A stretch of DNA of 64,000 nt from assembly GCA_009699245.1 (NCBI GenBank), contig WLOQ01000002.1, positions 124,001-188,000 of the forward strand, given 5' to 3'. The first letter of the stretch is position 1; the number at the start of each line of letters is the position of its first letter. The translations under genes were made by a program, and so were the position numbers. This document shows, piece after piece, positions 1 to 64,000 of the stretch. The notes below the pieces were generated by a model. The model saw only the letters and a program-made list of their open reading frames with translations. It was not told where the DNA came from and searched no databases. The DNA comes from Actinomycetota bacterium (GTDB lineage Bacteria; Actinomycetota; Thermoleophilia; Solirubrobacterales; Solirubrobacteraceae).

Positions 1-2
1 GC

Positions 3-119
3 GAGCTCGCCTGCGGCACGAACAAGACGCTGATCAGCGTCTGCGGCAACACCGGCGCCAACAGCTCCTACCAGGACGACGCCTGGAAGAGCGACGGCAC
101 CGTGGTCGTCGGGGGCTGA
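3..119 (+). CDS. C-terminal fragment of an unrecognised protein (5' end outside window)
   Basis: An open frame enters from the left edge and stops at TGA 117-119, giving 38 residues that begin ELACGTNKTL and end TVVVGG. It contains two cysteines ten residues apart and many small polar residues, as in secreted or surface proteins. The family cannot be named from this piece. Two strong hairpins start ten bases after the stop, which supports a real gene end here. Confidence 0.5.
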   Translation, partial: ELACGTNKTLISVCGNTGANSSYQDDAWKSDGTVVVGG

Positions 120-128
120 TCGTCCCCT

Positions 129-194
129 CCCGCGGCCCGCGCTCGCGCGGGCCGCGGGGCCCCGGCCCCCGCCCGGCGTGTAGCGCCGGGCGGG
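129..194. terminator. Two adjacent GC-rich hairpins, bidirectional terminator
   Basis: The first hairpin has a perfect 12-bp stem (CCCGCGGCCCGC, 129-140, with its complement 147-158) around a 6-base loop. The second has an 11-bp stem (CCCGCCCGGCG, 168-178, with 184-194) around TGTAG. They fill the gap between two convergent genes (stops at 119 and 207). There is no clear T-run, so the mechanism is inferred from position and stem strength. Confidence 0.7.
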
Positions 195-206
195 CGTGCC
201 GGATCG

Positions 207-1370
207 TCACTCGAGGAGCCGCACGAGCGCCGTGCCCGGCTCCCCGGAGCCACGCGCGAGCGCCACGACGCGCCGCACGTAGGACTGTGTCGCGGGATCC
301 GGCGGGACGCACATGCACCCCGCCACCTGCCCGAGACCCGCGTGGTACGCGGCCAGAGCGAGCGGGACCGACCCGAGGCGCCGCAGCAGGGCGCGCATGC
401 GGCGACCCTGCACCTCGATCGCGGCGGAGGTGACGTGCGCGAACCCCGCCCCCACCTCGCGCTGGGCGGCGAGCAGCGCCGCACCGACACCCCAGCGGGC
501 GGCCGCACGGCGCAGCCACGGGGCGGCGCGCTCGGGCACGTACCCCGGGACGGCCGAGCCCGCGGCGCGCGCCGCGCCGAAGCCGACCGACGCGCTCCCC
601 GGCGAGCCGGTGTAGCCGTAATGCCAGGGCTCCCAGGGGTAGCGCCGCAGGAAGCCGAACCGGCCGGCGTTGGCGAGGAGCCAGCCAAAGGCGGCGGGCG
701 GTCCGAGGTCGAGCTCGGTGCCGAGCCGGTGAAGCGAACGGCCCGGCGGCGCGACCCACCTGGGATCCGGGTGCGCCGCGAACAGCGCGGCCTGCTCAGC
801 GTAGGTGCGAAACCCACTGATCACCGCGAGCCGCAGCCCGGCCCGATGGGCCGCGGCAGCCATGCGGTCGTACGCGAGCGCGACATCCGGGCGGATCGGC
901 TTGCCGTCACGTTCGAAGAAGGGACCGCGGTACTCCCCGTCCGCCGGCGCTGGGGCGAGGAGCGGCGCCTCTGCGCGGGCGTGCGCGGCGCCGCCGATGC
1001 GCACGCCGCCCGGGAGCCGGAGCGCCGCATCCGTCGTGACCCGCACCTCGGCCGGCAGCGGTCCGCCATCGAAGCGCACCTGGACGGCCGCGACGCCGTT
1101 GCGCTCAGCGGTGCGTGACGCGACCACGCGCGCCCGGGCGAGGACCTCATCGCGCCCCGCCCCCGCGTCCGCGCCCTCAAGGAGCTGGGGCCGCAGGTCC
1201 GCCAGGACCCGCGCGCCCGCCAGCGCGGCGAGATCGACGGCGCGCTGACGCTCACCGCGCGCCAGCAGCGCACCACCGACCCACGCCAGCGCGACGGCGC
1301 AGCCGACGATCAGGATGAGGCCGCCGAGGAGCGCCGGCAGCGCCTGGCCGCCATCGGCTCGCGGCGTCAC
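207..1370 (-). CDS. Membrane-anchored VanY-type peptidase fused to a lytic transglycosylase domain, with TadG-like N-terminus
   Basis: Probably acts outside the membrane on peptidoglycan. In 387 residues it combines three modules. The N-terminus (to about 145) has one membrane helix at about 11-38 and resembles TadE/TadG pilus-associated proteins. Residues about 148-255 carry the LAS/VanY D,D-carboxypeptidase signature: SGFRTYAEQAALF, the zinc motif SLHRLGTELDLG and EPWHYGY. The C-terminal part resembles an SLT domain, with a glutamate in AAQREVGAG and AYHAGLGQV in place of the usual AYNAG. GTG at 1370 overlaps the preceding TGA (GTGA), so I reject the longer upstream frame. It is last in an operon with two TadE-like genes, suggesting wall remodelling for a pilus or secretion apparatus. 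The enzymatic activities are inferred. Confidence 0.75.
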   Translation of the reverse strand: MTPRADGGQALPALLGGLILIVGCAVALAWVGGALLARGERQRAVDLAALAGARVLADLRPQLLEGADAGAGRDEVLARARVVASRTAERNGVAAVQVRFDGGPLPAEVRVTTDAALRLPGGVRIGGAAHARAEAPLLAPAPADGEYRGPFFERDGKPIRPDVALAYDRMAAAAHRAGLRLAVISGFRTYAEQAALFAAHPDPRWVAPPGRSLHRLGTELDLGPPAAFGWLLANAGRFGFLRRYPWEPWHYGYTGSPGSASVGFGAARAAGSAVPGYVPERAAPWLRRAAARWGVGAALLAAQREVGAGFAHVTSAAIEVQGRRMRALLRRLGSVPLALAAYHAGLGQVAGCMCVPPDPATQSYVRRVVALARGSGEPGTALVRLLE

Positions 1371-1915
1371 GTCAGACCTCGCAGTGCGCGACGCACACCC
1401 GCGCTTACGCCGATCCCGAGCCGCGCAGCCGTGGCCGCGAGGCCTGGTGGGAGCTCCAGCGCGGCTGCCCGCGCGCCGTCGCGGCGCAGTGCGTCGAGGG
1501 CGAGCCGGCAGGCCGGGTCCTCCTCCGCACCGACGATGTACACCACCGCCGCGAGCGCGAGCAGCGACTCGCCGACGTCGCTGCGCGCGCCGCAGAGTGC
1601 GAGGACGCACGAGCCCGGCGCGGCCGCCGCGGCGCGACGCGCCTGCGCTGCCGGGGCGTCCTGCGACAGCGCGGCCCACACCAGCCTGCCCGCTGCCGCC
1701 CCTGGAACGTCCCAGCTCGCGAGGTGCGCTGCAAGTCGGCGCGCCGCGGGGAGCGCGAGCCCGCTCGCTGCGAGCGCGGGCGGATCCGCCCCGAAGGTCA
1801 GTACGAGCGCCGTCGCGCCACCGGGATCACGCGGCAGCGCGAGCGCCACGGCCGCCGCTGCGCTCTGCGCCGCAGCGGGCGGTCCGACGACGGCGACTGC
1901 GAACTCCCCGCTCAC
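1367..1915 (-). CDS. Hypothetical alanine-rich protein in the TadE/VanY operon
   Basis: 182 residues, very rich in alanine and leucine, starting with GTG inside a four-base overlap with the stop of the TadE-like gene before it. The N-terminal FAVAVVGPP followed by a hydrophobic stretch and TALVLTFGADP recalls the first strands of a Rossmann/P-loop fold such as CpaE/MinD-type ATPases of Tad systems. No intact P-loop lysine motif is present, so this likeness is weak. No signal peptide or obvious membrane helix. Function unknown; translational coupling on both sides ties it to the operon. Confidence 0.65.
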   Translation of the reverse strand: MSGEFAVAVVGPPAAAQSAAAAVALALPRDPGGATALVLTFGADPPALAASGLALPAARRLAAHLASWDVPGAAAGRLVWAALSQDAPAAQARRAAAAAPGSCVLALCGARSDVGESLLALAAVVYIVGAEEDPACRLALDALRRDGARAAALELPPGLAATAARLGIGVSAGVRRALRGLT

Positions 1916-2244
1916 GCGGCCGGCCCTGCATCGGCGACCGAGCGCGCGCTGAGCAGCCCGGCGAGGCCCGGCAGGACGGCGGGGGCGCGCAGCACGACGG
2001 TCACGCGTCGCCCGCGGACCTCGACGCGGGCGCGGCCCGCCGCCCACCCGGGGAGCGCCACGCGCGCCGCCGGCACGGGCCGGCGCCCGGCGAGCAGCGC
2101 CTGCGCCCCGGCGCCGGCCGCGTGGCCGGCGAGCTCGCGGCAGACCCCGGCCGCGAGGACTTGGCCGAGCGCGAGGCTGATGACGAGGACGAGCGGCAGC
2201 AGCGCGAGCAGCTCGATACCCGCCTGTCCGTCGTCGGCCCTCAT
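1912..2244 (-). CDS. TadE-like pilus assembly / minor pseudopilin protein
   Basis: 110 residues with the typical TadE layout: a short polar N-terminus with DDGQAGIELLALLP, one hydrophobic helix at about residues 10-33 with a glutamate near its start, then a small extracytoplasmic domain. TadE/TadF proteins are processed like prepilins and assist Flp pilus assembly. ATG at 2244 sits in a four-base overlap with the preceding gene, and its stop overlaps the next GTG. A sibling of the preceding gene. The core tad machinery (tadA, tadB, tadC) is not in view. Confidence 0.8.
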   Translation of the reverse strand: MRADDGQAGIELLALLPLVLVISLALGQVLAAGVCRELAGHAAGAGAQALLAGRRPVPAARVALPGWAAGRARVEVRGRRVTVVLRAPAVLPGLAGLLSARSVADAGPAA

Positions 2245-2576
2245 GAGTCGGGTGCCCCGGCCTCGACCACCGCGACGCCGAGTCGCCCACCGCCGAGCAC
2301 GGCGCGCACGGGGAGCCGGACGGTGATGCGTCGCCCGTTCGCGCGCAGCTGCACGCCCTCGCGCACGCGGCCGGGCAGTGCACGCCTCGCGGCGACGAGC
2401 GGATCGCCGCCGACCTGTGCGGCGCGCGCACCGGCGCGCGCCGCACTCGCGGCGAGCCACCACGTGTGTCCCGCCGCAGCGGCCTGCAAGCACGCGAGCA
2501 GCAGGAGCGCGATCAGTGGCAGCAGCGCGACGAGCTCGACGCTCGCCTGTCCGCTCTCGTCACCGATGCGCCGCAT
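2241..2576 (-). CDS. TadE-like pilus assembly protein
   Basis: 111 residues from ATG 2576 (an in-frame GTG at 2591 is an alternative). The motif DESGQASVELVALLPL followed by a hydrophobic helix matches the TadE prepilin-like region, with the conserved glutamate inside the helix. The rest is a short domain with alternating beta-type residues. First gene of the compact minus-strand operon that continues through 207. The 70-base gap upstream (2577-2646) shows no clear promoter or terminator. Confidence 0.75.
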   Translation of the reverse strand: MRRIGDESGQASVELVALLPLIALLLLACLQAAAAGHTWWLAASAARAGARAAQVGGDPLVAARRALPGRVREGVQLRANGRRITVRLPVRAVLGGGRLGVAVVEAGAPDS

Positions 2577-2646
2577 GACACCAGCGTCCACGGCAGGCCG
2601 TCACGGATCCAGGGGCCAACCGCGACGACCCTGTGTCGCACCTGCG

Positions 2647-3000
2647 TCAGGAGTACGAGCGCAGCTCGCGCACCGCGAGCACGAGCGCCATCATCGCGGC
2701 CGCGAGGATCGCGACGAGGGCGAGTGTGCCGATGCCCGTATCGGTCATGCGGCTCGCTCCGGCGAGGGCGAGGACGATCGCCCCGACGCCGCCGTAGAGC
2801 AGCGCGCGGTAGCCCACGGCGAGCGTCTCGAGGTCGAGCGCGAAGCGCCGCCGCAGCAGGCTCACGCCCCAGACGAGCACGGCGATGAAGGCCACCGAGA
2901 TGGTGCGATCGATGATCCGAGCGGCATCGCCGCCGCCGGGCAGGAAGGTGAAGACCGCCGCAGCGGCCAGGATGATGGCGGCGTTGCGGGCCGCGATCAC
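2647..3000 (-). CDS. Small four-helix membrane protein downstream of the PhoB-like regulator
   Basis: 117 residues with about four hydrophobic segments (IILAAAAVFTFL, TISVAFIAVLVWGVSLL, ALLYGGVGAIVLALA, TLALVAILAAAMMALVLAV) and basic residues between them. I do not recognise the family. GTG at 3000 overlaps the TGA of the response regulator (GTGA), so the two are probably translated together. A role in phosphate signalling is possible from position only. Confidence 0.7.
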   Translation of the reverse strand: MIAARNAAIILAAAAVFTFLPGGGDAARIIDRTISVAFIAVLVWGVSLLRRRFALDLETLAVGYRALLYGGVGAIVLALAGASRMTDTGIGTLALVAILAAAMMALVLAVRELRSYS

Positions 3001-3848
3001 GCCGGGAGGCCGCTGGCCTCGGGCACGGGAGCGAGCTCTGCCACCTGCGCGGGCGCGAAGTCCGCGGGCGGCGCATCCGGGACGAACTCGACGCCCTCGG
3101 CCGGCTCGGCGGCGAAGCGGTAGCCGACGCCGAAGTGCGTATGGATGTACCGCCACTCGGGCGAGGCCTTCTCGAGCTTCTGGCGCAGCTTGCGCACGAA
3201 GACGTCGACCGAGCGGTCGCCGCGCGCCATCGCGTAGCCCCAGACCCGCTGGTAGATCTCCTCGCGCTCGAGGACGCGGCCCTCGACGCCGGCGAGCAGC
3301 TCGATGAGCTCGAACTCGCGGCGGGTGAGGTCGACCGAGGTGCCGGCGACGAACGCCTGGAACTGGTCTGCGCGAATCTGCAGCTCACCGGCTGCGACGG
3401 GCGCGGCCTCCTTGCGGCTCTCGGCGCGCTTGCGACGGCGCACGACCGCCTCGACGCGGGCGATCAGCTCCTCGGGGTGGCAGGGCTTGGCGAGCCAGTC
3501 GTCGGCGCCGAGACGTAGCCCGCGCACGCGCTGGGCGACCGTCGAGCGACCGGTGCAGACGACGATACCGAGGCCGGGAAGCTCCTGGGCGATCTGCTGG
3601 AGCTCGTCCCAGGCCCGGGTGCCGAAGAGGGTGAGGTCGACGATGATCGCGCTGAGGCGCATCGCGACGATCTCGGCGACGGGGACCGGGCCGGTGAGGA
3701 CGCGGTACTCCCAGTCGAGCCGGTCCATCCGGTTGGTCAGGACCTGCAGAAAGCCGGAATCGGTGTCGATGACCGCAACCCGCAGCGGCCCTCCGGCGGT
3801 GACGGCACCCGATCGATCATTGACGGGCGCGGCATTCCTCGTGCTCAT
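2997..3848 (-). CDS. PhoB-like OmpR-family response regulator
   Basis: Two-component regulator, very likely for the phosphate regulon. Receiver domain at about residues 22-140 has all key positions: acidic pair D28/D30, phospho-acceptor D71 in IIVDLT, T99 and K121 in LAKP. A winged-helix domain at about 160-255 carries the recognition helix region DRSVDVFVRKLRQKLEK. An extra proline- and glutamate-rich tail follows. ATG 3848 is chosen; an in-frame GTG at 3872 is possible and neither has a clear Shine-Dalgarno. It lies 107 bases after phoU, with a PHO box in the gap suggesting autoregulation. No histidine kinase gene is adjacent, unlike the usual phoR-phoB or senX3-regX3 pairs. Confidence 0.88.
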   Translation of the reverse strand: MSTRNAAPVNDRSGAVTAGGPLRVAVIDTDSGFLQVLTNRMDRLDWEYRVLTGPVPVAEIVAMRLSAIIVDLTLFGTRAWDELQQIAQELPGLGIVVCTGRSTVAQRVRGLRLGADDWLAKPCHPEELIARVEAVVRRRKRAESRKEAAPVAAGELQIRADQFQAFVAGTSVDLTRREFELIELLAGVEGRVLEREEIYQRVWGYAMARGDRSVDVFVRKLRQKLEKASPEWRYIHTHFGVGYRFAAEPAEGVEFVPDAPPADFAPAQVAELAPVPEASGLPA

Positions 3849-3901
3849 CTCCCGGCGGAGTGTACGGACCACGCCGTCGGATACCAGTCGCGCGGGACAA
3901 T

Positions 3902-3919
3902 CTTCACCGACTGTTCACA
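3902..3919. promoter_or_regulatory. PHO box upstream of the response regulator
   Basis: CTTCACC (3902-3908) and GTTCACA (3913-3919) are direct repeats 11 bases apart, separated by GACT. This is the 7+4 arrangement of the actinobacterial PHO box bound by PhoP/PhoB-type regulators. A weaker third unit (GATTTCC) follows in phase at 3924. It lies between phoU and the regulator gene, 54 bases before the chosen start codon, in antisense orientation to the gene. Confidence 0.65.
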
Positions 3920-3955
3920 ACCGGATTTCCGCAGATTGCGGGCTGATTCGGCCCC

Positions 3956-4645
3956 TCAGCCGGCCGATGCCTCGGCCGGGAACTCCCGGAAGAGCCCCGT
4001 CTCGACGAAGATGACCTGCTCGCCGACGCCGACCGCGTTGTCACCGAGGCGCTCGAGCGCGCGGGCGACCATCGTCATCACCATCGCCCACTCACGCTGG
4101 TCCTCGCTGCCGCCGGAGATCACGGCGAGCCGGAACGCCTCCTTGTTGAGGCGGTTGATCTCGCGGTCCTGGCGCGACAGGTCAGCGGCCAGCTCGACAT
4201 CGCGCGCCTGGAAGGCGAGGCGGCACTCGACCACCTGCGCGCGCGCGGCGACGCCCATGCGCAGGACCTTCTCCATGAGCTCCGGGACGATCGGCGGCTC
4301 GGAGCCCACGAGCGGGATGAGCTTGGCGATGTTCACGGCCTGGTCGCCCATGCGCTCGGCGTGCTTGATCACGTGGAGCAGCGCAGCGACCACCCGCAGG
4401 TCGGTCGCGACCGGTGCCTGCAGGGCGAGCAGCGAGAGGATCCCCTGGTGGACCTCGAGGTAGCGCCCGTCGATGCGATCGTCGTCGGCGATGACGAAGG
4501 TCGCGAGCTCGACGTCCTGACGCTCGAGCGCCTCGAGGGCGCGATCGAGGTTCTCGACGACCATGTCGAGCGCTCCGAGCGCCTGGTGCTCGAGCTCGGC
4601 GAGCTGCTCGTGGAACTGGAGGCGTGTCGCCTGACGGTCAGCCAT
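3956..4645 (-). CDS. phoU: PhoU, phosphate uptake/signalling regulator
   Basis: 229 residues with two tandem PhoU three-helix bundles. Each carries the metal-binding E/DxxxD-type helix: DLRVVAALLHVIKHAERMGDQAVNIAK in the first half and MTMVARALERLGDNAVGVGEQV in the second (both quoted as regions, about 88-114 and 190-215). PhoU restrains PstSCAB transport and links it to the PhoR/PhoB pair in the cytoplasm. It directly follows pstB with a four-base gap, the standard pstSCAB-phoU order. Confidence 0.95.
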   Translation of the reverse strand: MADRQATRLQFHEQLAELEHQALGALDMVVENLDRALEALERQDVELATFVIADDDRIDGRYLEVHQGILSLLALQAPVATDLRVVAALLHVIKHAERMGDQAVNIAKLIPLVGSEPPIVPELMEKVLRMGVAARAQVVECRLAFQARDVELAADLSRQDREINRLNKEAFRLAVISGGSEDQREWAMVMTMVARALERLGDNAVGVGEQVIFVETGLFREFPAEASAG

Positions 4646-4649
4646 GAGA

Positions 4650-5576
4650 TCAGCCGAACTTCCCGGTGACGTATTCCTCGGTGCGGGTGTCGTGCGGGTT
4701 GGTGAAGATCCGCCCGGTCGGCCCGTACTCGACGAGGCGCCCGATGCGGCGATCCTCGCCGCCGTCGAGATCGACGATGAAGAAGGCCGTGCGATCCGAG
4801 ACGCGCGCAGCCTGCTGCATGTTGTGGGTGACGATCACGATCGAGACGGAGGACTTCAGGTCGTGCATGAGGTCCTCGATGCGCCCGGTCGAGATCGGGT
4901 CGAGGGCCGAGCACGGCTCGTCCATCAGCAGGACATCGGGACCGGTCGCGAGGGCGCGGGCGATGCACAGGCGCTGCTGCTGACCGCCGGACATCCCGAA
5001 GGCGTTGTCCTTGAGACGGTCCTTCACGTCGTCCCACAGCGAGGCGCGCCGCAGGGCGGTCTCGACGATCTCGTCCATGTTCCCCTTCATGCCCAGGACG
5101 CGAGGGCCGAAGGCGATGTTCTCGTAGATCGACTTGGGGAATGGATTGGGCTTCTGGAAGACCATGCCGATGCGCTTGCGCACCTGGACCGGGTCGACAC
5201 CGGAGCCGTAGAGGTCGTGGCCGTGGTAGAGGACCTCGCCCTCGACGCGGGCCGACGGGATCAGGTCGTTCATGCGATCCAGGCAGCGCAGGATCGTCGA
5301 CTTGCCGCAGCCAGACGGGCCGATGAAGGCGGTGATCTCCTTCTCGGGGATCTTCATCGTCACGTCGAGGACCGCCGGCTTGCCGCCGTAGAGGACCGCG
5401 AGGTCGCGGGTCTCGAAGACCGGCCGCGCGATCGCGTGATCGACGACATCGTGCGGCCCGGCTGCCGCCACGGACACGGGCGTCGGGACGGCCGCCTTGA
5501 CGGCGGGGGTGTGCTGGTTCTCTGCCTCGGGCACGGTCTTCACCATTGTGTCGGAACGGCGGTCATCAGGGGACAT
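4650..5576 (-). CDS. pstB: Phosphate ABC transporter ATP-binding protein PstB (system 1)
   Basis: 308 residues from ATG 5576, which has AGGTGG upstream and lies five bases after pstA; a start at 5545 is also possible. Walker [10 protein letters not shown], signature [15 protein letters not shown], Walker B VLLMDEP and the switch histidine in VTHNMQQA are intact. The sequence [12 protein letters not shown] is characteristic of PstB. About 50 extra residues precede the ABC domain, longer than most PstB proteins. It drives high-affinity phosphate import with PstA and PstC. Confidence 0.95.
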
Positions 5577-5581
5577 CTGGG

Positions 5582-6502
5582 CTACCACCTGCGCTGGAAG
5601 CGGCTGCGCAGCCAGATCGCCACCGCGTTGAGAAGGATGAGGATGAAGAGCAGCACGACGATCGCGGCTGCGGCCTTCGCCTGGAAGTCGGAGTTCGGCT
5701 GCGAGACCCACGAGAAGATCTGCAGCGGGAGCGCGGTGAACGGCGAGTCGAGACCCGTCGGGTTGAAGGCGACGAAGGTCGCTGCGCCGACGAGGATCAG
5801 CGGGGCCGTCTCGCCGATCGCCCGCGAGAGCGAGAGAATCACGCCGGTCGCGATGCCGGGGATCGACGACGGGAGGATCTGGCGCCAGATCGCCTGCCAG
5901 TGCGTCGCGCCGAGGGCGAGCGCGCCCTCCTTGATCGAGGGCGGCACGGCGCGGATCGCCTCGCGGGCCGTGATGATCACGACCGGCAGCACGACGAGCG
6001 AGAGCGTCAGGCCGCCGGCGAGCACGGTGCGCCCGAGGCTGAGCGGGCCGCGGACGATGTACGCGAGACCGAGGATGCCGTACACGATCGAGGGGACCGC
6101 GGCGAGGTTCTGGATGTTGACCTCGATGGCGCGGTTCCACCACTTCGTGCGGTCCGCGTACTCCTCGAGGTAGAGGGCGGTGGCGACGCCGAGCGGAACG
6201 ATCACCACGGCGACGACGCCCATGAGCCAGAGCGTCCCCCAGATCGCCGACTGGATTCCTGCGCGCTCGGGGAAGGCGCTCGGGAAGTTCGTGATGAAGT
6301 CGAGGTTGATCTGCGGGATGCCGTCGATCCCCGTGGTCACGAGCAGCACGCCGAGCACGATGAGTCCGATGCTCGTCAGCAGCATCAGCGCGAGCACGAA
6401 GGCGCGGTCGCGCAGCAGCGAGCCCGCGCCGCGCGCGCCGAGGCCGGCGACGGCGTCCTCCTGCGCGATGGACACGGGCGGCAGGAGCGGATCGAACGGC
6501 AT
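5582..6502 (-). CDS. pstA: Phosphate ABC transporter permease PstA (system 1)
   Basis: 306 residues with six hydrophobic segments and the permease EAA loop ([20 protein letters not shown]), where PstB docks. [20 protein letters not shown] and [23 protein letters not shown] are typical PstA regions. It overlaps the last base of pstC, so the two permease subunits are translationally coupled. Forms the membrane channel for phosphate with PstC. Confidence 0.95.
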
Positions 6503-7458
6503 CAGTCGTACACCTGGCGGAACCGGCGCACGAAACGGATCGCGACCGTGTTGATGAGCAGCGTGATGATGAAGAGCGTGAAACCGACGGCGAAGATCGC
6601 CTTGTAGCCGGTCGAGCCGGTCGGGATGTCGCCCTTGCCCGTCGCGCCGATGAAGGCCGTCATCGTCTCCATCGGATTGCGCGGATCGAGCGAGGTCGTC
6701 GGGACCTGGCCGGCGGCGATCAGGACGATCATCGTCTCGCCGACGGCGCGCGAGGCGCCGAGCACGACGGCCGCGACGACGCCGGAGAGGGCGGCCGGGA
6801 CGACGACGCGGGTCGAGACCTGACGCTTGCTCGCCCCGAGGCCATAGGCGCCCTCGCGCAGCGACGAGGGGACCGCGGTCATCGCATCCTCGGCCACGGA
6901 GGCGACCGTGGGGATGATCATGACGCCGACGATGATGCCGCCGGCGAGCCCGTTGAAGACCGAGACATCGAGGTGGAGGATGTTGTTGAGCAGCGTCGGC
7001 GTGAAGAAGGTGAGTGCGAAGTAGCCGAAGACGACGGTCGGCACACCTGCGAGCAGCTCGAGCGTCGGCTTGACGAACGCGCGCACGCGGTGCGGCGCGT
7101 ACTCGCTGAGGTAGATCGCGGTGCCGATGCCGAGCGGGACGGCGACGATCATGCCGATCAGGGTGATGACGAGCGTGCCCTGGACCAGCGGGCGGACCCC
7201 GAACTCCGGGTCCTTGAAGAGCGGGGTCCAGTTCGCGTCGGTGAGGAAGCCCTTGAGAGTGACCGCCTCATCGTTGAAGAACTGGATCGTCTCGCCGGCG
7301 AGCGAGAGCACGATCCCCACCGTGATGAGGACCGACGTGGCCGCGGCCAGGAAGAGGACGGCCTTGATGACCTTCTCGCCCCAATGGCGACGCGCGACGC
7401 CGAGCACCTCTTCGATGCCCGGCGTCGTGTCGCGTGCGGCTGTGGAAGAAGCTTCCAC
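6502..7458 (-). CDS. pstC: Phosphate ABC transporter permease PstC (system 1)
   Basis: 318 residues. A cytoplasmic N-terminus of about 33 residues is followed by six membrane segments and a periplasmic loop with the PstC-type [14 protein letters not shown]. The docking loop reads [20 protein letters not shown], and [11 protein letters not shown] near the C-terminus is family-typical. It lies 15 bases after pstS. Partner of PstA in the phosphate permease. Confidence 0.95.
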
Positions 7459-7473
7459 GTCAGACCTTGAGAC

Positions 7474-8448
7474 TCAGGCGCCTTCGGCCTTGGCCAGCTC
7501 GTCCTTGGACGTCTGGAGCTGGGCGTCGGTGAGCGGCACGATCTTCGCGATCTTGGCGATGTCCGCCGAGTTCGCGGCGACGTAGTCGATGAAGCCCTTG
7601 ACCTGCGGCTTCTCCGCCAGCGACTTCGTGTTCACGTACATGAAGAGCGGACGCGAGAGCGGCTTGTAGGAGCCGTCCTGGATCGTCGCCACGCTGGGCT
7701 TGACGCAGCCGGAGCCACCGTCGACCGCGACGAGGTTCAGCTTGTCGGCGTTGCTCTCGTAGTACGAGAAGCCGAAGTAGCCGAGGCCCGTCTTGTCGCC
7801 GGAGACACCCTGGACGAGGATGTTGTCGTCCTCGGAGGGCTGGTAGTCCTTGCGCGTGTCGCCCTTCTCACCGTTGATCTTGTCGGTGAAGAAGTCGAAC
7901 GTGCCGGAGTCCGTGCCCGGGCCGTAGAGCGAGACCTTGCCGGCCGGGACGGCGGTGCCGTCGGGCTGCTTGCCGAGCTCGGCGTAGTCCTTGACCGTGC
8001 TCTTGCTGTTCCACAGCGCCTTGAGCTGGTCGGTCGACAGGCACGCGATCGCGAGGTCCTTGTTCGTGACGATGGCGATGCCGTCGTTGGCGACGAGGAC
8101 TTCGGCGTACTGGACGCCGTTCTTCTCGCAGGTCGGGACTTCCTTCTCGGCATCGATCGGCCGCGAGGCGTTGGAGATATCGGTCTCGCCGGCGCAGAAC
8201 TTCTCGAAGCCGCCACCGGTGCCGGACTCGCCGACCGTGACCTTCACATCGGGGTTCTGGCCCTGAAGGCCCTCCGCGGCAGCCTGAGCGAACGGGAAGA
8301 CGGTGCTCGAACCGTCAACCGCGACCGCGCCGGATAGGTTGCCGCCACCGGTGCCGCTGGTGCTGCCGTTGTCACTGCTGCCGCATGCGGTCACGCCGAA
8401 TGCGAGCACGCCGGCCGCGATGGGGGCGGCCAGCCACTGATACTTCAT
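7474..8448 (-). CDS. pstS: Phosphate-binding lipoprotein PstS (system 1)
   Basis: 324 residues. The signal peptide ends in a lipobox, GVTACGSS, so the mature protein is lipid-anchored outside the membrane, followed by a Ser/Gly/Thr linker. Phosphate-site motifs of PstS are visible: DGSSTVFPF near residue 48, [12 protein letters not shown], and DSGTFDFF around 190. A good Shine-Dalgarno (AGGAG) precedes ATG 8448. First gene of the operon pstS-pstC-pstA-pstB-phoU; a PHO box and a leader hairpin lie upstream. Confidence 0.95.
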
Positions 8449-8480
8449 GAGAAGAACTCCTCTGTCGGGAACATGCTCAG

Positions 8481-8511
8481 ACAGACTGGCATCCGAAGGA
8501 CGACAGTCTGT
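8481..8511 (-). other. Hairpin in the pstS leader / end of the receiverless regulator gene
   Basis: ACAGACTG (8481-8488) and CAGTCTGT (8504-8511) form a perfect 8-bp inverted repeat with a 15-base spacer, 33-63 bases before the pstS start. One arm begins at the stop codon of the upstream regulator. No T-run follows, so it could be a weak terminator, a leader element or an operator. Confidence 0.4.
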
Positions 8512-8900
8512 TATCGGGCGGTAGAAGCCGTGTGAACAGCTTGTGAACGATCAGGGGCGAATCGGTAGCCGAATCCCACGTGCGTGTGGATGAACACCCA
8601 GGCGGGCAGCGCCTCCTCGAGCTTCACGCGGAGCTTGCGGACATAGACGTCCACGGTGCGGTCGCCGTTGCGCAGCTCGTCGCGCCAGACCTCGCGATAG
8701 AGGTCCTCGCGGCGCACGATGCGACCTTCGCTGGCGGCCAGCGCGGTGAGCAGGCCGAACTCCCGCACGGAGAGCCGCAGGGCACGCCCGCCAGCCACTG
8801 CGAGACCCTCGTCTGGCCGAATCTCAAGCTCGCCGACGCGCAGCACGGGCCGTGCCTCATCGCCCTGACGCATGATGGTCCCGCTCACGCCTGCAAGCAT
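8511..8900 (-). CDS. Receiverless PhoB-like winged-helix DNA-binding protein
   Basis: 129 residues from ATG 8900 (GTG 8888 or ATG 8873 also possible). It consists almost only of an OmpR/PhoB effector domain. There is no receiver domain: the reading frame upstream runs into a PHO box and a divergent promoter. The recognition region DRTVDVYVRKLRVKLEE is nearly the same as in the full-length regulator at 2997-3848 (DRSVDVFVRKLRQKLEK). It may therefore recognise the same PHO boxes without phosphorylation control, as competitor or constitutive activator (inference). It lies between a three-unit PHO box and pstS. Confidence 0.75.
   Translation of the reverse strand: MLAGVSGTIMRQGDEARPVLRVGELEIRPDEGLAVAGGRALRLSVREFGLLTALAASEGRIVRREDLYREVWRDELRNGDRTVDVYVRKLRVKLEEALPAWVFIHTHVGFGYRFAPDRSQAVHTASTAR
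8531..8548 (-). promoter_or_regulatory. PHO box upstream of pstS (system 1)
   Basis: TGTGAAC (8531-8537) and TGTGAAC (8542-8548) are identical direct repeats 11 bases apart, separated by AGCT. Read on the pstS strand they are GTTCACA, a close match to the PHO-box unit GTTCACC. The site lies inside the 3' end of the receiverless regulator gene, 83 bases before the pstS start. Confidence 0.75.
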
Positions 8901-8932
8901 CCGGCGCCGACCGTCGACTCGAGTTACGCAGC

Positions 8933-8961
8933 GGTGAACCGCGTGTGAATGATCGGTGAAC
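8933..8961. promoter_or_regulatory. Three-unit PHO box in a divergent promoter region
   Basis: GGTGAAC (8933-8939), TGTGAAT (8944-8950) and GGTGAAC (8955-8961) occur at exact 11-base spacing. On the minus strand they read GTTCACC, ATTCACA, GTTCACC, the best PHO box in the window. It lies between the receiverless regulator (minus) and the DUF47 protein (plus), ending 27 bases before the latter's candidate -10 element, a position suited to activation. Confidence 0.8.
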
Positions 8962-8987
8962 GGTCCGAGATGGGATCGGGAGGGCTC

Positions 8988-8993
8988 TAAATT
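8988..8993 (+). promoter_or_regulatory. Candidate -10 element (TAAATT) for a leaderless transcript
   Basis: TAAATT fits the TANNNT -10 consensus and lies seven bases before ATG 9001, so transcription would begin at or next to the start codon. No good -35 is present, consistent with activation from the PHO box just upstream. Confidence 0.5.
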
Positions 8994-9000
8994 GGCGGTG

Positions 9001-9624
9001 ATGCTTCTTCGAGCCCCCCGCCAGGACGAGACGCTCATGGACCTCTACGAGGAGTCCGGGCGCAATATTCAGCGCGCAAGCCTGCTCCTGCGTGACGTGA
9101 TCGCCGACTATCCCGAGCGCTCGGATCTCGCCCATGACCTCGTCGTCTGCGAGAAGGAGGGCGACCGGATCACGCACGACATCATCCATCGCCTCGGGGC
9201 CGGCCGCCGCCGCCTCGCTCTGGACTTCGCCGACGGTTACGCGCTCGCGACCTCGCTCGACGACATCCTCGACCACGCGGAGCAGGTCGGCGACACGCTC
9301 GGCATCTACCGCGTCGAGGCCCCCATGGAGCACGCCGTCCTCATGGCGGATGTGCTCGTGGGCGCCAGCGAGCAGGTCGCCCACGCGCTGCGCGGCCTGC
9401 GCAAGGGCGTCGACCTCGGCCCGTCGCTCGTCGAGATCCATCGCCTCGAGAACGAGGGCGATCGGCTCAGCCGCGAAGCGCTCGGCTCGCTCTTCCGCAA
9501 CGGCATCGACCCGATGGTCGTGATCCGCTGGAAGGACATCTTCGCCGCCCTCGAGGCGAGCATCGACTCGTGCGAGAAGGTCGCGCACGTGCTCGAAGGC
9601 ATCACGCTCAAGCGCGGGCGCTGA
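9001..9624 (+). CDS. DUF47 / PhoU-like phosphate transport regulator
   Basis: 207 residues, largely helical, with PhoU-type metal-binding helices: DLVVCEKEGDRITHDI near residue 45, then SLDDILDHAEQVGD, and EIHRLENEGDRLSREAL in the second half. DUF47 (YkaA) proteins usually accompany Pit-type phosphate transporters, but none is present here. ATG 9001 is chosen because earlier in-frame starts would lie inside the PHO box. An arsenate-reductase-like gene follows 14 bases later. Likely role: modulating phosphate uptake under starvation. Confidence 0.85.
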   Translation: MLLRAPRQDETLMDLYEESGRNIQRASLLLRDVIADYPERSDLAHDLVVCEKEGDRITHDIIHRLGAGRRRLALDFADGYALATSLDDILDHAEQVGDTLGIYRVEAPMEHAVLMADVLVGASEQVAHALRGLRKGVDLGPSLVEIHRLENEGDRLSREALGSLFRNGIDPMVVIRWKDIFAALEASIDSCEKVAHVLEGITLKRGR

Positions 9625-9638
9625 CGGAGCGCACGCGG

Positions 9639-10040
9639 ATGGCGCGGGTGCTCTTCGTCTGCCAGCGCAATGCGGGCCGGTCGCAGATGAGCCGGGCGCT
9701 CTTCGACATCGAGGCGGACGGGCGACACGAATCGGCGAGCGCCGGCACGCTTCCCGCCGATCGGATCGAACCCGAGGTCCTCTTGGCGATGCGCGAGCTG
9801 GGCGTCGAGCTGTCCGATGTGCGCCCGCAGGCTCTCACGCAGGAGCTCATCGAGTGGGCGGACGTCGTCGTGACGATGGGGTGCGCGGACGCGCGCCCGA
9901 CGGTCCCTGACACGCGCTCCTTCGACTGGCCGCTGCCGGACCCGAAGGGCCTGCCGCTCAGCGAGATCCGCGAGATCCGCCACGACATCGACCTGCGGGT
10001 CCGCGACCTCGTCGCGGACCTCGACGACGCAGCCGCCTGA
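9639..10040 (+). CDS. Low-molecular-weight phosphatase / arsenate reductase-like protein
   Basis: 133 residues. The P-loop CX5R(S/T) is at the N-terminus (VLFVCQRNAGRSQMS, C8 to R14), and the general-acid region reads FDWPLPDPKG, as in thioredoxin-type arsenate reductases and LMW protein tyrosine phosphatases. VVTMGCADARPTVP resembles the ArsC loop with the second cysteine. Arsenate enters through Pst/Pit systems, so detoxification next to phosphate genes is sensible. A protein tyrosine phosphatase role cannot be excluded. It converges on the next gene with no gap. Confidence 0.8.
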   Translation: MARVLFVCQRNAGRSQMSRALFDIEADGRHESASAGTLPADRIEPEVLLAMRELGVELSDVRPQALTQELIEWADVVVTMGCADARPTVPDTRSFDWPLPDPKGLPLSEIREIRHDIDLRVRDLVADLDDAAA

Positions 10041-10442
10041 TCAGACGGTCGGCTGCGCGCCGTCAGCCGGCGCCGCAGCAGCGACGACCGCGACGTCGAG
10101 CATGAGCGGCTGGCCGCACTTCCAGCAGTAGGTCGCGCCGCGGCTGTGCGGGACACCACACGACCGGCAGGCGCCGCCGATCCCCTCGGCGGCATCGGCG
10201 AGCAGGCGCTCCACCTCGCCGAGTTCGGCGTCGGCCTCCTGCAGCTCGGCCGCACGGCGCACGAGGACGTCGAGCCGGAAGTGGTCGCGGATCGCCATCT
10301 CGTAGGTCAGGCCCCCGAGATCCCAGGTCAGGCCGGCAACTCGCTCGGCGAGCGCGTCGCGTCGTGCGCGCAGCTCCGCGTGCGGGTCGGGGGCCGTCGT
10401 GGCGGCGTGGCGGTGGGTGTGGCTGCGGCGGGTGCGCATCAT
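10041..10442 (-). CDS. Zinc-ribbon protein at the end of the second pst operon
   Basis: 133 residues from ATG 10442, preceded by AAGGA at the right spacing; a GTG at 10454 overlapping the previous stop is an alternative. The middle is helical and charged, like a coiled coil. The C-terminal part holds one zinc ribbon: CRSCG then CWKCG, 14 residues apart. No signal peptide or membrane helix. Unknown function; last of seven genes that begin with pstS2. Confidence 0.7.
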   Translation of the reverse strand: MMRTRRSHTHRHAATTAPDPHAELRARRDALAERVAGLTWDLGGLTYEMAIRDHFRLDVLVRRAAELQEADAELGEVERLLADAAEGIGGACRSCGVPHSRGATYCWKCGQPLMLDVAVVAAAAPADGAQPTV

Positions 10443-10450
10443 CAGATCCT

Positions 10451-11089
10451 TCACTCGAATGTGTCGAAGCTCCCGCCACCGGCGGGGGCCTTGTTGTCCG
10501 GCGCGGGGGCCGTACCGCCGGTACCGACGGTCTTGGGGAGCTTCTGCGACTGCTTCTGGTACTGCTCGGGCGTGAGGCTGTCGAGCTTCTTCACCGTGTC
10601 GCTCGTCGCCTTGGAGGACTTCGAGGTCGACCCGGAGCTCTTCGAGGTGCTCTTGGACGACCCGGAGGACGTCCCGCTGCCGGAGGTGTCGCTCCCGCTC
10701 GTCGCGCCACCGCCGGTGACGGTGACGACCTGCGGTGCCGGCGTGCTCACCGACTCCTTGCCGGTGTTGCCGATGAGGATCCCGATGCCGAGTGCGATCA
10801 GCAGCGCGCAGAGCCCGGCAAGGGCCGCGAACGTCCCCCAGCGCGAATCGCCCGCGTCGGCTCCGGACGCAGCGCCCCCTGCCGGCGGCTGAGCCGCGCC
10901 GGCGGCGGCCTTCGCCGCGAGGATGTCGCGGAAGGCGAGCCGCGTGTCAGCGCGACGGATGCCGCAGTTGAGGCAGTAACGCTGATCAGCTGCGAGCGGC
11001 GAGCCGCATGCCGTGCAGGGCTCGCCGTGTGGGCCCAGTGATGGGGCGGGCTCGACCGGTGCGAGCGAATGAGTGGACTGGTCGGACAT
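10451..11089 (-). CDS. Zinc-ribbon, single-pass membrane protein with Ser/Lys-rich tail
   Basis: 212 residues. An N-terminal zinc ribbon (CTACG, then CLNCG in DQRYCLNCGIRR) is followed by a membrane helix at about 87-110 and an outer segment very rich in Ser, Thr, Gly and Lys, ending in a short acidic tail. The ribbon motif is nearly the same as that of the phosphoesterase at 15822, on the other side of pst2. Starts two bases after the lipoprotein gene. Function unknown; it could sense or scaffold at the membrane. Confidence 0.7.
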   Translation of the reverse strand: MSDQSTHSLAPVEPAPSLGPHGEPCTACGSPLAADQRYCLNCGIRRADTRLAFRDILAAKAAAGAAQPPAGGAASGADAGDSRWGTFAALAGLCALLIALGIGILIGNTGKESVSTPAPQVVTVTGGGATSGSDTSGSGTSSGSSKSTSKSSGSTSKSSKATSDTVKKLDSLTPEQYQKQSQKLPKTVGTGGTAPAPDNKAPAGGGSFDTFE

Positions 11090-11091
11090 GC

Positions 11092-11829
11092 CTAGCGGCC
11101 TCCTGAAAGGACGGTGGGCGGCGCGGCGCAGGCCAGCTTCCCACCCGAGGGGTTCCCGATGAAATAGACGCGGAAGGTGACGGGCTTCTTCGTCGGTGCC
11201 GGCGCGAGGAGCTCGACGATCGCCCGCCCTGCGGCGACGATGCGGTCGCTGCGGCGACTGATGCAGGCGACGACGAGGCGCTTCTGCGGCACCTTCGACA
11301 GGTTCTCGATCTTCGCGCGGGCGAAGACGCCGGAGGTGTCCTTCCCGAATGCCGGCTTCCCCAAGACGATCTTTGGGGTCGGCCCGGGAGCGGGCTTCGC
11401 CGCTCCGACGACCGCTGCGACGCTGTCCGGCTTCGTGGCGGTCCGGATCTGATCGTTCACCCAGAAGGTCTGCTCGCGCGCTGCGATCAGCGGCAACGAC
11501 GTGAGCGACGGCTCAAGTCCGGGCGTCCCGTTCGTGTAGAGGGACTTGCCCTTCGCACCCTTGACGTCGATGACGATTGGCACCTGCGCCTGCGCGCCCC
11601 CGGAGTTGCGCAGCTCAACGATGGCCGCGACCCCGTTCTGGTCATGCAGGACGGTCTCCCCGACCACCTTGATGGTGGCGTTCTTGCGCGTGACGCTGAC
11701 GCCCTCGGCGGTCGCGAGCTGCTTCGCGTTCTTCGAGAGGCGCTTGCTCGTCTGCTGCGTCGTCTCGCACGCGGTGAGCGTGAGCGCCGCGCTGACGATC
11801 GCGAACAGGATGAGGGGCCGGACCCGCAT
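11092..11829 (-). CDS. Lipoprotein of unknown function in the second pst operon
   Basis: 245 residues. The signal peptide MRVRPLILFAIVSAAL ends in a lipobox LTACE. The mature part contains beta-rich segments, including AAIVELRNSGGAQAQVPIVIDV and a repeat-like KIVLGKPAFGKDTSGVFARAKIENLS region (quoted in part; about residues 95-115 and 175-200), resembling immunoglobulin-like or DUF4352-type extracellular domains. ATG 11829 overlaps the pstB2 stop by one base. It may assist PstS2, which has no lipid anchor of its own (inference). Confidence 0.7.
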   Translation of the reverse strand: MRVRPLILFAIVSAALTLTACETTQQTSKRLSKNAKQLATAEGVSVTRKNATIKVVGETVLHDQNGVAAIVELRNSGGAQAQVPIVIDVKGAKGKSLYTNGTPGLEPSLTSLPLIAAREQTFWVNDQIRTATKPDSVAAVVGAAKPAPGPTPKIVLGKPAFGKDTSGVFARAKIENLSKVPQKRLVVACISRRSDRIVAAGRAIVELLAPAPTKKPVTFRVYFIGNPSGGKLACAAPPTVLSGGR

Positions 11830-12752
11830 CAGCCGAAGACGCCACCGACGTAGTCGCGCGTGCGCTCGGCGCGCGGGTTCGTGAACAGCTCGTCGCCCGG
11901 GGCGTACTCGACGAGGTCGCCGAGATACATGAACGCCACGTGGTCGCCGACGCGATGCGCCTGCTGGAGGTTGTGCGTCACGATCACGATCGCGAGGCTC
12001 TCGCGCAGCTCCAGGATGAGGTCCTCGATCACCGCGGTCGACTTCGGGTCGAGCGCCGAGCACGGCTCGTCCATGAGCAGCACCTCAGGGCCGGCGGCGA
12101 GTGCGCGGGCGATGCAGAGCCGCTGCTGCTGGCCGCCGGAGAGGCGCAGCGCCGGGTGGCTGAGGTCGTGCGCGACCTCGTCGTAGAGTCCGGCGCGCTG
12201 GAGCGCGTCGACGACGTAGGGCTCGAGCACCTTGCGGCTCGGACGCTTGCTCCCCTGCTCGCGCAGCGCGTAGGCGACGTTGTCGAACACCGACATCGGG
12301 AACGGGTTCGGCTGCTGGAAGACCATCGAGACCCGCCGGCGCAGCGCCGTGACCTCGATGTCGTCGATATCGGTCCCGTCGAGCGTGATCTGCCCTTCGC
12401 GACGGGCGCTCGCGGTCAGCTCGGTGAGGCGGTTGAGGGTGCGCAGCAGCGTGGTCTTGCCGCAGCCCGACGGTCCGATCAGCGCGAGCACCTCGCCCTG
12501 GCGGATCGGCAGGGAGACCTGCTTCACGGCCTCCTTGGGGCCGTAGAAGACGCTCAGGCCGTCGATCGTCATGCGCTCGGGCCCGGCCGCCCCGCGGGTG
12601 GGACGCAGCGTCTCGGCTGCATGCGTCGGACGCGACGGTGCGACCGTCGGGGACGTGTCCACGCGAATGCGGCGGATCGGCGGCGGAACGGCACCGCTGG
12701 ATGACTGCTGCTCCGGGTCCATCCGGCGCTCCCTCTCGTCATTCGTGATCAT
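11829..12752 (-). CDS. pstB: Phosphate ABC transporter ATP-binding protein PstB (system 2)
   Basis: 307 residues. A proline-rich N-terminal extension of about 58 residues precedes the ABC domain. Walker A GPSGCGKTT, VSMVFQQPNPFPMS, signature [15 protein letters not shown], Walker B VLLMDEP and VTHNLQQAHR are intact. The PstB-specific QPNPFP stretch separates it from other ABC ATPases. It overlaps pstA2 by one base. Energises the second phosphate importer. Confidence 0.94.
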   Translation of the reverse strand: MITNDERERRMDPEQQSSSGAVPPPIRRIRVDTSPTVAPSRPTHAAETLRPTRGAAGPERMTIDGLSVFYGPKEAVKQVSLPIRQGEVLALIGPSGCGKTTLLRTLNRLTELTASARREGQITLDGTDIDDIEVTALRRRVSMVFQQPNPFPMSVFDNVAYALREQGSKRPSRKVLEPYVVDALQRAGLYDEVAHDLSHPALRLSGGQQQRLCIARALAAGPEVLLMDEPCSALDPKSTAVIEDLILELRESLAIVIVTHNLQQAHRVGDHVAFMYLGDLVEYAPGDELFTNPRAERTRDYVGGVFG

Positions 12753-13783
12753 CAGCTGCCTCCCAGCCTCGAGGTCTCGATCCCGTTCGCACGGGCGCCG
12801 CGGCGCGCGATGGCGTCGACAGCGAAGTTCAGGCCGATGACGATGAGGAGCAGGACGAAGGCCGCCGCGTAGGCCTTCTGCGCCGCGTTGCCCTCACCGG
12901 CCGGCGAGTTGTTGTAGACGTAGCTCGTCAGCGTCCCACCGGTGCCCTGGAGGATCCCGAAGATCCCGCCCTCGGGGTCGAGGCGCAGGCTCGCGCCGAG
13001 CAGCACCACGACGATCGCGGTGTCGCCGGCGATGCGGCCCATGCCGAGCGCCGCGCCGGTCGAGATGTTCGACTTCACGGACGGCAGCAGGACGCGGCGG
13101 ATCGTCGCCGCCCGAGTCTTGCCGAGGCCGTAGGACGCCTCACGCACATGCGCGGGGACCGCCTGCAGCCCCTCGCGCGTGGCGGCGAACACCATCGGCA
13201 GCGCGATCAGCGACATCATCGCGCCGGCGGTGAGGAACGAGCGGCCGAACACCGCGCCGTCCTCGGCGCGGAAGGACATCCAGCCGAAAATCCCCTGCTG
13301 GAAGAGCACGAGCCCGAAGAGCGCAAGCACGATGTCGGGGGTCCCAGCGATGATCTCGATCCCCGAGTCGATGACGCGAGCGAGCCAGGTCGGGCGCCCG
13401 TACTCGACGATCCAGACCGCGGTCGCCACGGCGATCGGCGTCGCGATGGCGATGCCGATGACCGTCAGCAGCACTGTGCCGACGAGCGGGTCGAAGAAGC
13501 CGCCGGACTTCGACTGGTCGAGATCGGCCTGCGGGTGGCTCGTGAGCAGCACGGGCCGCAGGTACTGCAGGCCCTTGATCGCCATGAAGCCGACGATCCC
13601 GAGGCCGATCGCGACGACGAGCAGGCCCGCGGCCCACATGAGGAAGTAGCCGATGCGGTCCGTCAGGCGCCAAGTCGAGATCGACTCGTTGGCGCGGCGC
13701 TTCTTCGGCGGCGGCCCTCCGGTGGGCTGCCCTGGGACGCGCAGCGGCGGCAGCGGTGTCCTGGGGGGCATCGAGGTCGCCAT
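12752..13783 (-). CDS. pstA: Phosphate ABC transporter permease PstA (system 2)
   Basis: 343 residues from ATG 13783, overlapping the pstC2 stop by one base (TGATG); longer upstream frames would run through pstC2. A cytoplasmic proline/lysine-rich N-terminus of about 40 residues precedes six membrane segments. The docking loop is REGLQAVPAHVREASYGLGK, and LGMGRIAGDTAIVVV replaces the usual SRAIGETAP, a diverged version. Confidence 0.92.
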   Translation of the reverse strand: MATSMPPRTPLPPLRVPGQPTGGPPPKKRRANESISTWRLTDRIGYFLMWAAGLLVVAIGLGIVGFMAIKGLQYLRPVLLTSHPQADLDQSKSGGFFDPLVGTVLLTVIGIAIATPIAVATAVWIVEYGRPTWLARVIDSGIEIIAGTPDIVLALFGLVLFQQGIFGWMSFRAEDGAVFGRSFLTAGAMMSLIALPMVFAATREGLQAVPAHVREASYGLGKTRAATIRRVLLPSVKSNISTGAALGMGRIAGDTAIVVVLLGASLRLDPEGGIFGILQGTGGTLTSYVYNNSPAGEGNAAQKAYAAAFVLLLIVIGLNFAVDAIARRGARANGIETSRLGGS

Positions 13784-14766
13784 CAGGATCGGACTCCGTA
13801 CTTCTTCAGGGGCTGCTTGGCGAGCCAGCTCCCGATGGACAGGACGAAGCCGCCGGCGAGCAGCAGGAGTGCCATCGCGTAGAGGCTCGCCTGCATCGCG
13901 GGTGCGTTGATGGACTCGGAGTCCTCGACGATCGTCGCCGCCATCGTGCGCAGCGGCTCGAAGAGGAACGTGATGCCATCGGCAGGATTCGGGGCGAACC
14001 CCTTCGATCCGGCGACCATCGAGATCATGATCGCCTCGCCGATAGCGCGGGCGGTCGCGAGCACGACGCCCGCCATGATCGCCGGGCGGGCCGCGCGCAC
14101 GGTGACGGTCCACATCGCGCGCCAGCGGTTGACCCCGAGGGCGACCGCCCCTTCCTTCCACGACCGCGGGATGGAGTGCAGACCGTCGACGGTCATCGCG
14201 ATCATGATCGGCGTGATCATCACCGTGAGGACGACGACCGCGACGATGAGACTGGTCCCGGAGAGCTGGATCACATACTGCACAGACTCCTTGCGGCCTG
14301 GCGAGATCAGGCTGCCCCCAATGAACGGGACGATCACGAGGATGCCGATGAGGCCGTAGACCACCGAGGGCACCGCGGCGAGCAGGCGGACGATCGGGAC
14401 GATCAGCCGCCGCAGGCGCTCAGGCGCGAACTCGACGATGAAGATCGAGGCGAGGAGCGAGAAGACGAGCGCGCACGCTGCGGAGAGGACCGTCGTAAGC
14501 AGCGTCGCGTAGATCAGGGGCCAGGCGCCGAGCTGATAGTCGGCCTTGGTCGGGTTGGCCCCCGAGTTCACCATCGCGTCGAGCTGCTGATCGACGTTCC
14601 CCTTGGCGGAGAACCACGAGAGCCCGTTCGCGTTGAAGGACGGCCAGGCCTTGACCGCGATGAACGCGATCATGAAGGCGATGACCAGGAGGACGGAGCA
14701 GGCCAGCGCGCCGAGCGTGAGCTCGGCGCGCCGGTCCGTCCACGGCTGTCGGAGCCGGTCGAGCAC
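13783..14766 (-). CDS. pstC: Phosphate ABC transporter permease PstC (system 2)
   Basis: 327 residues with six membrane segments; the first is at about 18-38. The outer loop has the PstC-type LGAWPLIYATLLTTVLSA. The docking loop reads GLHSIPRSWKEGAVALGVNR and is followed by ATARAIGEAIMISMVAG. It begins immediately after the pstS2 stop with no gap. Pairs with PstA2. Confidence 0.94.
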   Translation of the reverse strand: MLDRLRQPWTDRRAELTLGALACSVLLVIAFMIAFIAVKAWPSFNANGLSWFSAKGNVDQQLDAMVNSGANPTKADYQLGAWPLIYATLLTTVLSAACALVFSLLASIFIVEFAPERLRRLIVPIVRLLAAVPSVVYGLIGILVIVPFIGGSLISPGRKESVQYVIQLSGTSLIVAVVVLTVMITPIMIAMTVDGLHSIPRSWKEGAVALGVNRWRAMWTVTVRAARPAIMAGVVLATARAIGEAIMISMVAGSKGFAPNPADGITFLFEPLRTMAATIVEDSESINAPAMQASLYAMALLLLAGGFVLSIGSWLAKQPLKKYGVRS

Positions 14767-15609
14767 TTAGACCAGCGGGACCCAGTGCTTGCCCACGATC
14801 GCCTGAGCGCGCTTGGAGTTCTGCGCCCAGCTGATGAACTTCTGGATGGCGTTGCCCGTGGCGGGACGCCCGCGGGTCACGAACCAGAAGTTGCGGGTGC
14901 CGCCGTAGGCGCCCGACTTGGCGTTACGCAGGTCGCACGCCGTGCCCTTGTAGGCAACCGCGTTCGTGCCGCCGGCGAAGTCGAACGAGACGTAGCCGAT
15001 CGCGTTCTTGTTCGTCTGGACCGCCTGCTGGACGAGGCCGTTGGAAGCCTTCTGGGACGCGGCGCCGAGCACCGAGGACGACCCGAGGAAGATCTTCTGG
15101 AAGGCGTCCTGCGTGCCGGAGGCCGCGGTGCGGACGACGACGTCGATCGTGCCGGTGATCGAGGAGCCGGTCACATCGCTCCAGTCGCGGACGCTGCCCG
15201 AGAAGATCGCCTTGACCTGCTCCTGGGAGAGGTTCGCGATCGGGTTGCCGGGGTTCGTGACGACGCATAGAGCGTCCTTCGAGACCTTGTTGAAGAACAG
15301 GCCGCCCGGATCGCTGGACTTCGCGTCACGCGAGGACATGCCGATCGAGACGCGGCCCTTGGCCACGTCGGCGACGCCGACGTCGGAGCCGCCCTGGGCG
15401 AGCTTGAACTTCACACGGCCGGGATACTGCTTGAGGTAGCCGCGGATGAGCAGCGACGCGAGCGGGGCGACCGAGGTCGAACCGGAGAGCGTGATGACGG
15501 GCTTGGCCGAGGTGTGAGCCGGGGCCGATGCGGAGGCTGCAGCAGCGGGGATCGCGGTGACGCCCACCGCCATCGCCGTGCACACTCCGAGGAGGCGAAC
15601 GCGGGACAT
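14767..15609 (-). CDS. pstS: Secreted phosphate-binding protein PstS (system 2)
   Basis: 280 residues from ATG 15609, with AAGGA seven bases upstream. A Sec signal peptide ends about AAAASA; there is no lipobox, unlike PstS1. Ligand-binding segments are LSGSTSVAPLASLLIRGY, AQGGSDVGVADV, and RTAASGTQDAFQKIF. Shorter than PstS1 and only distantly similar to it, so this is not a recent duplication. Without a lipid anchor it may be free or held by another protein. Confidence 0.92.
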   Translation of the reverse strand: MSRVRLLGVCTAMAVGVTAIPAAAASASAPAHTSAKPVITLSGSTSVAPLASLLIRGYLKQYPGRVKFKLAQGGSDVGVADVAKGRVSIGMSSRDAKSSDPGGLFFNKVSKDALCVVTNPGNPIANLSQEQVKAIFSGSVRDWSDVTGSSITGTIDVVVRTAASGTQDAFQKIFLGSSSVLGAASQKASNGLVQQAVQTNKNAIGYVSFDFAGGTNAVAYKGTACDLRNAKSGAYGGTRNFWFVTRGRPATGNAIQKFISWAQNSKRAQAIVGKHWVPLV

Positions 15610-15636
15610 GTAGTGAGTTCCTTTCACGGTGTGGAT

Positions 15637-15663
15637 GTCTCCGGTGCAGGATGCCCCGGAGAC
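15637..15663 (-). other. Hairpin in the pstS2 leader
   Basis: GTCTCCGG (15637-15644) and CCGGAGAC (15656-15663) form a perfect 8-bp stem with an 11-base loop, 28 bases before the pstS2 start. pstS1 has a comparable leader stem. The role is unknown. Confidence 0.4.
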
Positions 15664-15700
15664 TCAGCCTCGGCAGTGTGCGGGCGCAGGCCTCGCCATT

Positions 15701-15729
15701 TGTGAAGGCCTCGTACCTGCGGTGTGAAG
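15701..15729. promoter_or_regulatory. Degenerate PHO box upstream of pstS2
   Basis: TGTGAAG (15701-15707) and TGTGAAG (15723-15729) are 22 bases apart, two 11-base turns, with a degenerate unit between. On the pstS2 strand they read CTTCACA. It lies about 90 bases before pstS2 and could also serve the divergent phosphoesterase gene. Confidence 0.45.
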
Positions 15730-15821
15730 ATCCGGAGAAGCGCCGGTGCACGCGCGGCACTGACCGGTCACGAATCCTTTACACGCGCGGCCCTTTGGAG
15801 AGGCACCATGGTCATCGCGTC

Positions 15822-17417
15822 ATGCCTCGTAAACCGCACCATCCGCCTCTCGGTCCCGCGGGCGACCTCTGCCCCGCCTGCTCCGCCGCCCTTGCGGAGG
15901 ACCAGCGGTATTGCCTGGAGTGCGGCGAGCGGCGCGGCCCGGCGCGGCTCGACCCCATGGAGCAGGCGCCCTTCGGGTTGGCGGCTGCCACCGCTGCATC
16001 GATGACCGGCTCGAATGCGACACGCGCCGCGTGGACGCTCCACCCCGCGCTCCTCGCGCTCGGCCGCCCGCGGGTCGCTGCTGCGGCGGCGGGTGCTCTC
16101 CTCTTCATGGGGGCGCTGCTCGGCTCCGCAGTCCTCCCCGGCACGCCGATGGCCGCCACGGGCGGGACGATCATCGCGCGCGTGATCCCGAGCCAGGTCG
16201 ATGACAGCGCATCGGAGGCTGAGGTGCCGGCCGACGAGCCCGCAGTCGACGATGCCGGCGACGTGGCCGACCTGCCCGCTGACCCGGTCGTTCCCGAGAC
16301 GCCCGCCGAGCCGACTCCCACGCCGACGACGCCCGCTGAGGAGGATGTCCCGGCCCCGACCGCTCCGGCGAGCCCGGCTCCGGTCAAGCACGTCTGGGTC
16401 ATCGCGCTCGAGGCGACGAATGTCGCCACCGACCCGCTGCCGCCGGTCGCGCTCGCCGCCGCGCCCCTGGCCGCAGCAGCCGCGGTGGAGCCGACCGGCC
16501 TCGCCGCTCTGCGCGCGGCCGGGACGACGCTCACGGGCTACACCTCCATCGGCAAGGGGTCGCTCGCCAACGCCATCCCCCTGATCAGCGGTCAGCGCGC
16601 GACGCCGGCCCAGGAGGCCGGGTGCGCCACCTACTCCGAGGTCACGCCCGGGAAGGTGTCCGCGAAGACCGGCCTCGTGACCGGCGATGGGTGCGTCGAG
16701 CCGCCGCAGGCGATGACGATTACCGACCGCCTCACCGGCGAGGGCCTCGTGTGGAAGGCCTATGCCGAGGACGTGGCGGCGGGCCCGACCGACCAGTCGA
16801 GCTGCCGCCATCCGGAGCTCGGCGCGCTCGACCCATACTTCACGCCGCGCCCCGGCGATGCGTACCTCACCTGGCGTGTCCCGTTCCTCTACTTCCGCTC
16901 CATCACGGAGAGCGCCGACTGCGGCACCTCCGTCGTGGGCCTCGACCGCCTCACCCCGGACCTCGCGACCGTCGAGGACACGCCCTCCTTCTCCTACATA
17001 GTGCCGAACGCCTGCCACGACGGCTCCGTGACGCCCTGCGCAGCGGATGCGCCGACGGGCATCGCCGCCGCTGAGGCCTGGCTCACGCCGCTCGTCAAGC
17101 AGATCACCGACTCGGCGGCCTACGCCGACGGCGGGCTCATCGTGATCACGTCGACCGACGGGCACCGGCCCAACCCAGCCGACCCCATTGATCCGGCCGC
17201 ACCGCGGACACCCGATGTCGTCCCGGTCGGCGCGATTCTCCTCTCGCCGTACGTCGCCGCAGGCGCCACGATCACCCGGCAGTACGACCACCTCAGCCTG
17301 CTCAAGACCCTCACGCGGGTCTTCCAGATCGATCCGCTCGGGCACGCCGCCGACGCGACGGTGACGAGCTTCGGGCTGAAGGTCTTCGCGAACGCGCCCG
17401 CACCCGGATCCGACTGA
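15822..17417 (+). CDS. Zinc-ribbon, membrane-anchored phosphoesterase-family protein
   Basis: 531 residues. An N-terminal zinc ribbon (CPACS, then CLECGERR) and a membrane helix at about 86-106 are followed by a Pro/Asp/Glu-rich linker and a large outer domain. That domain resembles the acid phosphatase/phospholipase C phosphoesterase family: HVWVIALEATN at its start, GYTSIGKGSLANAIPLISGQ, SYIVPNACHDGS and GGLIVITSTDG. Some usual metal ligands (NDCHD, FDEG) are altered, so activity is uncertain. ATG 15822 is chosen since the ribbon is in this frame, though the best Shine-Dalgarno lies 22 bases upstream. Release of phosphate from organic phosphates would fit the neighbourhood. Confidence 0.75.
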   Translation: MPRKPHHPPLGPAGDLCPACSAALAEDQRYCLECGERRGPARLDPMEQAPFGLAAATAASMTGSNATRAAWTLHPALLALGRPRVAAAAAGALLFMGALLGSAVLPGTPMAATGGTIIARVIPSQVDDSASEAEVPADEPAVDDAGDVADLPADPVVPETPAEPTPTPTTPAEEDVPAPTAPASPAPVKHVWVIALEATNVATDPLPPVALAAAPLAAAAAVEPTGLAALRAAGTTLTGYTSIGKGSLANAIPLISGQRATPAQEAGCATYSEVTPGKVSAKTGLVTGDGCVEPPQAMTITDRLTGEGLVWKAYAEDVAAGPTDQSSCRHPELGALDPYFTPRPGDAYLTWRVPFLYFRSITESADCGTSVVGLDRLTPDLATVEDTPSFSYIVPNACHDGSVTPCAADAPTGIAAAEAWLTPLVKQITDSAAYADGGLIVITSTDGHRPNPADPIDPAAPRTPDVVPVGAILLSPYVAAGATITRQYDHLSLLKTLTRVFQIDPLGHAADATVTSFGLKVFANAPAPGSD

Positions 17418-17425
17418 CAGCTCGC

Positions 17426-17465
17426 GGTCACAGGACGTTCACCAGCGCGCAACGCGACGGTAACC
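17426..17465 (+). promoter_or_regulatory. Possible PHO box upstream of a secreted protein
   Basis: One perfect unit, GTTCACC (17437-17443), has partial matches in 11-base phase: GGTCACA (17426) and GGTAACC (17459), with a poor unit between. Orientation is sense for the gene at 17547. Suggestive only, since the outer units are weak. Confidence 0.35.
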
Positions 17466-17546
17466 AGGACGCGGCCGCCCGCGGTGACACTGGCGGTGTT
17501 CGGGTCGCGCCCCATCGCGGCCGACCGCTGACCTATGGAGGATCAA

Positions 17547-18188
17547 TTGCACATCGTCGCCACATCCCGGCGTCGTATCACGCTCATCACGGCGGTGTTC
17601 GCCGTGCTGCTCGCCGTCTGCGCCGCCCTGTTCATCGGGGGCCGCACTGACACGGCCGTCGCCACCGACGCGCCGGGCCTCAACGCCAACCAGAACATCT
17701 GCAAGGGCAGCATCACCAAGGGTGAGGCAGACCCGGACGATCCGACGCTCACCACGGTGGCGTATCGGCTCGCCTGCGACCAGCCGCTCACCGGCTATGC
17801 GCTGTTCGTCGACGGGCATCCCGTTCAGTCGCTCGAGACCGAGACGTTCGGTACCGACCCGATCACGGACCTGCCGGTCGCCAAGAACGCGTTCTCGTGC
17901 AATGGCGATCTGCCCGGCTACGGCGTCAACTGCGTCGGGACGTACACCGGCAAGTGGGTCGTCATCAAGGGCACGTTCACGATCGAGGGCGACATCTGCG
18001 CCGAGCCGCGCGTCGACCCGATCCTCACGGTGATGAACTCGACCTACGACTCGAAGAAGAAGGTCGTCAACGAGGCGATCTCGGGTCCGTTCGATCTCGG
18101 TCGCCCGAAGAAGGCCGGCTGCAAGGCCACGAAGTTCAGCGGCAAGCGGAAGATCCTGTTCGAGGACGCCGCCACCGTCATCCAGTAG
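17547..18188 (+). CDS. Secreted or membrane-anchored protein of unknown function
   Basis: 213 residues. TTG 17547 is preferred over ATG 17535 because GGAGG at 17537-17541 sits five bases before it and would overlap the ATG. A hydrophobic segment at about 11-31 acts as signal or anchor. The mature part contains about six cysteines in pairs (NICKG/LACDQ, FSCNGD/VNCVGT, DICAE/AGCKA), pointing to disulfides in an extracytoplasmic beta-rich domain. I do not recognise the family. It follows the phosphoesterase and may share the phosphate response. Confidence 0.7.
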   Translation: MHIVATSRRRITLITAVFAVLLAVCAALFIGGRTDTAVATDAPGLNANQNICKGSITKGEADPDDPTLTTVAYRLACDQPLTGYALFVDGHPVQSLETETFGTDPITDLPVAKNAFSCNGDLPGYGVNCVGTYTGKWVVIKGTFTIEGDICAEPRVDPILTVMNSTYDSKKKVVNEAISGPFDLGRPKKAGCKATKFSGKRKILFEDAATVIQ

Positions 18189-18203
18189 CAGCGCTGACTG
18201 TGA

Positions 18204-18238
18204 CTGCGGGCGTCCGGATCAAAGCCGGGCGCCCGCAG
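18204..18238 (+). terminator. Strong hairpin terminator
   Basis: CTGCGGGCGTCCGG (18204-18217) pairs with CCGGGCGCCCGCAG (18225-18238) in a 14-bp stem with one G-U pair and a seven-base loop, 15 bases after the stop of the secreted protein. No T-run. The remainder of the 18189-18407 gap shows nothing I can identify. Confidence 0.65.
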
Positions 18239-18407
18239 GACGCGCTGCAGCAGAAGGATTTGACGCGCGTTGCCGATACTCCGGTGGAAGGCATCGCAGA
18301 AGCCACCCAGCGCTGCCACCTCCCGCTCGTGACCAACCCCGTCCACCCCACACCCGCACCCGTACCCGCTACACGCGCCCGGGCCGTGCGGTAGAAGACC
18401 TGAGTAC

Positions 18408-20624
18408 GTGATGCGACGCAGGAGCGCAGCGACGGTCTCGGCCGTCGCCATTGCAGCAGCAGCCGCCCTGACCGGGACGGCAGCCGCGCAGGACGATGCG
18501 GCACCCGACTCCCCGGGCGCGACCACCGTCCCAGCGCCCGCCCCCAGCGCCCTGCAGACGACGACCACGCCCGGTCGCACGACCGACCTGGGCACCATCG
18601 AGGTCGAGGTCACGACGCCGCCACCGGTGGCGCGCCCGGACTCCGATGCGCAGCGCCGTGCCGCGGCGCGCCGCTTCGTCGAGCAGGAGCGCCGCGCCGG
18701 CCGGACCAACGGCGGCACGACGACGCCGACCGCGCCCTCGACCGAGCGCACGACGAGCCCCTTCGGCGATCTGCTCGCCGCTCCCACGCTCGGCGTCCCG
18801 AACGGGGTCATCGACAGCTTCCGCGTCCCGCCCTTCCTGCTCCCGATCTTTCAGGCCGCCGGTGTCGAGTACGGCGTGCGCTGGGAGGTCCTCGCGGCCA
18901 TCAACGAGGTCGAGACCGACTATGGCCGCAATCTGCGTGTGAGTTCGGCAGGGGCGCTCGGCTGGATGCAGTTCATGCCGGCCACCTGGGAGGCCTACGG
19001 GACCGACGGCAACGCCGACGGCCGCAAGGACCCCTACAACCCGGTCGACGCGATCTTCGCCGCCGCGCGCTACCTGCGCGCCGCCGGTGCGGACACGAAT
19101 CTCGAGCGGGCGATCTTCGCCTACAACCACTCCGACGCCTACGTCCAGACCGTTCTCACCAAGGCGCGCAGCCTCGCTGCACTCCCCCAGGACGTCGTCG
19201 GCGCGCTGACCGGGTTGACGCTCGGGCGCTTCCCCGTCGCCGCCACCACGGTGACGTACCCCGGGCAGTTCGACGCACGCACCGGACACAGCGCCGGCGG
19301 GACGACGACGGCGACCGCCGCCGCCGGGACGCGGCGCGGCACGACGATCAGCGCGCCGCGCGGCGCTGCGGTCATCGCGGTCCAGGACGGTCAGATCGTG
19401 CGCATCGGTCGCTCGCGGCGCCTTGGCACCTTCATCCGAGTGCGCGACGTGTACGGCAACACCTGCACGTACGGGCACCTCGGCTCGGTCAGCCGCCTGC
19501 ACGCGGTCCCCCGGACCGTTGACCCGGCCACGCCCGCTCCCGCCGCACCGGTCGGGGGGTCCACCGCGCCCAACGCCGCACCGACGGGCAGCCGCGCCGT
19601 CAAGGAGCGCCTCTTCGCCAACCCGCAGCGCAAGGCCGCGCTCCAGGCGGGCGGACGCCGGCAGATCGCCGCGACCAAGGCCGCGCTCGCCCAGCAGAGC
19701 GTGCCTGTCCCCGACGGCGCCCTGGGCAGCTACCTCGCCCCGCCGTACGCGCTGCGCCGCAATCAGGTGGCGCTCATGCCGCTGCGGGAAGGCTCACGCG
19801 TCATCGCCGGGACGATCCTCGGGCGCGCCGGCGACGCGCGCACGGCCGGTCGCTCGGGCCTGCGCTTTGAGATCCGTCCCGCCGGCTCGGACGCGCCGCG
19901 CATCGACCCGACGCCGATCCTCGACGGCTGGCGCCTGCTCGACTCGACGCAGCTCAAGCGCGCGGAGAGCCCGATGCTCGGCGGTGGCAAGGCGACGATC
20001 GGGCAGATCCTGCTGATGAGCAAGGAGGCGCTCGAGCGGCGTGTCCTCGCGAACCCCGACATCACGATCTACGCGTGCGGGCAGCGCGACATCCGCGCAG
20101 GGATCGTCGATCGGCGCGTCCTTGCGGCGCTCGAGTTCCTCGCCGCGAGTGGCCTGAAGCCGACGGTCTCAAGCCTTCAGTGCGGCCACGGGTACCTCAC
20201 GGCAGGCGGCAACGTCAGCGAGCACTCCTCCGGCGACGCGGTCGATATCTCGGCCATCAACGGCGTCGCCATCACGCCCGCCACGCAGGGCGCCGGCTCG
20301 ATCACCGACATCGCGGTGCGCCGGCTGCTCACGCTCCAGGGCGCGATGCGCCCGCACCAGATCATCACGCTGATGGAGTACGCGGGCACCGACAACACGC
20401 TGGCCATGGCCGACCACGACGACCACATCCACCTCGGCTTCCGGCCGCGGTTCGGCCGTAACACGCAGGCCGGTCAGGCCGCCGCCGCGATCCTCGCGCC
20501 CGGCCAGTGGAACCGCCTCATCGGGCGCCTCGGGGCGATCCCGAACCCCGAGGTCTCCCTGACCCCCAGCCGCTACGCGCTGAAGGTCAAGGTCCGCGTC
20601 ACGCCGCCGACGGGCGAGCGCTGA
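18408..20624 (+). CDS. Secreted three-domain cell-wall hydrolase: SLT transglycosylase + LytM-like + M15-like domain
   Basis: 738 residues with a signal peptide (to about AAAQ, residue 28) and a Thr/Pro-rich linker. Residues about 140-240 form a lytic transglycosylase: AAINEVETDYGRN with the catalytic glutamate, GALGWMQFMPATWEAYG and AIFAYNHSDAYV. A LytM/M23-like part follows (SAPRGAAVIAVQDGQIV, CTYGHLG), lacking the HxxxD zinc ligands, so probably inactive. The C-terminus has SEHSSGDAVDISAING and DHDDHIHLGF, resembling M15/LAS-peptidase zinc sites. GTG 18408 or ATG 18411 may be the start. It ends 26 bases inside the convergent downstream gene. Likely peptidoglycan turnover. Confidence 0.85.
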   Translation: MMRRRSAATVSAVAIAAAAALTGTAAAQDDAAPDSPGATTVPAPAPSALQTTTTPGRTTDLGTIEVEVTTPPPVARPDSDAQRRAAARRFVEQERRAGRTNGGTTTPTAPSTERTTSPFGDLLAAPTLGVPNGVIDSFRVPPFLLPIFQAAGVEYGVRWEVLAAINEVETDYGRNLRVSSAGALGWMQFMPATWEAYGTDGNADGRKDPYNPVDAIFAAARYLRAAGADTNLERAIFAYNHSDAYVQTVLTKARSLAALPQDVVGALTGLTLGRFPVAATTVTYPGQFDARTGHSAGGTTTATAAAGTRRGTTISAPRGAAVIAVQDGQIVRIGRSRRLGTFIRVRDVYGNTCTYGHLGSVSRLHAVPRTVDPATPAPAAPVGGSTAPNAAPTGSRAVKERLFANPQRKAALQAGGRRQIAATKAALAQQSVPVPDGALGSYLAPPYALRRNQVALMPLREGSRVIAGTILGRAGDARTAGRSGLRFEIRPAGSDAPRIDPTPILDGWRLLDSTQLKRAESPMLGGGKATIGQILLMSKEALERRVLANPDITIYACGQRDIRAGIVDRRVLAALEFLAASGLKPTVSSLQCGHGYLTAGGNVSEHSSGDAVDISAINGVAITPATQGAGSITDIAVRRLLTLQGAMRPHQIITLMEYAGTDNTLAMADHDDHIHLGFRPRFGRNTQAGQAAAAILAPGQWNRLIGRLGAIPNPEVSLTPSRYALKVKVRVTPPTGER

Positions 20625-21354
20625 GCTCGAGCTCGTCGAGCGTGACCGCGGTGCGGTGACGGACGCCGAGCAGCTGCTCGACCGCGACGACGTCGCGACG
20701 CGCATCGAGGCCCCCGGTCCGCAGATCCAGCCGCAGCAGCTCTCCAGCCTGCGGCTCCGAGCGATGGCGCCGCAGCGCGTTCAGGAGCCCGCAACGGTGC
20801 GCCGGCCGTGCGCCGAGCTCCACCGGTGCCGCGAGCGGGGTGCCATCCGCCGGGCTGCCGGGCCCGTAGAGCCGCTGCGAACCCGCCCACCAGGCGAACC
20901 GCCGCGAGAGCACCGCGTGGAGCGCCTGCGTATACGCGTACCCCGGCGCGACGAAGCCGCTCGGCTCAAGGCCCGCCAGCCGCAGGATCCGCCAGCCCGC
21001 CTCGACGGCGCGCGAGGTCTCGCTGGGGCTGAGGTACGCGAACTCCGCCGCCGGGTCGATGCCGAGCATGCCGCCGCGCGCACGCCCGAGCCGTGAGGGG
21101 CGCCGGTCGCAGCGGTTGCGCAGCCCCTGCTGCGCGATCACATCGCCCCGGGCGCGCCGCTCCTCGAGCCAGGCGACGAGCGGCTCGCTGTGGTCCTGGA
21201 GCGGGTGCAGGTCGGATGCCGGGACGACGAGCAGCGTCGCCCGCTCCACACCGAGGTCGTCGAGCCAGTCGCGCACGAGCGCGATGCGGCCGAAGCTCGA
21301 CGGGGTGATGTCGTGAAGCGTGACCGCGACGCGGTCAGCGGCGACGGTCGTCAT
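20599..21354 (-). CDS. DUF2334 / polysaccharide deacetylase-like protein
   Basis: 251 residues. RVAVTLHDITPSSF and PASDLHPLQDHSEPLVAWLEE resemble the (beta/alpha) NodB-like fold of DUF2334 proteins, in which HDI replaces the usual FDD metal site. Start ATG 21354 overlaps the stop of the small gene upstream. No signal peptide, so probably cytoplasmic. Convergent 26-base overlap with the cell-wall hydrolase. Function uncertain. Confidence 0.65.
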   Translation of the reverse strand: MTTVAADRVAVTLHDITPSSFGRIALVRDWLDDLGVERATLLVVPASDLHPLQDHSEPLVAWLEERRARGDVIAQQGLRNRCDRRPSRLGRARGGMLGIDPAAEFAYLSPSETSRAVEAGWRILRLAGLEPSGFVAPGYAYTQALHAVLSRRFAWWAGSQRLYGPGSPADGTPLAAPVELGARPAHRCGLLNALRRHRSEPQAGELLRLDLRTGGLDARRDVVAVEQLLGVRHRTAVTLDELELSARPSAA

Positions 21355-21494
21355 GCGGGCCGCCCACGGCCCACCGCGGCCGGTCGTGCGTCGGCGGCGG
21401 CGGCCGCCGCCGCCATGCGCAGCGCGCGGAGCGCGTCGAGCGCCGCCCCGGAGCGGAGCTCGAGCGTGCGCGGGGACCGCACCAGCGTGCTCAT
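21351..21494 (-). CDS. Small hypothetical protein
   Basis: 47 residues, rich in Ala and Arg (MSTLVRSPRTLELRSGAALD start). It fits exactly between its neighbours: two bases after the sugar-isomerase-like gene and with an ATGA overlap into the DUF2334 gene, which is the main evidence that it is translated. No motif. It might instead be a coupling leader for the downstream gene. Confidence 0.4.
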   Translation of the reverse strand: MSTLVRSPRTLELRSGAALDALRALRMAAAAAAADARPAAVGRGRPA

Positions 21495-21496
21495 CG

Positions 21497-22423
21497 TCAG
21501 ACCGCCACCGGCGTGGACGCCGCCGTGGCGGCGCTGATGAGGCCTGCAGCCTGGCGCTGCAGGTCGGCGAGCGGGGGCCGATGCTGCGGCTGGACCTCCA
21601 GCAGCAACGGCGCGTCGTGCCCCTCGAGTGTGGGCGCAAGCTGCGCCCACGGCACCGTGCCCGCGCCCGGCGCGAGGTGCAGGTCGAGGCGCAGGGGATC
21701 GACCCCCGCCGCGTCGATCATCCGGCGTCGAGCGCCGAAGTTGTCATGCAGATGGAAGAGCACCACGTCAGCGGCGCACGCCGTGGCGATGGCTGCCGAA
21801 TCGGACCGGTGCTCGTCGCTCGTGATGTTCAGGTGGCCGATGTCGAGCAGCATCCCCGCCGCCGGGCTCTCCAGCCGCCGGACGAGGTCCCGCACTGCCA
21901 GCGGGTCGTGGCACAGGCGTGCCGGGCCTGCGTAGACCGGGGCGAGATTCTCAATCGCCACGCGCATGCCGAGGGCGTGGGCGCGCTGGAGCAGGACCTG
22001 GAGCGACGCCTCCTCGAGCGCGGCACGCTCACGCGCAGTGCGGCCCTGCGGACCGTCGAGCAGCGGGAAGTTCAGCCCGTGGTACACGATGATCTCGGCA
22101 CCTGCCTCGGCTGCATGCTCGAGCACGCCGGCGACGGCACGGTCGCCCTCGGGTGTCCCGGCGCTGAGCGTGTCGGGGGCGTGGATGATCAGGCGAAGCC
22201 CGGTCGGCTCGAGGAGCCCCCGCAGGCTGCGGGCATGGCGGCGCGCGGCGACCCGGTCGACGACGACCGGCCCGGGCGGGGCGTGCATCTGAATCCAACG
22301 AAAGCCGGCACCTGCATGGGCACCGAGGGTGCGATTGGTGGGCCACGCCTCGCGCGGCACGTTGAGGCCGAGCCGGCCGGCAAGGTCATGCGGCTCGAAG
22401 CGAGTTGGGATCTGATTGTTCAC
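21497..22423 (-). CDS. Sugar phosphate isomerase/epimerase-like TIM-barrel protein
   Basis: 308 residues from GTG 22423; a TTG at 22441 would add six. Resembles the xylose-isomerase-like/AP endonuclease 2 family: HAGAGFRWIQMH, EIIVYHGLNFPLLD, RVAIENLAPVY (metal glutamate), GMLLDIGHLNI, VLFHLHDNFG and a C-terminal PLLLEVQP. These carry the Glu, Asp, His and Glu metal ligands of the barrel. Substrate unknown; a cytoplasmic epimerase or isomerase is likely. First gene of a three-gene unit. Confidence 0.8.
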   Translation of the reverse strand: MNNQIPTRFEPHDLAGRLGLNVPREAWPTNRTLGAHAGAGFRWIQMHAPPGPVVVDRVAARRHARSLRGLLEPTGLRLIIHAPDTLSAGTPEGDRAVAGVLEHAAEAGAEIIVYHGLNFPLLDGPQGRTARERAALEEASLQVLLQRAHALGMRVAIENLAPVYAGPARLCHDPLAVRDLVRRLESPAAGMLLDIGHLNITSDEHRSDSAAIATACAADVVLFHLHDNFGARRRMIDAAGVDPLRLDLHLAPGAGTVPWAQLAPTLEGHDAPLLLEVQPQHRPPLADLQRQAAGLISAATAASTPVAV

Positions 22424-22504
22424 GCCTGCAGTCTTCGACAACCCTGCTTTGCAGGTGTTTTCGAGCTGTGATGCGGGCGTGAAAAGCCGGAGAAGCCGTC
22501 CGCG

Positions 22505-24496
22505 CTACGCGCCGGCCAGCGTGGGCGCCGCCTCCTCGAATGCTTCGAGCGCCGCGTACGCCTCCTCGACCGCCCGCTTGGCGGCCGTGTGACGCGCCTG
22601 AGACTTCGCGCTCTCGTACTTCGTCGCCCACGCCTCTGGGCCTGCGAGCTCATCCTCGACCGCCGCGAGCTGCGCCTCAGCCTGCTCGATGGCAGCCTCG
22701 AGCCGCGTCTGTTCGCGCCGGCGGTTCTTCGATGGACCCTTGGCGGCCGCCTGCGGCTCGGCCTTCGGCGCCGGCGCCGGTTCGCGGGGGGTCGCCGCAG
22801 CAGCGGGCTCGTGCGTCGGCGCCGATGCCTCGCCGATCGCCCGCGGCGGTGGTGGCGGCGCGGGCTCAAGGCCCGCGGCCCGGCGCTCCTCGCGGACGCG
22901 CGCGTACTCCGGCCAGCCGCCGATGTAGGAGTGCAGCGTGTGGTCCTCGACCGCGACCGTCCGCGTGCCGACCGCATCGAGCAGCGCGCGATCGTGCGTC
23001 ACCAGGAGGACTGCCCCGGGGAACGCCTGCAGCGCATCCTCGAGCGCCTCGCGGCTTTCGAGATCGAGGTGGTTCGTCGGCTCGTCGAGGATGAGGACGT
23101 TGGCGCCGGAGGAGACGAGCACGGCGAGACCGAGCCGCTTACGCTCGCCGCCGCTGAGACCGTCGAGCGGCTTCTCGGCATCCTCGCCGGGGAAGAGGAA
23201 CCGCCCGAGCAGCGATCGCGCCTCGTTGGGTGTCAGGCCGGTGCGCTTCACCGCCGCCTCGAGCACGGTGCGGGCGCCGCCGAACTCAAGCTCCTCGCCG
23301 TGCTGGGAGAGGTAGCCGACCTGGACGTTGTGACCCGTCCGCAGCTTGCCCTCCGCGAAGGGGTGGGTCCCGGCGAGCGCCTTGATGAGCGTCGTCTTGC
23401 CGGTCCCGTTCGACCCGACGAGCGAGACATGCTCACCGCGCTCGAGCCAGAGCTCCGCCTCGTGCAGCAGCGTGCGTGGCGCCTGCGGATCGCCGACCTC
23501 CAGGCGCCCGGCCTCGAGCTCGAAGATCACACGCCCGGAGCGCTCAGGCTTCTTGAACTGGAAGCCCATCTCGCGCTCGTCGCGCGGGTCGCGACGGATC
23601 CGACCCGTTTCAAGCTTGTCGAGCGCCTTCACCCGAGACTGGGCCTGACGCGCCTTCGTCGCCTTCGCGCGGAAGCGCTCGACGAACTGCTCCATCCGCT
23701 CGATCTCGGCCTCCTGCTTGGCGATCGCACGTCCGAGCGCGAGCTCGCGGGCCGCCTGCTCGCGGCGCCAGGCGTGCCACGTGCCCTTGAAGTAGCGCGA
23801 GCGCCCGGCCTCGAGTTCGAGCACGCATGTACCGACCGATTCGAGGAACCAGCGGTCATGGGCGACGAGGACGATCGCGGCGTCGAGGCCGACGAGGGTC
23901 TCTTCGAGCCATTCGAGCGACTCGATGTCGAGGTGGTTCGTTGGCTCGTCGAGCAGCAGCAGGTCGGGGCTCGCGGCCAGGGCGCGCGCGAGCGACCCGC
24001 GCGTGAGCTCACCCCCGGAGAACGAGGAGAGCGGGCGGTCGAACTGCTCCTCGCGGAAGCCGAGGCCATACACGTAGCCGGTCGCACGCTCGCGCCACAT
24101 CCAGCCACCGGCGGCCTCAAAGCGCGCCGTGACGTCCGAGTAGCGCTCCATCGCCTTCTCGTCGCCGGAGGCCATCGCCTGCTCGAGGCGACGCAGCTCG
24201 GCCTCGAGTTCGAGCGGCTCGGTGCAGCCGCTGAGGACGTAGTCGCGCAGCGAGATGTCGCGTTCGCGTGGCGGGCGCTGGTCGTGGAGCGTCACGCGGG
24301 CGCCCTTTTCGAGCGCCAGCTCCCCACCATCGATCGACGTCTGGCCGCTGAGCATGCGCAGCAGGGTCGTCTTGCCGGCGCCGTTGCGCCCGGCGATCGT
24401 CATGCGGTCCCGGCGCTCGAGCTTGAAGGAGACACCCCGGAAGAGGGGTTCGCCGACCATGTCCTTGTCGAGCGCGGAGGCGGTGAGAACGGCCAC
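22505..24496 (-). CDS. ABC-F family ATPase (two ABC domains)
   Basis: 663 residues. Two ATPase domains in one chain with no membrane segment: Walker A GRNGAGKTT and GSNGTGKTT; signatures FSGGELTRGSLA and LSGGERKRLGLA; Walker B LLLLDEPTNHLD and VLILDEPTNHLD. The arm/linker around RFRAKATKARQAQSRVKALDKL is typical of ABC-F translation factors. A Pro/Ala-rich then coiled-coil C-terminal tail (about 560-663) follows, as in Uup-like members. Probably acts on ribosomes. GTG 24496 is six bases after a TAGCAT -10, so its mRNA is probably leaderless. Confidence 0.92.
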   Translation of the reverse strand: MAVLTASALDKDMVGEPLFRGVSFKLERRDRMTIAGRNGAGKTTLLRMLSGQTSIDGGELALEKGARVTLHDQRPPRERDISLRDYVLSGCTEPLELEAELRRLEQAMASGDEKAMERYSDVTARFEAAGGWMWRERATGYVYGLGFREEQFDRPLSSFSGGELTRGSLARALAASPDLLLLDEPTNHLDIESLEWLEETLVGLDAAIVLVAHDRWFLESVGTCVLELEAGRSRYFKGTWHAWRREQAARELALGRAIAKQEAEIERMEQFVERFRAKATKARQAQSRVKALDKLETGRIRRDPRDEREMGFQFKKPERSGRVIFELEAGRLEVGDPQAPRTLLHEAELWLERGEHVSLVGSNGTGKTTLIKALAGTHPFAEGKLRTGHNVQVGYLSQHGEELEFGGARTVLEAAVKRTGLTPNEARSLLGRFLFPGEDAEKPLDGLSGGERKRLGLAVLVSSGANVLILDEPTNHLDLESREALEDALQAFPGAVLLVTHDRALLDAVGTRTVAVEDHTLHSYIGGWPEYARVREERRAAGLEPAPPPPPRAIGEASAPTHEPAAAATPREPAPAPKAEPQAAAKGPSKNRRREQTRLEAAIEQAEAQLAAVEDELAGPEAWATKYESAKSQARHTAAKRAVEEAYAALEAFEEAAPTLAGA

Positions 24497-24502
24497 GCCA
24501 CC

Positions 24503-24523
24503 ATGCTAGGCGGGTGGTAGCGT
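24503..24523. promoter_or_regulatory. Divergent leaderless promoter pair in a 33-base gap
   Basis: On the minus strand TAGCAT (24503-24508) lies six bases before GTG 24496. On the plus strand TAGCGT (24518-24523) lies six bases before ATG 24530. Each -35 region would fall at or within the opposite gene's start, so the two promoters probably exclude each other. Confidence 0.55.
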
Positions 24524-24529
24524 CGCATC

Positions 24530-25933
24530 ATGCGCTGCCGAAAATTGCCGGTCACGTTGGCCTGTATCGCCGCCACGTGGGCCGTCGCTCCGGGAGTCGC
24601 AGCTGCCGAGCCGACCGTCACCGTCCCTGTCGGACGCGCACCGCAGACCCCGGCGCGCTTCAACAAGGTCTTCGTCACGCAGTTCGGTGCCAGCTCGGCG
24701 CGCAAGGTGCTCGTCCTCGTCCCCGGAACCAATGGCGGCGCCGGCAACTTCACGCTCGTGGCCCGCGCGATCGTGCAGCGCCTCCCTGACTGGCAGGTCT
24801 GGGCGTTCGACCGCCGCGAACAGGCCCTCGAGGACACGTCGCGCATGGAGCTCGCGCACGCCGGGACGATCTCACCGCAGGCAGCCCTCGACTACTACCT
24901 CGGCTGGTTCCTGAACCCCACGATCACGCCCCACTTCACGCCGCTCAAGGCCTCGAACTACACCTTCATGCGCAACTGGGGCATGCGCGTCAACCTCGAG
25001 GACATCCGGCGCGTCGTGCTGCGCGCGCGCCAGGGTGGACGGACCGTCGTCCTCGGCGGGCACTCGCTCGGCGCCTCGCTCGCCGCCGCCTACGCCGCCT
25101 GGAGCTTCGATGGGCACCCGGGGTACCGCGACATCGACGGCATCGTCGCGATCGACGGCGGGCTGCTCGGCACGTTCGGGGGCGCGCCGAGTGCCGCACA
25201 GGCGCGCAAGGACCTCGCGGGCCTACGGCCATCGGCTGCGAACCCGGATGGGCCATGGCTCAACCTCCTCGGCCTCAAGGGATTCTCCTGGACGACGGGC
25301 CCGTTCGCGGAGATCGCCGGCCTTGCGGCCCTCAAGGACCCGGATGCTCCGTCGATCCTCACCTCGTTCGCGCTGCTGCCGCCGGCTCTGCGACCGGCTT
25401 ACCCGGTGACGAACGAGGGCGCCCTCGGGTACGCCTTCGATGCGAGCACCTCGCCCGAAGCGCTCACGCTCATCCAGGTGCGCGCGGGCGAGCAGGCACC
25501 TGGGCCGGGGGCGCGCGGCTGGCAGAGCGGCGAGGTGACACCGATCGGCAACCTGGCGGCCGCCTTTGCGCAGGGGCGCGTCAACGGCGTCGACTGGTAC
25601 TACCCCGCGCGCCTCAACATCGACTTGCGGGCCGCGAATGCGATGCGCGCGACGCCCGCGACGCGCGTCCTCGGGCTGCGCTTCCCCTATCTGCGTCAGG
25701 TCAACGTCCCGTACTACGCCTTCCAGACCTCGCTCACCGCCGACCGCGATGGCGTGGTGCGGGGCGCGCAAGCGTATGCGCGCCGTTCGCGGATCTCCCG
25801 CAGGAAGCTCGTGACGGTCGATGCCGGAACGACGACGAGCCACCTCGATCCGCTGACCGCCGCGCCGCAGACGAGCCGCTTCCTGCAGACCGTCATCCCC
25901 TTCCTGCGCGACACCGTGCGCCCCCGTGGGTGA
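24530..25933 (+). CDS. Secreted alpha/beta-hydrolase
   Basis: 467 residues with a Sec signal peptide ending near VAAAEP. The hydrolase core begins KVLVLVPGTNGGAGNF, and the nucleophile elbow is GGHSLGAS with serine as nucleophile. GIVAIDGGLLG follows; a C-terminal VDAGTTTSHLDPL may hold the catalytic histidine. It has a long region between core and C-terminus and is larger than a simple lipase. Substrate unknown; extracytoplasmic esterase or lipase likely. Probable leaderless transcript. Confidence 0.8.
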   Translation: MRCRKLPVTLACIAATWAVAPGVAAAEPTVTVPVGRAPQTPARFNKVFVTQFGASSARKVLVLVPGTNGGAGNFTLVARAIVQRLPDWQVWAFDRREQALEDTSRMELAHAGTISPQAALDYYLGWFLNPTITPHFTPLKASNYTFMRNWGMRVNLEDIRRVVLRARQGGRTVVLGGHSLGASLAAAYAAWSFDGHPGYRDIDGIVAIDGGLLGTFGGAPSAAQARKDLAGLRPSAANPDGPWLNLLGLKGFSWTTGPFAEIAGLAALKDPDAPSILTSFALLPPALRPAYPVTNEGALGYAFDASTSPEALTLIQVRAGEQAPGPGARGWQSGEVTPIGNLAAAFAQGRVNGVDWYYPARLNIDLRAANAMRATPATRVLGLRFPYLRQVNVPYYAFQTSLTADRDGVVRGAQAYARRSRISRRKLVTVDAGTTTSHLDPLTAAPQTSRFLQTVIPFLRDTVRPRG

Positions 25934-25979
25934 GGCGCATCCCACCTGGACCGCCCGGTCTTATACGATGCGCAGCGAG

Positions 25980-26279
25980 ATGAAGCGCCTGATCGCCGTC
26001 CTCCCCGCGACCCTCCTGATGTTCCTGCTGCTTGCGCCGCTGGCGTTCGCCGCGACGGACTACAGCGAGGACGCGAAGGAGGTCGTCAGCGGTGAGGGCT
26101 CATACGGCCTCGCCAACGACAAGGTCGTGACGAACGCGTGGTTCATCGCGCTGCTCGTCGTCCCGCTCTTCATCCTCGCGATGAGCCTCCTGCAGTGGCG
26201 CCTGGAAAAGCGCAAGGATGCCCGCAAGGCCGCTGCGAAGAAGCTCTCTCGCGGCGAGCACTGGCAGTCCGGCTGGTAG
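25980..26279 (+). CDS. Small secreted/membrane protein of unknown function
   Basis: 99 residues from ATG 25980, giving a clean signal peptide (MKRLIAVLPATLLMFLLL, cleavage near AFA-A). A second hydrophobic helix at about 52-72 is followed by a strongly basic C-terminus (EKRKDARKAAAKK), so the mature protein is probably single-pass. ATG 25968 is an alternative. TACGAT at 25964-25969 may be the -10 with a very short leader. No known family. Confidence 0.65.
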   Translation: MKRLIAVLPATLLMFLLLAPLAFAATDYSEDAKEVVSGEGSYGLANDKVVTNAWFIALLVVPLFILAMSLLQWRLEKRKDARKAAAKKLSRGEHWQSGW

Positions 26280-26349
26280 CACCGCCTGCTGCGGGTAGGC
26301 TTCGCAGCGACGTCGGTCCCTGTGCCGACGCGGATGTTGGGAGGACGTG

Positions 26350-28338
26350 ATGGCGACATACCTCGTCACCGGCGCGACGGGCTTCATCGGGCGACACCTC
26401 GTCGAGCGACTGCTCGCGCGTGACGCGGAGGTCCATGTCCTCGTCCGCGAGGGCTCACGCGCGCGCCTTGACCACCTGATCGACCGCTGGAACGCCCGCG
26501 GCCGCGTCCACGCCGTCAGCGGCGACCTGCGCTCCCCACTCCTCGGTGTCGACCCCGCATGGGTGATGACCCACCGCGGCAGCATCGACCACGTCTTCCA
26601 TCTCGCGGCGCTCTACGACATGACCGCTCCGGCGCACGAGAATGAGGCGCTGAACGTCGGCGGGACGGCCGAGGTCGTGCGCCTCGCCGCCGAGCTCGAC
26701 GCCGGCGTCCTCCACCACATCTCGTCGGTCGCCGTCGCCGGGTCGTACCCCGGCCGGTTCACCGAGGAGATGTTCGACGAGGGGCAGGTCCTGCCGTCGC
26801 CCTACCACCGCACGAAGTTCGAGGCCGAGCGCATCGTGCGCGAGCAGTCGCAGGTGCCGTGGCGCGTCTACCGGCCCGCCGTCGTCGTCGGCGATTCGCG
26901 CACCGGCGAGATGGACAAGATCGACGGCCCGTACTACGTCTTCCAGGCGCTGCTGCGCGCGCGCGACCTGCTGCCGCAGTGGCTGCCGCTGATTGGTCCT
27001 GAGCTGGGCCGCACGAACCTCGTCCCGGTCGACTTCGTCGTGGACGCCATCGATGCGATCGCCCACCAGCCCGGCCTCGACGGCCGCGCCTTCCATCTCG
27101 TCGACCCTGAAATGACCTCCTCGACCGAGGTGCTCAACACCTTCGCGAAGGCGGCCCACGCGCCGCAGATGGCTCTGCGGATCGACCCCGCGCCGCTTGA
27201 CGCCCTGCCGTCCTCGCTCAGCTCGGCACTCATGGGGCTGCCGGGTGTGCGCGACGTGCGCCGCGCGGTGCTCGGCCGCTACGGCATCCCCGACGAGGTC
27301 GTCGGCCACCTCGGGTTCACCTGCTCGTTCGACGCGCGCGAGATGCAGGAGGCGCTCGCGGGGACCAGCATCGCCGTGCCGCCGCTCCCGACCTACGCCG
27401 GCCTGCTCTGGGACTACTGGGAGCGCCACCTGAACCCGGGGCTCTTCGACGATCACGGGCTCGCCGAGGCGGTCGGCGGACGCACCGTCCTCATCACCGG
27501 CGCGTCGAGCGGCATCGGGCGCGCTGCGGCGCTGCGGGTCGCGCGCGCCGGCGGCGTCCCGCTGCTCGTCGCTCGGCGCGAGGAGCAGCTGCTCGAGGCG
27601 GTCGCCGAGATCGAGGACGCCGGGGGCCGCGCCTACGCGTACCCGTGCGACCTGTCAGACGTCGAGGCGATCGATGCGCTCGTCGAGCGCGTGCTCGCCG
27701 AGCACGTTGCGGTCGATGTGATCGTGAACAACGCCGGACGCTCGATCCGTCGCTCGATCACGCTGAGTCTCGACCGCTTCCACGACTTCGAGCGCACGAT
27801 GCAGCTGAACTACTTCGGCGCGATCCGGCTCGTGATGGGCTTCCTCCCGCACATGCGCGAACGGCGCTCAGGCCACATCGTGAACGTCAGCTCGATCGGC
27901 GTGCAGACGAACCCGCCGCGGTTCAGCGCCTATGTCGCGTCCAAGGCCGCGCTCGACGCGTGGACGCGCGTTGTGAGCTCCGAGCTCCTCGGTGACAACG
28001 TCTCCTTCACGACGATCCATATGCCGCTGGTGCGCACGCCGATGATTGCGCCGACGGAGATGTACGACTCATTCCCATCGATCTCCGCCGAGCAGGCCGG
28101 AGAGATGATCTGCGACGCGATCCGCCGCCGCCCCAAGGCGATCAACACGACGCTCGGGACGATCGGCGAGGTGCTCTACGCCGTGGCCCCGAAGGCCGTC
28201 GACCAGATTCTCCATGCCGCGTACCGCGTCTTCCCCGACTCCGCGGCTGCCAAGGGCTCCCCGCAGCCGATGGAGGCCGAGCGCCCCTCGGTGGAGCAGC
28301 GTGCGATGGCGAATCTCATGCGCGGCGTCCACTGGTGA
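26350..28338 (+). CDS. AcrA1-like two-domain SDR (acyl-reductase-like + classical SDR)
   Basis: 663 residues. The N-terminal half is an extended SDR similar to fatty acyl-CoA reductase NAD-binding domains: VTGATGFIGRHL, FHLAALYD, ISSVAVAG and catalytic YHRTK. The C-terminal half from about 378 is a classical SDR: TGASSGIGRAAAL, NNAGRSIR, NVSSIG and catalytic YVASK. Mycobacterial AcrA1 (Rv3391) has the same size and order and is implicated in reduction of long acyl chains; by analogy this may reduce acyl thioesters to alcohols. Start ATG 26350 follows GGGAGG closely. Confidence 0.85.
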   Translation: MATYLVTGATGFIGRHLVERLLARDAEVHVLVREGSRARLDHLIDRWNARGRVHAVSGDLRSPLLGVDPAWVMTHRGSIDHVFHLAALYDMTAPAHENEALNVGGTAEVVRLAAELDAGVLHHISSVAVAGSYPGRFTEEMFDEGQVLPSPYHRTKFEAERIVREQSQVPWRVYRPAVVVGDSRTGEMDKIDGPYYVFQALLRARDLLPQWLPLIGPELGRTNLVPVDFVVDAIDAIAHQPGLDGRAFHLVDPEMTSSTEVLNTFAKAAHAPQMALRIDPAPLDALPSSLSSALMGLPGVRDVRRAVLGRYGIPDEVVGHLGFTCSFDAREMQEALAGTSIAVPPLPTYAGLLWDYWERHLNPGLFDDHGLAEAVGGRTVLITGASSGIGRAAALRVARAGGVPLLVARREEQLLEAVAEIEDAGGRAYAYPCDLSDVEAIDALVERVLAEHVAVDVIVNNAGRSIRRSITLSLDRFHDFERTMQLNYFGAIRLVMGFLPHMRERRSGHIVNVSSIGVQTNPPRFSAYVASKAALDAWTRVVSSELLGDNVSFTTIHMPLVRTPMIAPTEMYDSFPSISAEQAGEMICDAIRRRPKAINTTLGTIGEVLYAVAPKAVDQILHAAYRVFPDSAAAKGSPQPMEAERPSVEQRAMANLMRGVHW

Positions 28339-28360
28339 GGACGCGCGGCGGCAGCCCGAC

Positions 28361-29272
28361 TCACCCGTAGCCGCCGGAGGGCCCGCTGCCGTCGCGCACC
28401 ATGCGCAGCACGGTGCCGGGCGTCGTGGCGGCGTCGACCCGGATGCGCGGAAGACTGAGGCGGTCGTCCGTCGGCCCGGCGATCCCCGGCTCGACCGTGG
28501 TCGCATCGTCGTACCCGGCGTCCCGCACCGCGGCGCGCACCGTCGCGTCGTTGCGGCCCGCGGGGTAACAGAAGCTCTCCACCGGGACGCCGAAGCGGCG
28601 GCGCAGCAGCGCACGCGATCCGGCGACTTCGCGCCGCAGCCCCGCGGTGTCGAGCGTCGTGAGATCCGGGTGCGTGAGCGAGTGCGCCCCGAGCTCCCAG
28701 CCCGCGTCGATCATGCCGCGCACCTGGCGCACGGTGAGCCCGCCCGTCCCGAGATTCTTCCCCTCGAGATAGAGGACGCCGGGCCAGCCGAGGCGACGCA
28801 GCACCGGCTTGGCGTGCGTGTACTGGCTGAGGTAGCCGTCGTCGAAGCTCACGACGACGGGCTTCGCCGGGAGGCCCGGACCGCCGGTCCACGCAGCCCG
28901 CACCTGCGCGAGCGTCACCCCGCGATACCCCGCCTTCGCGAGCAGCCGCATCGTGGCCGCGAAGCGCTCCTTTGACGTCCACAGCTCGGGGTACGCCGTC
29001 CCGGGCGGCGGCGCCGTGATCACGTGGTACATGAGGATCGGCACCCGCCCGCGGTAGCTCCCGCGCGCCGCAGCGGGCGCCGCAGGCGGGCGCTCGAGCG
29101 CCGTGCGGCTCGACGGCTCGGCGGGCCTCGCTGCGGCGGCCTCGGCCGGGACCGCCGGTGACGCGCGGCCACCCGCGCGGGCGAGGACCACGGCGACGAC
29201 GAGCGCGGCGAGCAGCACGACGACGCCGAGCGCGGTCAGCCGGCGTCGTCGATGGACACTGCTCGGCGTCAC
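28361..29272 (-). CDS. Membrane-anchored polysaccharide deacetylase
   Basis: 303 residues. An N-terminal membrane helix (about 13-30) and a Pro/Ala linker precede a NodB domain with VPILMYHVI, VVSFDDGYLSQY (metal-binding aspartates), the zinc motif AHSLTHPDL and SFCYPAGRND. Removes acetyl or other groups from a wall or surface polysaccharide outside the cell. It overlaps the ppk stop by four bases, so it belongs to the CHAD-ppk operon, an unexpected partner for polyphosphate synthesis. Confidence 0.88.
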   Translation of the reverse strand: MTPSSVHRRRRLTALGVVVLLAALVVAVVLARAGGRASPAVPAEAAAARPAEPSSRTALERPPAAPAAARGSYRGRVPILMYHVITAPPPGTAYPELWTSKERFAATMRLLAKAGYRGVTLAQVRAAWTGGPGLPAKPVVVSFDDGYLSQYTHAKPVLRRLGWPGVLYLEGKNLGTGGLTVRQVRGMIDAGWELGAHSLTHPDLTTLDTAGLRREVAGSRALLRRRFGVPVESFCYPAGRNDATVRAAVRDAGYDDATTVEPGIAGPTDDRLSLPRIRVDAATTPGTVLRMVRDGSGPSGGYG

Positions 29273-31443
29273 GACGCGGAGGGCTGCGCCTGCGCTTCGG
29301 CCTCGAGGCGGGCCAGGGCGATCAGCTCGTGCTGGACGTTGCGCGGCTCCTCACCGGGTGCCGGCTCGTTGCGCAGCCAGGTCCCGTCGCGCTGCAGGTC
29401 CCACGAGCTGGTGTTGTCGGCGAGGCAGCGGTGGAGGGTGTCGACGAGCCGCTCGCGGCAGGCCGGATCGCTCACCGGCGTGATCAGCTCGACGCGGTTG
29501 TCGAGGTTGCGCGGCATGAGGTCGGCGGACCCGATCAGCACGTCGACGTCGTCGCCATATTCGAACTCGTAGATGCGCGAATGCTCAAGGAACCGGCCGA
29601 CGATCGAGCAGACGCGGATGTTCTCCGAGAGGCCCGGGATCCCCGGGACGAGGCAGCAGATGCCGCGCACGTTGAGATCGACCGGGACGCCGGCCGCGGA
29701 GGCGCGATAGAGCGCCTCGATCACGCGCGGGTGGACGAGGGCGTTCATCTTGAGCTTGATGTGCGCGTGCTTGCCGGCCTCCCGGGCGGCGATCGTCCGC
29801 TCGATCCGCTCGATCAGGCCGTCGAGCATGAACGTCGGCGCGACGAGCACCTCGCGGTAGCCCTCCGGCCGCCCGTACCCCGTGAGGAAGTTGAACATGT
29901 CGGCGACGTCGGCCCCGAGGCGCTCGTCGCAGGTGAACAGCCCGAAGTCGGTGTAGAGGCGCGCCGTCGTCGAGTGGTAATTGCCCGTCCCGATGTGGAC
30001 GTAGCGGCGCACACCGTCGCCCTCGCGGCGCACCACCAGCAGGCACTTCGCGTGGGTCTTCATCGACGGCAGGCCGTAGACGACGTGGACGCCGGCCTCT
30101 TCGAGCTTGCGCGCCCACGTGATGTTGGCCTGCTCGTCGAAGCGCGCCTTGAGCTCGACGAGGCAGACGGCCTGCTTGCCCTGCTCGGTCGCCCGGATGA
30201 GCGCCGGCACGAGCGGCGAGTCATCGCTCGTGCGGTACACCGTCTGCTTGACGGCGAGGACGTCGGGGTCCTCGACGGCCTGGGCGATGAAGCGCTCGAC
30301 CGACGTCCCGAACGATTCGTACGGGTGGTGGACGAGGATGTCGCCCGCGCGGATCGCGGCGAAGATGTCGCTCTCGCCCTCCGCCGATGGGGCGGCGAGC
30401 TGCGGTGCGGTGACCGGGTGGAACGGCTCGTCGCGCAGGTCGGCGTGCCCGGGGAGGCGCACGATCTGCCAGAGATCGTTGAGGTCGAGCAGTCCGGGCA
30501 CGCGGTAGACCTGCCGGTCCTCGACCCGCAGCGCGCTCACGAGCTCCGCGCGGATCTGCGGACTCAGATCGTCCTGGATCTCCAGGCGCACGACCTCGCC
30601 GAACGGCCGACGGCGCAGCTCGGCCTGGACCGCCTCCAGGAGATCGTCGGCCTCGTCGGACACGTCGAAGTCAGCGTCGCGCGTGACGCGGAAGAGCCCG
30701 TGGTCGATGATCTCCATCCCGGGGAAGAGATCGCCGAGGTTCTCGGCGATGAGGTCCTCGAGCAGGACGAAGGTCGTCTCGCCGTCGACGACCGGCACAA
30801 AGCGCGGGAGCATCTCCTTCGGGACCTTCACGCGTGCGAAGACGGTCACATCGGTCTGCGGGTCGCGGACGAGCACCGCGAGACTCAGCGCGAGATTCGA
30901 GATGTATGGGAAGGGCCGCCCGAGGCCGACCGCGAGCGGCGTGAGGACCGGCAACACCTGCCGGCGGAAGCGCTCGCGCAGCTGCGGGAGATGCTCCGCG
31001 GGGACGTCGTCGAGGCGGACGAGCCGGATGCCGCGCTCGGCGAGCACCGTGCGCAGCTCGCCCCCGACGAGGTGGGCTTGGCGCTCGATCTGCGGCTGGA
31101 TGCACGCACGCAGCAGGTCGATCGTCTCATCCGGGTTGAGTCCGCCGCGGCGTTTCTCGATGATCCCGGCCTCGACCTGGTCGTGCAGGCCGGCGACACG
31201 GATCATGAAGAACTCGTCGAGGTTCGACGTGAAGATGGCCGCGAACTTCAACCGCTCGAGCGGCGGGTGCGCCGCGTCCTCGGCGAGCTGCAGCACGCGA
31301 TCGTTGAAGTCGACCCACGAGACCTCGCGGTTGAACGCGAGCTCCGCGTCGGCGAGGTCGAGCGACTCGCGCGGGGCGGGGAAGGGGTCGTCCGCGGTCG
31401 GCGTGAACCGCTCATCGAGGTCGGTCATGGGCGGCTCGTTCAT
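29269..31443 (-). CDS. ppk: Polyphosphate kinase 1
   Basis: 724 residues, normal for PPK1. Reversibly makes polyphosphate from ATP at the membrane or cytoplasm. The N-terminal region has FNREVSWVDFNDRVLQLA and TSNLDEFFMIRVAGL. The autophosphorylation histidine is in YVHIGTGNYHSTTARLYTD and the second essential histidine in FLEHSRIYEF; IGSADLMPRNLDNRVE closes the phospholipase-D-like core. ATG 31443 overlaps the preceding CHAD gene by four bases. The CHAD genes, PPK and a candidate PHO box upstream suggest polyphosphate formation under the phosphate response. Confidence 0.95.
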   Translation of the reverse strand: MNEPPMTDLDERFTPTADDPFPAPRESLDLADAELAFNREVSWVDFNDRVLQLAEDAAHPPLERLKFAAIFTSNLDEFFMIRVAGLHDQVEAGIIEKRRGGLNPDETIDLLRACIQPQIERQAHLVGGELRTVLAERGIRLVRLDDVPAEHLPQLRERFRRQVLPVLTPLAVGLGRPFPYISNLALSLAVLVRDPQTDVTVFARVKVPKEMLPRFVPVVDGETTFVLLEDLIAENLGDLFPGMEIIDHGLFRVTRDADFDVSDEADDLLEAVQAELRRRPFGEVVRLEIQDDLSPQIRAELVSALRVEDRQVYRVPGLLDLNDLWQIVRLPGHADLRDEPFHPVTAPQLAAPSAEGESDIFAAIRAGDILVHHPYESFGTSVERFIAQAVEDPDVLAVKQTVYRTSDDSPLVPALIRATEQGKQAVCLVELKARFDEQANITWARKLEEAGVHVVYGLPSMKTHAKCLLVVRREGDGVRRYVHIGTGNYHSTTARLYTDFGLFTCDERLGADVADMFNFLTGYGRPEGYREVLVAPTFMLDGLIERIERTIAAREAGKHAHIKLKMNALVHPRVIEALYRASAAGVPVDLNVRGICCLVPGIPGLSENIRVCSIVGRFLEHSRIYEFEYGDDVDVLIGSADLMPRNLDNRVELITPVSDPACRERLVDTLHRCLADNTSSWDLQRDGTWLRNEPAPGEEPRNVQHELIALARLEAEAQAQPSAS

Positions 31444-32030
31444 GTGGCGGGCTCCGTCGTGGCGAGGTCGGATGGGGCATCGGGGCGCTCGCCGACCGCG
31501 TATTCAAGCCGCGCACGCAGGCCCTCGCGCTCGACGTCGCGCCAGAACGCCCCGAAGCGCTCGACGAGCAGCGCGCGGCGAGCGCGCAGGTAGCTCTCGA
31601 GCGCGAGCAGGCCGCGCCAGTCGTCGGCGTGCGGCAGATCGGCCGCGAGCGCCGGATCAAGGTCGGATGCCGCGCCGGCACGCCGCAGCAGCTCGCGCGT
31701 GTCGGCGTCGCGCAGCTCCGCCACCAGCGCCTCGACGCGCGGCAGCTGGACGTCGCAGTCGTGGATCTCACCGAGCAGATCCTGGAGGTCGCGCATGCGC
31801 CGGGCGGCCGTGTGCGCATACGGCCCGAAGCACGCGTCGGCGGTGACCTCGAGGACGTAGCGCAGGCGCTTGGCGGCGATCCGCAGGTCGTGCAGCTCCG
31901 TGACCGCATCCGGCTCGAGGGCGGCCGGGAAGAAGGCGTAGACCTCGTCGAGGCGCACGCGGACGATGCGCTGCGCGTTGTCGGCGAGGGTTCCATCGGG
32001 GTCGAGACCCTTGACCTTGCGTGCGCGCAC
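31440..32030 (-). CDS. CHAD-domain protein, C-terminal half type
   Basis: 196 residues from GTG 32030, one base after the stop of the previous gene. Contains the second-half CHAD signature: TELHDLRIAAKRLRYVLEV (histidine and basic residues that face polyphosphate) and LQDLLGEIHDCDVQLP. CHAD domains bind inorganic polyphosphate through a basic groove between two similar helical bundles. This chain appears to supply only the second bundle, with the first in the adjacent gene. Four-base overlap into ppk. Confidence 0.85.
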   Translation of the reverse strand: MRARKVKGLDPDGTLADNAQRIVRVRLDEVYAFFPAALEPDAVTELHDLRIAAKRLRYVLEVTADACFGPYAHTAARRMRDLQDLLGEIHDCDVQLPRVEALVAELRDADTRELLRRAGAASDLDPALAADLPHADDWRGLLALESYLRARRALLVERFGAFWRDVEREGLRARLEYAVGERPDAPSDLATTEPAT

Positions 32031-32031
32031 G

Positions 32032-32535
32032 TCAGTCCGGCCCCTCGGGCCTCGGGCGCTGCCCGCCCACATGCTCGACGAGCGCCTCGAGACGTCCGCG
32101 CAGATCGTCCGCGTCTGCCCGCCCGAGGGCCGCCGCAAGCCTCGCGTTGCCGGCGAGCTGCGCACTGCGGGTGCGCTCGGCGAAGCGCTCGATCCCGGCG
32201 CGCTCGCGCGGACCGACGGCGGCGGCGAAGCGCTCGAGCGCCAGCAGCTCGACATCCGGGTCGCGGCGCGCCCCGAGCGCGTCCGCGAGCTCCTTCACGT
32301 CGGCGAGCGCCGGGCGCAGCAGCGATCCGGGAAAGCACGGCGCATAGACCTCGAGCACCGCCCGCAGACGGCGGGTCGCGACACGCATGGCGTGGACGCG
32401 CTCGATGTCCGAGGTGTCCAGGACGCCCGCCCGATGGTCGAAGAGCTCCTGGGTGCGGACGGCCACGGTCTCTGCCGCAGCCTCGGCATACCTCATGTCC
32501 CCGCGCAGGCCGGGTATGTCCCTCGCCTTCGCCAT
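32032..32535 (-). CDS. CHAD-domain protein, N-terminal half type
   Basis: 167 residues from ATG 32535. HAMRVATRRLRAVLEVY and ELADALGARRDPDVELL are the first-bundle signature of CHAD domains. A complete CHAD domain has nearly twice this length, and the second half is encoded by the next gene. First gene of the operon CHAD-CHAD-ppk-deacetylase, with a candidate PHO box 35-52 bases upstream. Either two chains assemble into one domain or an ancestral gene was broken; the clean stop and re-start favour the former. Confidence 0.82.
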   Translation of the reverse strand: MAKARDIPGLRGDMRYAEAAAETVAVRTQELFDHRAGVLDTSDIERVHAMRVATRRLRAVLEVYAPCFPGSLLRPALADVKELADALGARRDPDVELLALERFAAAVGPRERAGIERFAERTRSAQLAGNARLAAALGRADADDLRGRLEALVEHVGGQRPRPEGPD

Positions 32536-32569
32536 CACGCGTGAGTATCGCGCATCCGTACACCCCGCT

Positions 32570-32587
32570 TGTGACGGTCCGGTGACA
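32570..32587 (-). promoter_or_regulatory. Candidate PHO box upstream of the CHAD-ppk operon
   Basis: TGTGACG (32570-32576) and GGTGACA (32581-32587) are 11 bases apart, separated by GTCC. On the operon strand they read TGTCACC and CGTCACA, two near matches to GTTCACC in the same spacing as the better boxes near the pst genes. Confidence 0.5.
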
Positions 32588-32616
32588 GGCGAGCGACGAT
32601 TCCGTGGCTGTCCGTC

Positions 32617-32622
32617 TACCCT
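32617..32622 (+). promoter_or_regulatory. Candidate -10 (TACCCT) of a leaderless ABC-transporter transcript
   Basis: TACCCT lies exactly six bases before GTG 32629, leaving no room for a ribosome binding site. The same geometry recurs elsewhere in the window. Confidence 0.5.
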
Positions 32623-32628
32623 CGCCCA

Positions 32629-33522
32629 GTGCCTTCCGGTGCTCCGGCAATCCTCGTCCGCGACCTGCGCAAACGCTACGGCGACCACGATGCGGTCTGC
32701 GGCCTCGACTTCGAGGTCGCCGTCGGGGAGGTCTTCGGCCTGCTCGGGCCGAACGGTGCGGGCAAGACGACGACCGTCGAGATCCTCGAGGGCTACCGGT
32801 CACGCGACGAGGGCATCGTCTCCGTCCTGGGCATGGACCCGGGCGAGCGCCCGCGCGCCCTGCGTGAGCGCGTCGGCATCGTGCTCCAGAGCTGCGGGAT
32901 CTATCGCCACGTCAAGGTGCGCGAGGCGGTCGCCTATTGGGCGGGCCTCTATCCGAACCCGCGTGCCGTCGACGAGGTGATCGACATCGTCGGCCTCGGC
33001 GAGAAGCGCGACGCGCTCGCCCGCACGCTCTCCGGCGGCCAGGCCCGCCGCCTCGACCTCGCGCTCGCGCTCGTCGGCGACCCGGAGCTCATCTTCCTCG
33101 ACGAGCCGACCACGGGGTTCGACCCGGCCGCGCGCCGCGCTGCGTGGGCGACCGTGCGCCGCCTGCAGGAGCTCGGCAAGACCGTGCTGCTCACGACGCA
33201 CTACCTCGACGAGGCGCAGGCGCTGTGCGACCGCGTGGCCATCGTCAAGGACGGGCGCATGCTCGCCGAAGGGCCGCCGGCGACGCTCGGCGCGGCCGCA
33301 TCGCGCTCACGCATCTCCTGGACGGACGAGGACGGCGCGACGCAGGAGCGCGAGGTCGAGGACCCGACCGCGCTCCTCCACCAGCTCACGAGCGGCGCGC
33401 TCGCGCGTGGTGCCACGCTGCGCGACCTGACGGTCAGCCGCCCGAGCCTCGAGGACGTCTACCTCGAGCTGACCGAGGACGCCGCGGACGACGTCGCGAG
33501 CACGATGGAGGCCACGCCGTGA
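32629..33522 (+). CDS. ABC-2 type exporter ATP-binding protein
   Basis: 297 residues. Walker A GPNGAGKTT, signature LSGGQARRLDLALAL, Walker B LIFLDEPTTGFDP and switch TTHYLDEAQ place it in the DrrA/CcmA-like group that powers ABC-2 exporters. The C-terminal portion (EREVEDPTALLHQL and RPSLEDVYLELTED) is typical of this group. GTG overlaps of stop and start couple it to the permease. Substrate unknown; drugs, lipids or polysaccharides are usual. Confidence 0.92.
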   Translation: MPSGAPAILVRDLRKRYGDHDAVCGLDFEVAVGEVFGLLGPNGAGKTTTVEILEGYRSRDEGIVSVLGMDPGERPRALRERVGIVLQSCGIYRHVKVREAVAYWAGLYPNPRAVDEVIDIVGLGEKRDALARTLSGGQARRLDLALALVGDPELIFLDEPTTGFDPAARRAAWATVRRLQELGKTVLLTTHYLDEAQALCDRVAIVKDGRMLAEGPPATLGAAASRSRISWTDEDGATQEREVEDPTALLHQLTSGALARGATLRDLTVSRPSLEDVYLELTEDAADDVASTMEATP

Positions 33523-34259
33523 GCGACGCGGTCCTCGCCTGGCGCCACTACCGCCTCGAGCGCCGGATGTTCTGGCGCAACCCGACGGCCGCCTTCTTCA
33601 GCTTCGTCCTGCCGCTGATCTTCCTCGTCCTCTTCGGATCGATCTCCGACGATGCGCAGCTGCGCATCATCGTCCCCGGCATCGCCGGACTCTCGATCAT
33701 GGCGACGACGTTCAACGCGCTCGCGATGCAGATGACGTTCCTGCGCGACGCAGGCGTCCTCAAGCGGATGCACGGCACCCCGCTCCCGGGACGCTCCTAC
33801 CTGGCCGGCGTCCTCGGCAGCGCGGCCACCAACGCCGGTGTGCAGATCGTGATCGTCGTGCTGGCCGGTCGCTTCGCCTTCGGCCTCGGCTGGCCGCAGG
33901 ACTGGCTCACGCTCGCGATCTTCACGCTGCTCGGCGTGAGCTGCTTCGCGGCGCTCGGCGTGGCGCTGTCGTACGTCATCCCGAACTTCGAGGCCGCCCC
34001 GGCGTACACGAACATCATCTTCCTGCCGGTGATCTTCATCTCCGGCGTCTTCTACGACGCCGAGAAGGTCCCGACGTTCCTGCACGACATCGCCAACGCG
34101 CTGCCGCTCGTCCACGTGATCAACGGGCTGCAGGCGGCGCTCGTCAACGGCAAGCCGCTGAGCGACCTGCTGTCCGACCTCGGGGTGCTCCTGCTCTGGA
34201 CCGCCGCCGGCGTGTGGGCAGCGGTCCGCGGCTTTCGCTGGGACGGACGCGGCGGCTGA
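33519..34259 (+). CDS. ABC-2 type exporter permease
   Basis: 246 residues with six hydrophobic segments. An amphipathic N-terminus (RHYRLERRMFWRNP) precedes the first helix, and the family stretch FLPVIFISGVFYDAEKVP lies before the last ones. GTG 33519 overlaps the ATPase stop (GTGA). Forms the homodimeric membrane part of the exporter. Converges on the next gene with a two-base gap. Confidence 0.9.
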   Translation: MSDAVLAWRHYRLERRMFWRNPTAAFFSFVLPLIFLVLFGSISDDAQLRIIVPGIAGLSIMATTFNALAMQMTFLRDAGVLKRMHGTPLPGRSYLAGVLGSAATNAGVQIVIVVLAGRFAFGLGWPQDWLTLAIFTLLGVSCFAALGVALSYVIPNFEAAPAYTNIIFLPVIFISGVFYDAEKVPTFLHDIANALPLVHVINGLQAALVNGKPLSDLLSDLGVLLLWTAAGVWAAVRGFRWDGRGG

Positions 34260-34261
34260 GC

Positions 34262-35116
34262 CTACGCCGCAGGAAGGGGGTTGAACCCGGGCAGCAGCAT
34301 GTGACCGCCGTCCACCGGAATCGCGAGGCCCGTCACCTCCGAGGCGAGGTCCGAGGCGAGCCAGAGGACCGCACCCGCGATGGCGTTCGGCGAGAGGAGG
34401 TTGCGCCCCTTGAGTGCCGCCATGTGGGCCGAGACCGTCTCGACATGCGCGCGGGTACCACCCGCGCCGCCCGCGATGAGGTCGCGCACGACCTGAGAGT
34501 TCGTGATGTCCGTGTCGATCGTGCCCGGGCAGACCGCGTTGCAGCGGATGCCGTGCGGGGCGAGCTCGAGCGCGATGTTGCGCATGAGGCCGACGACGCC
34601 GTGCTTGGCGGCGACATAGTGGGCCGATCCGGCGCTCGGCTCGAGGCCGTTGATCGACGCGGTGATGACGATCGATCCGGACCCCCGCTCGATCATGTGC
34701 GGCGCCACCGCCTTGGCCGTGCGCCAGACCCCGGCGAGCGTGATGTCCTGCAGCTCGGCCCACTCCGTCTCGCTGATCTCCCAGAAGGGCCGCACGCCCC
34801 ACACGCCCGCGTTCGCGAACACGACGTCGATCCCGCCGAGCTCCGCGATCCCGGCAACGACCGCAGCGTCGAGCTCGTCCTGGCGGCGCACGTCGGCATG
34901 CCGGGCGACGACCCGGCGGCCCAGACCGCGGATCTCCTGGGCCGTCTGCTCAAGATCGTCGCGCGTGGCGAGCGGGTACGGCGTCGTCTCCACCGCGCCG
35001 TCGAGGTCGGTGAGGACGATGTCGGCTCCCTCGCGCGCAAGCATCAGCGCCGTGGCCCGGCCGATGCCACGCCCACCACCGGTGATGAGCGCCACGCGCC
35101 CGTCGAGCAGTCCCAT
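34262..35116 (-). CDS. Mycofactocin-type SDR family oxidoreductase
   Basis: 284 residues. Classical SDR motifs: TGGGRGIGRATAL, VFANAGVWG, VITASINGLEPSAGSAHYVAAKHG with catalytic Ser, Tyr and Lys, and IPVDGGHMLLPG. The inserted segment TPYPLATRDDLEQTAQEI after strand two is the mark of mycofactocin-dependent dehydrogenases, which hold NAD tightly and need mycofactocin for re-oxidation. A strong AGGAGG precedes ATG 35116. The mycofactocin biosynthesis genes are not in the window. Substrate probably an alcohol. Confidence 0.85.
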   Translation of the reverse strand: MGLLDGRVALITGGGRGIGRATALMLAREGADIVLTDLDGAVETTPYPLATRDDLEQTAQEIRGLGRRVVARHADVRRQDELDAAVVAGIAELGGIDVVFANAGVWGVRPFWEISETEWAELQDITLAGVWRTAKAVAPHMIERGSGSIVITASINGLEPSAGSAHYVAAKHGVVGLMRNIALELAPHGIRCNAVCPGTIDTDITNSQVVRDLIAGGAGGTRAHVETVSAHMAALKGRNLLSPNAIAGAVLWLASDLASEVTGLAIPVDGGHMLLPGFNPLPAA

Positions 35117-35133
35117 CGTGTCCTCCTCCTCTG

Positions 35134-35152
35134 GGGCCGCCTGGCGCGGCCC
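35134..35152 (-). terminator. Short GC hairpin between the GNAT and SDR genes
   Basis: GGGCCGC (35134-35140) and GCGGCCC (35146-35152) form a 7-bp stem with a five-base loop, just after the GNAT stop and before the SDR Shine-Dalgarno. A weak terminator or leader hairpin. Confidence 0.3.
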
Positions 35153-35166
35153 GCGCTGGCGCAACG

Positions 35167-35775
35167 CTACGTCAGCGCACCGGGCGGTGTGAAGGCCGCG
35201 GGCGGCACGCCCTCCACCCGCACCTCGACGCGCGCGAGGTCGGACGCCTCCCATTCCTCGCGCAGCAGGCCGAAGACGTTGACGTCGAGCCAGCCGTCGG
35301 GGTGACGGTGCCAGTCGCGCAGGATGCCCTCATGGCGAAACCCCACCCCGAGGAGCGCCCGGGTCGAGCGCTCGTTCGCCGGGTTCGAATAGGAGCCGAG
35401 GCGGTGCTGGCCGAGCAGCTCGAAGGCGAGGCGCATCATGATCGCCTTCGACTCGCGGTTGGCCCCCGTCCCCCAGAACTCGCGGCCGAACCACGTGCCG
35501 ACCATGCAGCGGCCGTCGCGCGCGCTGAACTCCGAGAGGCCGGTGATGCCGGCGGGCCCGCGCTCGCGGTGCTCAACGAGGAGATCGAGCTGCTCGCCGC
35601 GTGCGCAGCGATCAGCCGCGCGCGCGATGTACGCCAGCGGCTGATCGACATCCGTGTACGGCCCCCAGGAGAACCAGCGGGTCACCTCGGCGTCCCCGGC
35701 GAGCTCGAGGAGCGCAGGAGCGTCGGCCGGCGCGGGCAGGCGCAGCGTGAGGGTCGGACCATGCAGAGCGAACAT
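35167..35775 (-). CDS. GNAT-family N-acetyltransferase (RimJ/RimL type)
   Basis: 202 residues from ATG 35775. TLRLPAPADAPALLEL at the start, GTWFGREFWGTGANRESKAIMM (about 105-125) as the acetyl-CoA binding region, and NERSTRALLGVGFRHEG are typical of the RimJ/RimL-like subgroup. An acceptor such as a protein N-terminus or small molecule is possible. Divergent from the phosphoesterase gene at 35799, with only 23 bases between them. Confidence 0.85.
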   Translation of the reverse strand: MFALHGPTLTLRLPAPADAPALLELAGDAEVTRWFSWGPYTDVDQPLAYIARAADRCARGEQLDLLVEHRERGPAGITGLSEFSARDGRCMVGTWFGREFWGTGANRESKAIMMRLAFELLGQHRLGSYSNPANERSTRALLGVGFRHEGILRDWHRHPDGWLDVNVFGLLREEWEASDLARVEVRVEGVPPAAFTPPGALT

Positions 35776-35798
35776 CGCGCGGATAGATTCGCACGGCC

Positions 35799-36497
35799 AT
35801 GTGGGGACTGCTCTACGACGTACACGGAAACCTGCCCGCGCTCGAGGCCGTGCTCGCTGACGCCGGGCGTCTCGGCGTGCAGCGCTGGGTCCTCGGCGGG
35901 GACTACGCGCTCTTTGGCGGCTGGCCCGTGGAGACGCTCGAGCGACTGCGCGAGCTGCCGGACGCGACGTGGATTCGCGGCAACGGCGAGCGCTGGACGG
36001 CCGCTCCCGGGACGGCGCCGGACGACCCCGTCGTGCAGGGCGCGATCGAGCACACCGCCGCGCAACTCGGCGCCGCGGACGTCGCGGCGCTCGCCGCGCT
36101 GCCCACCAGCGCGCCGGTGCCCGGCGGGCGGGCATGGCACGCGTCGCCCGCGTCGGATGTCGACGGGTTCCTCCCCGACCCGGCGCCCGAGGACGCGAGC
36201 CTCCTCGACGGCGTCGCCGACCAGCGCCTCGTCGTCGGCCACACCCATCTTCCGTTCCACCGCATCGCCGAGCCCTCGGGGATCGAGCTGCTCAACCCCG
36301 GCAGTGTGGGCATGCCGTTCGACGGCAACCCGCGCGCCGCGTGGGCGACGCTGCACGAGGACGGGCGCGTCGAGCTGCGGCGCGTGCGCTACGACCATGC
36401 CTCAGCGGCGCGCCGAGTGCGCGAGGCGGCCGGCGACGCGCCGTGGGGTGACATCGTGGCCCGCCGGATCGAGCGAGCCCAGTTCATCGGGCGCTGA
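35799..36497 (+). CDS. YfcE/MJ0936-type metallophosphoesterase
   Basis: 232 residues. Metal-binding motifs in order: YDVHGN (D and H), GGDYALFG (GGD), GNGER in place of the usual GNHD/E, VVGHTHLPF (GHTH) and NPGSVGMP. The N-terminal GLLYDVHGNLPALEAVL is characteristic of this family of cytoplasmic phosphodiesterases or phosphatases. TAGATT nine bases before ATG may be the -10, giving a very short leader. Substrate unknown. Confidence 0.85.
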   Translation: MWGLLYDVHGNLPALEAVLADAGRLGVQRWVLGGDYALFGGWPVETLERLRELPDATWIRGNGERWTAAPGTAPDDPVVQGAIEHTAAQLGAADVAALAALPTSAPVPGGRAWHASPASDVDGFLPDPAPEDASLLDGVADQRLVVGHTHLPFHRIAEPSGIELLNPGSVGMPFDGNPRAAWATLHEDGRVELRRVRYDHASAARRVREAAGDAPWGDIVARRIERAQFIGR

Positions 36498-36520
36498 TCG
36501 GCGTTGCTACCGTCGCCGCG

Positions 36521-37024
36521 ATGACGCATTCCGATCCGGGAGCCGTCGAGTTCGTGACCTCCGTCGGGGATCTCGACAGCACCGTCGTCGCCCTGCGCGA
36601 ATACCTGCACCTCTCGGCGGCGATCCGAGCCATGGGCGTCATCGAGCGGGCGGAAGGCACCGCCGCGGTGGTGGATTGTCCTCGCCTTGAGCCGATCCGT
36701 GTGGACTTCGGGGACCGCGTCGTCCAGCTCGCACACACCGCCCAGCTCGACGCGCCGGTCCCAGCGCTGCCGGATGTCCGCATGCTCCCAGCGTTCGAGG
36801 TCGACCCGTCGAGCGGCGAAGTCATCGGCACGATCGGCGGGCTCCACCGCCTCGTCGATGGCGTGCGGACGCTGGCCGATGCGCTCGGTGGATCGAACAT
36901 CGCGCTCGCGGTCTTCGAGACGACGAACGCAGCCCTGCCGCTGGCCGTCACCGTGCGTGCGGGCAGCTCGGAGGACCCTGTCATCACGCTCGGCGACGAG
37001 CAGTTCGAGCTTCCTGGAGCCTGA
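36521..37024 (+). CDS. Hypothetical protein
   Basis: 167 residues, acidic, without signal peptide or membrane helix. Alternating hydrophobic pattern in the middle (VVDCPRLEPIRVDFG, LALAVFETTN) suggests a small mixed alpha/beta protein. TACCGT seven bases before ATG 36521 fits a leaderless promoter. I do not recognise a family. It is followed after seven bases by the DoxX gene. Confidence 0.7.
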   Translation: MTHSDPGAVEFVTSVGDLDSTVVALREYLHLSAAIRAMGVIERAEGTAAVVDCPRLEPIRVDFGDRVVQLAHTAQLDAPVPALPDVRMLPAFEVDPSSGEVIGTIGGLHRLVDGVRTLADALGGSNIALAVFETTNAALPLAVTVRAGSSEDPVITLGDEQFELPGA

Positions 37025-37031
37025 GCACGTG

Positions 37032-37394
37032 ATGCGTCTGCTCGCGCGCGCCTTCGGCCCCATGTTCGTCCTCGCCGGTGCCAACCACTTCATCAACCCG
37101 CGCGTCTATCTGCGCATCATGCCCCCGTGGCTGCCGGCCCCCAAGGCGATGAACCTCGCAAGCGGCGCGGCGGAGATCGCGGGCGGCGCGGCCCTGATGT
37201 GCCGCGACCCGCGCGTGCGCCGAGCCGGCGGGTGGCTCTCGATCCTCACGCTCGTCGCCGTCTTCCCGGCGAACATCCACATGGCCGGGCACCCCGAGGA
37301 GTTCCCCGAGGTTCCCGGCGGGGCACCCGCGCTGCGCGCCCGCCTGCCGCTCCAAGCGCTCTTCATCGCGTGGGCCGCAGCCGCGATGCGGTGA
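37032..37394 (+). CDS. DoxX-family membrane protein
   Basis: 120 residues, four membrane helices. FVLAGANHFINPRVYLRIMPPWLP is the hallmark first part of DoxX/DUF4267-type proteins (about residues 11-34), then NLASGAAEIAGGAALM and a loop NIHMAGHPEEFPEVPGG. Members are linked with redox or sulfur metabolism, but function here is open. ATG 37032 or GTG 37029. Confidence 0.8.
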   Translation: MRLLARAFGPMFVLAGANHFINPRVYLRIMPPWLPAPKAMNLASGAAEIAGGAALMCRDPRVRRAGGWLSILTLVAVFPANIHMAGHPEEFPEVPGGAPALRARLPLQALFIAWAAAAMR

Positions 37395-37425
37395 TCCCGC
37401 GCCCGGTGGGTGATACACCTCACGC

Positions 37426-38961
37426 ATGAGCGATCGCGCAGACTCCCGCCGCCGCGGCCTTGCAGTCGCGGGAGCGGCACTGGCCGGCGTGGTCGCCTAC
37501 GACCTGACACAGCGCCGCCACGCGATCCTGCGCAACTTCCCGATCGTCGGGCACCTGCGCTACCTGCTCGAGAGCGTCGGGCCTGAGGTGCGCCAGTACA
37601 TCGTCACGTCGAACAACGAGGAGCGGCCCTTCTCGCGTGACGATCGCGCCTGGATCTACACCTCCTCGAAGGGCCGCCGCAACACCTTCGGGTTCGGCAC
37701 CGACAACGAGATGGAGGCGGTCGAGGGCTACACGATCGTCAAGCACGCCGCGCAGCCCATGCCGGGCCCGGCCGACGGGACGATGGGCAGTGCGCCCGAC
37801 TTCGCACTGCCGGGGCCGAAGATTCTCGGCGGGGCGCACGGGCGCCGGCACGCATTCCGGCCGGCGTCCGCCGTCAACATCAGCGGGATGAGCTTCGGCG
37901 CGCTCTCGGGGGCGGCGATCACGGCGCTCAACCGCGGCGCGCTGGCAGCCGGGTGCTGGCACAACACCGGCGAGGGCGGTCTCTCGACGCACCACCTTCA
38001 AGGTGCCGACGTCGTGTTCCAGATCGGCACCGGGTACTTCGGCTGCCGCGACGAGCATGGGGCGTTCAACCTCGAGGCGCTGCGCGAGCGGGTCACGGAG
38101 GGGCCTGTGCGCGCGATCGAGATCAAGCTCTCCCAAGGCGCCAAGCCGGGCCTCGGCGGCATGCTGCCGGGCGCGAAGGTGTCCGCGGAGATCGCGCGGG
38201 TTCGGGGGGTTCCAGCAGGCGTCGACTGCGTGAGCCCCAACGCGCACAGCGCATTCCACACGGTCGACGAGCTGATCGAGTTCATCGAGCTGCTCGCGAG
38301 TGAGACCGGGCTTCCCGTGGGTATCAAGTCGGCTGTGGGCGAGCAGACCTTCTGGGACACGCTGACCGAGCGGATGGTCGCGACAGGCGGCGGCCCCGAC
38401 TTCGTCACCATCGACGGCGGCGAGGGCGGCACCGGCGCTGCACCCCTCGCGTTCACCGACCACGTCGCACTGCCCTTCAAGCTCGGGTTCGCACGTGTCT
38501 ACGGGACGTTCGCACGGGCGGAGCTCCAGGAGGACGTCGTCTTCATCGGCTCCGGAAAGCTCGGCCTCCCGATCAACGCGCTCAGCGCGTTCGCGCTCGG
38601 CGCCGACCAGATCAACGTCGGCCGCGAGGCGATGCTGAGCATCGGCTGCATCCAGGCGCAGCGCTGCCACACGGACCACTGCCCGACGGGCGTCGCGACG
38701 CAGAACCCCTGGCTCACGCGTGGACTCGACCCCGACGTGAAGGCGGTGCGCACCACCTCATACGTGCGCGCCCTGCGCGGCGAGCTCGGCCGACTGGCCC
38801 GCGCGTGCGGCGTCGCGCACCCGGCCTTCATGCACCCCGACCAGATCGAGCTGATCGGACAGGGGTTCCGGCACATCACGCTCACCGAGGCCTTCGCGTA
38901 CGAGGCTGACTGGCGCGAGGTGCCCGCCGGGCGCCGCGCCGAGATCAACGCGCTCACATGA
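37426..38961 (+). CDS. FMN-binding glutamate synthase family protein
   Basis: 511 residues with an N-terminal membrane helix at about 11-27, then the central/FMN domain of glutamate synthase: NISGMSFGALSGAAITALN, NTGEGGLSTHH, AKPGLGGMLPG, DGGEGGTGAAP and the 3Fe-4S cysteines in GCIQAQRCHTDHCPTG (C-x5-C-x4-C). There is no glutaminase domain and no partner small subunit, so it may be a stand-alone FMN/Fe-S oxidoreductase. TACACC six bases before ATG resembles the leaderless -10s. Its stop overlaps the CoA-transferase start by four bases. Confidence 0.88.
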   Translation: MSDRADSRRRGLAVAGAALAGVVAYDLTQRRHAILRNFPIVGHLRYLLESVGPEVRQYIVTSNNEERPFSRDDRAWIYTSSKGRRNTFGFGTDNEMEAVEGYTIVKHAAQPMPGPADGTMGSAPDFALPGPKILGGAHGRRHAFRPASAVNISGMSFGALSGAAITALNRGALAAGCWHNTGEGGLSTHHLQGADVVFQIGTGYFGCRDEHGAFNLEALRERVTEGPVRAIEIKLSQGAKPGLGGMLPGAKVSAEIARVRGVPAGVDCVSPNAHSAFHTVDELIEFIELLASETGLPVGIKSAVGEQTFWDTLTERMVATGGGPDFVTIDGGEGGTGAAPLAFTDHVALPFKLGFARVYGTFARAELQEDVVFIGSGKLGLPINALSAFALGADQINVGREAMLSIGCIQAQRCHTDHCPTGVATQNPWLTRGLDPDVKAVRTTSYVRALRGELGRLARACGVAHPAFMHPDQIELIGQGFRHITLTEAFAYEADWREVPAGRRAEINALT

Positions 38962-40244
38962 CCACCCCAAAGGTCCCCAGCGCCCAGCCCGCCGACGCGC
39001 TCCTCCAGCGCATCGAGCCCGGCGCCGACCTCATCGTCCCGCTCGCCAACGGGGAGCCCTCCGGACTGCTCGACGTCCTCGAGGACCACGCCGAGCAGCT
39101 CTCGGGCGTGCGCATCCACCAGATGCACCCACTGCACGAGCGTCGGTACATCCGCGGGGAGTTCCCGGGCCACCTGCGCCACGTGAGCTACTTCCTCTCG
39201 AGCGCTGACCGCCAGGCGTACCTCGATGGGCACTGCGACCTCGTCCCGAGCCACTTCTACGAGATGCCGCAGCTGCTGCGCCAGACGACGCGCTGCTCGA
39301 TGGTCCTCGCGGCGGCCAGCCCGCCCGATCGCCACGGGTTCTTCAGCCTGGGGACCAACGCCGACTACACGGCCGCGATGATCGGTCGGGCGCCGTTCTG
39401 GCTTGAGGTCAACGACCAGATGCCCTTCACGACGGGGCACAACGTGATCCACGTCTCCCAGATCGAGGGGTGGTCGCATGTGGACCGCCCGCTCGTGTCG
39501 GTCGAGCCTGCGGTGCCGGGCGCAGCGGACCGGCGGATCGCCGAGCTCATCGCCGAGCGCATCCCCGACGGAGCGACGCTCCAGACCGGCATCGGGGCGA
39601 TCCCAAACGCGGTCCTCGACGAGCTGCGCGATCACCGGGACCTCGGGCTCCACACCGAGCTGCTGACCGACGGAGCCATCGACCTCATCGACGCCGGGGT
39701 CATCAACGGCACCCGCAAGGTCCGGCGCCGCAACCGGCACGTGGCGACCTTCTGCCTCGGAACCGAGCGGCTCTACGACTTCCTGCGCGAGAACGAGGGC
39801 ATCGAGATGCTCTCGGTCGAGTGGGTGAACAACCCTGCGACGATCGCGCAGCAGCCGGACTTCGTCGCCATCAACGCCACGACGGAGATCGATCTCCTCG
39901 GGCAGTGCGCCTCCGAAACGATCGCGGGCCGCTACTGGTCCTCCAGCGGCGGTCAGGCCGACTTCGCGCGCGGCGCGATGGCCGCCGAGCGCGGTCAGGC
40001 CTTCATCGTCCTGCACGCGGCGACGACCTCCGGTCGCAGCAGGATCCGGGCGCAGCTGACGCCGGGGTCGGTTGTGACGACGACGAAGAACACCGTCGAC
40101 CATGTCGTCACCGAGCACGGCGTCGCGCGCCTGCGCGGGCGGTCGCTCGCGGAGCGCGCCCGGCTGCTGATCTCGATCGCGGCGCCCGAGCATCGCGACG
40201 ACCTCGAGCGCGAGGCGCTGGACCTGGGACTGCTTCATCGCTGA
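38958..40244 (+). CDS. Acetyl-CoA hydrolase/transferase family CoA-transferase
   Basis: 428 residues. Resembles 4-hydroxybutyrate/butyrate CoA-transferases: LQTGIGAIPNAVLDEL in the middle, the catalytic glutamate in NATTEIDLLGQ, and GQADFARGAMAAERGQ with the GxGG-like oxyanion region nearby (SSSGGQADF). Transfers CoA between acyl groups through a glutamyl-CoA intermediate in the cytoplasm. Translationally coupled to the FMN protein upstream; acceptor and donor unknown. Confidence 0.88.
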   Translation: MTTPKVPSAQPADALLQRIEPGADLIVPLANGEPSGLLDVLEDHAEQLSGVRIHQMHPLHERRYIRGEFPGHLRHVSYFLSSADRQAYLDGHCDLVPSHFYEMPQLLRQTTRCSMVLAAASPPDRHGFFSLGTNADYTAAMIGRAPFWLEVNDQMPFTTGHNVIHVSQIEGWSHVDRPLVSVEPAVPGAADRRIAELIAERIPDGATLQTGIGAIPNAVLDELRDHRDLGLHTELLTDGAIDLIDAGVINGTRKVRRRNRHVATFCLGTERLYDFLRENEGIEMLSVEWVNNPATIAQQPDFVAINATTEIDLLGQCASETIAGRYWSSSGGQADFARGAMAAERGQAFIVLHAATTSGRSRIRAQLTPGSVVTTTKNTVDHVVTEHGVARLRGRSLAERARLLISIAAPEHRDDLEREALDLGLLHR

Positions 40245-40256
40245 CACTCACGTCCG

Positions 40257-40655
40257 ATGGGCAAGCTGAGTCTCCCAAGCGTCGCCTTGATCCTGGTTCT
40301 GACGCTCGCTGTCGCCGCGACCGCGCTCGCCTCCGGCTCGCGCTGGCGTGGCAGCTCGACGAATCTCAAGGGTGACTTCACGTACGGGAAGGTGAGCTTC
40401 ACGCTGAGCGGATCGACGATCCGCGACTTCGTCATCGAGGGCGTGACGACCAGCGGCTGCGGCGGCTTCAAGTCGGTCGTCGTCCCGAGGATTCGGCTCA
40501 AGGGATCGGTGATCTCGGTGAAGTACCGGCCGATCGAGGGGATCGATGACTGGATCGTCATCGCCGGGCGGATCCGCGGCGGGAAGGCGACCGGAACCTT
40601 CCGCGAGGGCCCGCTCTGCTCCAACGAGGGCCGCTTCACCGCCCGGCGGCGCTGA
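40257..40655 (+). CDS. Small secreted beta-rich protein
   Basis: 132 residues. Signal peptide MGKLSLPSVALILVLTLAVA with cleavage near ALASG. The mature part is a single beta-rich domain with two cysteines (TSGCGG and GPLCSNEG), VSFTLSGSTIRDFVIEG and RIRGGKATGTF. The same pattern appears twice in the next gene's product. No recognised function. Confidence 0.7.
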   Translation: MGKLSLPSVALILVLTLAVAATALASGSRWRGSSTNLKGDFTYGKVSFTLSGSTIRDFVIEGVTTSGCGGFKSVVVPRIRLKGSVISVKYRPIEGIDDWIVIAGRIRGGKATGTFREGPLCSNEGRFTARRR

Positions 40656-40750
40656 TGCCGCCCGGCGTCCCCCGGGATTCAGGCCCGCACGAATCCTGCC
40701 GATGGAGAGGGTGGATCCCGGACCTCGGGCGCTCCGTCCTGCCGCACCTC

Positions 40751-41515
40751 ATGAGACACCGCTCCCATCTGCTGGCCGCCATCGTCAGCGCTGCCCTCGC
40801 GGCCGCGCTGCTCTGCAGCGGGCCCGCCTCCGCCGGCGTCTACGGCGGCGACACGCAGCAGTACGACGCGTTCGTCCTCCTCTCGCGACCGGCGAGCGTG
40901 CGCCCGAAGGCCTTCATCGTCGCGGTGCGCGCCACGTGCGCGAGCGGCGAGCTGCTGTCGCTCCACCGCACCTACGCCATGGGCGACTTCAGCACCGTGC
41001 GGCTGCGCTCGCGCGGGCGGTTCAGCGCGGTGCGGCTTCAGCGGACCGCCTGGGGGGCCCTGCGGCTCGCCATCACCGGCCACATCGGTCCGCGCCGTGC
41101 CGACGGCACGATCAGCGCCACGCTCAGCGGCGCGGACCGCTGTCGGGCCGGGCCGCTCCGGTGGTCTGCGGAGCGCGCCCGCGGGCTGGTGTACGGCGGG
41201 GTGACCTCCCAGAGCGAGCCGATCGTGATCCGCCGCAAGGGCGACCGGATCGGTCACGTCGACGTGGACTGGCACGCCGACTGCACGCCGGAGGGGTTCG
41301 CGCACATCCCTGACGGCATGACGGGGTTCGCCCTCGATGCGGCGGGCGGCTTCGACACGACCTGGAGCGCCACCGACGAGACCGGTCGTTGGGACCGCAG
41401 CTTCGCGGGCGACCTCACGCCGACGGCGGGGTCCGGCTCCTTCCAGGTGACGCTGACCCGCGCCGCGTCCGCCTGCGCATCGCCGCCCGTCCACTGGCAG
41501 GTCGAGAGCGGCTGA
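40751..41515 (+). CDS. Secreted protein with two tandem beta-rich repeats
   Basis: 254 residues from ATG 40751, giving a signal peptide that ends in GPASAG. The mature chain has two repeats of similar layout. Repeat 1 runs from VYGGDTQQ to LRWSAERA and repeat 2 from VYGGVTSQ to VHWQVESG; each has a cysteine near its middle and one near its end and closes with a tryptophan. The single domain of the preceding gene follows the same pattern. Function unknown; an extracellular structural or binding role is likely. Confidence 0.7.
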   Translation: MRHRSHLLAAIVSAALAAALLCSGPASAGVYGGDTQQYDAFVLLSRPASVRPKAFIVAVRATCASGELLSLHRTYAMGDFSTVRLRSRGRFSAVRLQRTAWGALRLAITGHIGPRRADGTISATLSGADRCRAGPLRWSAERARGLVYGGVTSQSEPIVIRRKGDRIGHVDVDWHADCTPEGFAHIPDGMTGFALDAAGGFDTTWSATDETGRWDRSFAGDLTPTAGSGSFQVTLTRAASACASPPVHWQVESG

Positions 41516-41522
41516 CGTTGAC

Positions 41523-41552
41523 TTGTTAGCGCGCTACATAGCACGCTAGGCT
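41523..41552 (+). promoter_or_regulatory. MarR-operon promoter with tandem palindromic operator
   Basis: TTGTTA (41523-41528) and TAGGCT (41547-41552) are 18 bases apart, and the start codon follows six bases after the -10. Between them lie TAGCGCGCTA (41527-41536), a perfect palindrome, and TAGCACGCTA (41539-41548), 12 bases apart. MarR dimers bound there would block RNA polymerase, as in typical MarR autoregulation. Confidence 0.65.
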
Positions 41553-41558
41553 TTTTGG

Positions 41559-42035
41559 ATGCCGACCGCGTCAGGCGTGCCTCCCGCCGATTCCGATGCC
41601 GACCTCGAGGCCTTCTCGGAGGCCCTGGCGGAGTTCATGCGCGCGGTGCGGCGCGCCCGCGGCCGGATCGCCGTCGCCTCTGATCCGGCCGAGCTGTCGC
41701 TCTCGCAGTTCCATGTCCTCGACGCGCTCGAGCGCAGCGGTGGGCCGCTCCAGGTCGGCGAGCTCGCGCTCGGCGCCGGGGTCGCCCCGCCCACGGTCAC
41801 CCGGATGCTCGCCGCGCTCGAGAGCAATGGCCTGGTCGTGCGCGACCGAAGCGACGCCGACCGGCGCGTCGTTCACGTCGCGCTCACCGCACCCGGGCAG
41901 GCCGCGCTCGACGCCAAGCGCACGCAGGTCCAGGCGTGGCGGCGCGCGGCCTTCACCGCGCTGAGCGCTGCGGAGCGCGAGCAGGCCGCGCAGCTGCTGA
42001 CGAAGCTCGCCGCCTCGATCGAGGATCACGTATGA
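41559..42035 (+). CDS. MarR-family transcriptional regulator
   Basis: 158 residues. Winged-helix region: LSLSQFHVLDALERSG, LQVGELALGAGVAPPTVTRMLAALESNGLVVR (about 65-97, recognition helix PPTVTRML), then the wing DRSDADRRVVHVALT with the DxRxxxVxLT signature. C-terminal dimerisation helices follow. ATGA overlap with the first MFS gene indicates it controls the two transporters, and the palindromes in its promoter point to autorepression relieved by a drug-like ligand. Confidence 0.92.
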   Translation: MPTASGVPPADSDADLEAFSEALAEFMRAVRRARGRIAVASDPAELSLSQFHVLDALERSGGPLQVGELALGAGVAPPTVTRMLAALESNGLVVRDRSDADRRVVHVALTAPGQAALDAKRTQVQAWRRAAFTALSAAEREQAAQLLTKLAASIEDHV

Positions 42036-43468
42036 CCCACCATCCGACGGTCGGCGAGGTGCGCACACACCCGAGCCGCACGCTGCTCGTCCTCGCGCTC
42101 GGCGCCCTCGCCTACACGATGGCGCAGACCATGATCATCCCGGCGCTGCCGCGCCTCCAGCAGGAGCTCGGCGTCTCGACGACGAGTGTCGCGTGGCTCA
42201 TCACACTCAACCTCCTGGCGGCCGCACTGGCCACGCCGATCATCGGGCGTCTCGGCGACATGTTCGGCAAGGAGCGCATGCTGCTCCTCTCGCTCGGGAT
42301 CTTCGCGGCCGGCAGCCTCGTCGCGATGTTCGCCCACTCGCTCCCGCTCTACCTGGTCGGACGCATCATCCAGGGCGGCGGCGGCGCGATCCTCCCGCTG
42401 TCGATCGGGATCATCCGCGACGAGTTCCCCCGCGAGAAGGTCGCGACCGGCATCGGCACGATCTCGGCGATGTACGGCATCGGCGGCGGGGTGGCGCTCG
42501 TGATCTCCGGGATCCTCGTCGACGCCTTCGGCGTCGATTCGATCTTCGCGCTCGCCCTCGCGCTGAGCATCATCGCGGCGATCGCGACGTGGCGCTACGT
42601 GCCCGAGTCGCCGGTGCGCGTACGCGCGCCGATCGACTATCTCGGCGCGACGCTCATGGCGGTCGGGCTCGCCGCGGTGCTGCTCGCGATCAGTGAGGGG
42701 AACGCGTGGGGCTGGACGAGCGGCGGCGTCGTCGGGCTCTTCCTCGCCGGTGCGGCGGTGCTGGTCGCCTTCACGGCGTGGGAGCTGCGCGCACCGGCGC
42801 CGATGATCGACATGCGCCTCATGCGCCGGCGGGCCGTCTGGACGGTGAACCTCGCGGGCTTCGCGAGCGGCGTGGCGATCTTCGGGTCGTACATCCTCAT
42901 TCCGCAGCTCGTGCAGACCCCGAGCTCCGCCGGGTACGGCTTCGGAGCGACCGTGACGATGTCGGGCCTCTACCTGCTGCCCAGCGCGCTGCTGATGCTC
43001 GTCGCGGGCCCGCTCTCGGGCCGCATGTCGACGCGCAGCGGCTCGCGCCGCCCGCTCGTGCTCGGGTCGATCTTCGGCGTGCTCTCGTACCTCATGCTCG
43101 CGTTCCTGCACGACCACCCGTGGGAGATCCTCGTCGGGAGCGGGCTCCTCGGCCTCGGCCTCGGGCTCTCGCTCGCGGCGATGGCGAACCTCGTGGTCGA
43201 CGCGGTCCCGCAGGATCAGACGGGCATCGCCGTCAGCGTCAACACGATCGTCCGGTCGATCGGCGGTGCCATCGGCGGGCAGATCGCCGCCGCGATCCTC
43301 ACGGGCTCGGCGAACGCCGACGGCCTCCCCGCGATCGGCGGCTACCAGGGCGCCTTCCTCATGAGCGCCGCAGGGACGGCCGCGACGCTCGCGGTCACGA
43401 AGCTCATGCCGCGCGGGCGCAGCTCGGCAGCGCAGGCGCACGCCGAGGCCGCGGAGGCCGTCGCGTGA
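42032..43468 (+). CDS. MFS transporter (DHA2-like drug exporter)
   Basis: 478 residues with about 14 membrane segments. Motif A is GRLGDMFGKERML, and the motif C-like glycine-rich helix is IGTISAMYGIGGGVALVISG (about 148-167). It probably exports drugs or toxic compounds using the proton gradient. ATG 42032 overlaps the marR stop; its own stop overlaps the start of a second, more distant MFS gene. Two MFS pumps under one MarR is uncommon. Confidence 0.9.
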   Translation: MTHHPTVGEVRTHPSRTLLVLALGALAYTMAQTMIIPALPRLQQELGVSTTSVAWLITLNLLAAALATPIIGRLGDMFGKERMLLLSLGIFAAGSLVAMFAHSLPLYLVGRIIQGGGGAILPLSIGIIRDEFPREKVATGIGTISAMYGIGGGVALVISGILVDAFGVDSIFALALALSIIAAIATWRYVPESPVRVRAPIDYLGATLMAVGLAAVLLAISEGNAWGWTSGGVVGLFLAGAAVLVAFTAWELRAPAPMIDMRLMRRRAVWTVNLAGFASGVAIFGSYILIPQLVQTPSSAGYGFGATVTMSGLYLLPSALLMLVAGPLSGRMSTRSGSRRPLVLGSIFGVLSYLMLAFLHDHPWEILVGSGLLGLGLGLSLAAMANLVVDAVPQDQTGIAVSVNTIVRSIGGAIGGQIAAAILTGSANADGLPAIGGYQGAFLMSAAGTAATLAVTKLMPRGRSSAAQAHAEAAEAVA

Positions 43469-44967
43469 CGCGCCAGAGCCGCCTGCAGCCGGAGGTCCGG
43501 GCGGTCGCGATCGTCGTCGTGATCGGCGCGATCATGTCGATCCTCGACACGACGATCGTCAACGTCGGGATCGAGACGCTCTCGCAGGAACTGAACTCGC
43601 CGCTGGCGACGATCCAGTGGATCTCGACCGGTTATCTGCTCGCGCTCGCCACCGTCATCCCGCTGACCGGCTGGGTCGCCGAGCGGTTCGGACCCAAGCA
43701 GGTCTGGATGGCGGTCGTGACCGGCTTCGTCGCGGCGAGCGCCCTCTGCGGCCTCGCCTGGAGCGCCGAATCACTGATCGCCTTCCGCGTTCTCCAGGGG
43801 CTCGCCGGCGGCATGGTCATGCCGATCGGCATGATCGCCCTCGCCCAGGCTGCGGGCCCGCGCAACATGGGCCGGGTCATGTCGGTCATCGGCGTCCCGA
43901 TGCTCCTCGCCCCCGTCTTCGGCCCGGTCATCGGCGGCCTGATCGTCGAGCACCTGAGCTGGCGCTGGCTCTTCTACGTCAACCTCCCCATCGGCGCACT
44001 CGGGCTCGTCCTCGCCTGGCGGCTGATGCCCGGCGCCCGGGCCGAGGGCAAGGCGGGAGACTCGGGACGGCTCGATCTGCTCGGGCTCGCATTGCTCTCC
44101 CCCGGCGTCGCACTGATCGTCTACGGACTCAGCGAGATCGCCTCGACCGGGAGGGTGGTCGATCCTCAGGCACTCGGCCCGCTCGGCGTCGGCATGCTGC
44201 TCGTCGCAGGCTTTGCGCTTCACGCCTGGCGCGCGCGCTTCCCGATCGTCGACGTGCGGCTCCTGCGCAAACCGGGCTTCGGGGCCGCCGCCGCGACCGT
44301 CTCGCTCGCCGGCGCCGCACTCTTCGGCGGCATGCTCCTGCTGCCGCTCTACTACCAGCTCGACCGCGGGCTCAGCCCCCTCCAGGCAGGCCTGCTGATC
44401 GCGCCGCAGGGCCTTGGCGCCGCCGCCGCGATGCACTGGTCCGGGCGCATGACCGACCGCCTCGGCGGCGGTCCGATCGTGACCTTCGGGCTCGTCGTCC
44501 TCGCCGTCAGCACGCTGCCGTTCGTCTTCGTCACCGGGTCGACGTCGTACGCGCTCCTCGCCGGGTCACTCGTCGTGCGCGGCATCGGCCTCGGCTTCGC
44601 GATGATGCCCGCGATGGCGAGCGCCTACCGGCTGCTGCGCACCGACGAGGTACCGCGCGCCACGCCGCTGCTGAACGTCCTCCAGCGCGTCGGCGGCTCG
44701 CTCGGCGTTGCGATCCTCGCCGTCGTCCTCCAGCGCCAGATCGCAGGCGTCCTGCCCGGTGCCGGCGGCGACGGCGTGGTGCAGGCGCTCACGCCGGCTC
44801 AGCGCGCGCAGGTCGCCGATCCGGTCGCCGATGCGTTCGGAGCCACCTACGTGTGGTCGCTCGTGCTGGTGCTCCTCGCGATCATCCCGGCGCTTGTGAT
44901 GTGGCGCGCGGAGCGCCGCACCGCGGACCTCCCGACCCCGGCTGCGCGCCCCGTCCCAGCGGCCTAG
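43465..44967 (+). CDS. MFS transporter (EmrB/QacA-type, 14 helices)
   Basis: 500 residues. VVVIGAIMSILDTTIVNVGI is the DHA2 family's first helix with the conserved LDTTIVNVA-like motif; WISTGYLLALATVIPLTGWV and GPVIGGLIVEHLSWRWLFYVN confirm. GTG 43465 sits in a GTGA overlap with the previous MFS gene. Proton-driven multidrug exporter in the inner membrane, probably regulated by the MarR protein. Confidence 0.92.
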   Translation: MTRQSRLQPEVRAVAIVVVIGAIMSILDTTIVNVGIETLSQELNSPLATIQWISTGYLLALATVIPLTGWVAERFGPKQVWMAVVTGFVAASALCGLAWSAESLIAFRVLQGLAGGMVMPIGMIALAQAAGPRNMGRVMSVIGVPMLLAPVFGPVIGGLIVEHLSWRWLFYVNLPIGALGLVLAWRLMPGARAEGKAGDSGRLDLLGLALLSPGVALIVYGLSEIASTGRVVDPQALGPLGVGMLLVAGFALHAWRARFPIVDVRLLRKPGFGAAAATVSLAGAALFGGMLLLPLYYQLDRGLSPLQAGLLIAPQGLGAAAAMHWSGRMTDRLGGGPIVTFGLVVLAVSTLPFVFVTGSTSYALLAGSLVVRGIGLGFAMMPAMASAYRLLRTDEVPRATPLLNVLQRVGGSLGVAILAVVLQRQIAGVLPGAGGDGVVQALTPAQRAQVADPVADAFGATYVWSLVLVLLAIIPALVMWRAERRTADLPTPAARPVPAA

Positions 44968-44998
44968 GGCGAGAGGGCATCGGCGCGAGCCTTCGGGA

Positions 44999-45004
44999 TA
45001 GGCT
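44999..45004 (+). promoter_or_regulatory. Candidate -10 (TAGGCT) of a leaderless SDR transcript
   Basis: TAGGCT is six bases before ATG 45011, the same hexamer and spacing as at the marR promoter. No clear -35. Confidence 0.5.
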
Positions 45005-45010
45005 CAGGCC

Positions 45011-45793
45011 ATGACCTCCATCTCCGAGCTGTTCTCCCTCTCCGGCAAGCGCGCGATCGTCACCGGCGGCGGCGTCGGACTCGGCCTGCAGTTCGCCACC
45101 GGCCTCGCTGAGGCGGGCGCGGACGTCGTCCTCTGCGGGCGCAATGAGGAGCGCTGCATCGAGGCAGCGAACGCCATCGCGCAGGCCCACGGCGTGCGCG
45201 CCATCGGCGTGCGCTGCGACGTGCGCGACCCCGACTCGGTGAACGCCGTCGTCGCCACGGCGGTCGAGCAGCTCGGCGGGGTCGACATCCTCGTGAACAA
45301 CGCCGGCGCATCGTGGGGCGCACCGACCGAGGAGTTCCCGCTCGACGGCTGGAACAAGGTCATGACGGTCAACGTCACCGGCTCGTGGCTCTTCGCCCAG
45401 GCCGTCGGTCGCCACCTCGTCGAGGCGGGCCGCCCCGGCCGCATCATCAACCTTTCGTCCGTCCTCGCGCTCCAGGGCGTCAAGGCGGGCAGCGTCGACG
45501 CGATCGCCTACAACACGTCGAAGGGCGCGGTCATCTCGATGACCCGCGACCTCGCGGTCAAGTGGGCGCCCAAGGGGATCACGGTCAACGCGATCGCCCC
45601 GGGCTGGTTCCCTTCCGACATGAGCAACGTGTCGCTCGAGAAGAACAACGAGTCGTTCCTGGGCCGCATTCCGATGGGGCGGTTCGGGTCCGACGACGAC
45701 CTCAAGGGGCTCGCCGTCTTCCTCGCCTCCGACGCCGCCGCCTACGTCACGGGCCAGACGATCCTCGTCGACGGCGGGCTCGGCGTCAGCTGA
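45011..45793 (+). CDS. SDR family oxidoreductase (gluconate 5-dehydrogenase-like)
   Basis: 260 residues. VTGGGVGLGLQFATGLA is the cofactor loop; the arginine of LCGRNEER suggests NADP preference. NNAGASWG, NLSSVLALQG, catalytic AYNTSKGAV and LVDGGLGVS complete the classical SDR set. Similar in layout to gluconate 5-dehydrogenases and other carbonyl reductases. Substrate unknown. Converges on the B12 mutase subunit gene with a four-base gap. Confidence 0.87.
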   Translation: MTSISELFSLSGKRAIVTGGGVGLGLQFATGLAEAGADVVLCGRNEERCIEAANAIAQAHGVRAIGVRCDVRDPDSVNAVVATAVEQLGGVDILVNNAGASWGAPTEEFPLDGWNKVMTVNVTGSWLFAQAVGRHLVEAGRPGRIINLSSVLALQGVKAGSVDAIAYNTSKGAVISMTRDLAVKWAPKGITVNAIAPGWFPSDMSNVSLEKNNESFLGRIPMGRFGSDDDLKGLAVFLASDAAAYVTGQTILVDGGLGVS

Positions 45794-45797
45794 GCCC

Positions 45798-46229
45798 TCA
45801 GTCGACGGCGCTCTGGCGCGGCGACCCGAGCGCCAGCGTCCGGAACGTCTCGACGACCGCGGCGAGCGTCTCGCCGCCGCGGAAGACGGCCTTCACGCCG
45901 CATGCCTCAAGATCCGGGATGTCGAACGGGCGGATCGTGCCGCCCACGACGACCGGCAGCTCCTCGTGGCCCGCGTCGCGTAGCGCCTGGACGAGCGAGC
46001 GCGTCGTGTCGACCTGACCGCCGGACATGAAGCTCACGCCGATGACGTCGACGTCCTCCTCGATGGCGGTGCCGGCGATCTCATCGGCGACGCGGTAGTC
46101 GATCAGCACGACCTCCATGCCGTCGTCGCGCAGCGCCTTGGCGATCGTGCCGATCGCGCGGTCGTGGCTGTCGATGAAGCTCTTGGTGAGCAGGACGCGG
46201 GGAACGAAGCGGGGATCGTCGTTGGTCAT
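45798..46229 (-). CDS. B12-binding small subunit of an acyl-CoA mutase
   Basis: 143 residues, one cobalamin-binding domain. The base-off/His-on motif is present as KSFIDSHDRA: lysine, Asp and His match K-x3-D-x-H of methylmalonyl-CoA mutase, but the usual glycine of DxHxxG is alanine. GVSFMSGGQ replaces the SxL motif by SxM, and VVVGGTIRP gives the GG motif. It begins two bases after the large-subunit gene, as in two-chain isobutyryl- or hydroxyisobutyryl-CoA mutases. Confidence 0.88.
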   Translation of the reverse strand: MTNDDPRFVPRVLLTKSFIDSHDRAIGTIAKALRDDGMEVVLIDYRVADEIAGTAIEEDVDVIGVSFMSGGQVDTTRSLVQALRDAGHEELPVVVGGTIRPFDIPDLEACGVKAVFRGGETLAAVVETFRTLALGSPRQSAVD

Positions 46230-46231
46230 GG

Positions 46232-47917
46232 CTACTTGTTGGTCCCGAAGACATCGAAGAGGATGGCCTGCATCTCGCCGAGACTCGCATCGGCGAGCGC
46301 AGCGTCCACCAGGGCGGCGGTGCAGGAGCCGATCTCGCGACCGGCCATGACGTTCTCACCGGCCTCGCGCAGACGCGTGAGCGCGGCGTCGCAGGCGGCC
46401 TGGTCGCGCTGTGCCTTGACGCGGTTGAGGTCGTCGATCGCCATGCGCGCGACCGCCGGGTCGGGACGGAACACGTTGTGCTCCTCCGGCTCGTCGGTGA
46501 CGAAGCGGTTGACGCCGATGAGCGGACGCTCCCCGGTCTCGACCTCGCGGCGCCACTCGAACGCCGAAGCCGCGACCTCAGCGCGCGCCCAGCCGCTCTC
46601 GATGCACTCGATCAGGCCTCCCTGCTCGTCGATCTTCGCGATGAAGGCGAGGACCGCCTCCTCGACGTCGTTCGTCAGCGACTCGACGTAGTAGGAGCCG
46701 GCGAGCGGGTCGGTGACCTTCTTCAGCCCCTGCTCCTCGGCGATGATCTGGCTCGTGCGCAGCGAGAGCGTCACGGCCTCCTCGGTCGGGAGGCCGAGCG
46801 CCTCGTCATACGCGTTGACGGTCATGCCGTTGACGCCAGCCATGGCGGCCGCGAGTGCGCCGTACGCGTTGCGGATGATGTTGATCCGCGGCTGCTGCGC
46901 GGTCGCCAGCGAGCCGGCCGTCTGCGCGTGGATGCGCGCGCGCAGCGCGCCGTTCGTCGTGCAGCCGAAGCGCTCGGCGTTGATCTTCGCGAAGAGCTGG
47001 CGCAGCGCGCGCGTCTTGGCGACGTCCTCGAACAGGTCTTCACCGAAGCGCACGTGGAAGCCCATGCCGGCGGCGATCGGGTCGGTCTCGAGCCCGAGCT
47101 TCTGGGCCTCCTCGAGCACCGCGATGACGGAGGCGAGCGCGAGACCGACGGCCTGGACGTTCGTCGCCCCGGCCTCGCAGATGTTGTGCTCGCTGAAGGT
47201 GATCGTGCCGAAGTTCGGGACGTGCTCGGCGCAGTAGGCGCCGACGTCGACCGCGAGGCGGTAGCTGCCGCGCGGCGAGAAGTTCATGCCGCCGCAGTGC
47301 CCGAAGAAGTCGTAGATGTAGTTCGTGATGTTGCCCTTGAGCTGGTCGCCCTCGAACCCCATCCGCTTGGCCGCCGCGACGTAGAGCGCGAACATCGCCG
47401 GGGAGCCGGCGTTGCACACCATCGAGAAGTGCGTCTTCGTCAGGTCCTTGCCGGCCAGCAGGACCTCGTAGTCCTCGGTCTTGCAGACGGAGATGCCGGC
47501 GTCGCCGATGCTGCCCTCGACCCCGGGGTAGTCCGGGTCGAAGCCCATCGAACTCGGCATGTCGAAGATGATGTTGTAGGCCGCGCCGCCGAAGTAGCCG
47601 CGCGCGCCGCCCTCACGGTCGAGCAGGTCCATGCGCTCGCGCAGATTTCGGGCCATCCCGTAGCCGATGATCTGGAGATCCATCCACGGCTGGTGCTGGT
47701 AATGGACCGGGTAGATCCCGCGCGTGAACGGGAACTGCCCGGGCAGTGGCGCCTCGTCAAGACCGCGCGCCGCGAGGTCGGTCGAGTCGTAGACCGGCTG
47801 AACGGGGACGCCCGAGCGATTGATCGTCACGAAGTCCGTGTCGCCGTAGCGGTCCTTGACGGTCCGCTCCCATGCCACACGGGCCGCGGACGTCGTGGTC
47901 GAGCTGTCGATCGCCAT
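46232..47917 (-). CDS. Large subunit of a B12-dependent acyl-CoA mutase of unknown specificity
   Basis: 561 residues, TIM-barrel domain without the B12 domain. RGIYPVHYQHQPWMDLQ, FDMPSSMGFDPDYPGVEG and GYFGGAAYNIIFD align with the methylmalonyl-CoA mutase family. Compared with the Propionibacterium enzyme, the tyrosine at position 89 appears kept. Gln197 (TIQND to NITNY), Arg207 (MVRN to FGHC), Tyr243 and His244 (SGYHMQEAG to SEHNICEAG) are changed. The carboxylate clamp of methylmalonyl-CoA is therefore missing, so another 2-/3-carbon-branched acyl-CoA is likely. ATG 47917 follows TATCAT by six bases. Confidence 0.85.
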   Translation of the reverse strand: MAIDSSTTTSAARVAWERTVKDRYGDTDFVTINRSGVPVQPVYDSTDLAARGLDEAPLPGQFPFTRGIYPVHYQHQPWMDLQIIGYGMARNLRERMDLLDREGGARGYFGGAAYNIIFDMPSSMGFDPDYPGVEGSIGDAGISVCKTEDYEVLLAGKDLTKTHFSMVCNAGSPAMFALYVAAAKRMGFEGDQLKGNITNYIYDFFGHCGGMNFSPRGSYRLAVDVGAYCAEHVPNFGTITFSEHNICEAGATNVQAVGLALASVIAVLEEAQKLGLETDPIAAGMGFHVRFGEDLFEDVAKTRALRQLFAKINAERFGCTTNGALRARIHAQTAGSLATAQQPRINIIRNAYGALAAAMAGVNGMTVNAYDEALGLPTEEAVTLSLRTSQIIAEEQGLKKVTDPLAGSYYVESLTNDVEEAVLAFIAKIDEQGGLIECIESGWARAEVAASAFEWRREVETGERPLIGVNRFVTDEPEEHNVFRPDPAVARMAIDDLNRVKAQRDQAACDAALTRLREAGENVMAGREIGSCTAALVDAALADASLGEMQAILFDVFGTNK

Positions 47918-47923
47918 GACGCG

Positions 47924-47929
47924 ATGATA
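47924..47929 (-). promoter_or_regulatory. Candidate -10 (TATCAT) of the leaderless mutase operon
   Basis: On the minus strand TATCAT lies six bases before ATG 47917. This leaves no 5' leader, which excludes a cobalamin riboswitch directly upstream. Confidence 0.55.
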
Positions 47930-47962
47930 CCCGCGGATCGCCTGAGCAGCGGGGATCCGGGG

Positions 47963-47968
47963 TAGTCT
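47963..47968 (+). promoter_or_regulatory. Candidate -10 (TAGTCT) for the universal stress protein gene
   Basis: TAGTCT fits TANNNT, about 33 bases before ATG 48002. In contrast to the leaderless genes nearby, a Shine-Dalgarno (GGAG, 47992-47995) is present six bases before the start. Confidence 0.4.
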
Positions 47969-48001
47969 GAGCACCACATCACCAGCCCCCTGGAGCGTCC
48001 C

Positions 48002-48466
48002 ATGAACATCCTCATCGCCTATGACGGCTCGACCAATGCCGACCACGCCATCGCCGTCGCCGGAACGCTCTTCCCGGGCGCCCACGCCGAGATCCTGCAC
48101 GTCTGGGAGCCGGGTGCCGGGGTCGCTGCGACGGCCGCCGCGTTCCCGCCCACCTACTCGGGGGGCGGAGACGCACTCGACTACGAGCGCGAGGAAGCCG
48201 GCGTCGTGGCGCTGCGCGGTGTGGAGCTCGCCCGGCAGGCCGGGCTCGAGGCGACCGGTGAGACCGTCGGCACCGCCGGGCCGCTCTGGCGCGGGATCGT
48301 CGACCGCATAGCCGTCGTCAGCCCGGACCTGACGATCGTCGGCACCCGCGGGCTGACCGGTCTGCGCGGAGCGCTCGCCGGGAGCGTCTCGCACTCCGTC
48401 GTCTCACACGCGCAGCAGCCCGTCCTGACGGTCCCGATGCCGGGCGACGCACCCGTCGCCGGATGA
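48002..48466 (+). CDS. Universal stress protein
   Basis: 154 residues, one UspA domain. NILIAYDGSTNADHAI is the first strand with the nucleotide-site Asp, and GTRGLTGLRGALAGSVSHSV is the ATP-binding G-x2-G-x9-G(S/T) motif, so it belongs to the ATP-binding class. Cytoplasmic; role in stress survival by family. Divergent from the mutase operon. Confidence 0.9.
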   Translation: MNILIAYDGSTNADHAIAVAGTLFPGAHAEILHVWEPGAGVAATAAAFPPTYSGGGDALDYEREEAGVVALRGVELARQAGLEATGETVGTAGPLWRGIVDRIAVVSPDLTIVGTRGLTGLRGALAGSVSHSVVSHAQQPVLTVPMPGDAPVAG

Positions 48467-48490
48467 CCGCCTGCGCCGTTGCGCGCCCCC

Positions 48491-48520
48491 TTGTCTCGGC
48501 CGGTTCCCCCGGCGTATGAT
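48491..48520 (+). promoter_or_regulatory. Sigma-70-type promoter for the FAD dehydrogenase gene
   Basis: TTGTCT (48491-48496) and TATGAT (48515-48520) are separated by 18 bases, the most complete housekeeping-type promoter seen here. A leader of about 50 bases follows, with GAGAGG (48565-48570) before ATG 48579. Confidence 0.6.
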
Positions 48521-48578
48521 CACCTTCTGAGGAGAGCGATCGGGCCGGCGCAGCCGCCGCCCACGAGAGGGAATAGAC

Positions 48579-50300
48579 ATGTCTGAGAACAAGTTCGATT
48601 ACTGGTGGCTGAGCGGCATCTTCGTCGAGCCCGCGCCGCGCCCCACGGGGTTCGTCTCGAGCGACGCTGATGAGTTCGACGTGATCGTCGTGGGCACCGG
48701 CATGTCCGGGTTCGCCTCCGCGATCCACGCCCACGACCACGGCCGCTCGGTCCTCGTGCTCGAGGCGGCCGACGAGGTCGGCGGCACGACCTACAAGTCC
48801 GGCGCCGGCATGTGGGTCCCGAACAACCACAAGATGCGCGCGCTCGGCATCCACGATGACCGCGACGCCTGCCTCGACTTCATGGCAAAGGTCTCCTACC
48901 CGGGCGACTACGACCCGCAGGCGCCGCGGCTGGGCATGAGCGAGTGGCAGTGGGACCTCATGAACGAGTACTACGACAACGCGTCCGACGCGATCGAGGC
49001 GCTCCGTGACGCGGGCGCGCTGAACGTCACGTTCTTCCGCTCGTTCACGGACGAGTACCCGGCGATGGTGTCGTACAACTCGCACCTCGACAACTCGATC
49101 CAGGGCTACTACCGCCACCTCATGCCGCAGCGCCCGGACGGCGTCGAGGCGGTCGGCTGGGAGATGATCCGCCAGCTCGGCGAGGCCGTGAAGGCGCGTG
49201 GGATCGACGTCCGCACGGGCCACCGCGTCCAGGGCGTCATCCAGAGCCCGGCCGGCGAGGTCGTCGGCGTCCGCGCCACGACGGCCGATGGCGAGCAGGC
49301 GCTCTACGCGCGCCAGGGCGTCGTCTTCGGCACCGGCGGCTTCCCGCACAACCTCGACATCATCGAGCGCCACTGGCGCGGGCCGCTCTACAGCAGCTGC
49401 GCCGTCCCCACCGCACAGGGTGATTTCGTGACCATCGGCGAGGAGATCGGCGCCGAGCTCGGCAACATGAAGAGCGGCTGGTTCTACGAGGACCTGCTCG
49501 AGAAGGCCGCCCCGCACCGCGTCTGCATGGAGGGCGGCATCAACGTCCCGCCCGGCGACGCGATGATCTATGTGGACGCGACCGGCAAGCGCATCCTCAA
49601 CGAGAAGTCGATCTACCAGGAGCGCGCCCAGCACTTCTTCGAGCCGGGCGAGAACGGGGACTACCCGAACCGCGCGCTCTTCATGATCTACGACACGCAG
49701 CTCACGACCGACACGCGGCCGTGGCTGTTCCTCGACACGTTCATCGCGCCGAAGCAGTGGATCATCGAGGGCGCGACGCTCGAGGAGCTCGCCGCGAACA
49801 TCCAGGAGCGCCTGAACGGCCTCACGTCGGTGATCGGCGAAATGCACCTCGCTGCGGACTTCGCCGAGCAACTGGCCGCGACGGTCGAGCGCTTCAACGG
49901 GTTCGCCCGCAGCGGGACGGACGAGGACTTCCACCGCGGCGAGACCGTGCACGAGCACGACTGGAACGGGCCGGCGCGCGAGGGCAACGACAAGAACCGC
50001 ACGATGTACCCGTTCACCCAGTCGGGCCCGTACTTCTGCACCATCACGTGCGGCATGGTCCTCGACACGAACGGTGGCCCCAAGACCAACGGGCGCGCAC
50101 AGGTGCTGCGTGCCGACGGCAGCGTGATCCCGGGCCTCTACGGCGCGGGCAACTGCATCGCCAACGTCTCCGGCGAGGGCTACCTCTCCGGCGGCAGCAC
50201 GCTCGGGCCGGCGGCGACCTTCGCCTACTTGGCCGCAAAGAACGTCGCGCAGGAGCCGGTCCGTGACCTGGCTTCCGTGCGCGGCGCGGCGACCGCCTAG
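48579..50300 (+). CDS. FAD-dependent dehydrogenase, 3-ketosteroid delta-1-dehydrogenase-like
   Basis: 573 residues. The FAD-binding GxGxxG is VVGTGMSGFASAIHAHDHG near residue 36, with EAADEVGGTTYKSGAGMW after it. C-terminal GLYGAGNCIANVSGEGYLSGGSTLGPAATFAY matches the KstD-type tail (about 525-556), where a tyrosine and glycine polarise the 3-keto group. This is stronger KstD likeness than in the two paralogues downstream. It introduces double bonds next to a carbonyl in a cyclic substrate, if the family holds. Confidence 0.82.
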   Translation: MSENKFDYWWLSGIFVEPAPRPTGFVSSDADEFDVIVVGTGMSGFASAIHAHDHGRSVLVLEAADEVGGTTYKSGAGMWVPNNHKMRALGIHDDRDACLDFMAKVSYPGDYDPQAPRLGMSEWQWDLMNEYYDNASDAIEALRDAGALNVTFFRSFTDEYPAMVSYNSHLDNSIQGYYRHLMPQRPDGVEAVGWEMIRQLGEAVKARGIDVRTGHRVQGVIQSPAGEVVGVRATTADGEQALYARQGVVFGTGGFPHNLDIIERHWRGPLYSSCAVPTAQGDFVTIGEEIGAELGNMKSGWFYEDLLEKAAPHRVCMEGGINVPPGDAMIYVDATGKRILNEKSIYQERAQHFFEPGENGDYPNRALFMIYDTQLTTDTRPWLFLDTFIAPKQWIIEGATLEELAANIQERLNGLTSVIGEMHLAADFAEQLAATVERFNGFARSGTDEDFHRGETVHEHDWNGPAREGNDKNRTMYPFTQSGPYFCTITCGMVLDTNGGPKTNGRAQVLRADGSVIPGLYGAGNCIANVSGEGYLSGGSTLGPAATFAYLAAKNVAQEPVRDLASVRGAATA

Positions 50301-50317
50301 CGCGCACCAGCGCGCGA

Positions 50318-50350
50318 GGCCGGGACGGGAGTCACGCTCCCGTCCCGGCC
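50318..50350. terminator. Perfect 14-bp hairpin, bidirectional terminator
   Basis: GGCCGGGACGGGAG (50318-50331) pairs perfectly with CTCCCGTCCCGGCC (50337-50350) around TCACG. It fills the 63-base gap between two convergent genes (stops at 50300 and 50364). Confidence 0.8.
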
Positions 50351-50363
50351 GACGCGTGCGAGG

Positions 50364-51551
50364 TCAGGCGGTGATGCCGGCCTCTTCGACCGTGTGCGAG
50401 TGCGCCGCGTCACCGGGCGCATCGCTCCAGCCGGCGGCGATCTTCAGCAGGATCTCCGGGCTGTACGACAGGATCTCGTCGTAGCGGCCCTCACGGACCT
50501 TCGAGACCCACTCGCCATCGGCGAGGTGCGCGCGACCGACGGCGACGAGATCGAACTCGCCGTTGTCGAAGCGCGTGATCAGGCGCGCGAGCGTCGCCTC
50601 CGTGTCGTTCTTCGTCGGCGCGCCCTCCCAGAGCTCGGACGCGAGGTCCGAGGTGAGGCCGACGCCGCCGACAGTGATGACGGGCGCGTCGGTGAACGTC
50701 TTCGCCCAGCCGGCGAGGCCGAGGTCGCTGCCGTCCCACTCGGGCGTGTCGAAGCGGCGCACGCTGACGTTGAAGAGGTCCACCCCGGCGTCGCGCAGCG
50801 TCTTCAGGATCAGCTCGAACTCCTGCGGCGACTGCGCGATCTTGCCGTCGAAGTCGATCTCCTTCCACTGCGAGAGCCGGTAGCCGATCGGGAAGTCGGG
50901 GCCGACCGCGTGACGGATCGCGCGCACGACCTCGGCCGGGAAGCGCAGGCGATTCTCAAGGGCGGCGCCGCCCCACTCGTCGTCGCGCACGTTCGTGTCC
51001 GCCCAGAGGAACTGGTCGAGCAGGTAGCCGTGCGCGCCATGAACCTCGACGCCGTCGCAGCCGAGGCCCTTCGCGGCAACGGCGGTGCTGACGTAGGCGT
51101 CGCGGATCTCGATCATCTCCGCGCGCGTCATCGGGCGACCCGACTCGGTCGAGCCGCTGGCCAGCCCGGACGGGCTCAGCGACTCACGCTCGAAGGTCTT
51201 GCCCTCCGGCGGGGTGCGCATCGACCCGGGGTGCCAGAGCTGCACGAAGATCTTCCCGCCCTGGTTCTTGACCCCGTCGACCATGCTCTTCCAGCTCGCG
51301 AGCGTCGAGGGCCACAGGCGCGTCGCCATCGGCTGCCAGTTGGCGGACCAGTGGTCGATCGCGGTGGACTCCGTGATGACGAGCCCCGCACCGCCGGCCA
51401 CGCGCGAGCTGTAGAAGTCCGCGAGGTCGCTGGTGGGGTCGCCGTCGCGCGACAGCGCCTGCTGCATGGCGGGCACGACGAAGCGGTTCGACAGCGTCAG
51501 CCCGTTGATCGTGATCGGCTCGAAGAGCCGCTCGATGTTGATGGTCGTCAT
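50364..51551 (-). CDS. Old yellow enzyme family NADH:flavin oxidoreductase
   Basis: 395 residues, a single FMN TIM barrel. LFEPITINGLTLSNRFVVPAM is the family N-terminus (about 8-28); IFVQLWHPG, the catalytic pair in VEVHGAHGYLLDQFL and NVRDDEWGG follow, then VITVGGVG and DLVAVGRAHLADGEW. No Fe-S/FAD extension, so not a full 2,4-dienoyl-CoA reductase. Probably reduces an activated C=C bond. ATG 51551 has TATGGT six bases upstream (leaderless). Divergent from the FAD dehydrogenase pair. Confidence 0.88.
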   Translation of the reverse strand: MTTINIERLFEPITINGLTLSNRFVVPAMQQALSRDGDPTSDLADFYSSRVAGGAGLVITESTAIDHWSANWQPMATRLWPSTLASWKSMVDGVKNQGGKIFVQLWHPGSMRTPPEGKTFERESLSPSGLASGSTESGRPMTRAEMIEIRDAYVSTAVAAKGLGCDGVEVHGAHGYLLDQFLWADTNVRDDEWGGAALENRLRFPAEVVRAIRHAVGPDFPIGYRLSQWKEIDFDGKIAQSPQEFELILKTLRDAGVDLFNVSVRRFDTPEWDGSDLGLAGWAKTFTDAPVITVGGVGLTSDLASELWEGAPTKNDTEATLARLITRFDNGEFDLVAVGRAHLADGEWVSKVREGRYDEILSYSPEILLKIAAGWSDAPGDAAHSHTVEEAGITA

Positions 51552-51557
51552 GGCGTG

Positions 51558-51635
51558 ACCATACCCCCGCCAAACGGGCGGGAGCAAGGGCGTCGGCGGT
51601 CGCCCTTGCGTCGCGCTGCGACCCGCGGATACGGT
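51558..51635. promoter_or_regulatory. Divergent leaderless promoters with a shared 26-base dyad operator
   Basis: Minus strand: TTGCTC (51582-51587), 18 bases, TATGGT (51558-51563), six bases, ATG 51551. Plus strand: TTGCGT (51606-51611), 18 bases, TACGGT (51630-51635), six bases, ATG 51642. Between them GCAAGGGCG (51584-51592) and CGCCCTTGC (51601-51609) form a perfect 9-bp dyad with an 8-base spacer. Its arms overlap both -35 elements, ideal for one repressor controlling both directions. Confidence 0.6.
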
Positions 51636-51641
51636 CGCCGA

Positions 51642-53162
51642 ATGCCCAAGAAGCCCAGCCCTGTGGACGTCGTCGTCGTCGGTTTCGGCGCGGCCGGAAT
51701 CGCCGCCGCGATCACCGCCCATGACGAGGGCGCGCGCGTCGTCGTCCTCGAGAAGATGGAGGAGCGCTGGGCCGGCGGCAACACCCGCGCCGCCGGACAG
51801 GTCTGGTACACGCCGTCGTCCCCGGAGCTCGCCAAGGCGTACCTGCGAGACCTCGAACAAGAGATGCCGGTGCCGGACGACGTCGCCGACGCGTGGGCGC
51901 AGGAGGTCTGCCGCAACAGCGCGTGGATCGAGGCGCGCGCCGAGGAGTCGATCGGCCACGTCGAGCCCGTCGAGGGCGACGACTTCACGGCGAACGACTA
52001 CGTCATCGACTCGTTCGCCGAAGCCGTGAAGCGCCAGACCGGCTGGGAGGTCCCCAACCGCGACGAGTTCCCCGAGTTCAACAACGAGGGCGGCACGGAC
52101 TACATCTACTTCGGCGGCAAGCAGGGCAACTCCCGCCTCTGGCTGCGCCTGCGCGGCGCGCTGATGAGTCGCGGGATCGAGGTGCGGTACTCCACGGCGG
52201 CGCAGGAACTTGTCACCGACAAGAAGGGCCGCGTGAGCGGCGTGCGCGTCAGCACGCCGCAGGGCGAGCAGGTGATCGAGGCGCGCCGTGGCGTCGTCCT
52301 CGCGTGCGGTGGGTTCGAGAACAACCCCGAGATGATCCGCAAATACCTCGGCATCCCCTACGCGACGCCGTGGGGCTCCCCGGCGAACACGGGCGACGGC
52401 ATCCGCATGGGCCAGGCGCTCGGCGCCGACCTGCAGAACATGTACCAGTACATGCCGTTCTTCGGGATCCGCATCCCGGGCGAGGAGGTCGGCGAGTTCA
52501 TCATGCCCGCCGGGCCCGCGCACATCCACGTGCGCAAGGACGGGCGTCGCTATCTCGACGAGACGACCCCGTACAGCCACGGCAAGTCGAAGATCGGCGG
52601 CAAGTACGAGTACTACCCGACGCCCTACGCCACCTGGACCGTCTTCGATGAGACCGTGCGCACCGGGCCGCCGCTGACGATGCCGCGCGAGGCCTACCCC
52701 GCCGGCTGGCTGAAGCTCGTCAAGGGCTACACCTGGAGCGAGGGCAGCGTCGAGGAGATCGCCAAGGGCTGGATCGCGAAGGCCGACACGATTCGCGAAC
52801 TCGCCGAGAAGCTCGGCGTCGACCCGGACGGTCTCGAGGCCGAGGTCGCGCGCTACAACGCCGCCGCCGAGCAGGGCGAGGACCCGTACTTCGGGCGCCC
52901 GGGCGTCGCGATGGCACCGATCAAGGAGCCCCCGTACTACGGGTACGAGTGGGGCAATCTGATCATCAACACGATGGGTGGACTGCGCAAGAACGGCAAG
53001 GCGCAGGTGCTGCGAGTGAGCGGGGATGCGATCCCGGGCCTCTACGCAGCGGGCGAGATCGCCTCCACTTACACTTGGGCGCTCTCCGGCGGCCAGTCGA
53101 TCGGCGACGCGATCTCCTTCGGGCGGATCGCCGGCCGCAACGCCGCCAACGGCAAGGGCTGA
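51642..53162 (+). CDS. FAD-dependent dehydrogenase/fumarate-reductase-like (tandem paralogue 1)
   Basis: 506 residues. FAD site VVVGFGAAGIAAAITAHDEG and EKMEERWAGGNTRAAGQVWY, then GVVLACGGFENNPEM in the middle and GLYAAGEIASTYTWALSGGQ SIGDA-type C-terminus (about 470-500). Related to tricarballylate dehydrogenase and fumarate-reductase-like flavoproteins; the KstD tyrosine before the C-terminal GG is absent. The next gene is a close paralogue. Probable partner in oxidation of a cyclic or keto-acid substrate. Confidence 0.82.
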   Translation: MPKKPSPVDVVVVGFGAAGIAAAITAHDEGARVVVLEKMEERWAGGNTRAAGQVWYTPSSPELAKAYLRDLEQEMPVPDDVADAWAQEVCRNSAWIEARAEESIGHVEPVEGDDFTANDYVIDSFAEAVKRQTGWEVPNRDEFPEFNNEGGTDYIYFGGKQGNSRLWLRLRGALMSRGIEVRYSTAAQELVTDKKGRVSGVRVSTPQGEQVIEARRGVVLACGGFENNPEMIRKYLGIPYATPWGSPANTGDGIRMGQALGADLQNMYQYMPFFGIRIPGEEVGEFIMPAGPAHIHVRKDGRRYLDETTPYSHGKSKIGGKYEYYPTPYATWTVFDETVRTGPPLTMPREAYPAGWLKLVKGYTWSEGSVEEIAKGWIAKADTIRELAEKLGVDPDGLEAEVARYNAAAEQGEDPYFGRPGVAMAPIKEPPYYGYEWGNLIINTMGGLRKNGKAQVLRVSGDAIPGLYAAGEIASTYTWALSGGQSIGDAISFGRIAGRNAANGKG

Positions 53163-53172
53163 GGAGGCCAAC

Positions 53173-54684
53173 GTGAGCACACGCAGCAGCAGCGTCGACG
53201 TCGTCGTCATCGGATTCGGAGCGGCGGGCATCGCCGCGGCGATCACCGCCCATGACGAAGGCGCCCAGGTCGTCGTCCTTGAGAAGGCGCCGCCCGAGAC
53301 CGCCGGCGGCAACACCCGCGCCGCCGGGCAGGTCTGGTACTCCCCGCACGACGAGGAGCTCGCGAAGGAGTACCTGCGCGGCCTCGCCTACGACATGCCG
53401 ATCCCCGACGACGTCGTCGACGCCTGGGCGAGCGAGCAGGTGCGCAACAACGACTGGATGACCGCGCGCGCCGCCGAGGCGCAGGGCCACATCGACGTCG
53501 ACCCGCGCGACCCGTTCGGCCAGGGCGTGACGTTCGAGGCGCACACCTACCAGGAGGCCGTCAAGCGGCAGACCGGGTGGGACGTGCCGCGCGACGAGTT
53601 CCCCGAGTTCAACAACGAGGGCGGCACCGAGTGGGTCACCTTCGGCGGGACGCAGGGCCACTCGCGCGTGTGGCTGCGCCTGAAGGCGGCGCTCGAGCAG
53701 CGGGACGTCGAGATCCGGTACAGCACTGCGGCGACCGCGATCGTCACCGACGGCGACGGCCGCGTGACCGGCGTCGAGGTCCTCGGGCCCGACGGCGCTG
53801 AGACGATCACGGCGCGCCGCGGCGTCGTCAACGCAGCCGGCGGCTTCGAGAACAACCCGGAGATGATCCGCACGTATCTCGGACTCCCGTACGTCACCCC
53901 GTGGGGCACCCCGCACAACACCGGCGACGGCATCCGGATGGGCCAGGCGCTCGGCGCGGATCTGCAGAACATGTACCAACACATGCCCATGTTCGGGATC
54001 GCGCTCGAGGGCCTGGAGACCGGCGAGTTCGTCCAGCCCGGCGGGCCCGCGTTCATCCAGGTCGCGCAGGATGGTCGGCGCTTCATCTCCGAGGCGACGG
54101 CCTACCGCCACGGCAAGTCGACGATCGGCGGCCGCCTCGAGTTCTATCCCCACCGCGCCATGTGGACCGTCTTCGACGAGACCGTGCGCACCGCCGGCCC
54201 CCTCACCGCCCCGCACGAGGCGTGGGCGGCGGGCTGGGAGAAGCAGGTCGTCGGCTATGTCTGGAGCGACGACAACATGGTCGAGATCGAGAAGGGCTGG
54301 ATCACGAAGGCCGACACGATTCGCGAGCTCGCAGAGAAGCTCGGCGTCGACCCGGACGGCCTCGAGGCCGAGATCGAGCGCTGGAACGCCGCATGCGCGC
54401 AGGGCGAGGACCCGTACTTCGGGCGCCCGGCCGAGATGATGGCGCCGATCACCGAGCCCCCCTACTACGGCTACAAGTGGGGCAACCTGCTGATCGCCAC
54501 GATGGGCGGCCTGCGCAAGAACGGCAAGGCGCAGGTGCTGCACGTCAGCGGGCAGCCGATCCCCGGCCTCTACGCGGCGGGAGAGATCTCCTCGACGTTC
54601 ACGTGGGCGCTCGGCGGCGGTCAGTCGATCGCCGACGCGATCGGCTTCGGCCGCATCGCCGGACGCGAGGCAGCAGCGGGCTAG
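53173..54684 (+). CDS. FAD-dependent dehydrogenase/fumarate-reductase-like (tandem paralogue 2)
   Basis: 503 residues from GTG 53173, preceded by GAGGAGG. Long stretches match the preceding gene product: VDVVVIGFGAAGIAAAITAH, EAVKRQTGW, ADTIRELAEKLGVDPDGLEAE and MGGLRKNGKAQVL, so this is a tandem duplication with later divergence. A short insertion (DPRDPFGQG) distinguishes it. The two may form a heteromer or act on different substrates. Its TAG overlaps the convergent P450 stop inside CTAG. Confidence 0.82.
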   Translation: MSTRSSSVDVVVIGFGAAGIAAAITAHDEGAQVVVLEKAPPETAGGNTRAAGQVWYSPHDEELAKEYLRGLAYDMPIPDDVVDAWASEQVRNNDWMTARAAEAQGHIDVDPRDPFGQGVTFEAHTYQEAVKRQTGWDVPRDEFPEFNNEGGTEWVTFGGTQGHSRVWLRLKAALEQRDVEIRYSTAATAIVTDGDGRVTGVEVLGPDGAETITARRGVVNAAGGFENNPEMIRTYLGLPYVTPWGTPHNTGDGIRMGQALGADLQNMYQHMPMFGIALEGLETGEFVQPGGPAFIQVAQDGRRFISEATAYRHGKSTIGGRLEFYPHRAMWTVFDETVRTAGPLTAPHEAWAAGWEKQVVGYVWSDDNMVEIEKGWITKADTIRELAEKLGVDPDGLEAEIERWNAACAQGEDPYFGRPAEMMAPITEPPYYGYKWGNLLIATMGGLRKNGKAQVLHVSGQPIPGLYAAGEISSTFTWALGGGQSIADAIGFGRIAGREAAAG

Positions 54685-55967
54685 GCGGCGCTCCAGCGGC
54701 CCTCGAGGTGGAGGAGCTCCGGCACGATCAGTGACGGGGCGTACTCCACCTCCTGGCCCGCTGGGACGTCGAGGTCCGGGAGGCGCTCGAGCAGGGTGCG
54801 CACCGCCGTCGCACTCTCCAGTCGGGCGAGCGGCGCGCCCATGCAGAAGTGCCGGCCCTTGCCGAAGTTCAGGTGCTGGCCGGCGTTCGGGCGATGGATG
54901 TCAAAGCGCTCGGAGTCGGTGAAGCGGTCCGGGTCGTGCCCGGTCGCCGCGTAGGCCGCCCAGATCAGCGAGCCCTCGGGGATCATCACGCCGCGGATCT
55001 CGACGTCCCGCGTCGCCTTGCGGAAGATGCCGAAGGTGCTCGCCCGCCGGCGCAGCGCTTCCTCGACGGCGTTGTCGACGAGGCTCGGGTCGGCCGCCAG
55101 TGCGGCGAGCGCGCCCGGCGTCTCGCCGAGGAACTTCAGCGCGTGGCCGATGAGGTTGGCGGTCGTCGCGCTGCCCGCGGTGATCAGCTCGACCATGTGG
55201 GTGATCACCAGCGCCTGCGGGAGTGCGCGGCCGCCCTCCTCATCACCCTCGGCGTGGAGCATCGAGGAAAGCAGGTCCTGCTTGGGCTCGCGCTCGCGCT
55301 CGTCGACGAGCCGCTGGAAGAAGGCGCGTGCCGTCGCGATGCGCTCGTAGCGCTCGCGCAGCTCGGCGGGCTCCATCGGGGTCGCCGGCGCGGGGCTGCC
55401 GTCGGGGAGCGGCGGGAACTTCGGCGTCAGCACGGCGACGAGGTCGGGCGCCCAGCGCTGGTACTCGGCGACGTCCTGCGGGCCGTCGGGCAGGCCGATC
55501 AGCCGGGCGAGCGTGCGGATCGCGAGCGGGTAGGCGAACTCCTCCATGAGGTCGGCGCTCCCGCGCGCCGCGAAGCCGTCGATCAGCTCGTTGCAGAGCC
55601 CGCGGATCTCCTCCTCCATGTGATCGACGCGGCTGCGCTTGAACGCCGTGTTGGCGGCCTTGCGCGAGATCGTGTGGACCGGCGGGTCGCTCGCGATGAA
55701 CGACCGCTCATAGAAGTCGGGCGGGACACGGTCGTGCATGTCCTGCGGAACGGGGAGGACGGCGATCGCGACCGACGAGAACGTCTCGAAGTCGGAGATG
55801 ACCCGCTCGACGTCGTCGAAGCGGGTGACGACCCAGTAGTTCAGCTCGGGGAAGTAGAAGACCGGCTCCTCGTCCTGCGCGCGTCGCAGCACGGCGGCCG
55901 GGTCGGCGAGGAACTCCTGTGAGAACGGGTCGAATCCGGGCAGCACCGGACGCTGGGTGTCGGGCAC
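54681..55967 (-). CDS. Cytochrome P450
   Basis: 428 residues, soluble bacterial type with no membrane anchor. I-helix oxygen-activation motif ELITAGSATTANL, ExxR in VEEALRRR, and heme-cysteine motif FGKGRHFCMGAPLARLE. Probably hydroxylates a hydrophobic substrate using ferredoxin, none of which is encoded nearby. Strong GGAGGAG before GTG 55967. Placed between flavin dehydrogenases and the fatty acid operon, so steroid/terpenoid or fatty acyl substrates are both possible. Confidence 0.93.
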   Translation of the reverse strand: MPDTQRPVLPGFDPFSQEFLADPAAVLRRAQDEEPVFYFPELNYWVVTRFDDVERVISDFETFSSVAIAVLPVPQDMHDRVPPDFYERSFIASDPPVHTISRKAANTAFKRSRVDHMEEEIRGLCNELIDGFAARGSADLMEEFAYPLAIRTLARLIGLPDGPQDVAEYQRWAPDLVAVLTPKFPPLPDGSPAPATPMEPAELRERYERIATARAFFQRLVDEREREPKQDLLSSMLHAEGDEEGGRALPQALVITHMVELITAGSATTANLIGHALKFLGETPGALAALAADPSLVDNAVEEALRRRASTFGIFRKATRDVEIRGVMIPEGSLIWAAYAATGHDPDRFTDSERFDIHRPNAGQHLNFGKGRHFCMGAPLARLESATAVRTLLERLPDLDVPAGQEVEYAPSLIVPELLHLEGRWSAA

Positions 55968-55991
55968 GACGGTCTCCTCCGGGGGACGTGG

Positions 55992-56022
55992 GCGCCCGCG
56001 AGGCGCGGGCGCGCCGATCCTA
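55992..56022 (-). promoter_or_regulatory. P450 promoter with hairpin at the transcript start
   Basis: On the minus strand TAGGAT (56017-56022) is a good -10. The expected transcript begins near 56010, where GCGCCCGCG (55992-56000) and CGCGGGCGC (56004-56012) form a 9-bp stem with an AGG loop. The stem could also act as terminator for the desaturase operon, which ends at 56043. Confidence 0.45.
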
Positions 56023-56042
56023 CACCGCCGCGCCGGGCCCGA

Positions 56043-56924
56043 TCAGGCGGCGAGCTTGGCCTGCTGGCGGTCGGGCGCGATGCGCACGACGTTCCACGCG
56101 AGGCCGAGCTTCTCCATCGCGGCGACCGTCCATGCGGAGGGGTCGAGCGCCCGCTCCCAGCGCGCGAGGCCATGGTCGGCCGAGCGCGGGAAGGCGTGGT
56201 GGTTGTGGTGCCAGGACTCGCCGAACGAGGGCAGCGACAGCCAGAAAACGTTCGTCGACTTGTCCTCGAGGTCGAAGCGCCGGGTGCCCGTGAAGTGGCA
56301 GATCGAGTTGACGCTCCACGTGACGTGGTGGATGAAGAAGATCCGCACGAACCCACCCCAGAGCAGGCCCGTGAGCAGGCCGGCGATGGTGAAGCCGTGG
56401 AGGACGAACCCGAGCGCGGCGGGCAGCGCGAGCGACAGGGCGATGAACCACAGGAAGCGGTCGTGGATCCAGCGGATCCCCATGTCGTCCATCAGATCCT
56501 TCGCATAACGGCGCGGGGACGCGGTGCCCTGCTCGTGCATGAGCCACCCGGCGTGCGCGTGCCAGAGACCCTTGAGGCCGCCGCCATGGCCGACGTGCGG
56601 GCTGTGCGGGTCGCCCTCGACGTCGGTGTGCGCGTGGTGCTTACGATGGTCGGCGACCCACGAGATGACGGGGCCCTCGACGGCCATCGTGCCGAGCACG
56701 GCGAAGCCGAGGTGGATCGGCCGGTAGGTGTCGAACGCCTTGTGCGTCAGCAGGCGGTGGAAGCCGAGCGTCACGCCGAGGCCCGTGAGGAGGTAGAAGA
56801 CGACGAAGAGCGCGAGGTCGATCGCGTCCACGCCGTTGCCCCAGAAGACGACGATCGCGATGAGCGTCGCGACGAATGGAATGACGACGGCGGAGAGATT
56901 GGCGTAGCGGGCGCGGCGGGTCAT
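56043..56924 (-). CDS. Acyl-CoA/acyl-lipid delta-9-type fatty acid desaturase
   Basis: 293 residues with about four membrane segments. The three histidine boxes are complete: HRLLTH, HRKHHAHTD and HHNHHAFP, which hold the di-iron centre. TLGFHRLLTHKAFDTYRP and GESWHHNHHAFPRSADHG are typical of the acyl-CoA desaturase (OLE1/DesC-like) group. Makes monounsaturated chains at the membrane; electron donor not in view. Last gene of the FAS operon, overlapping the reductase gene by four bases. Confidence 0.92.
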   Translation of the reverse strand: MTRRARYANLSAVVIPFVATLIAIVVFWGNGVDAIDLALFVVFYLLTGLGVTLGFHRLLTHKAFDTYRPIHLGFAVLGTMAVEGPVISWVADHRKHHAHTDVEGDPHSPHVGHGGGLKGLWHAHAGWLMHEQGTASPRRYAKDLMDDMGIRWIHDRFLWFIALSLALPAALGFVLHGFTIAGLLTGLLWGGFVRIFFIHHVTWSVNSICHFTGTRRFDLEDKSTNVFWLSLPSFGESWHHNHHAFPRSADHGLARWERALDPSAWTVAAMEKLGLAWNVVRIAPDRQQAKLAA

Positions 56925-58003
56925 GCGGTGCTTCCTTCCGAGAGGATCGGCGCCGCATCCCTGGCGACCGGACGGCGACCCCAGCGCGAAGCGAGGCCGT
57001 AGACGATGGCGGAACGCAGGGCGGCGGTGACCGAGACGGGCTCGATGCCCACCGGATCCAGCACGGTTCGAGCCTTGCGGTCTTCGAATGAGGCGTGCAC
57101 GTTCAGATACCCAAGCAGCGAGAGGATCGGACCGGGGATCCCGTCGGTGCTCTCGATGAACGCCGCGGGCGGGAGGTCGAAGGCCTCAGCGGCCAGATCT
57201 CTCACGGTAGCAACGTCCGTGACCCCTGGACCCGCCACAAGGTGGTGTGTTGCGCCAGGTTCCGTGGCCCGCAGAAGGTGCGCGAGGGCGTCGGCCACGT
57301 AGTCCCCGGTGACCACGTCAACGACCGCGTGAGGGTCCGCCGGAATGTCGGTGATCAGTCCCCGGCTGTAGGCGCGCAGCAGCGGGTAGAGGACGTTGAA
57401 CGTCGTCGTCCAGCCGGTCTGCGCCTCGCCGACCACGATGCTCGGGCGGGCGACGGTGAGCGGCAGGTCCGCCGCTTCGCGGCGCAGGAGCTGCTCCGCC
57501 TCGAACTTCGTCTGCTCGTACGTGTTGCGGAAGCCCTGCCCCACGTCGAGGTCGTCCTCGGTGAACGTCCCGCGGTGCGTCCCGGCGACGTACGCGGTCG
57601 AGACATGCAGGAGATGCTCGAGGCGCGGGGCCCGGCGCGCGAGGTCCAGGACGACCTGCGCGGTGGCGGTGTTCGCGGCGCGGGCCTCCTCGAGCTCGAG
57701 GTCGAAGCGCACGCTCGCGGCGCCGTGGAGGATGTGCGTGACGTCGCCGATCCCCGGCACCTCGCGGGGCGGGTCGGTGAGATCGAACGCGACGGCGCGC
57801 AGGCGCTCGTAGATCGCAGCGTCGGGCGCCGCCCACAGCTTGCCGACCGTGTCATGCAGGCGCTGCTCGGCCTGCGCGTCGTCCTGCGCGCGGACGAGGC
57901 AGATCACCTCGACCGCTGGGTCGGTGAGCAGCCGGGCGAGGGTGAGCGTGCCGAGGTAGCCGGTCGCTCCTGTGAGCAGGACCGTCACTGTGCGCTCGCT
58001 CAC
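56921..58003 (-). CDS. NAD-dependent acyl-reductase-like extended SDR (thioester reductase type)
   Basis: 360 residues. VLLTGATGYLGTLTLARLL, ILHGAASVRFD, LHVSTAYVAGTHRG and catalytic YEQTKFEAE match the NAD_binding_4 group that includes fatty acyl-CoA reductases and carboxylic acid reductase R domains. No carrier-protein domain is attached. Coupled by four-base overlaps to the enoyl reductase and the desaturase. It may reduce acyl-ACP or acyl-CoA to aldehyde or alcohol; an epimerase-like role cannot be ruled out. Confidence 0.8.
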   Translation of the reverse strand: MSERTVTVLLTGATGYLGTLTLARLLTDPAVEVICLVRAQDDAQAEQRLHDTVGKLWAAPDAAIYERLRAVAFDLTDPPREVPGIGDVTHILHGAASVRFDLELEEARAANTATAQVVLDLARRAPRLEHLLHVSTAYVAGTHRGTFTEDDLDVGQGFRNTYEQTKFEAEQLLRREAADLPLTVARPSIVVGEAQTGWTTTFNVLYPLLRAYSRGLITDIPADPHAVVDVVTGDYVADALAHLLRATEPGATHHLVAGPGVTDVATVRDLAAEAFDLPPAAFIESTDGIPGPILSLLGYLNVHASFEDRKARTVLDPVGIEPVSVTAALRSAIVYGLASRWGRRPVARDAAPILSEGSTA

Positions 58004-58770
58004 GCGGGGGCACCCATGGCGTGATAGCCACCGTCCACGTGGAGGATCTCGCCGCTGATCGCGCGGGCCGCCGGCGACAGCAGGAAGAGGACGGCCTCGG
58101 CCACCGGGTCAGGGTCCTGGAGGTCCCAGCCGAGCGGGGCGCCGCGGACCCAGCCGGACGCGAGCTGCTCAAAGCCGGGGATGCCCCCGGCCGCCATCGT
58201 CTCGATCGGACCGGCAGAAACGAGGTTGACGCGCACACCGCGCGGCCCGAGGTCACGCGCGAGGTAGCGCGAGACCGACTCGAGCGCGGCCTTGGCGACG
58301 CCCATCCAGTCATAGACGGGCCAGGCGAGCGTCGCGTCGAAGTCGAGGCCGACGAGCGCACCGCCCTCCTGCGGGAAGACGGGCACGAGCGCACCGGCGA
58401 GCGCCTTGTAGGAGAAGGCGGAGGTGCGGAAGGCCTCCTCGGCGCTTTCGCGCGGCGTGTTCATGAAGTTCCCGCCGAGCGCGTCGCCGGGGGCGTACGC
58501 GATCGCGTGGAGCGCGCCGTCGAGCGTCCCCCAGCGGCTCTGGATCTCCGTCGTCAGCGCGACGAGATCGTCGGGGTTGTTGACGTCGAGCTCGATCACG
58601 TCGGCCGGCGTCGGCAGCGTCTTCGCGGCCCGCTCGGTGAGGCGCCGCGCGCGCCCGAAGCCGGTCAGCAGGACCTCGGCGCCGCGCTCCTGCGCGATGC
58701 GGGCGACGGCGTAGGCGATCGAGTCACGGTTGAGCACGCCGGTGATCAGGAGCTTGCGGCCTTCGAGCAT
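58000..58770 (-). CDS. fabI: Enoyl-ACP reductase, InhA/FabI type
   Basis: 256 residues. LEGRKLLITGVLNRDSIAYAVA is the FabI start; the Y-x6-K active site reads VYDWMGVAKAALESV, closer to mycobacterial InhA than to E. coli FabI. The loop at the nicotinamide reads LHAIAYAPGD, where InhA has HSIGF: the serine (InhA 94) and following glycine are both alanine, positions known to affect inhibitor binding. Reduces the enoyl intermediate in each elongation round. ATG 58770 overlaps the previous stop by one base. Confidence 0.9.
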   Translation of the reverse strand: MLEGRKLLITGVLNRDSIAYAVARIAQERGAEVLLTGFGRARRLTERAAKTLPTPADVIELDVNNPDDLVALTTEIQSRWGTLDGALHAIAYAPGDALGGNFMNTPRESAEEAFRTSAFSYKALAGALVPVFPQEGGALVGLDFDATLAWPVYDWMGVAKAALESVSRYLARDLGPRGVRVNLVSAGPIETMAAGGIPGFEQLASGWVRGAPLGWDLQDPDPVAEAVLFLLSPAARAISGEILHVDGGYHAMGAPA

Positions 58771-59237
58771 CAGGAGGCCTCCTCGGCCGTCGGTGTGGGC
58801 AGGGCGCCGGCGCGCCAGAGGACATCGACCTTCGCGGCGCACGCGCGCTGGCCGTCCTGGCGGATGACGTCGACGGCGATCGTGACGATCCCCGCCTCGT
58901 CGGTCGCGGCGCGCAGGCCGTCGAGCCGGCCTTCGACATGGATGGTGTCGCCGAGATTGACCGGGCGGCGGAAGACGACGTCCTTCAGGCGACGCAGGGC
59001 CATGACGCGGTCCGGGTCGAACGGGATCAGCCCGACGGCGTACGACAGGACGAGCATCCCGTGTGCGATGCGCTCGCCGAACGCGCTGTCGGCAGCCCAC
59101 TCGGCGTCGGTGTGCTGCGGGTGGAAGTCGCCGGTGAGCGCCGCGAACCCGACGACGTCTGCCTCGGTGATGGTCCGGCCACGCGTGCGGAAGGCGACCC
59201 CGTCCTCGAGGTCCTCGAACGGCAGCGACCAGGTCAC
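58770..59237 (-). CDS. MaoC-like (hot-dog) 3-hydroxyacyl dehydratase
   Basis: 155 residues, single hot-dog domain. TEADVVGFAALTGDFHPQHTD carries the hydratase-2 Asp and His, and FGERIAHGMLVLSYAVGL the central helix. Probably dehydrates 3-hydroxyacyl-ACP, the step otherwise done by FabZ, which is absent from the operon; mycobacterial HadB provides a precedent. GTG 59237 is inside a GTGA overlap with the carboxyltransferase. Confidence 0.87.
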   Translation of the reverse strand: MTWSLPFEDLEDGVAFRTRGRTITEADVVGFAALTGDFHPQHTDAEWAADSAFGERIAHGMLVLSYAVGLIPFDPDRVMALRRLKDVVFRRPVNLGDTIHVEGRLDGLRAATDEAGIVTIAVDVIRQDGQRACAAKVDVLWRAGALPTPTAEEAS

Positions 59238-60685
59238 AGCGGGATGTTCCGGCCGGGGCGCTGGCGACGCGGACCGCCGCACAGCGCGGAGAGCGACGCG
59301 GCGATGCGCTCGCGCGTATCCCCCGGGGCGATGATCTCGTCGACGAAGCCACCGGCCGCGGCAGCACCGACGTTGAGGTGGTCGCGCTCGTACTCGACCG
59401 CGAGGCGCTCGCGCGTGCGCTCCGGGTCGGATGCGCCTTCGATGTCGCGACGGGACACGATGTTCACGGCCTGCTGGGCGCCCATGACGCCGATCGTGGC
59501 CTGGGGCCAGGCGAGGACGAGGTCCGCGCCGAGGTCCTTGGAGTTCATCGCGATGTACGCGCCGCCGAAGGCCTTGCGCAGCACGACCGTGACGCGCGGC
59601 ACACTTGCGCCCGCGAAGGCATGGACGAGCTTGGCACCGTGGCGGATGACGCCGCCGCGCTCCTGCGCGGTGCCGGGCAGGAAGCCGGGCGTGTCGACGA
59701 GGACGACGAGCGGCAGGCCGTAGAGGTCGCACATGCGCACGAAGCGGGCGGCCTTCGCCGCGCACTCCGACTCCATGACGCCACCGATGTACCGCGGCTG
59801 GTTGGCGACGATCCCGACGGCGCGGCCGTCAAGACGCGCGAAGCCGGTGACCATATTGCGCGCCCACTTCTCGCCGATCTCGATCAGGCGGCCGCCGTCG
59901 ACGATGCGCGCGATCACGTGGCGCACGTCGTAGACCTTGCGCCCTTCGGCGGGCACGACGGCGTCGGGTGAGCCCGGGGCCGGCGGGACGACGGGCCAGA
60001 GCGCCGGCGACTGGCCGGAGTGCTGGGGCAGGTGGTCGAGCATGTCGCGCGCGAGCAGCGCCGCGTCCACCTCGGTCTCCGCGACGGCGTGGCAGACGCC
60101 GTTGCGCTCGTGCACGCGCGGGCCGCCGAGGCCCGCGGCGTCGATGTCCTCGCCGGTGACCTCCTTCACGACCCCGGGGCCGGTGAGGAACATGCTCGCC
60201 CGACGGGTCATGATCACGATGTCCGTGAGCGCCGGCGAGTAGGAGCCACCACCCGCGCTGGGGCCGCAGACGACGGAGATCTGCGGGACGACGCCCGAGA
60301 GCATCGTCTGCGCACGGAAGATGCGCCCGTAGCCCGCGAGTGCGGCGACGCCCTCCTGCATGCGCGCGCCGGCCGACTCGACGAAGCCGACGACCGGCAT
60401 GTGCGCGCGGCCGGCGATCTCGAAGACGCGGATCATCGTGTCGGCGTGGGCCGCGCCGAGCGACCCGCCGAGGAACGACGCATCCTGGGCGTAGCAGGCG
60501 ACGGGGCGCCCGTCGATCGTGCCGGTGGCGCCGATGACGCCGTCACCGTCGATGGCGCGCTCGCCCATCTTGTGGGAGCGCACGCCGGTGCGCACGAGGC
60601 TCAGCGAGCCCGGGTCGGTGAGGACCTCGAGGCGTTCGAGCGCGGTGAGGCGCTCATCGGGACGCGGGACAAGGGCAAGACTCAT
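59234..60685 (-). CDS. Acyl-CoA carboxyltransferase beta subunit (AccD/PccB-like)
   Basis: 483 residues with two crotonase-like halves. VGFVESAGARMQEGVAALAG and VCGPSAGGGSYSPALTD in the first half; VLVDTPGFLPGTAQERGGVI and RKAFGGAYIAMNSKDLGADL in the second give the two oxyanion holes. No zinc ribbon, so it is of the actinobacterial acyl-CoA carboxylase type (AccD5-like), not E. coli AccD. It would supply malonyl- or methylmalonyl-CoA with a biotin-carrying alpha subunit encoded elsewhere. Confidence 0.92.
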   Translation of the reverse strand: MSLALVPRPDERLTALERLEVLTDPGSLSLVRTGVRSHKMGERAIDGDGVIGATGTIDGRPVACYAQDASFLGGSLGAAHADTMIRVFEIAGRAHMPVVGFVESAGARMQEGVAALAGYGRIFRAQTMLSGVVPQISVVCGPSAGGGSYSPALTDIVIMTRRASMFLTGPGVVKEVTGEDIDAAGLGGPRVHERNGVCHAVAETEVDAALLARDMLDHLPQHSGQSPALWPVVPPAPGSPDAVVPAEGRKVYDVRHVIARIVDGGRLIEIGEKWARNMVTGFARLDGRAVGIVANQPRYIGGVMESECAAKAARFVRMCDLYGLPLVVLVDTPGFLPGTAQERGGVIRHGAKLVHAFAGASVPRVTVVLRKAFGGAYIAMNSKDLGADLVLAWPQATIGVMGAQQAVNIVSRRDIEGASDPERTRERLAVEYERDHLNVGAAAAGGFVDEIIAPGDTRERIAASLSALCGGPRRQRPGRNIPL

Positions 60686-61887
60686 GCGGCCTCCAGGACG
60701 AGGACGACGTTGTGACCCCCGAACCCGAAGGAGTTCGAGAGGGCGCGCGCGGGGCGGCCATCGGGGACGTCGAAGGATCGAGCCGTACCCGGCACGTAGT
60801 CAAGATCGAGCTCCGGATCGGGGACCTCGAGGTTGAGCGTCGGCGGCGCGATGCGATCACGCAGCGCGAACACCGTCGCCACGGCCTCGACGCCTCCGGC
60901 CGCGCCGAGCAGATGCCCGATCGACGACTTCAGCGAGGAGACCGGAATGTCATACGCACGCTCGCCGAAGACCGTCTTGATCGCAAAGGTCTCCGCGCGG
61001 TCATTGAGCTCGGTCGACGTGCCGTGCGCGTTGATGTAGTCGATGTCGTCGACCGTCAGGCCCGCGTTCTTCAGCGCGGCGCTGATGGCGCGTGCCGCAC
61101 CGGCGCCGACGGGGTCTGGCGCGGTGATGTGGTGCGCGTCGCAGGTGGTCGCGTACCCGGGGATCCGCGCGAGCACCGTGGCGCCGCGCGCTGCGGCGGA
61201 CTCGGCCGCCTCGAGCACGAGCACGCCTGCGCCCTCGCCCATGACGAAGCCGTCACGGCGCGCGTCGAACGGGCGCGAGAAGCCGCTCGTCGAGGTCGCG
61301 TCGAGCGCACCGAAGCACGCCTTAGCGAGCGGGATGAGCGTCGCCTCGGCACCGCCGGTGACGACGACGTCCACCTCCCCGGCGCGGATCGACTGCACCG
61401 CGACGCCGATGGCGTTCGCCCCGGCCGCGCACGCCGACATGACGCCGAAGCACGGGCCGAGGAGCTGATGACGCAGCGCGACGGCCGCAGCGGCCGCGTT
61501 GCCCATCAGCAATGGGATCGAGAGCGGCGAGACACCGGCCTGGCCCTTCTCGAGCAGCGCGGCGTGGTTGGTCTCGAGCGTCTCAAGACCACCGATGCCG
61601 GTCCCGATGATGCTCCCGATCCGGTCGGCCGGGATGCCCCGGTCGTCGGATCCTGAAAGGCCGGCCTGTGCCAGCGCCTCATCGGCGGCGGCAATGGCGA
61701 CCTGGGTGAAGCGGTCAGCGCGGCGGGCTTCCTTGACCGTCAGGAAGTCCGTCGGGTTGAATTCCGTGCAGGGGCCGAGGCCATCGACGATGGCGCAGAC
61801 GCCTGCAGTCCAGCGCTCATGGAGCGTGGAAGCCCCCACGCCGAGTGGCGTGATGGCTCCGAGCCCGGTGACGACGACCTCGCGCAT
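60682..61887 (-). CDS. fabF: 3-oxoacyl-ACP synthase II
   Basis: 401 residues. Active-site cysteine in VMSACAAGANAIG, the two histidines in NAHGTSTELND and SSIGHLLGAAGGVEA, and the C-terminal NSFGFGGHNV. Condenses malonyl-ACP with a growing acyl-ACP. It follows the ACP gene by seven bases and overlaps the carboxyltransferase gene by four. Confidence 0.95.
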   Translation of the reverse strand: MREVVVTGLGAITPLGVGASTLHERWTAGVCAIVDGLGPCTEFNPTDFLTVKEARRADRFTQVAIAAADEALAQAGLSGSDDRGIPADRIGSIIGTGIGGLETLETNHAALLEKGQAGVSPLSIPLLMGNAAAAAVALRHQLLGPCFGVMSACAAGANAIGVAVQSIRAGEVDVVVTGGAEATLIPLAKACFGALDATSTSGFSRPFDARRDGFVMGEGAGVLVLEAAESAAARGATVLARIPGYATTCDAHHITAPDPVGAGAARAISAALKNAGLTVDDIDYINAHGTSTELNDRAETFAIKTVFGERAYDIPVSSLKSSIGHLLGAAGGVEAVATVFALRDRIAPPTLNLEVPDPELDLDYVPGTARSFDVPDGRPARALSNSFGFGGHNVVLVLEAA

Positions 61888-61894
61888 AACGGAC

Positions 61895-62137
61895 CTAGGC
61901 GCGCTCGAGGATCAGCGAGACCGCATCGCCGAGCGTGCGGATCTGCTTCATGTCATCACCCTTGAGGGTGACGCCGAACTCCTCGTCGACGATCTGCGAG
62001 AGCTCAGCGAGATCGAGCGAATCGATGTCGAGGGCCTCGAAGGTCGTGGCGGGGGCGAACTCCGAAGGGTCGGCACCGAAGCTCTCGAGAGCCTTGTGGA
62101 CGACCGCTTCAACCTGCTCCTGTGTGACGCTGCTCAT
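61895..62137 (-). CDS. acpP: Acyl carrier protein
   Basis: 80 residues, acidic, four-helix type. Phosphopantetheine attachment serine is in ALDIDSLDLAEL. Shine-Dalgarno AAAGGAG lies before ATG 62137. Between fabG and fabF, the usual place; carries intermediates for the whole operon. Confidence 0.96.
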   Translation of the reverse strand: MSSVTQEQVEAVVHKALESFGADPSEFAPATTFEALDIDSLDLAELSQIVDEEFGVTLKGDDMKQIRTLGDAVSLILERA

Positions 62138-62152
62138 TGGGTACTGCTCCTT

Positions 62153-62893
62153 TCAGGCGGCAAGGCCGCCATCGACATACAAGATGGATCCGGTGACGTA
62201 TCCGGCATCGTCGGAGGCCAGGAACCGCGCGGCGGCGGCGACCTCCTCGGGCGTCCCGGGGCGACGCGCGGGGACACCGTCGAGGAACTCCTTCGGGAGA
62301 TCCGCGGTCATGTCCGTCGCGATGAAGCCCGGCGCGATCGCGTTGACCGTCACGCCGCGGCGTGCGACCTCGACGGCGATCGTCTTCGTCGCGGCGACGA
62401 GCCCGCCCTTGGCGGCGGCGTAGTTCGACTGGCCGGCGTTGGCGCGCGGCCCGACGACCGAGGCGATGTTGATCACGCGGCCGTGACGCGCCCGTAGCAT
62501 CGGCCCGAGGGCCTCGCGCATGAGCTTGAAGACGGCGGTGAGGTTCGTGTCGATGACCCGCTGCCAGCGCTCGTCGTCGAGCGAGATGGCGAGATCGTCC
62601 TCGCGCACGCCGGCATTGTTCACGAGCACGAGGACGGGGCCGCCGAGCTGCTCACGGGCGGCCGCGAGGACCGCCGCAGCGGCACCGTCGGCGGTGACGT
62701 CGAGCTCGATGGCGACCGCGCGGCCGCCAGCCGCCTCGATCCCAGCGACGACGTCGGCCGCCTCCTTGGCGCCGGAGCGGTAGGTCAGCGCGACGGGCCA
62801 GCCGTCCGCTGCGAGTGCGCGTGCGATGGCCGCGCCGATGCCGCGCGATCCACCCGTGACGAGCGCCACTGCGCCCTGCGGCCGTTCAGCCAT
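62153..62893 (-). CDS. fabG: 3-oxoacyl-ACP reductase
   Basis: 246 residues. TGGSRGIGAAIARALAADG is the NADP loop, then NNAGVREDD, NIASVVG and catalytic NYAAAKGGL, finishing ILYVDGGLAA. ATG 62893 lies eight bases inside the end of fabH. Reduces the 3-oxo group in each elongation round. Confidence 0.93.
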   Translation of the reverse strand: MAERPQGAVALVTGGSRGIGAAIARALAADGWPVALTYRSGAKEAADVVAGIEAAGGRAVAIELDVTADGAAAAVLAAAREQLGGPVLVLVNNAGVREDDLAISLDDERWQRVIDTNLTAVFKLMREALGPMLRARHGRVINIASVVGPRANAGQSNYAAAKGGLVAATKTIAVEVARRGVTVNAIAPGFIATDMTADLPKEFLDGVPARRPGTPEEVAAAARFLASDDAGYVTGSILYVDGGLAA

Positions 62894-63836
62894 GACGTCC
62901 CCAATCGATGATCGTGGCGCCCCAGACAAGGCCGGCGCCGAAGGCACACAGCAGCACACGGTCGCCGTCCTTCAGGCGCCCCTCCCTGCGCAGCTGACCG
63001 AGCGCCAGCGGCACCGATCCGGCGGAGGTGTTGCCGGAATGCGCGATGGCGTGGACGACACGGTCAGGGTCGAGCCCGAGCTTCTCGGTGATCGACGTGA
63101 GGATCCGTGCGTTCGCCTGGTGGAAGACGAAGTGGTCGATGTCGCGGAAGGAAAGCCCAGCCTGCTCGATGACGGCGCTCGTCGCCTCGCTCATCCGGCG
63201 CACCGCCTCGATGAAGACGCTGTGGCCGTCCATGATGATCTGCTGCTCGGCGCGCTCGATGATGATGAGGTTGCCCTGCTCGCCGTCGGAGCCGAGGATC
63301 ACGGGACCGATGCGCGACTCGTCGCTCGCCTCGATCACGGCCGCGCCGGCTCCATCGCCGAAGACCGCGGCGGTCTGGCGGTCGTCCATGTTGATGTACC
63401 GCGACATCATCTCGCCGCCGATGGCGAGGACGCGCGTCGCGCGGCCGGACTCGATCATCCCCGCCGCGAGGCCAATGCAGGAGACGAAGCCGGCGCAGGC
63501 GGCGCTCACGTCGAGCGCCCCGGCACGATGGGCGCCGAGCTCGGCGGCGACGAGCGGCGCACAGGCCGGCGTGATGCTGTCCGCGGAGACCGTGCCGACG
63601 AGGATCAGGTCGAGGTCGGCGGCGTCGACCCCGGCGTCGGCGAGCGCGTTGCGGCCCGCCTCGACGATGAGGTCATGGAGCCGGGCGCCCGGCTCGGCCC
63701 AGTGCCGCCCGATGATGCCGGTGCGGCGTTCGACCCAGGCACTGTCGACCTCAAGCTGCGCGGTCGCCTCGTCGTTGCTGACGACGCGCGGCGGCTTGGC
63801 CGTGCCGATGCCGCAGACGGCGGCACCGGTGCTCAC
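62886..63836 (-). CDS. fabH: 3-oxoacyl-ACP synthase III
   Basis: 316 residues. The catalytic triad is visible: Cys in VSAACAGFVSCIG, His in FVFHQANARI and Asn in HSGNTSAGSVPLAL. WVERRTGIIGRHW near the start is family-typical. Starts chain synthesis from acyl-CoA and malonyl-ACP. GTG 63836 overlaps the fabD stop. Confidence 0.95.
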   Translation of the reverse strand: MSTGAAVCGIGTAKPPRVVSNDEATAQLEVDSAWVERRTGIIGRHWAEPGARLHDLIVEAGRNALADAGVDAADLDLILVGTVSADSITPACAPLVAAELGAHRAGALDVSAACAGFVSCIGLAAGMIESGRATRVLAIGGEMMSRYINMDDRQTAAVFGDGAGAAVIEASDESRIGPVILGSDGEQGNLIIIERAEQQIIMDGHSVFIEAVRRMSEATSAVIEQAGLSFRDIDHFVFHQANARILTSITEKLGLDPDRVVHAIAHSGNTSAGSVPLALGQLRREGRLKDGDRVLLCAFGAGLVWGATIIDWGRHG

Positions 63837-64000
63837 GCCTGGACCTCGGCGAGGTTGCGCTCGACGAGCTTCTCAAGGACGGTGCCGGGCCCGACGTCGA
63901 CGTAGCCCTCCATGCCCATGCCGTGGAGCGTGAGCATGACCTCGCGCCAGCGCACCGGCGCGGTGATCGCCTCGGCGAGCTCCTCGCGCGGGTTGACGAA
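63833..64000 (-). CDS. fabD: Malonyl-CoA:ACP transacylase, C-terminal fragment
   Basis: The last 55 residues are in view; the rest lies beyond the right edge. FVNPREELAEAITAPVRW, then VDVGPGTVLEKLVER is the characteristic C-terminal region of FabD (ITxPVRW and the GPGxVL turn). It transfers malonyl units to ACP. Overlap with fabH makes it part of the same operon. Confidence 0.88.
   Translation of the reverse strand, partial: FVNPREELAEAITAPVRWREVMLTLHGMGMEGYVDVGPGTVLEKLVERNLAEVQA

What the first reader, a model, noticed from the sequence alone, without database searches (positions are those of the whole stretch)
46232..47917. B12 acyl-CoA mutase with a replaced substrate pocket
Relative to methylmalonyl-CoA mutase, the positions of Gln197, Arg207, Tyr243 and His244 read Thr, Cys, His and Asn. 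The changes match neither methylmalonyl- nor isobutyryl-CoA mutase, so a new substrate is likely. Separate B12 subunit and a neighbouring oxidative cluster suggest catabolism of a branched or cyclic acid.
Basis: partly seen in the sequence, partly recalled or inferred. Interest (0 to 1): 0.62.

Follow-up and report, generated by a model that had tools for sequence, protein, structure and literature searches.

The report
B12 mutase with rebuilt substrate site
A rare bacterial vitamin-B12 enzyme of the methylmalonyl-CoA mutase fold keeps its B12 machinery but has lost nearly every residue that its relatives use to grip their CoA-bound substrate, so it probably rearranges the skeleton of a different and still unknown molecule.

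Summary
The gene is on the minus strand (46232-47917, 561 aa) beside a separate B12 subunit (45798-46229). Gln197, Arg207, Tyr243 and His244 of methylmalonyl-CoA mutase (MCM) read Thr, Cys, His and Asn in gapped alignments.

Five proteins (63-66% identical to the window's; nearest other relatives 37-38%) share the same replaced pocket: the window, a Solirubrobacterales MAG, Conexibacter, Amycolatopsis and a Sphingobium plasmid. They form one clade (100/100) outside the MCM, 2-hydroxyisobutyryl-CoA mutase (HCM) and ethylmalonyl-CoA mutase (ECM) rows. They keep 1-2 of 13 recalled CoA-side residues (known classes 6-13) but conserve residues around adenosylcobalamin.

A short-chain dehydrogenase (SDR) recurs beside the mutase in all five loci. 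In three it is fused to MeaB, the mutase's G-protein chaperone.

Most likely it is an active B12 radical mutase with a new substrate, perhaps terpenoid or alicyclic and perhaps not a CoA thioester, coupled to the SDR. No activity was tested and the substrate is unknown.

The parts
46232..47917 (-). large subunit of an AdoCbl-dependent mutase, MCM fold, 561 aa, with replaced substrate/CoA site
   Evidence: PF01642 E=1.7e-139; TIGR00641 397.6 bits, above cut-off 303.8; residue table
45798..46229 (-). separate small B12-binding subunit, 143 aa; stop of the large-subunit gene and start of this one are 2 bases apart
   Evidence: TIGR00640 89.1 bits, above cut-off; PF02310; DxH motif DSHDRA; 61-68% identical partners in the other four loci
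45011..45793 (+). short-chain dehydrogenase/reductase, 260 aa, convergent neighbour (4 bases between the genes); counterpart of the SDR fused to or following MeaB in the other loci
   Evidence: PF13561/PF00106; 39-44% identity to the SDR half of MeaB-SDR in L004/L005/L006 and to the SDR of L007
47669..47704 (-). codons of residues 72-83: family motif HYQ[HY]QPWMDLQI, replacing MCM M-Y-x-x-R-P-W-T-I-R-Q-Y (includes R87->L81, Y89->I83)
   Evidence: alignment of 5 family members against canonical mutases; coordinates
47573..47575 (-). codon of N115, at the position of MCM Ser114
47294..47332 (-). codons of residues 196-208 (NITNYIYDFFGHC): T195->N, Q197->T, D199->Y, R207->C
47183..47188 (-). codons of H244-N245, at the positions of MCM Tyr243-His244
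48579..50300 (+). KstD-like FAD-dependent dehydrogenase; neighbour, link to the mutase not shown
   Evidence: PF00890; below the NCBIfam equivalog cut-offs; not found beside the other members
50364..51551 (-). NADH:flavin oxidoreductase (OYE type), 395 aa; neighbour, weak link only
   Evidence: 30% identity to the oxidoreductase next to the Sphingobium mutase operon; coordinates

Best explanation
The two minus-strand genes encode a two-subunit adenosylcobalamin-dependent carbon-skeleton mutase of the methylmalonyl-CoA mutase fold. Proposed working: the small subunit holds cobalamin base-off/His-on; homolysis of the Co-C bond in the barrel of the large subunit gives the 5'-deoxyadenosyl radical, which abstracts a hydrogen; a group then migrates between neighbouring carbons. 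The AdoCbl-facing residues are kept, but the side of the barrel that in all characterised relatives holds the CoA thioester has been rebuilt with a different, invariant residue set, so the substrate is not one of the known acyl-CoAs and may not be carried on CoA. The SDR that is fused to, or encoded beside, the mutase or its MeaB chaperone in all five loci most likely oxidises the rearranged product, or supplies the ketone that is rearranged. From the other loci the pathway is probably catabolism of a terpenoid or alicyclic compound. Shown (sequence): fold, residues, clade, operon and fusion. Inferred: activity, radical mechanism, SDR coupling, compound class. Unknown: the substrate.
For: Fold and B12 subunit. 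Family of five, 62-65% identity in alignment, with a gap to the next relatives at 37-38%. Clade 100/100 on the longest inner branch (2.1-2.2), outside the MCM, HCM and ECM rows, also after two long-branch rows are removed. Of 71 columns invariant in 12 canonical mutases, 42 are kept in all family members and 29 are changed; the changed ones include R87, S114, T166, T195, Q197, D199, Y243 and H244, the kept ones F117, E247, Q330 and E370. Recalled CoA-side positions retained: 1-2 of 13 against 6-13 in known classes; cobalamin-side 5-6 of 8 against 3-8. DxH motif in the small subunits. MeaB-SDR fusions in L004, L005 and L006 with intact Walker A and YxxxK motifs; separate MeaB then SDR directly downstream in L007. 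AtuA with acyl-CoA carboxylase genes in L007 and Conexibacter, a carboxyltransferase in Amycolatopsis; a monooxygenase with the Baeyer-Villiger fingerprint in L007; lipid-transfer-type thiolase and ChsH2-like OB protein in L004/L006. Rare and scattered: 3 of 399 genomes of the class, 1 of 80 Amycolatopsis.
Against: No activity, structure or ligand data. The AlphaFold model is too poor to use (mean pLDDT 58). The CoA-contact list is recalled from database annotation, not recomputed from coordinates. Tyr75 is kept, and Arg283 in four of five. Many CoA-handling genes surround the other four members, so CoA esters are plentiful in the pathway. In the window the SDR is convergent, not co-transcribed, MeaB is on another contig, and AtuA was not detected (a search whose control was uninformative).
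Confidence: 0.6

Rival explanations
1. It is still an acyl-CoA mutase, for the CoA thioester of a branched or cyclic acid, with a relocated or remodelled CoA grip.
For: CoA ligases, acyl-CoA dehydrogenases, CaiB-type transferases, thiolases and carboxylases lie near the other four members; every characterised enzyme of the fold uses CoA esters (general knowledge); Tyr75 is kept, Arg283 in 4 of 5; IcmF already drifts at many of these sites (6 of 13 kept).
Against: R87, S114, T195, Q197 and H244 are kept in all sequences of known CoA-using classes aligned, including IcmF and ECM, but lost in all five family members. The conserved core module has no dedicated CoA ligase, whereas HCM operons carry hcl (PMC7176365).
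Confidence: 0.3
2. A catalytically dead or regulatory homologue.
For: Loss of the near-universal His244; non-catalytic beta subunits exist in the family (general knowledge).
Against: Residues around adenosine and cobalamin (E247, Q330, N366, E370) and the DxH-bearing small subunit are kept; the replaced pocket is itself invariant across two phyla; a dedicated MeaB is kept in four of five loci.
Confidence: 0.06
3. An AdoCbl radical enzyme of another reaction type (elimination or dehydration, as in diol dehydratase) on the MCM fold.
For: The His244 position is Asn and the pocket is polar (H72, N115, N196, T198, H244, N245); an SDR acting on the product would also fit.
Against: No enzyme of this fold is known to do this (general knowledge); no sequence link to dehydratases was seen.
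Confidence: 0.04

Closest known systems
2-hydroxyisobutyryl-CoA mutase (HcmAB; structure 4R3U)
   Same: Best match among solved structures (E=1e-98); separate large and small subunits; Ile at the position of MCM Tyr89; mutase genes near a G-protein chaperone gene
   Different: HCM keeps R87, S114, T195, Q197, D199, Y243 and H244 and has Asp at position 116 (Ile here); different clade; HCM operons carry a CoA ligase (PMC7176365), here an SDR instead
Methylmalonyl-CoA mutase (MCM)
   Same: Fold; residues around AdoCbl (E247, Q330, N366, E370)
   Different: About 30% identity; Tyr89, Gln197, Arg207, Tyr243, His244 and most recalled CoA-side residues replaced; B12 domain on a separate chain; far below the equivalog cut-off (337.7 of 876 bits)
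Isobutyryl-CoA mutase / IcmF
   Same: Fold; Asn at position 361 in both
   Different: IcmF keeps R87, S114, T195, Q197, H244 and is a fused B12-GTPase-mutase chain; here the parts are separate and MeaB is fused to an SDR instead in three loci
Ethylmalonyl-CoA mutase (ECM)
   Same: Fold
   Different: ECM keeps R87, Q197, R207, Y243 and H244 and carries its own B12 domain; separate clade
Sphingobium TomMM15-type mutase (AP027315.1, 301663-303384; uncharacterised)
   Same: Also lacks R87, S114, Q197 and H244; has its own B12 subunit and MeaB, and a phosphotransferase and acyl-CoA dehydrogenase nearby
   Different: Separate lineage (44% identical to an Acetoanaerobium mutase) with different replacement residues

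Membership tests
MCM superfamily, substrate domain (PF01642 / TIGR00641) | Profile match above the curated cut-off over the whole domain | tested here: met
   PF01642 466 bits, residues 34-558; TIGR00641 397.6 against 303.8
AdoCbl base-off/His-on B12 subunit | DxHxxG-type motif with cobalt-ligating His | tested here: met
   D-S-H in all five small subunits (DSHDRA); the final G is A; TIGR00640 89.1 against 57.5
Methylmalonyl-CoA mutase | Tyr89, Gln197, Arg207, Tyr243, His244 | tested here: not met
   I, T, C/S, H, N in the family
Methylmalonyl-CoA mutase | Equivalog score and clustering with MCM | tested here: not met
   337.7 of 876 bits; outside the MCM clade
Isobutyryl-CoA mutase / IcmF | Equivalog score; IcmF residues (Phe at 89, Gln at 207, His244 kept); IcmF domain fusion | tested here: not met
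   191.3 of 1500 bits; I, C/S and N at these positions, separate chains
2-hydroxyisobutyryl-CoA mutase | Ile at 89 together with Asp at 116 and His244 | tested here: not met
   Ile present, but Ile at 116 and Asn at 244
Ethylmalonyl-CoA mutase | Clustering with ECM; canonical R207/Y243/H244 | tested here: not met
Pivalyl-CoA mutase, RcmAB, alkylsuccinyl-CoA-type mutases | Clade membership | not tested
   Authenticated sequences were not to hand; by general knowledge these act on CoA esters
Acyl-CoA mutase (any) | Residues that bind the CoA moiety | tested here: inconclusive
   1-2 of 13 recalled contact positions kept against 6-13 in known classes; the list is recalled, no usable structure
AdoCbl carbon-skeleton mutase | Isomerisation of a substrate with AdoCbl | not testable with these tools
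   needs purified protein

The most novel reading that the evidence does not exclude
An MCM-fold AdoCbl mutase that acts on a free, non-CoA substrate, for example a cyclic or branched ketone or hydroxyketone of a terpenoid pathway, moving the carbonyl carbon to a neighbouring methyl or methylene radical (a Dowd-Beckwith-type ring change), with the product handed to an SDR held on the mutase's own G-protein chaperone.
Probability: 0.3. Interest if true: 0.85.

Novelty: new variant of a known kind. Interest (0 to 1): 0.6.

Why it matters
By general knowledge, characterised enzymes of the methylmalonyl-CoA mutase fold use CoA thioesters and keep a histidine at position 244. A conserved subfamily that keeps the B12 machinery but has lost that histidine and most of the CoA-side signature would show that the fold can be moved to other chemistry. 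It would be a new starting point for skeletal-rearrangement biocatalysts and would fill an unknown step in breakdown of terpenoid-like compounds. The MeaB-SDR fusion gives a direct handle on the next step of the pathway.

Tried and rejected
Misalignment or wrong frame: rejected, aligned anchors and five concordant members. AlphaFold model: mean pLDDT 58 from four sequences, not used for pocket claims and not sent to fold search. Cobalamin riboswitch or other Rfam RNA near any member: none at gathering threshold. Viral contigs: no members. AtuA in the window's genome: no match, but the control did not ring. Literature on Sphingobium WTD-1: isolated as a chloramphenicol degrader, which does not explain this cluster. 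Papers on Conexibacter DBS9H8: none. Enzymatic Dowd-Beckwith ring expansion with B12: nothing relevant found. The HcmA structure paper (PMC4392272) is not held. KstD-like flavoenzymes and P450 as part of the system: not supported, since they do not accompany the other members.

Full report
WHAT IS THERE. The finding's interval holds one gene on the minus strand, 46232-47917, 561 aa. It is an MCM-superfamily substrate domain: PF01642 E=1.7e-139, TIGR00641 above its cut-off but MCM and IcmF equivalogs far below theirs; the closest solved structure is 2-hydroxyisobutyryl-CoA mutase 4R3U, E=1e-98. Directly downstream lies the separate B12 subunit (45798-46229), and converging on it, four bases away, an SDR (45011-45793).

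THE OBSERVATION. In gapped alignments with three solved MCMs, HCM, an annotated IcmF, two sequences recognised here as ECM, the two paralogues of the same genome and other homologues, the claimed replacements hold: Q197T, R207C, Y243H, H244N. Neighbouring anchors align. Both paralogues in the same genome have the canonical pocket; one of them (L002) is HCM-like.

A SUBFAMILY, NOT A FREAK. Four more members were found: a Solirubrobacterales MAG (L004), Amycolatopsis echigonensis (L005) and Conexibacter sp. DBS9H8 (L006) by a genome scan, and Sphingobium sp. WTD-1 on a conjugative plasmid (L007). Identity to the window is 62-65% in alignment A1; the next relatives stand at 37-38%. The replaced residues are invariant in all five except C208, which is Ser in Sphingobium. 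In maximum-likelihood trees the five form one clade (100/100) on the longest inner branch (2.1-2.2 changes per column), outside MCM, HCM and ECM rows; the result holds after removing the long-branched IcmF and Pseudosulfitobacter rows. In the first tree one long Pseudosulfitobacter row joined the stem, which the program flags as possible long-branch attraction. The family is rare: 3 of 399 genomes of the window's class, 1 of 80 Amycolatopsis, 1 of 397 in that order, none in viral contigs. At the thresholds used, the mutase, the SDR and the KstD-like neighbour are absent from all 16 same-genus genomes searched, several of them incomplete. The Sphingobium island has Tn3-family transposases on both sides. 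This points to horizontal transfer of an accessory catabolic module.

WHAT IS KEPT AND WHAT IS LOST. Of 71 columns invariant in 12 canonical mutases, 42 are kept in all family members and 29 are changed. Kept are F117, E247, Q330 and E370; N366 is also kept, though not invariant in ECM. Changed are R87, S114, T166, T195, Q197, D199, Y243 and H244. Using the list of substrate/CoA contacts that I recall from the UniProt annotation of P. shermanii MCM (recalled, not recomputed), the family keeps 1-2 of 13, other classes 6-13 (IcmF the lowest); for cobalamin-side positions it keeps 5-6 of 8, others 3-8. The small subunits keep the DxH motif. So AdoCbl binding and homolysis look intact while the CoA side is rebuilt. 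How a substrate sits in the new pocket cannot be said: the structure prediction failed.

THE CONSERVED MODULE. Large subunit, small subunit and an SDR recur in all five loci. MeaB is fused N-terminally to the SDR in L004, L005 and L006, with Walker A and YxxxK motifs intact, and MeaB and SDR follow the mutase directly in L007; in the window's genome the only full-length MeaB match is on another contig. Since MeaB docks on its mutase (the human homologue pair is shown in PMC10356863), the fusion would place the SDR at the mutase. Inference: the SDR handles the mutase's product or substrate, a secondary alcohol/ketone pair.

THE PATHWAY. Three loci carry acyclic-terpene or methylcrotonyl-type genes: AtuA and acyl-CoA carboxylase in L007 and Conexibacter (44-50% identical), a carboxyltransferase with an AtuA-like neighbour in Amycolatopsis. 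L007 adds a monooxygenase with the Baeyer-Villiger fingerprint FxGxxxHxxxW, a phosphotransferase next to an acyl-CoA dehydrogenase, and SnoaL-like proteins. L004 and L006 add a lipid-transfer-type thiolase with a ChsH2-like OB protein and CaiB-type CoA-transferases. This suits catabolism of terpenoid or alicyclic compounds, but no gene names the substrate, and the window itself lacks these genes nearby; its KstD-like, OYE and P450 neighbours may belong to something else.

MECHANISM, WITH LIKELIHOODS. Active AdoCbl radical mutase with a new substrate: likely (about 0.85-0.9 over CoA and non-CoA versions together). Substrate not gripped as a CoA thioester: about even. Ring change of a free cyclic ketone: a speculation compatible with SDR, monooxygenase and terpene genes, not evidence-based beyond that. 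Dead homologue or other radical chemistry: unlikely.

NOVELTY. Same fold and cofactor logic as MCM/HCM, but the defining substrate-site features of every class tested are not met. PCM, RcmAB and alkylsuccinyl-CoA mutases were not tested. New variant of a known kind.

Noticed in passing
L035:15664-17385 (-) = AP027315.1 301663-303384; 12 Sphingobium plasmids, 97-100% identical: A second, separate mutase lineage that also lacks the canonical pocket (R87->T, S114->I, Q197->V, Y243->A, H244->Q) in tomato-associated Sphingobium and S. herbicidovorans, with its own B12 subunit and MeaB, and P450, phosphotransferase and acyl-CoA dehydrogenase genes nearby.
   Followed up: partly
L024:3965-5656 (+), Pseudosulfitobacter plasmid pSMR1-4: Another unusual mutase: R207->N and Y243->Q but R87, Q197 and H244 kept; encoded between its B12 subunit and MeaB.
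   Followed up: no
L004:2441-4018, L005:4217-5785, L006:12074-13711: MeaB GTPase fused to a short-chain dehydrogenase in one open frame, a domain combination I do not know from elsewhere.
   Followed up: partly
L002:1477-3571 (-), own genome contig C14: HCM-like mutase large subunit next to a SnoaL-like protein and, upstream, an FAD monooxygenase-like gene in the window's own genome.
   Followed up: no
own genome C1:276922-278598 (L038), C14:201486-203111, C2:29828-31507: Three further relatives of the window's KstD-like flavoenzyme in a 1.95 Mb genome, one with an in-frame TAG.
   Followed up: no
window 51642-53162 (+) and 53173-54684 (+): Two adjacent, closely similar FAD_binding_2 dehydrogenases, probably a tandem duplicate, next to a P450 (54681-55967, -).
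   Followed up: no
window 46478-47965 (+): Long antisense ORF (495 aa) over the mutase gene, a high-GC artefact; the mutase frame, not this one, is the conserved protein family in the other loci.
   Followed up: partly
window 37426-40244 (+): Glutamate-synthase-like FMN protein overlapping by 4 bases a CoA-transferase related to butyryl-CoA:acetate CoA-transferase, below curated cut-offs.
   Followed up: no
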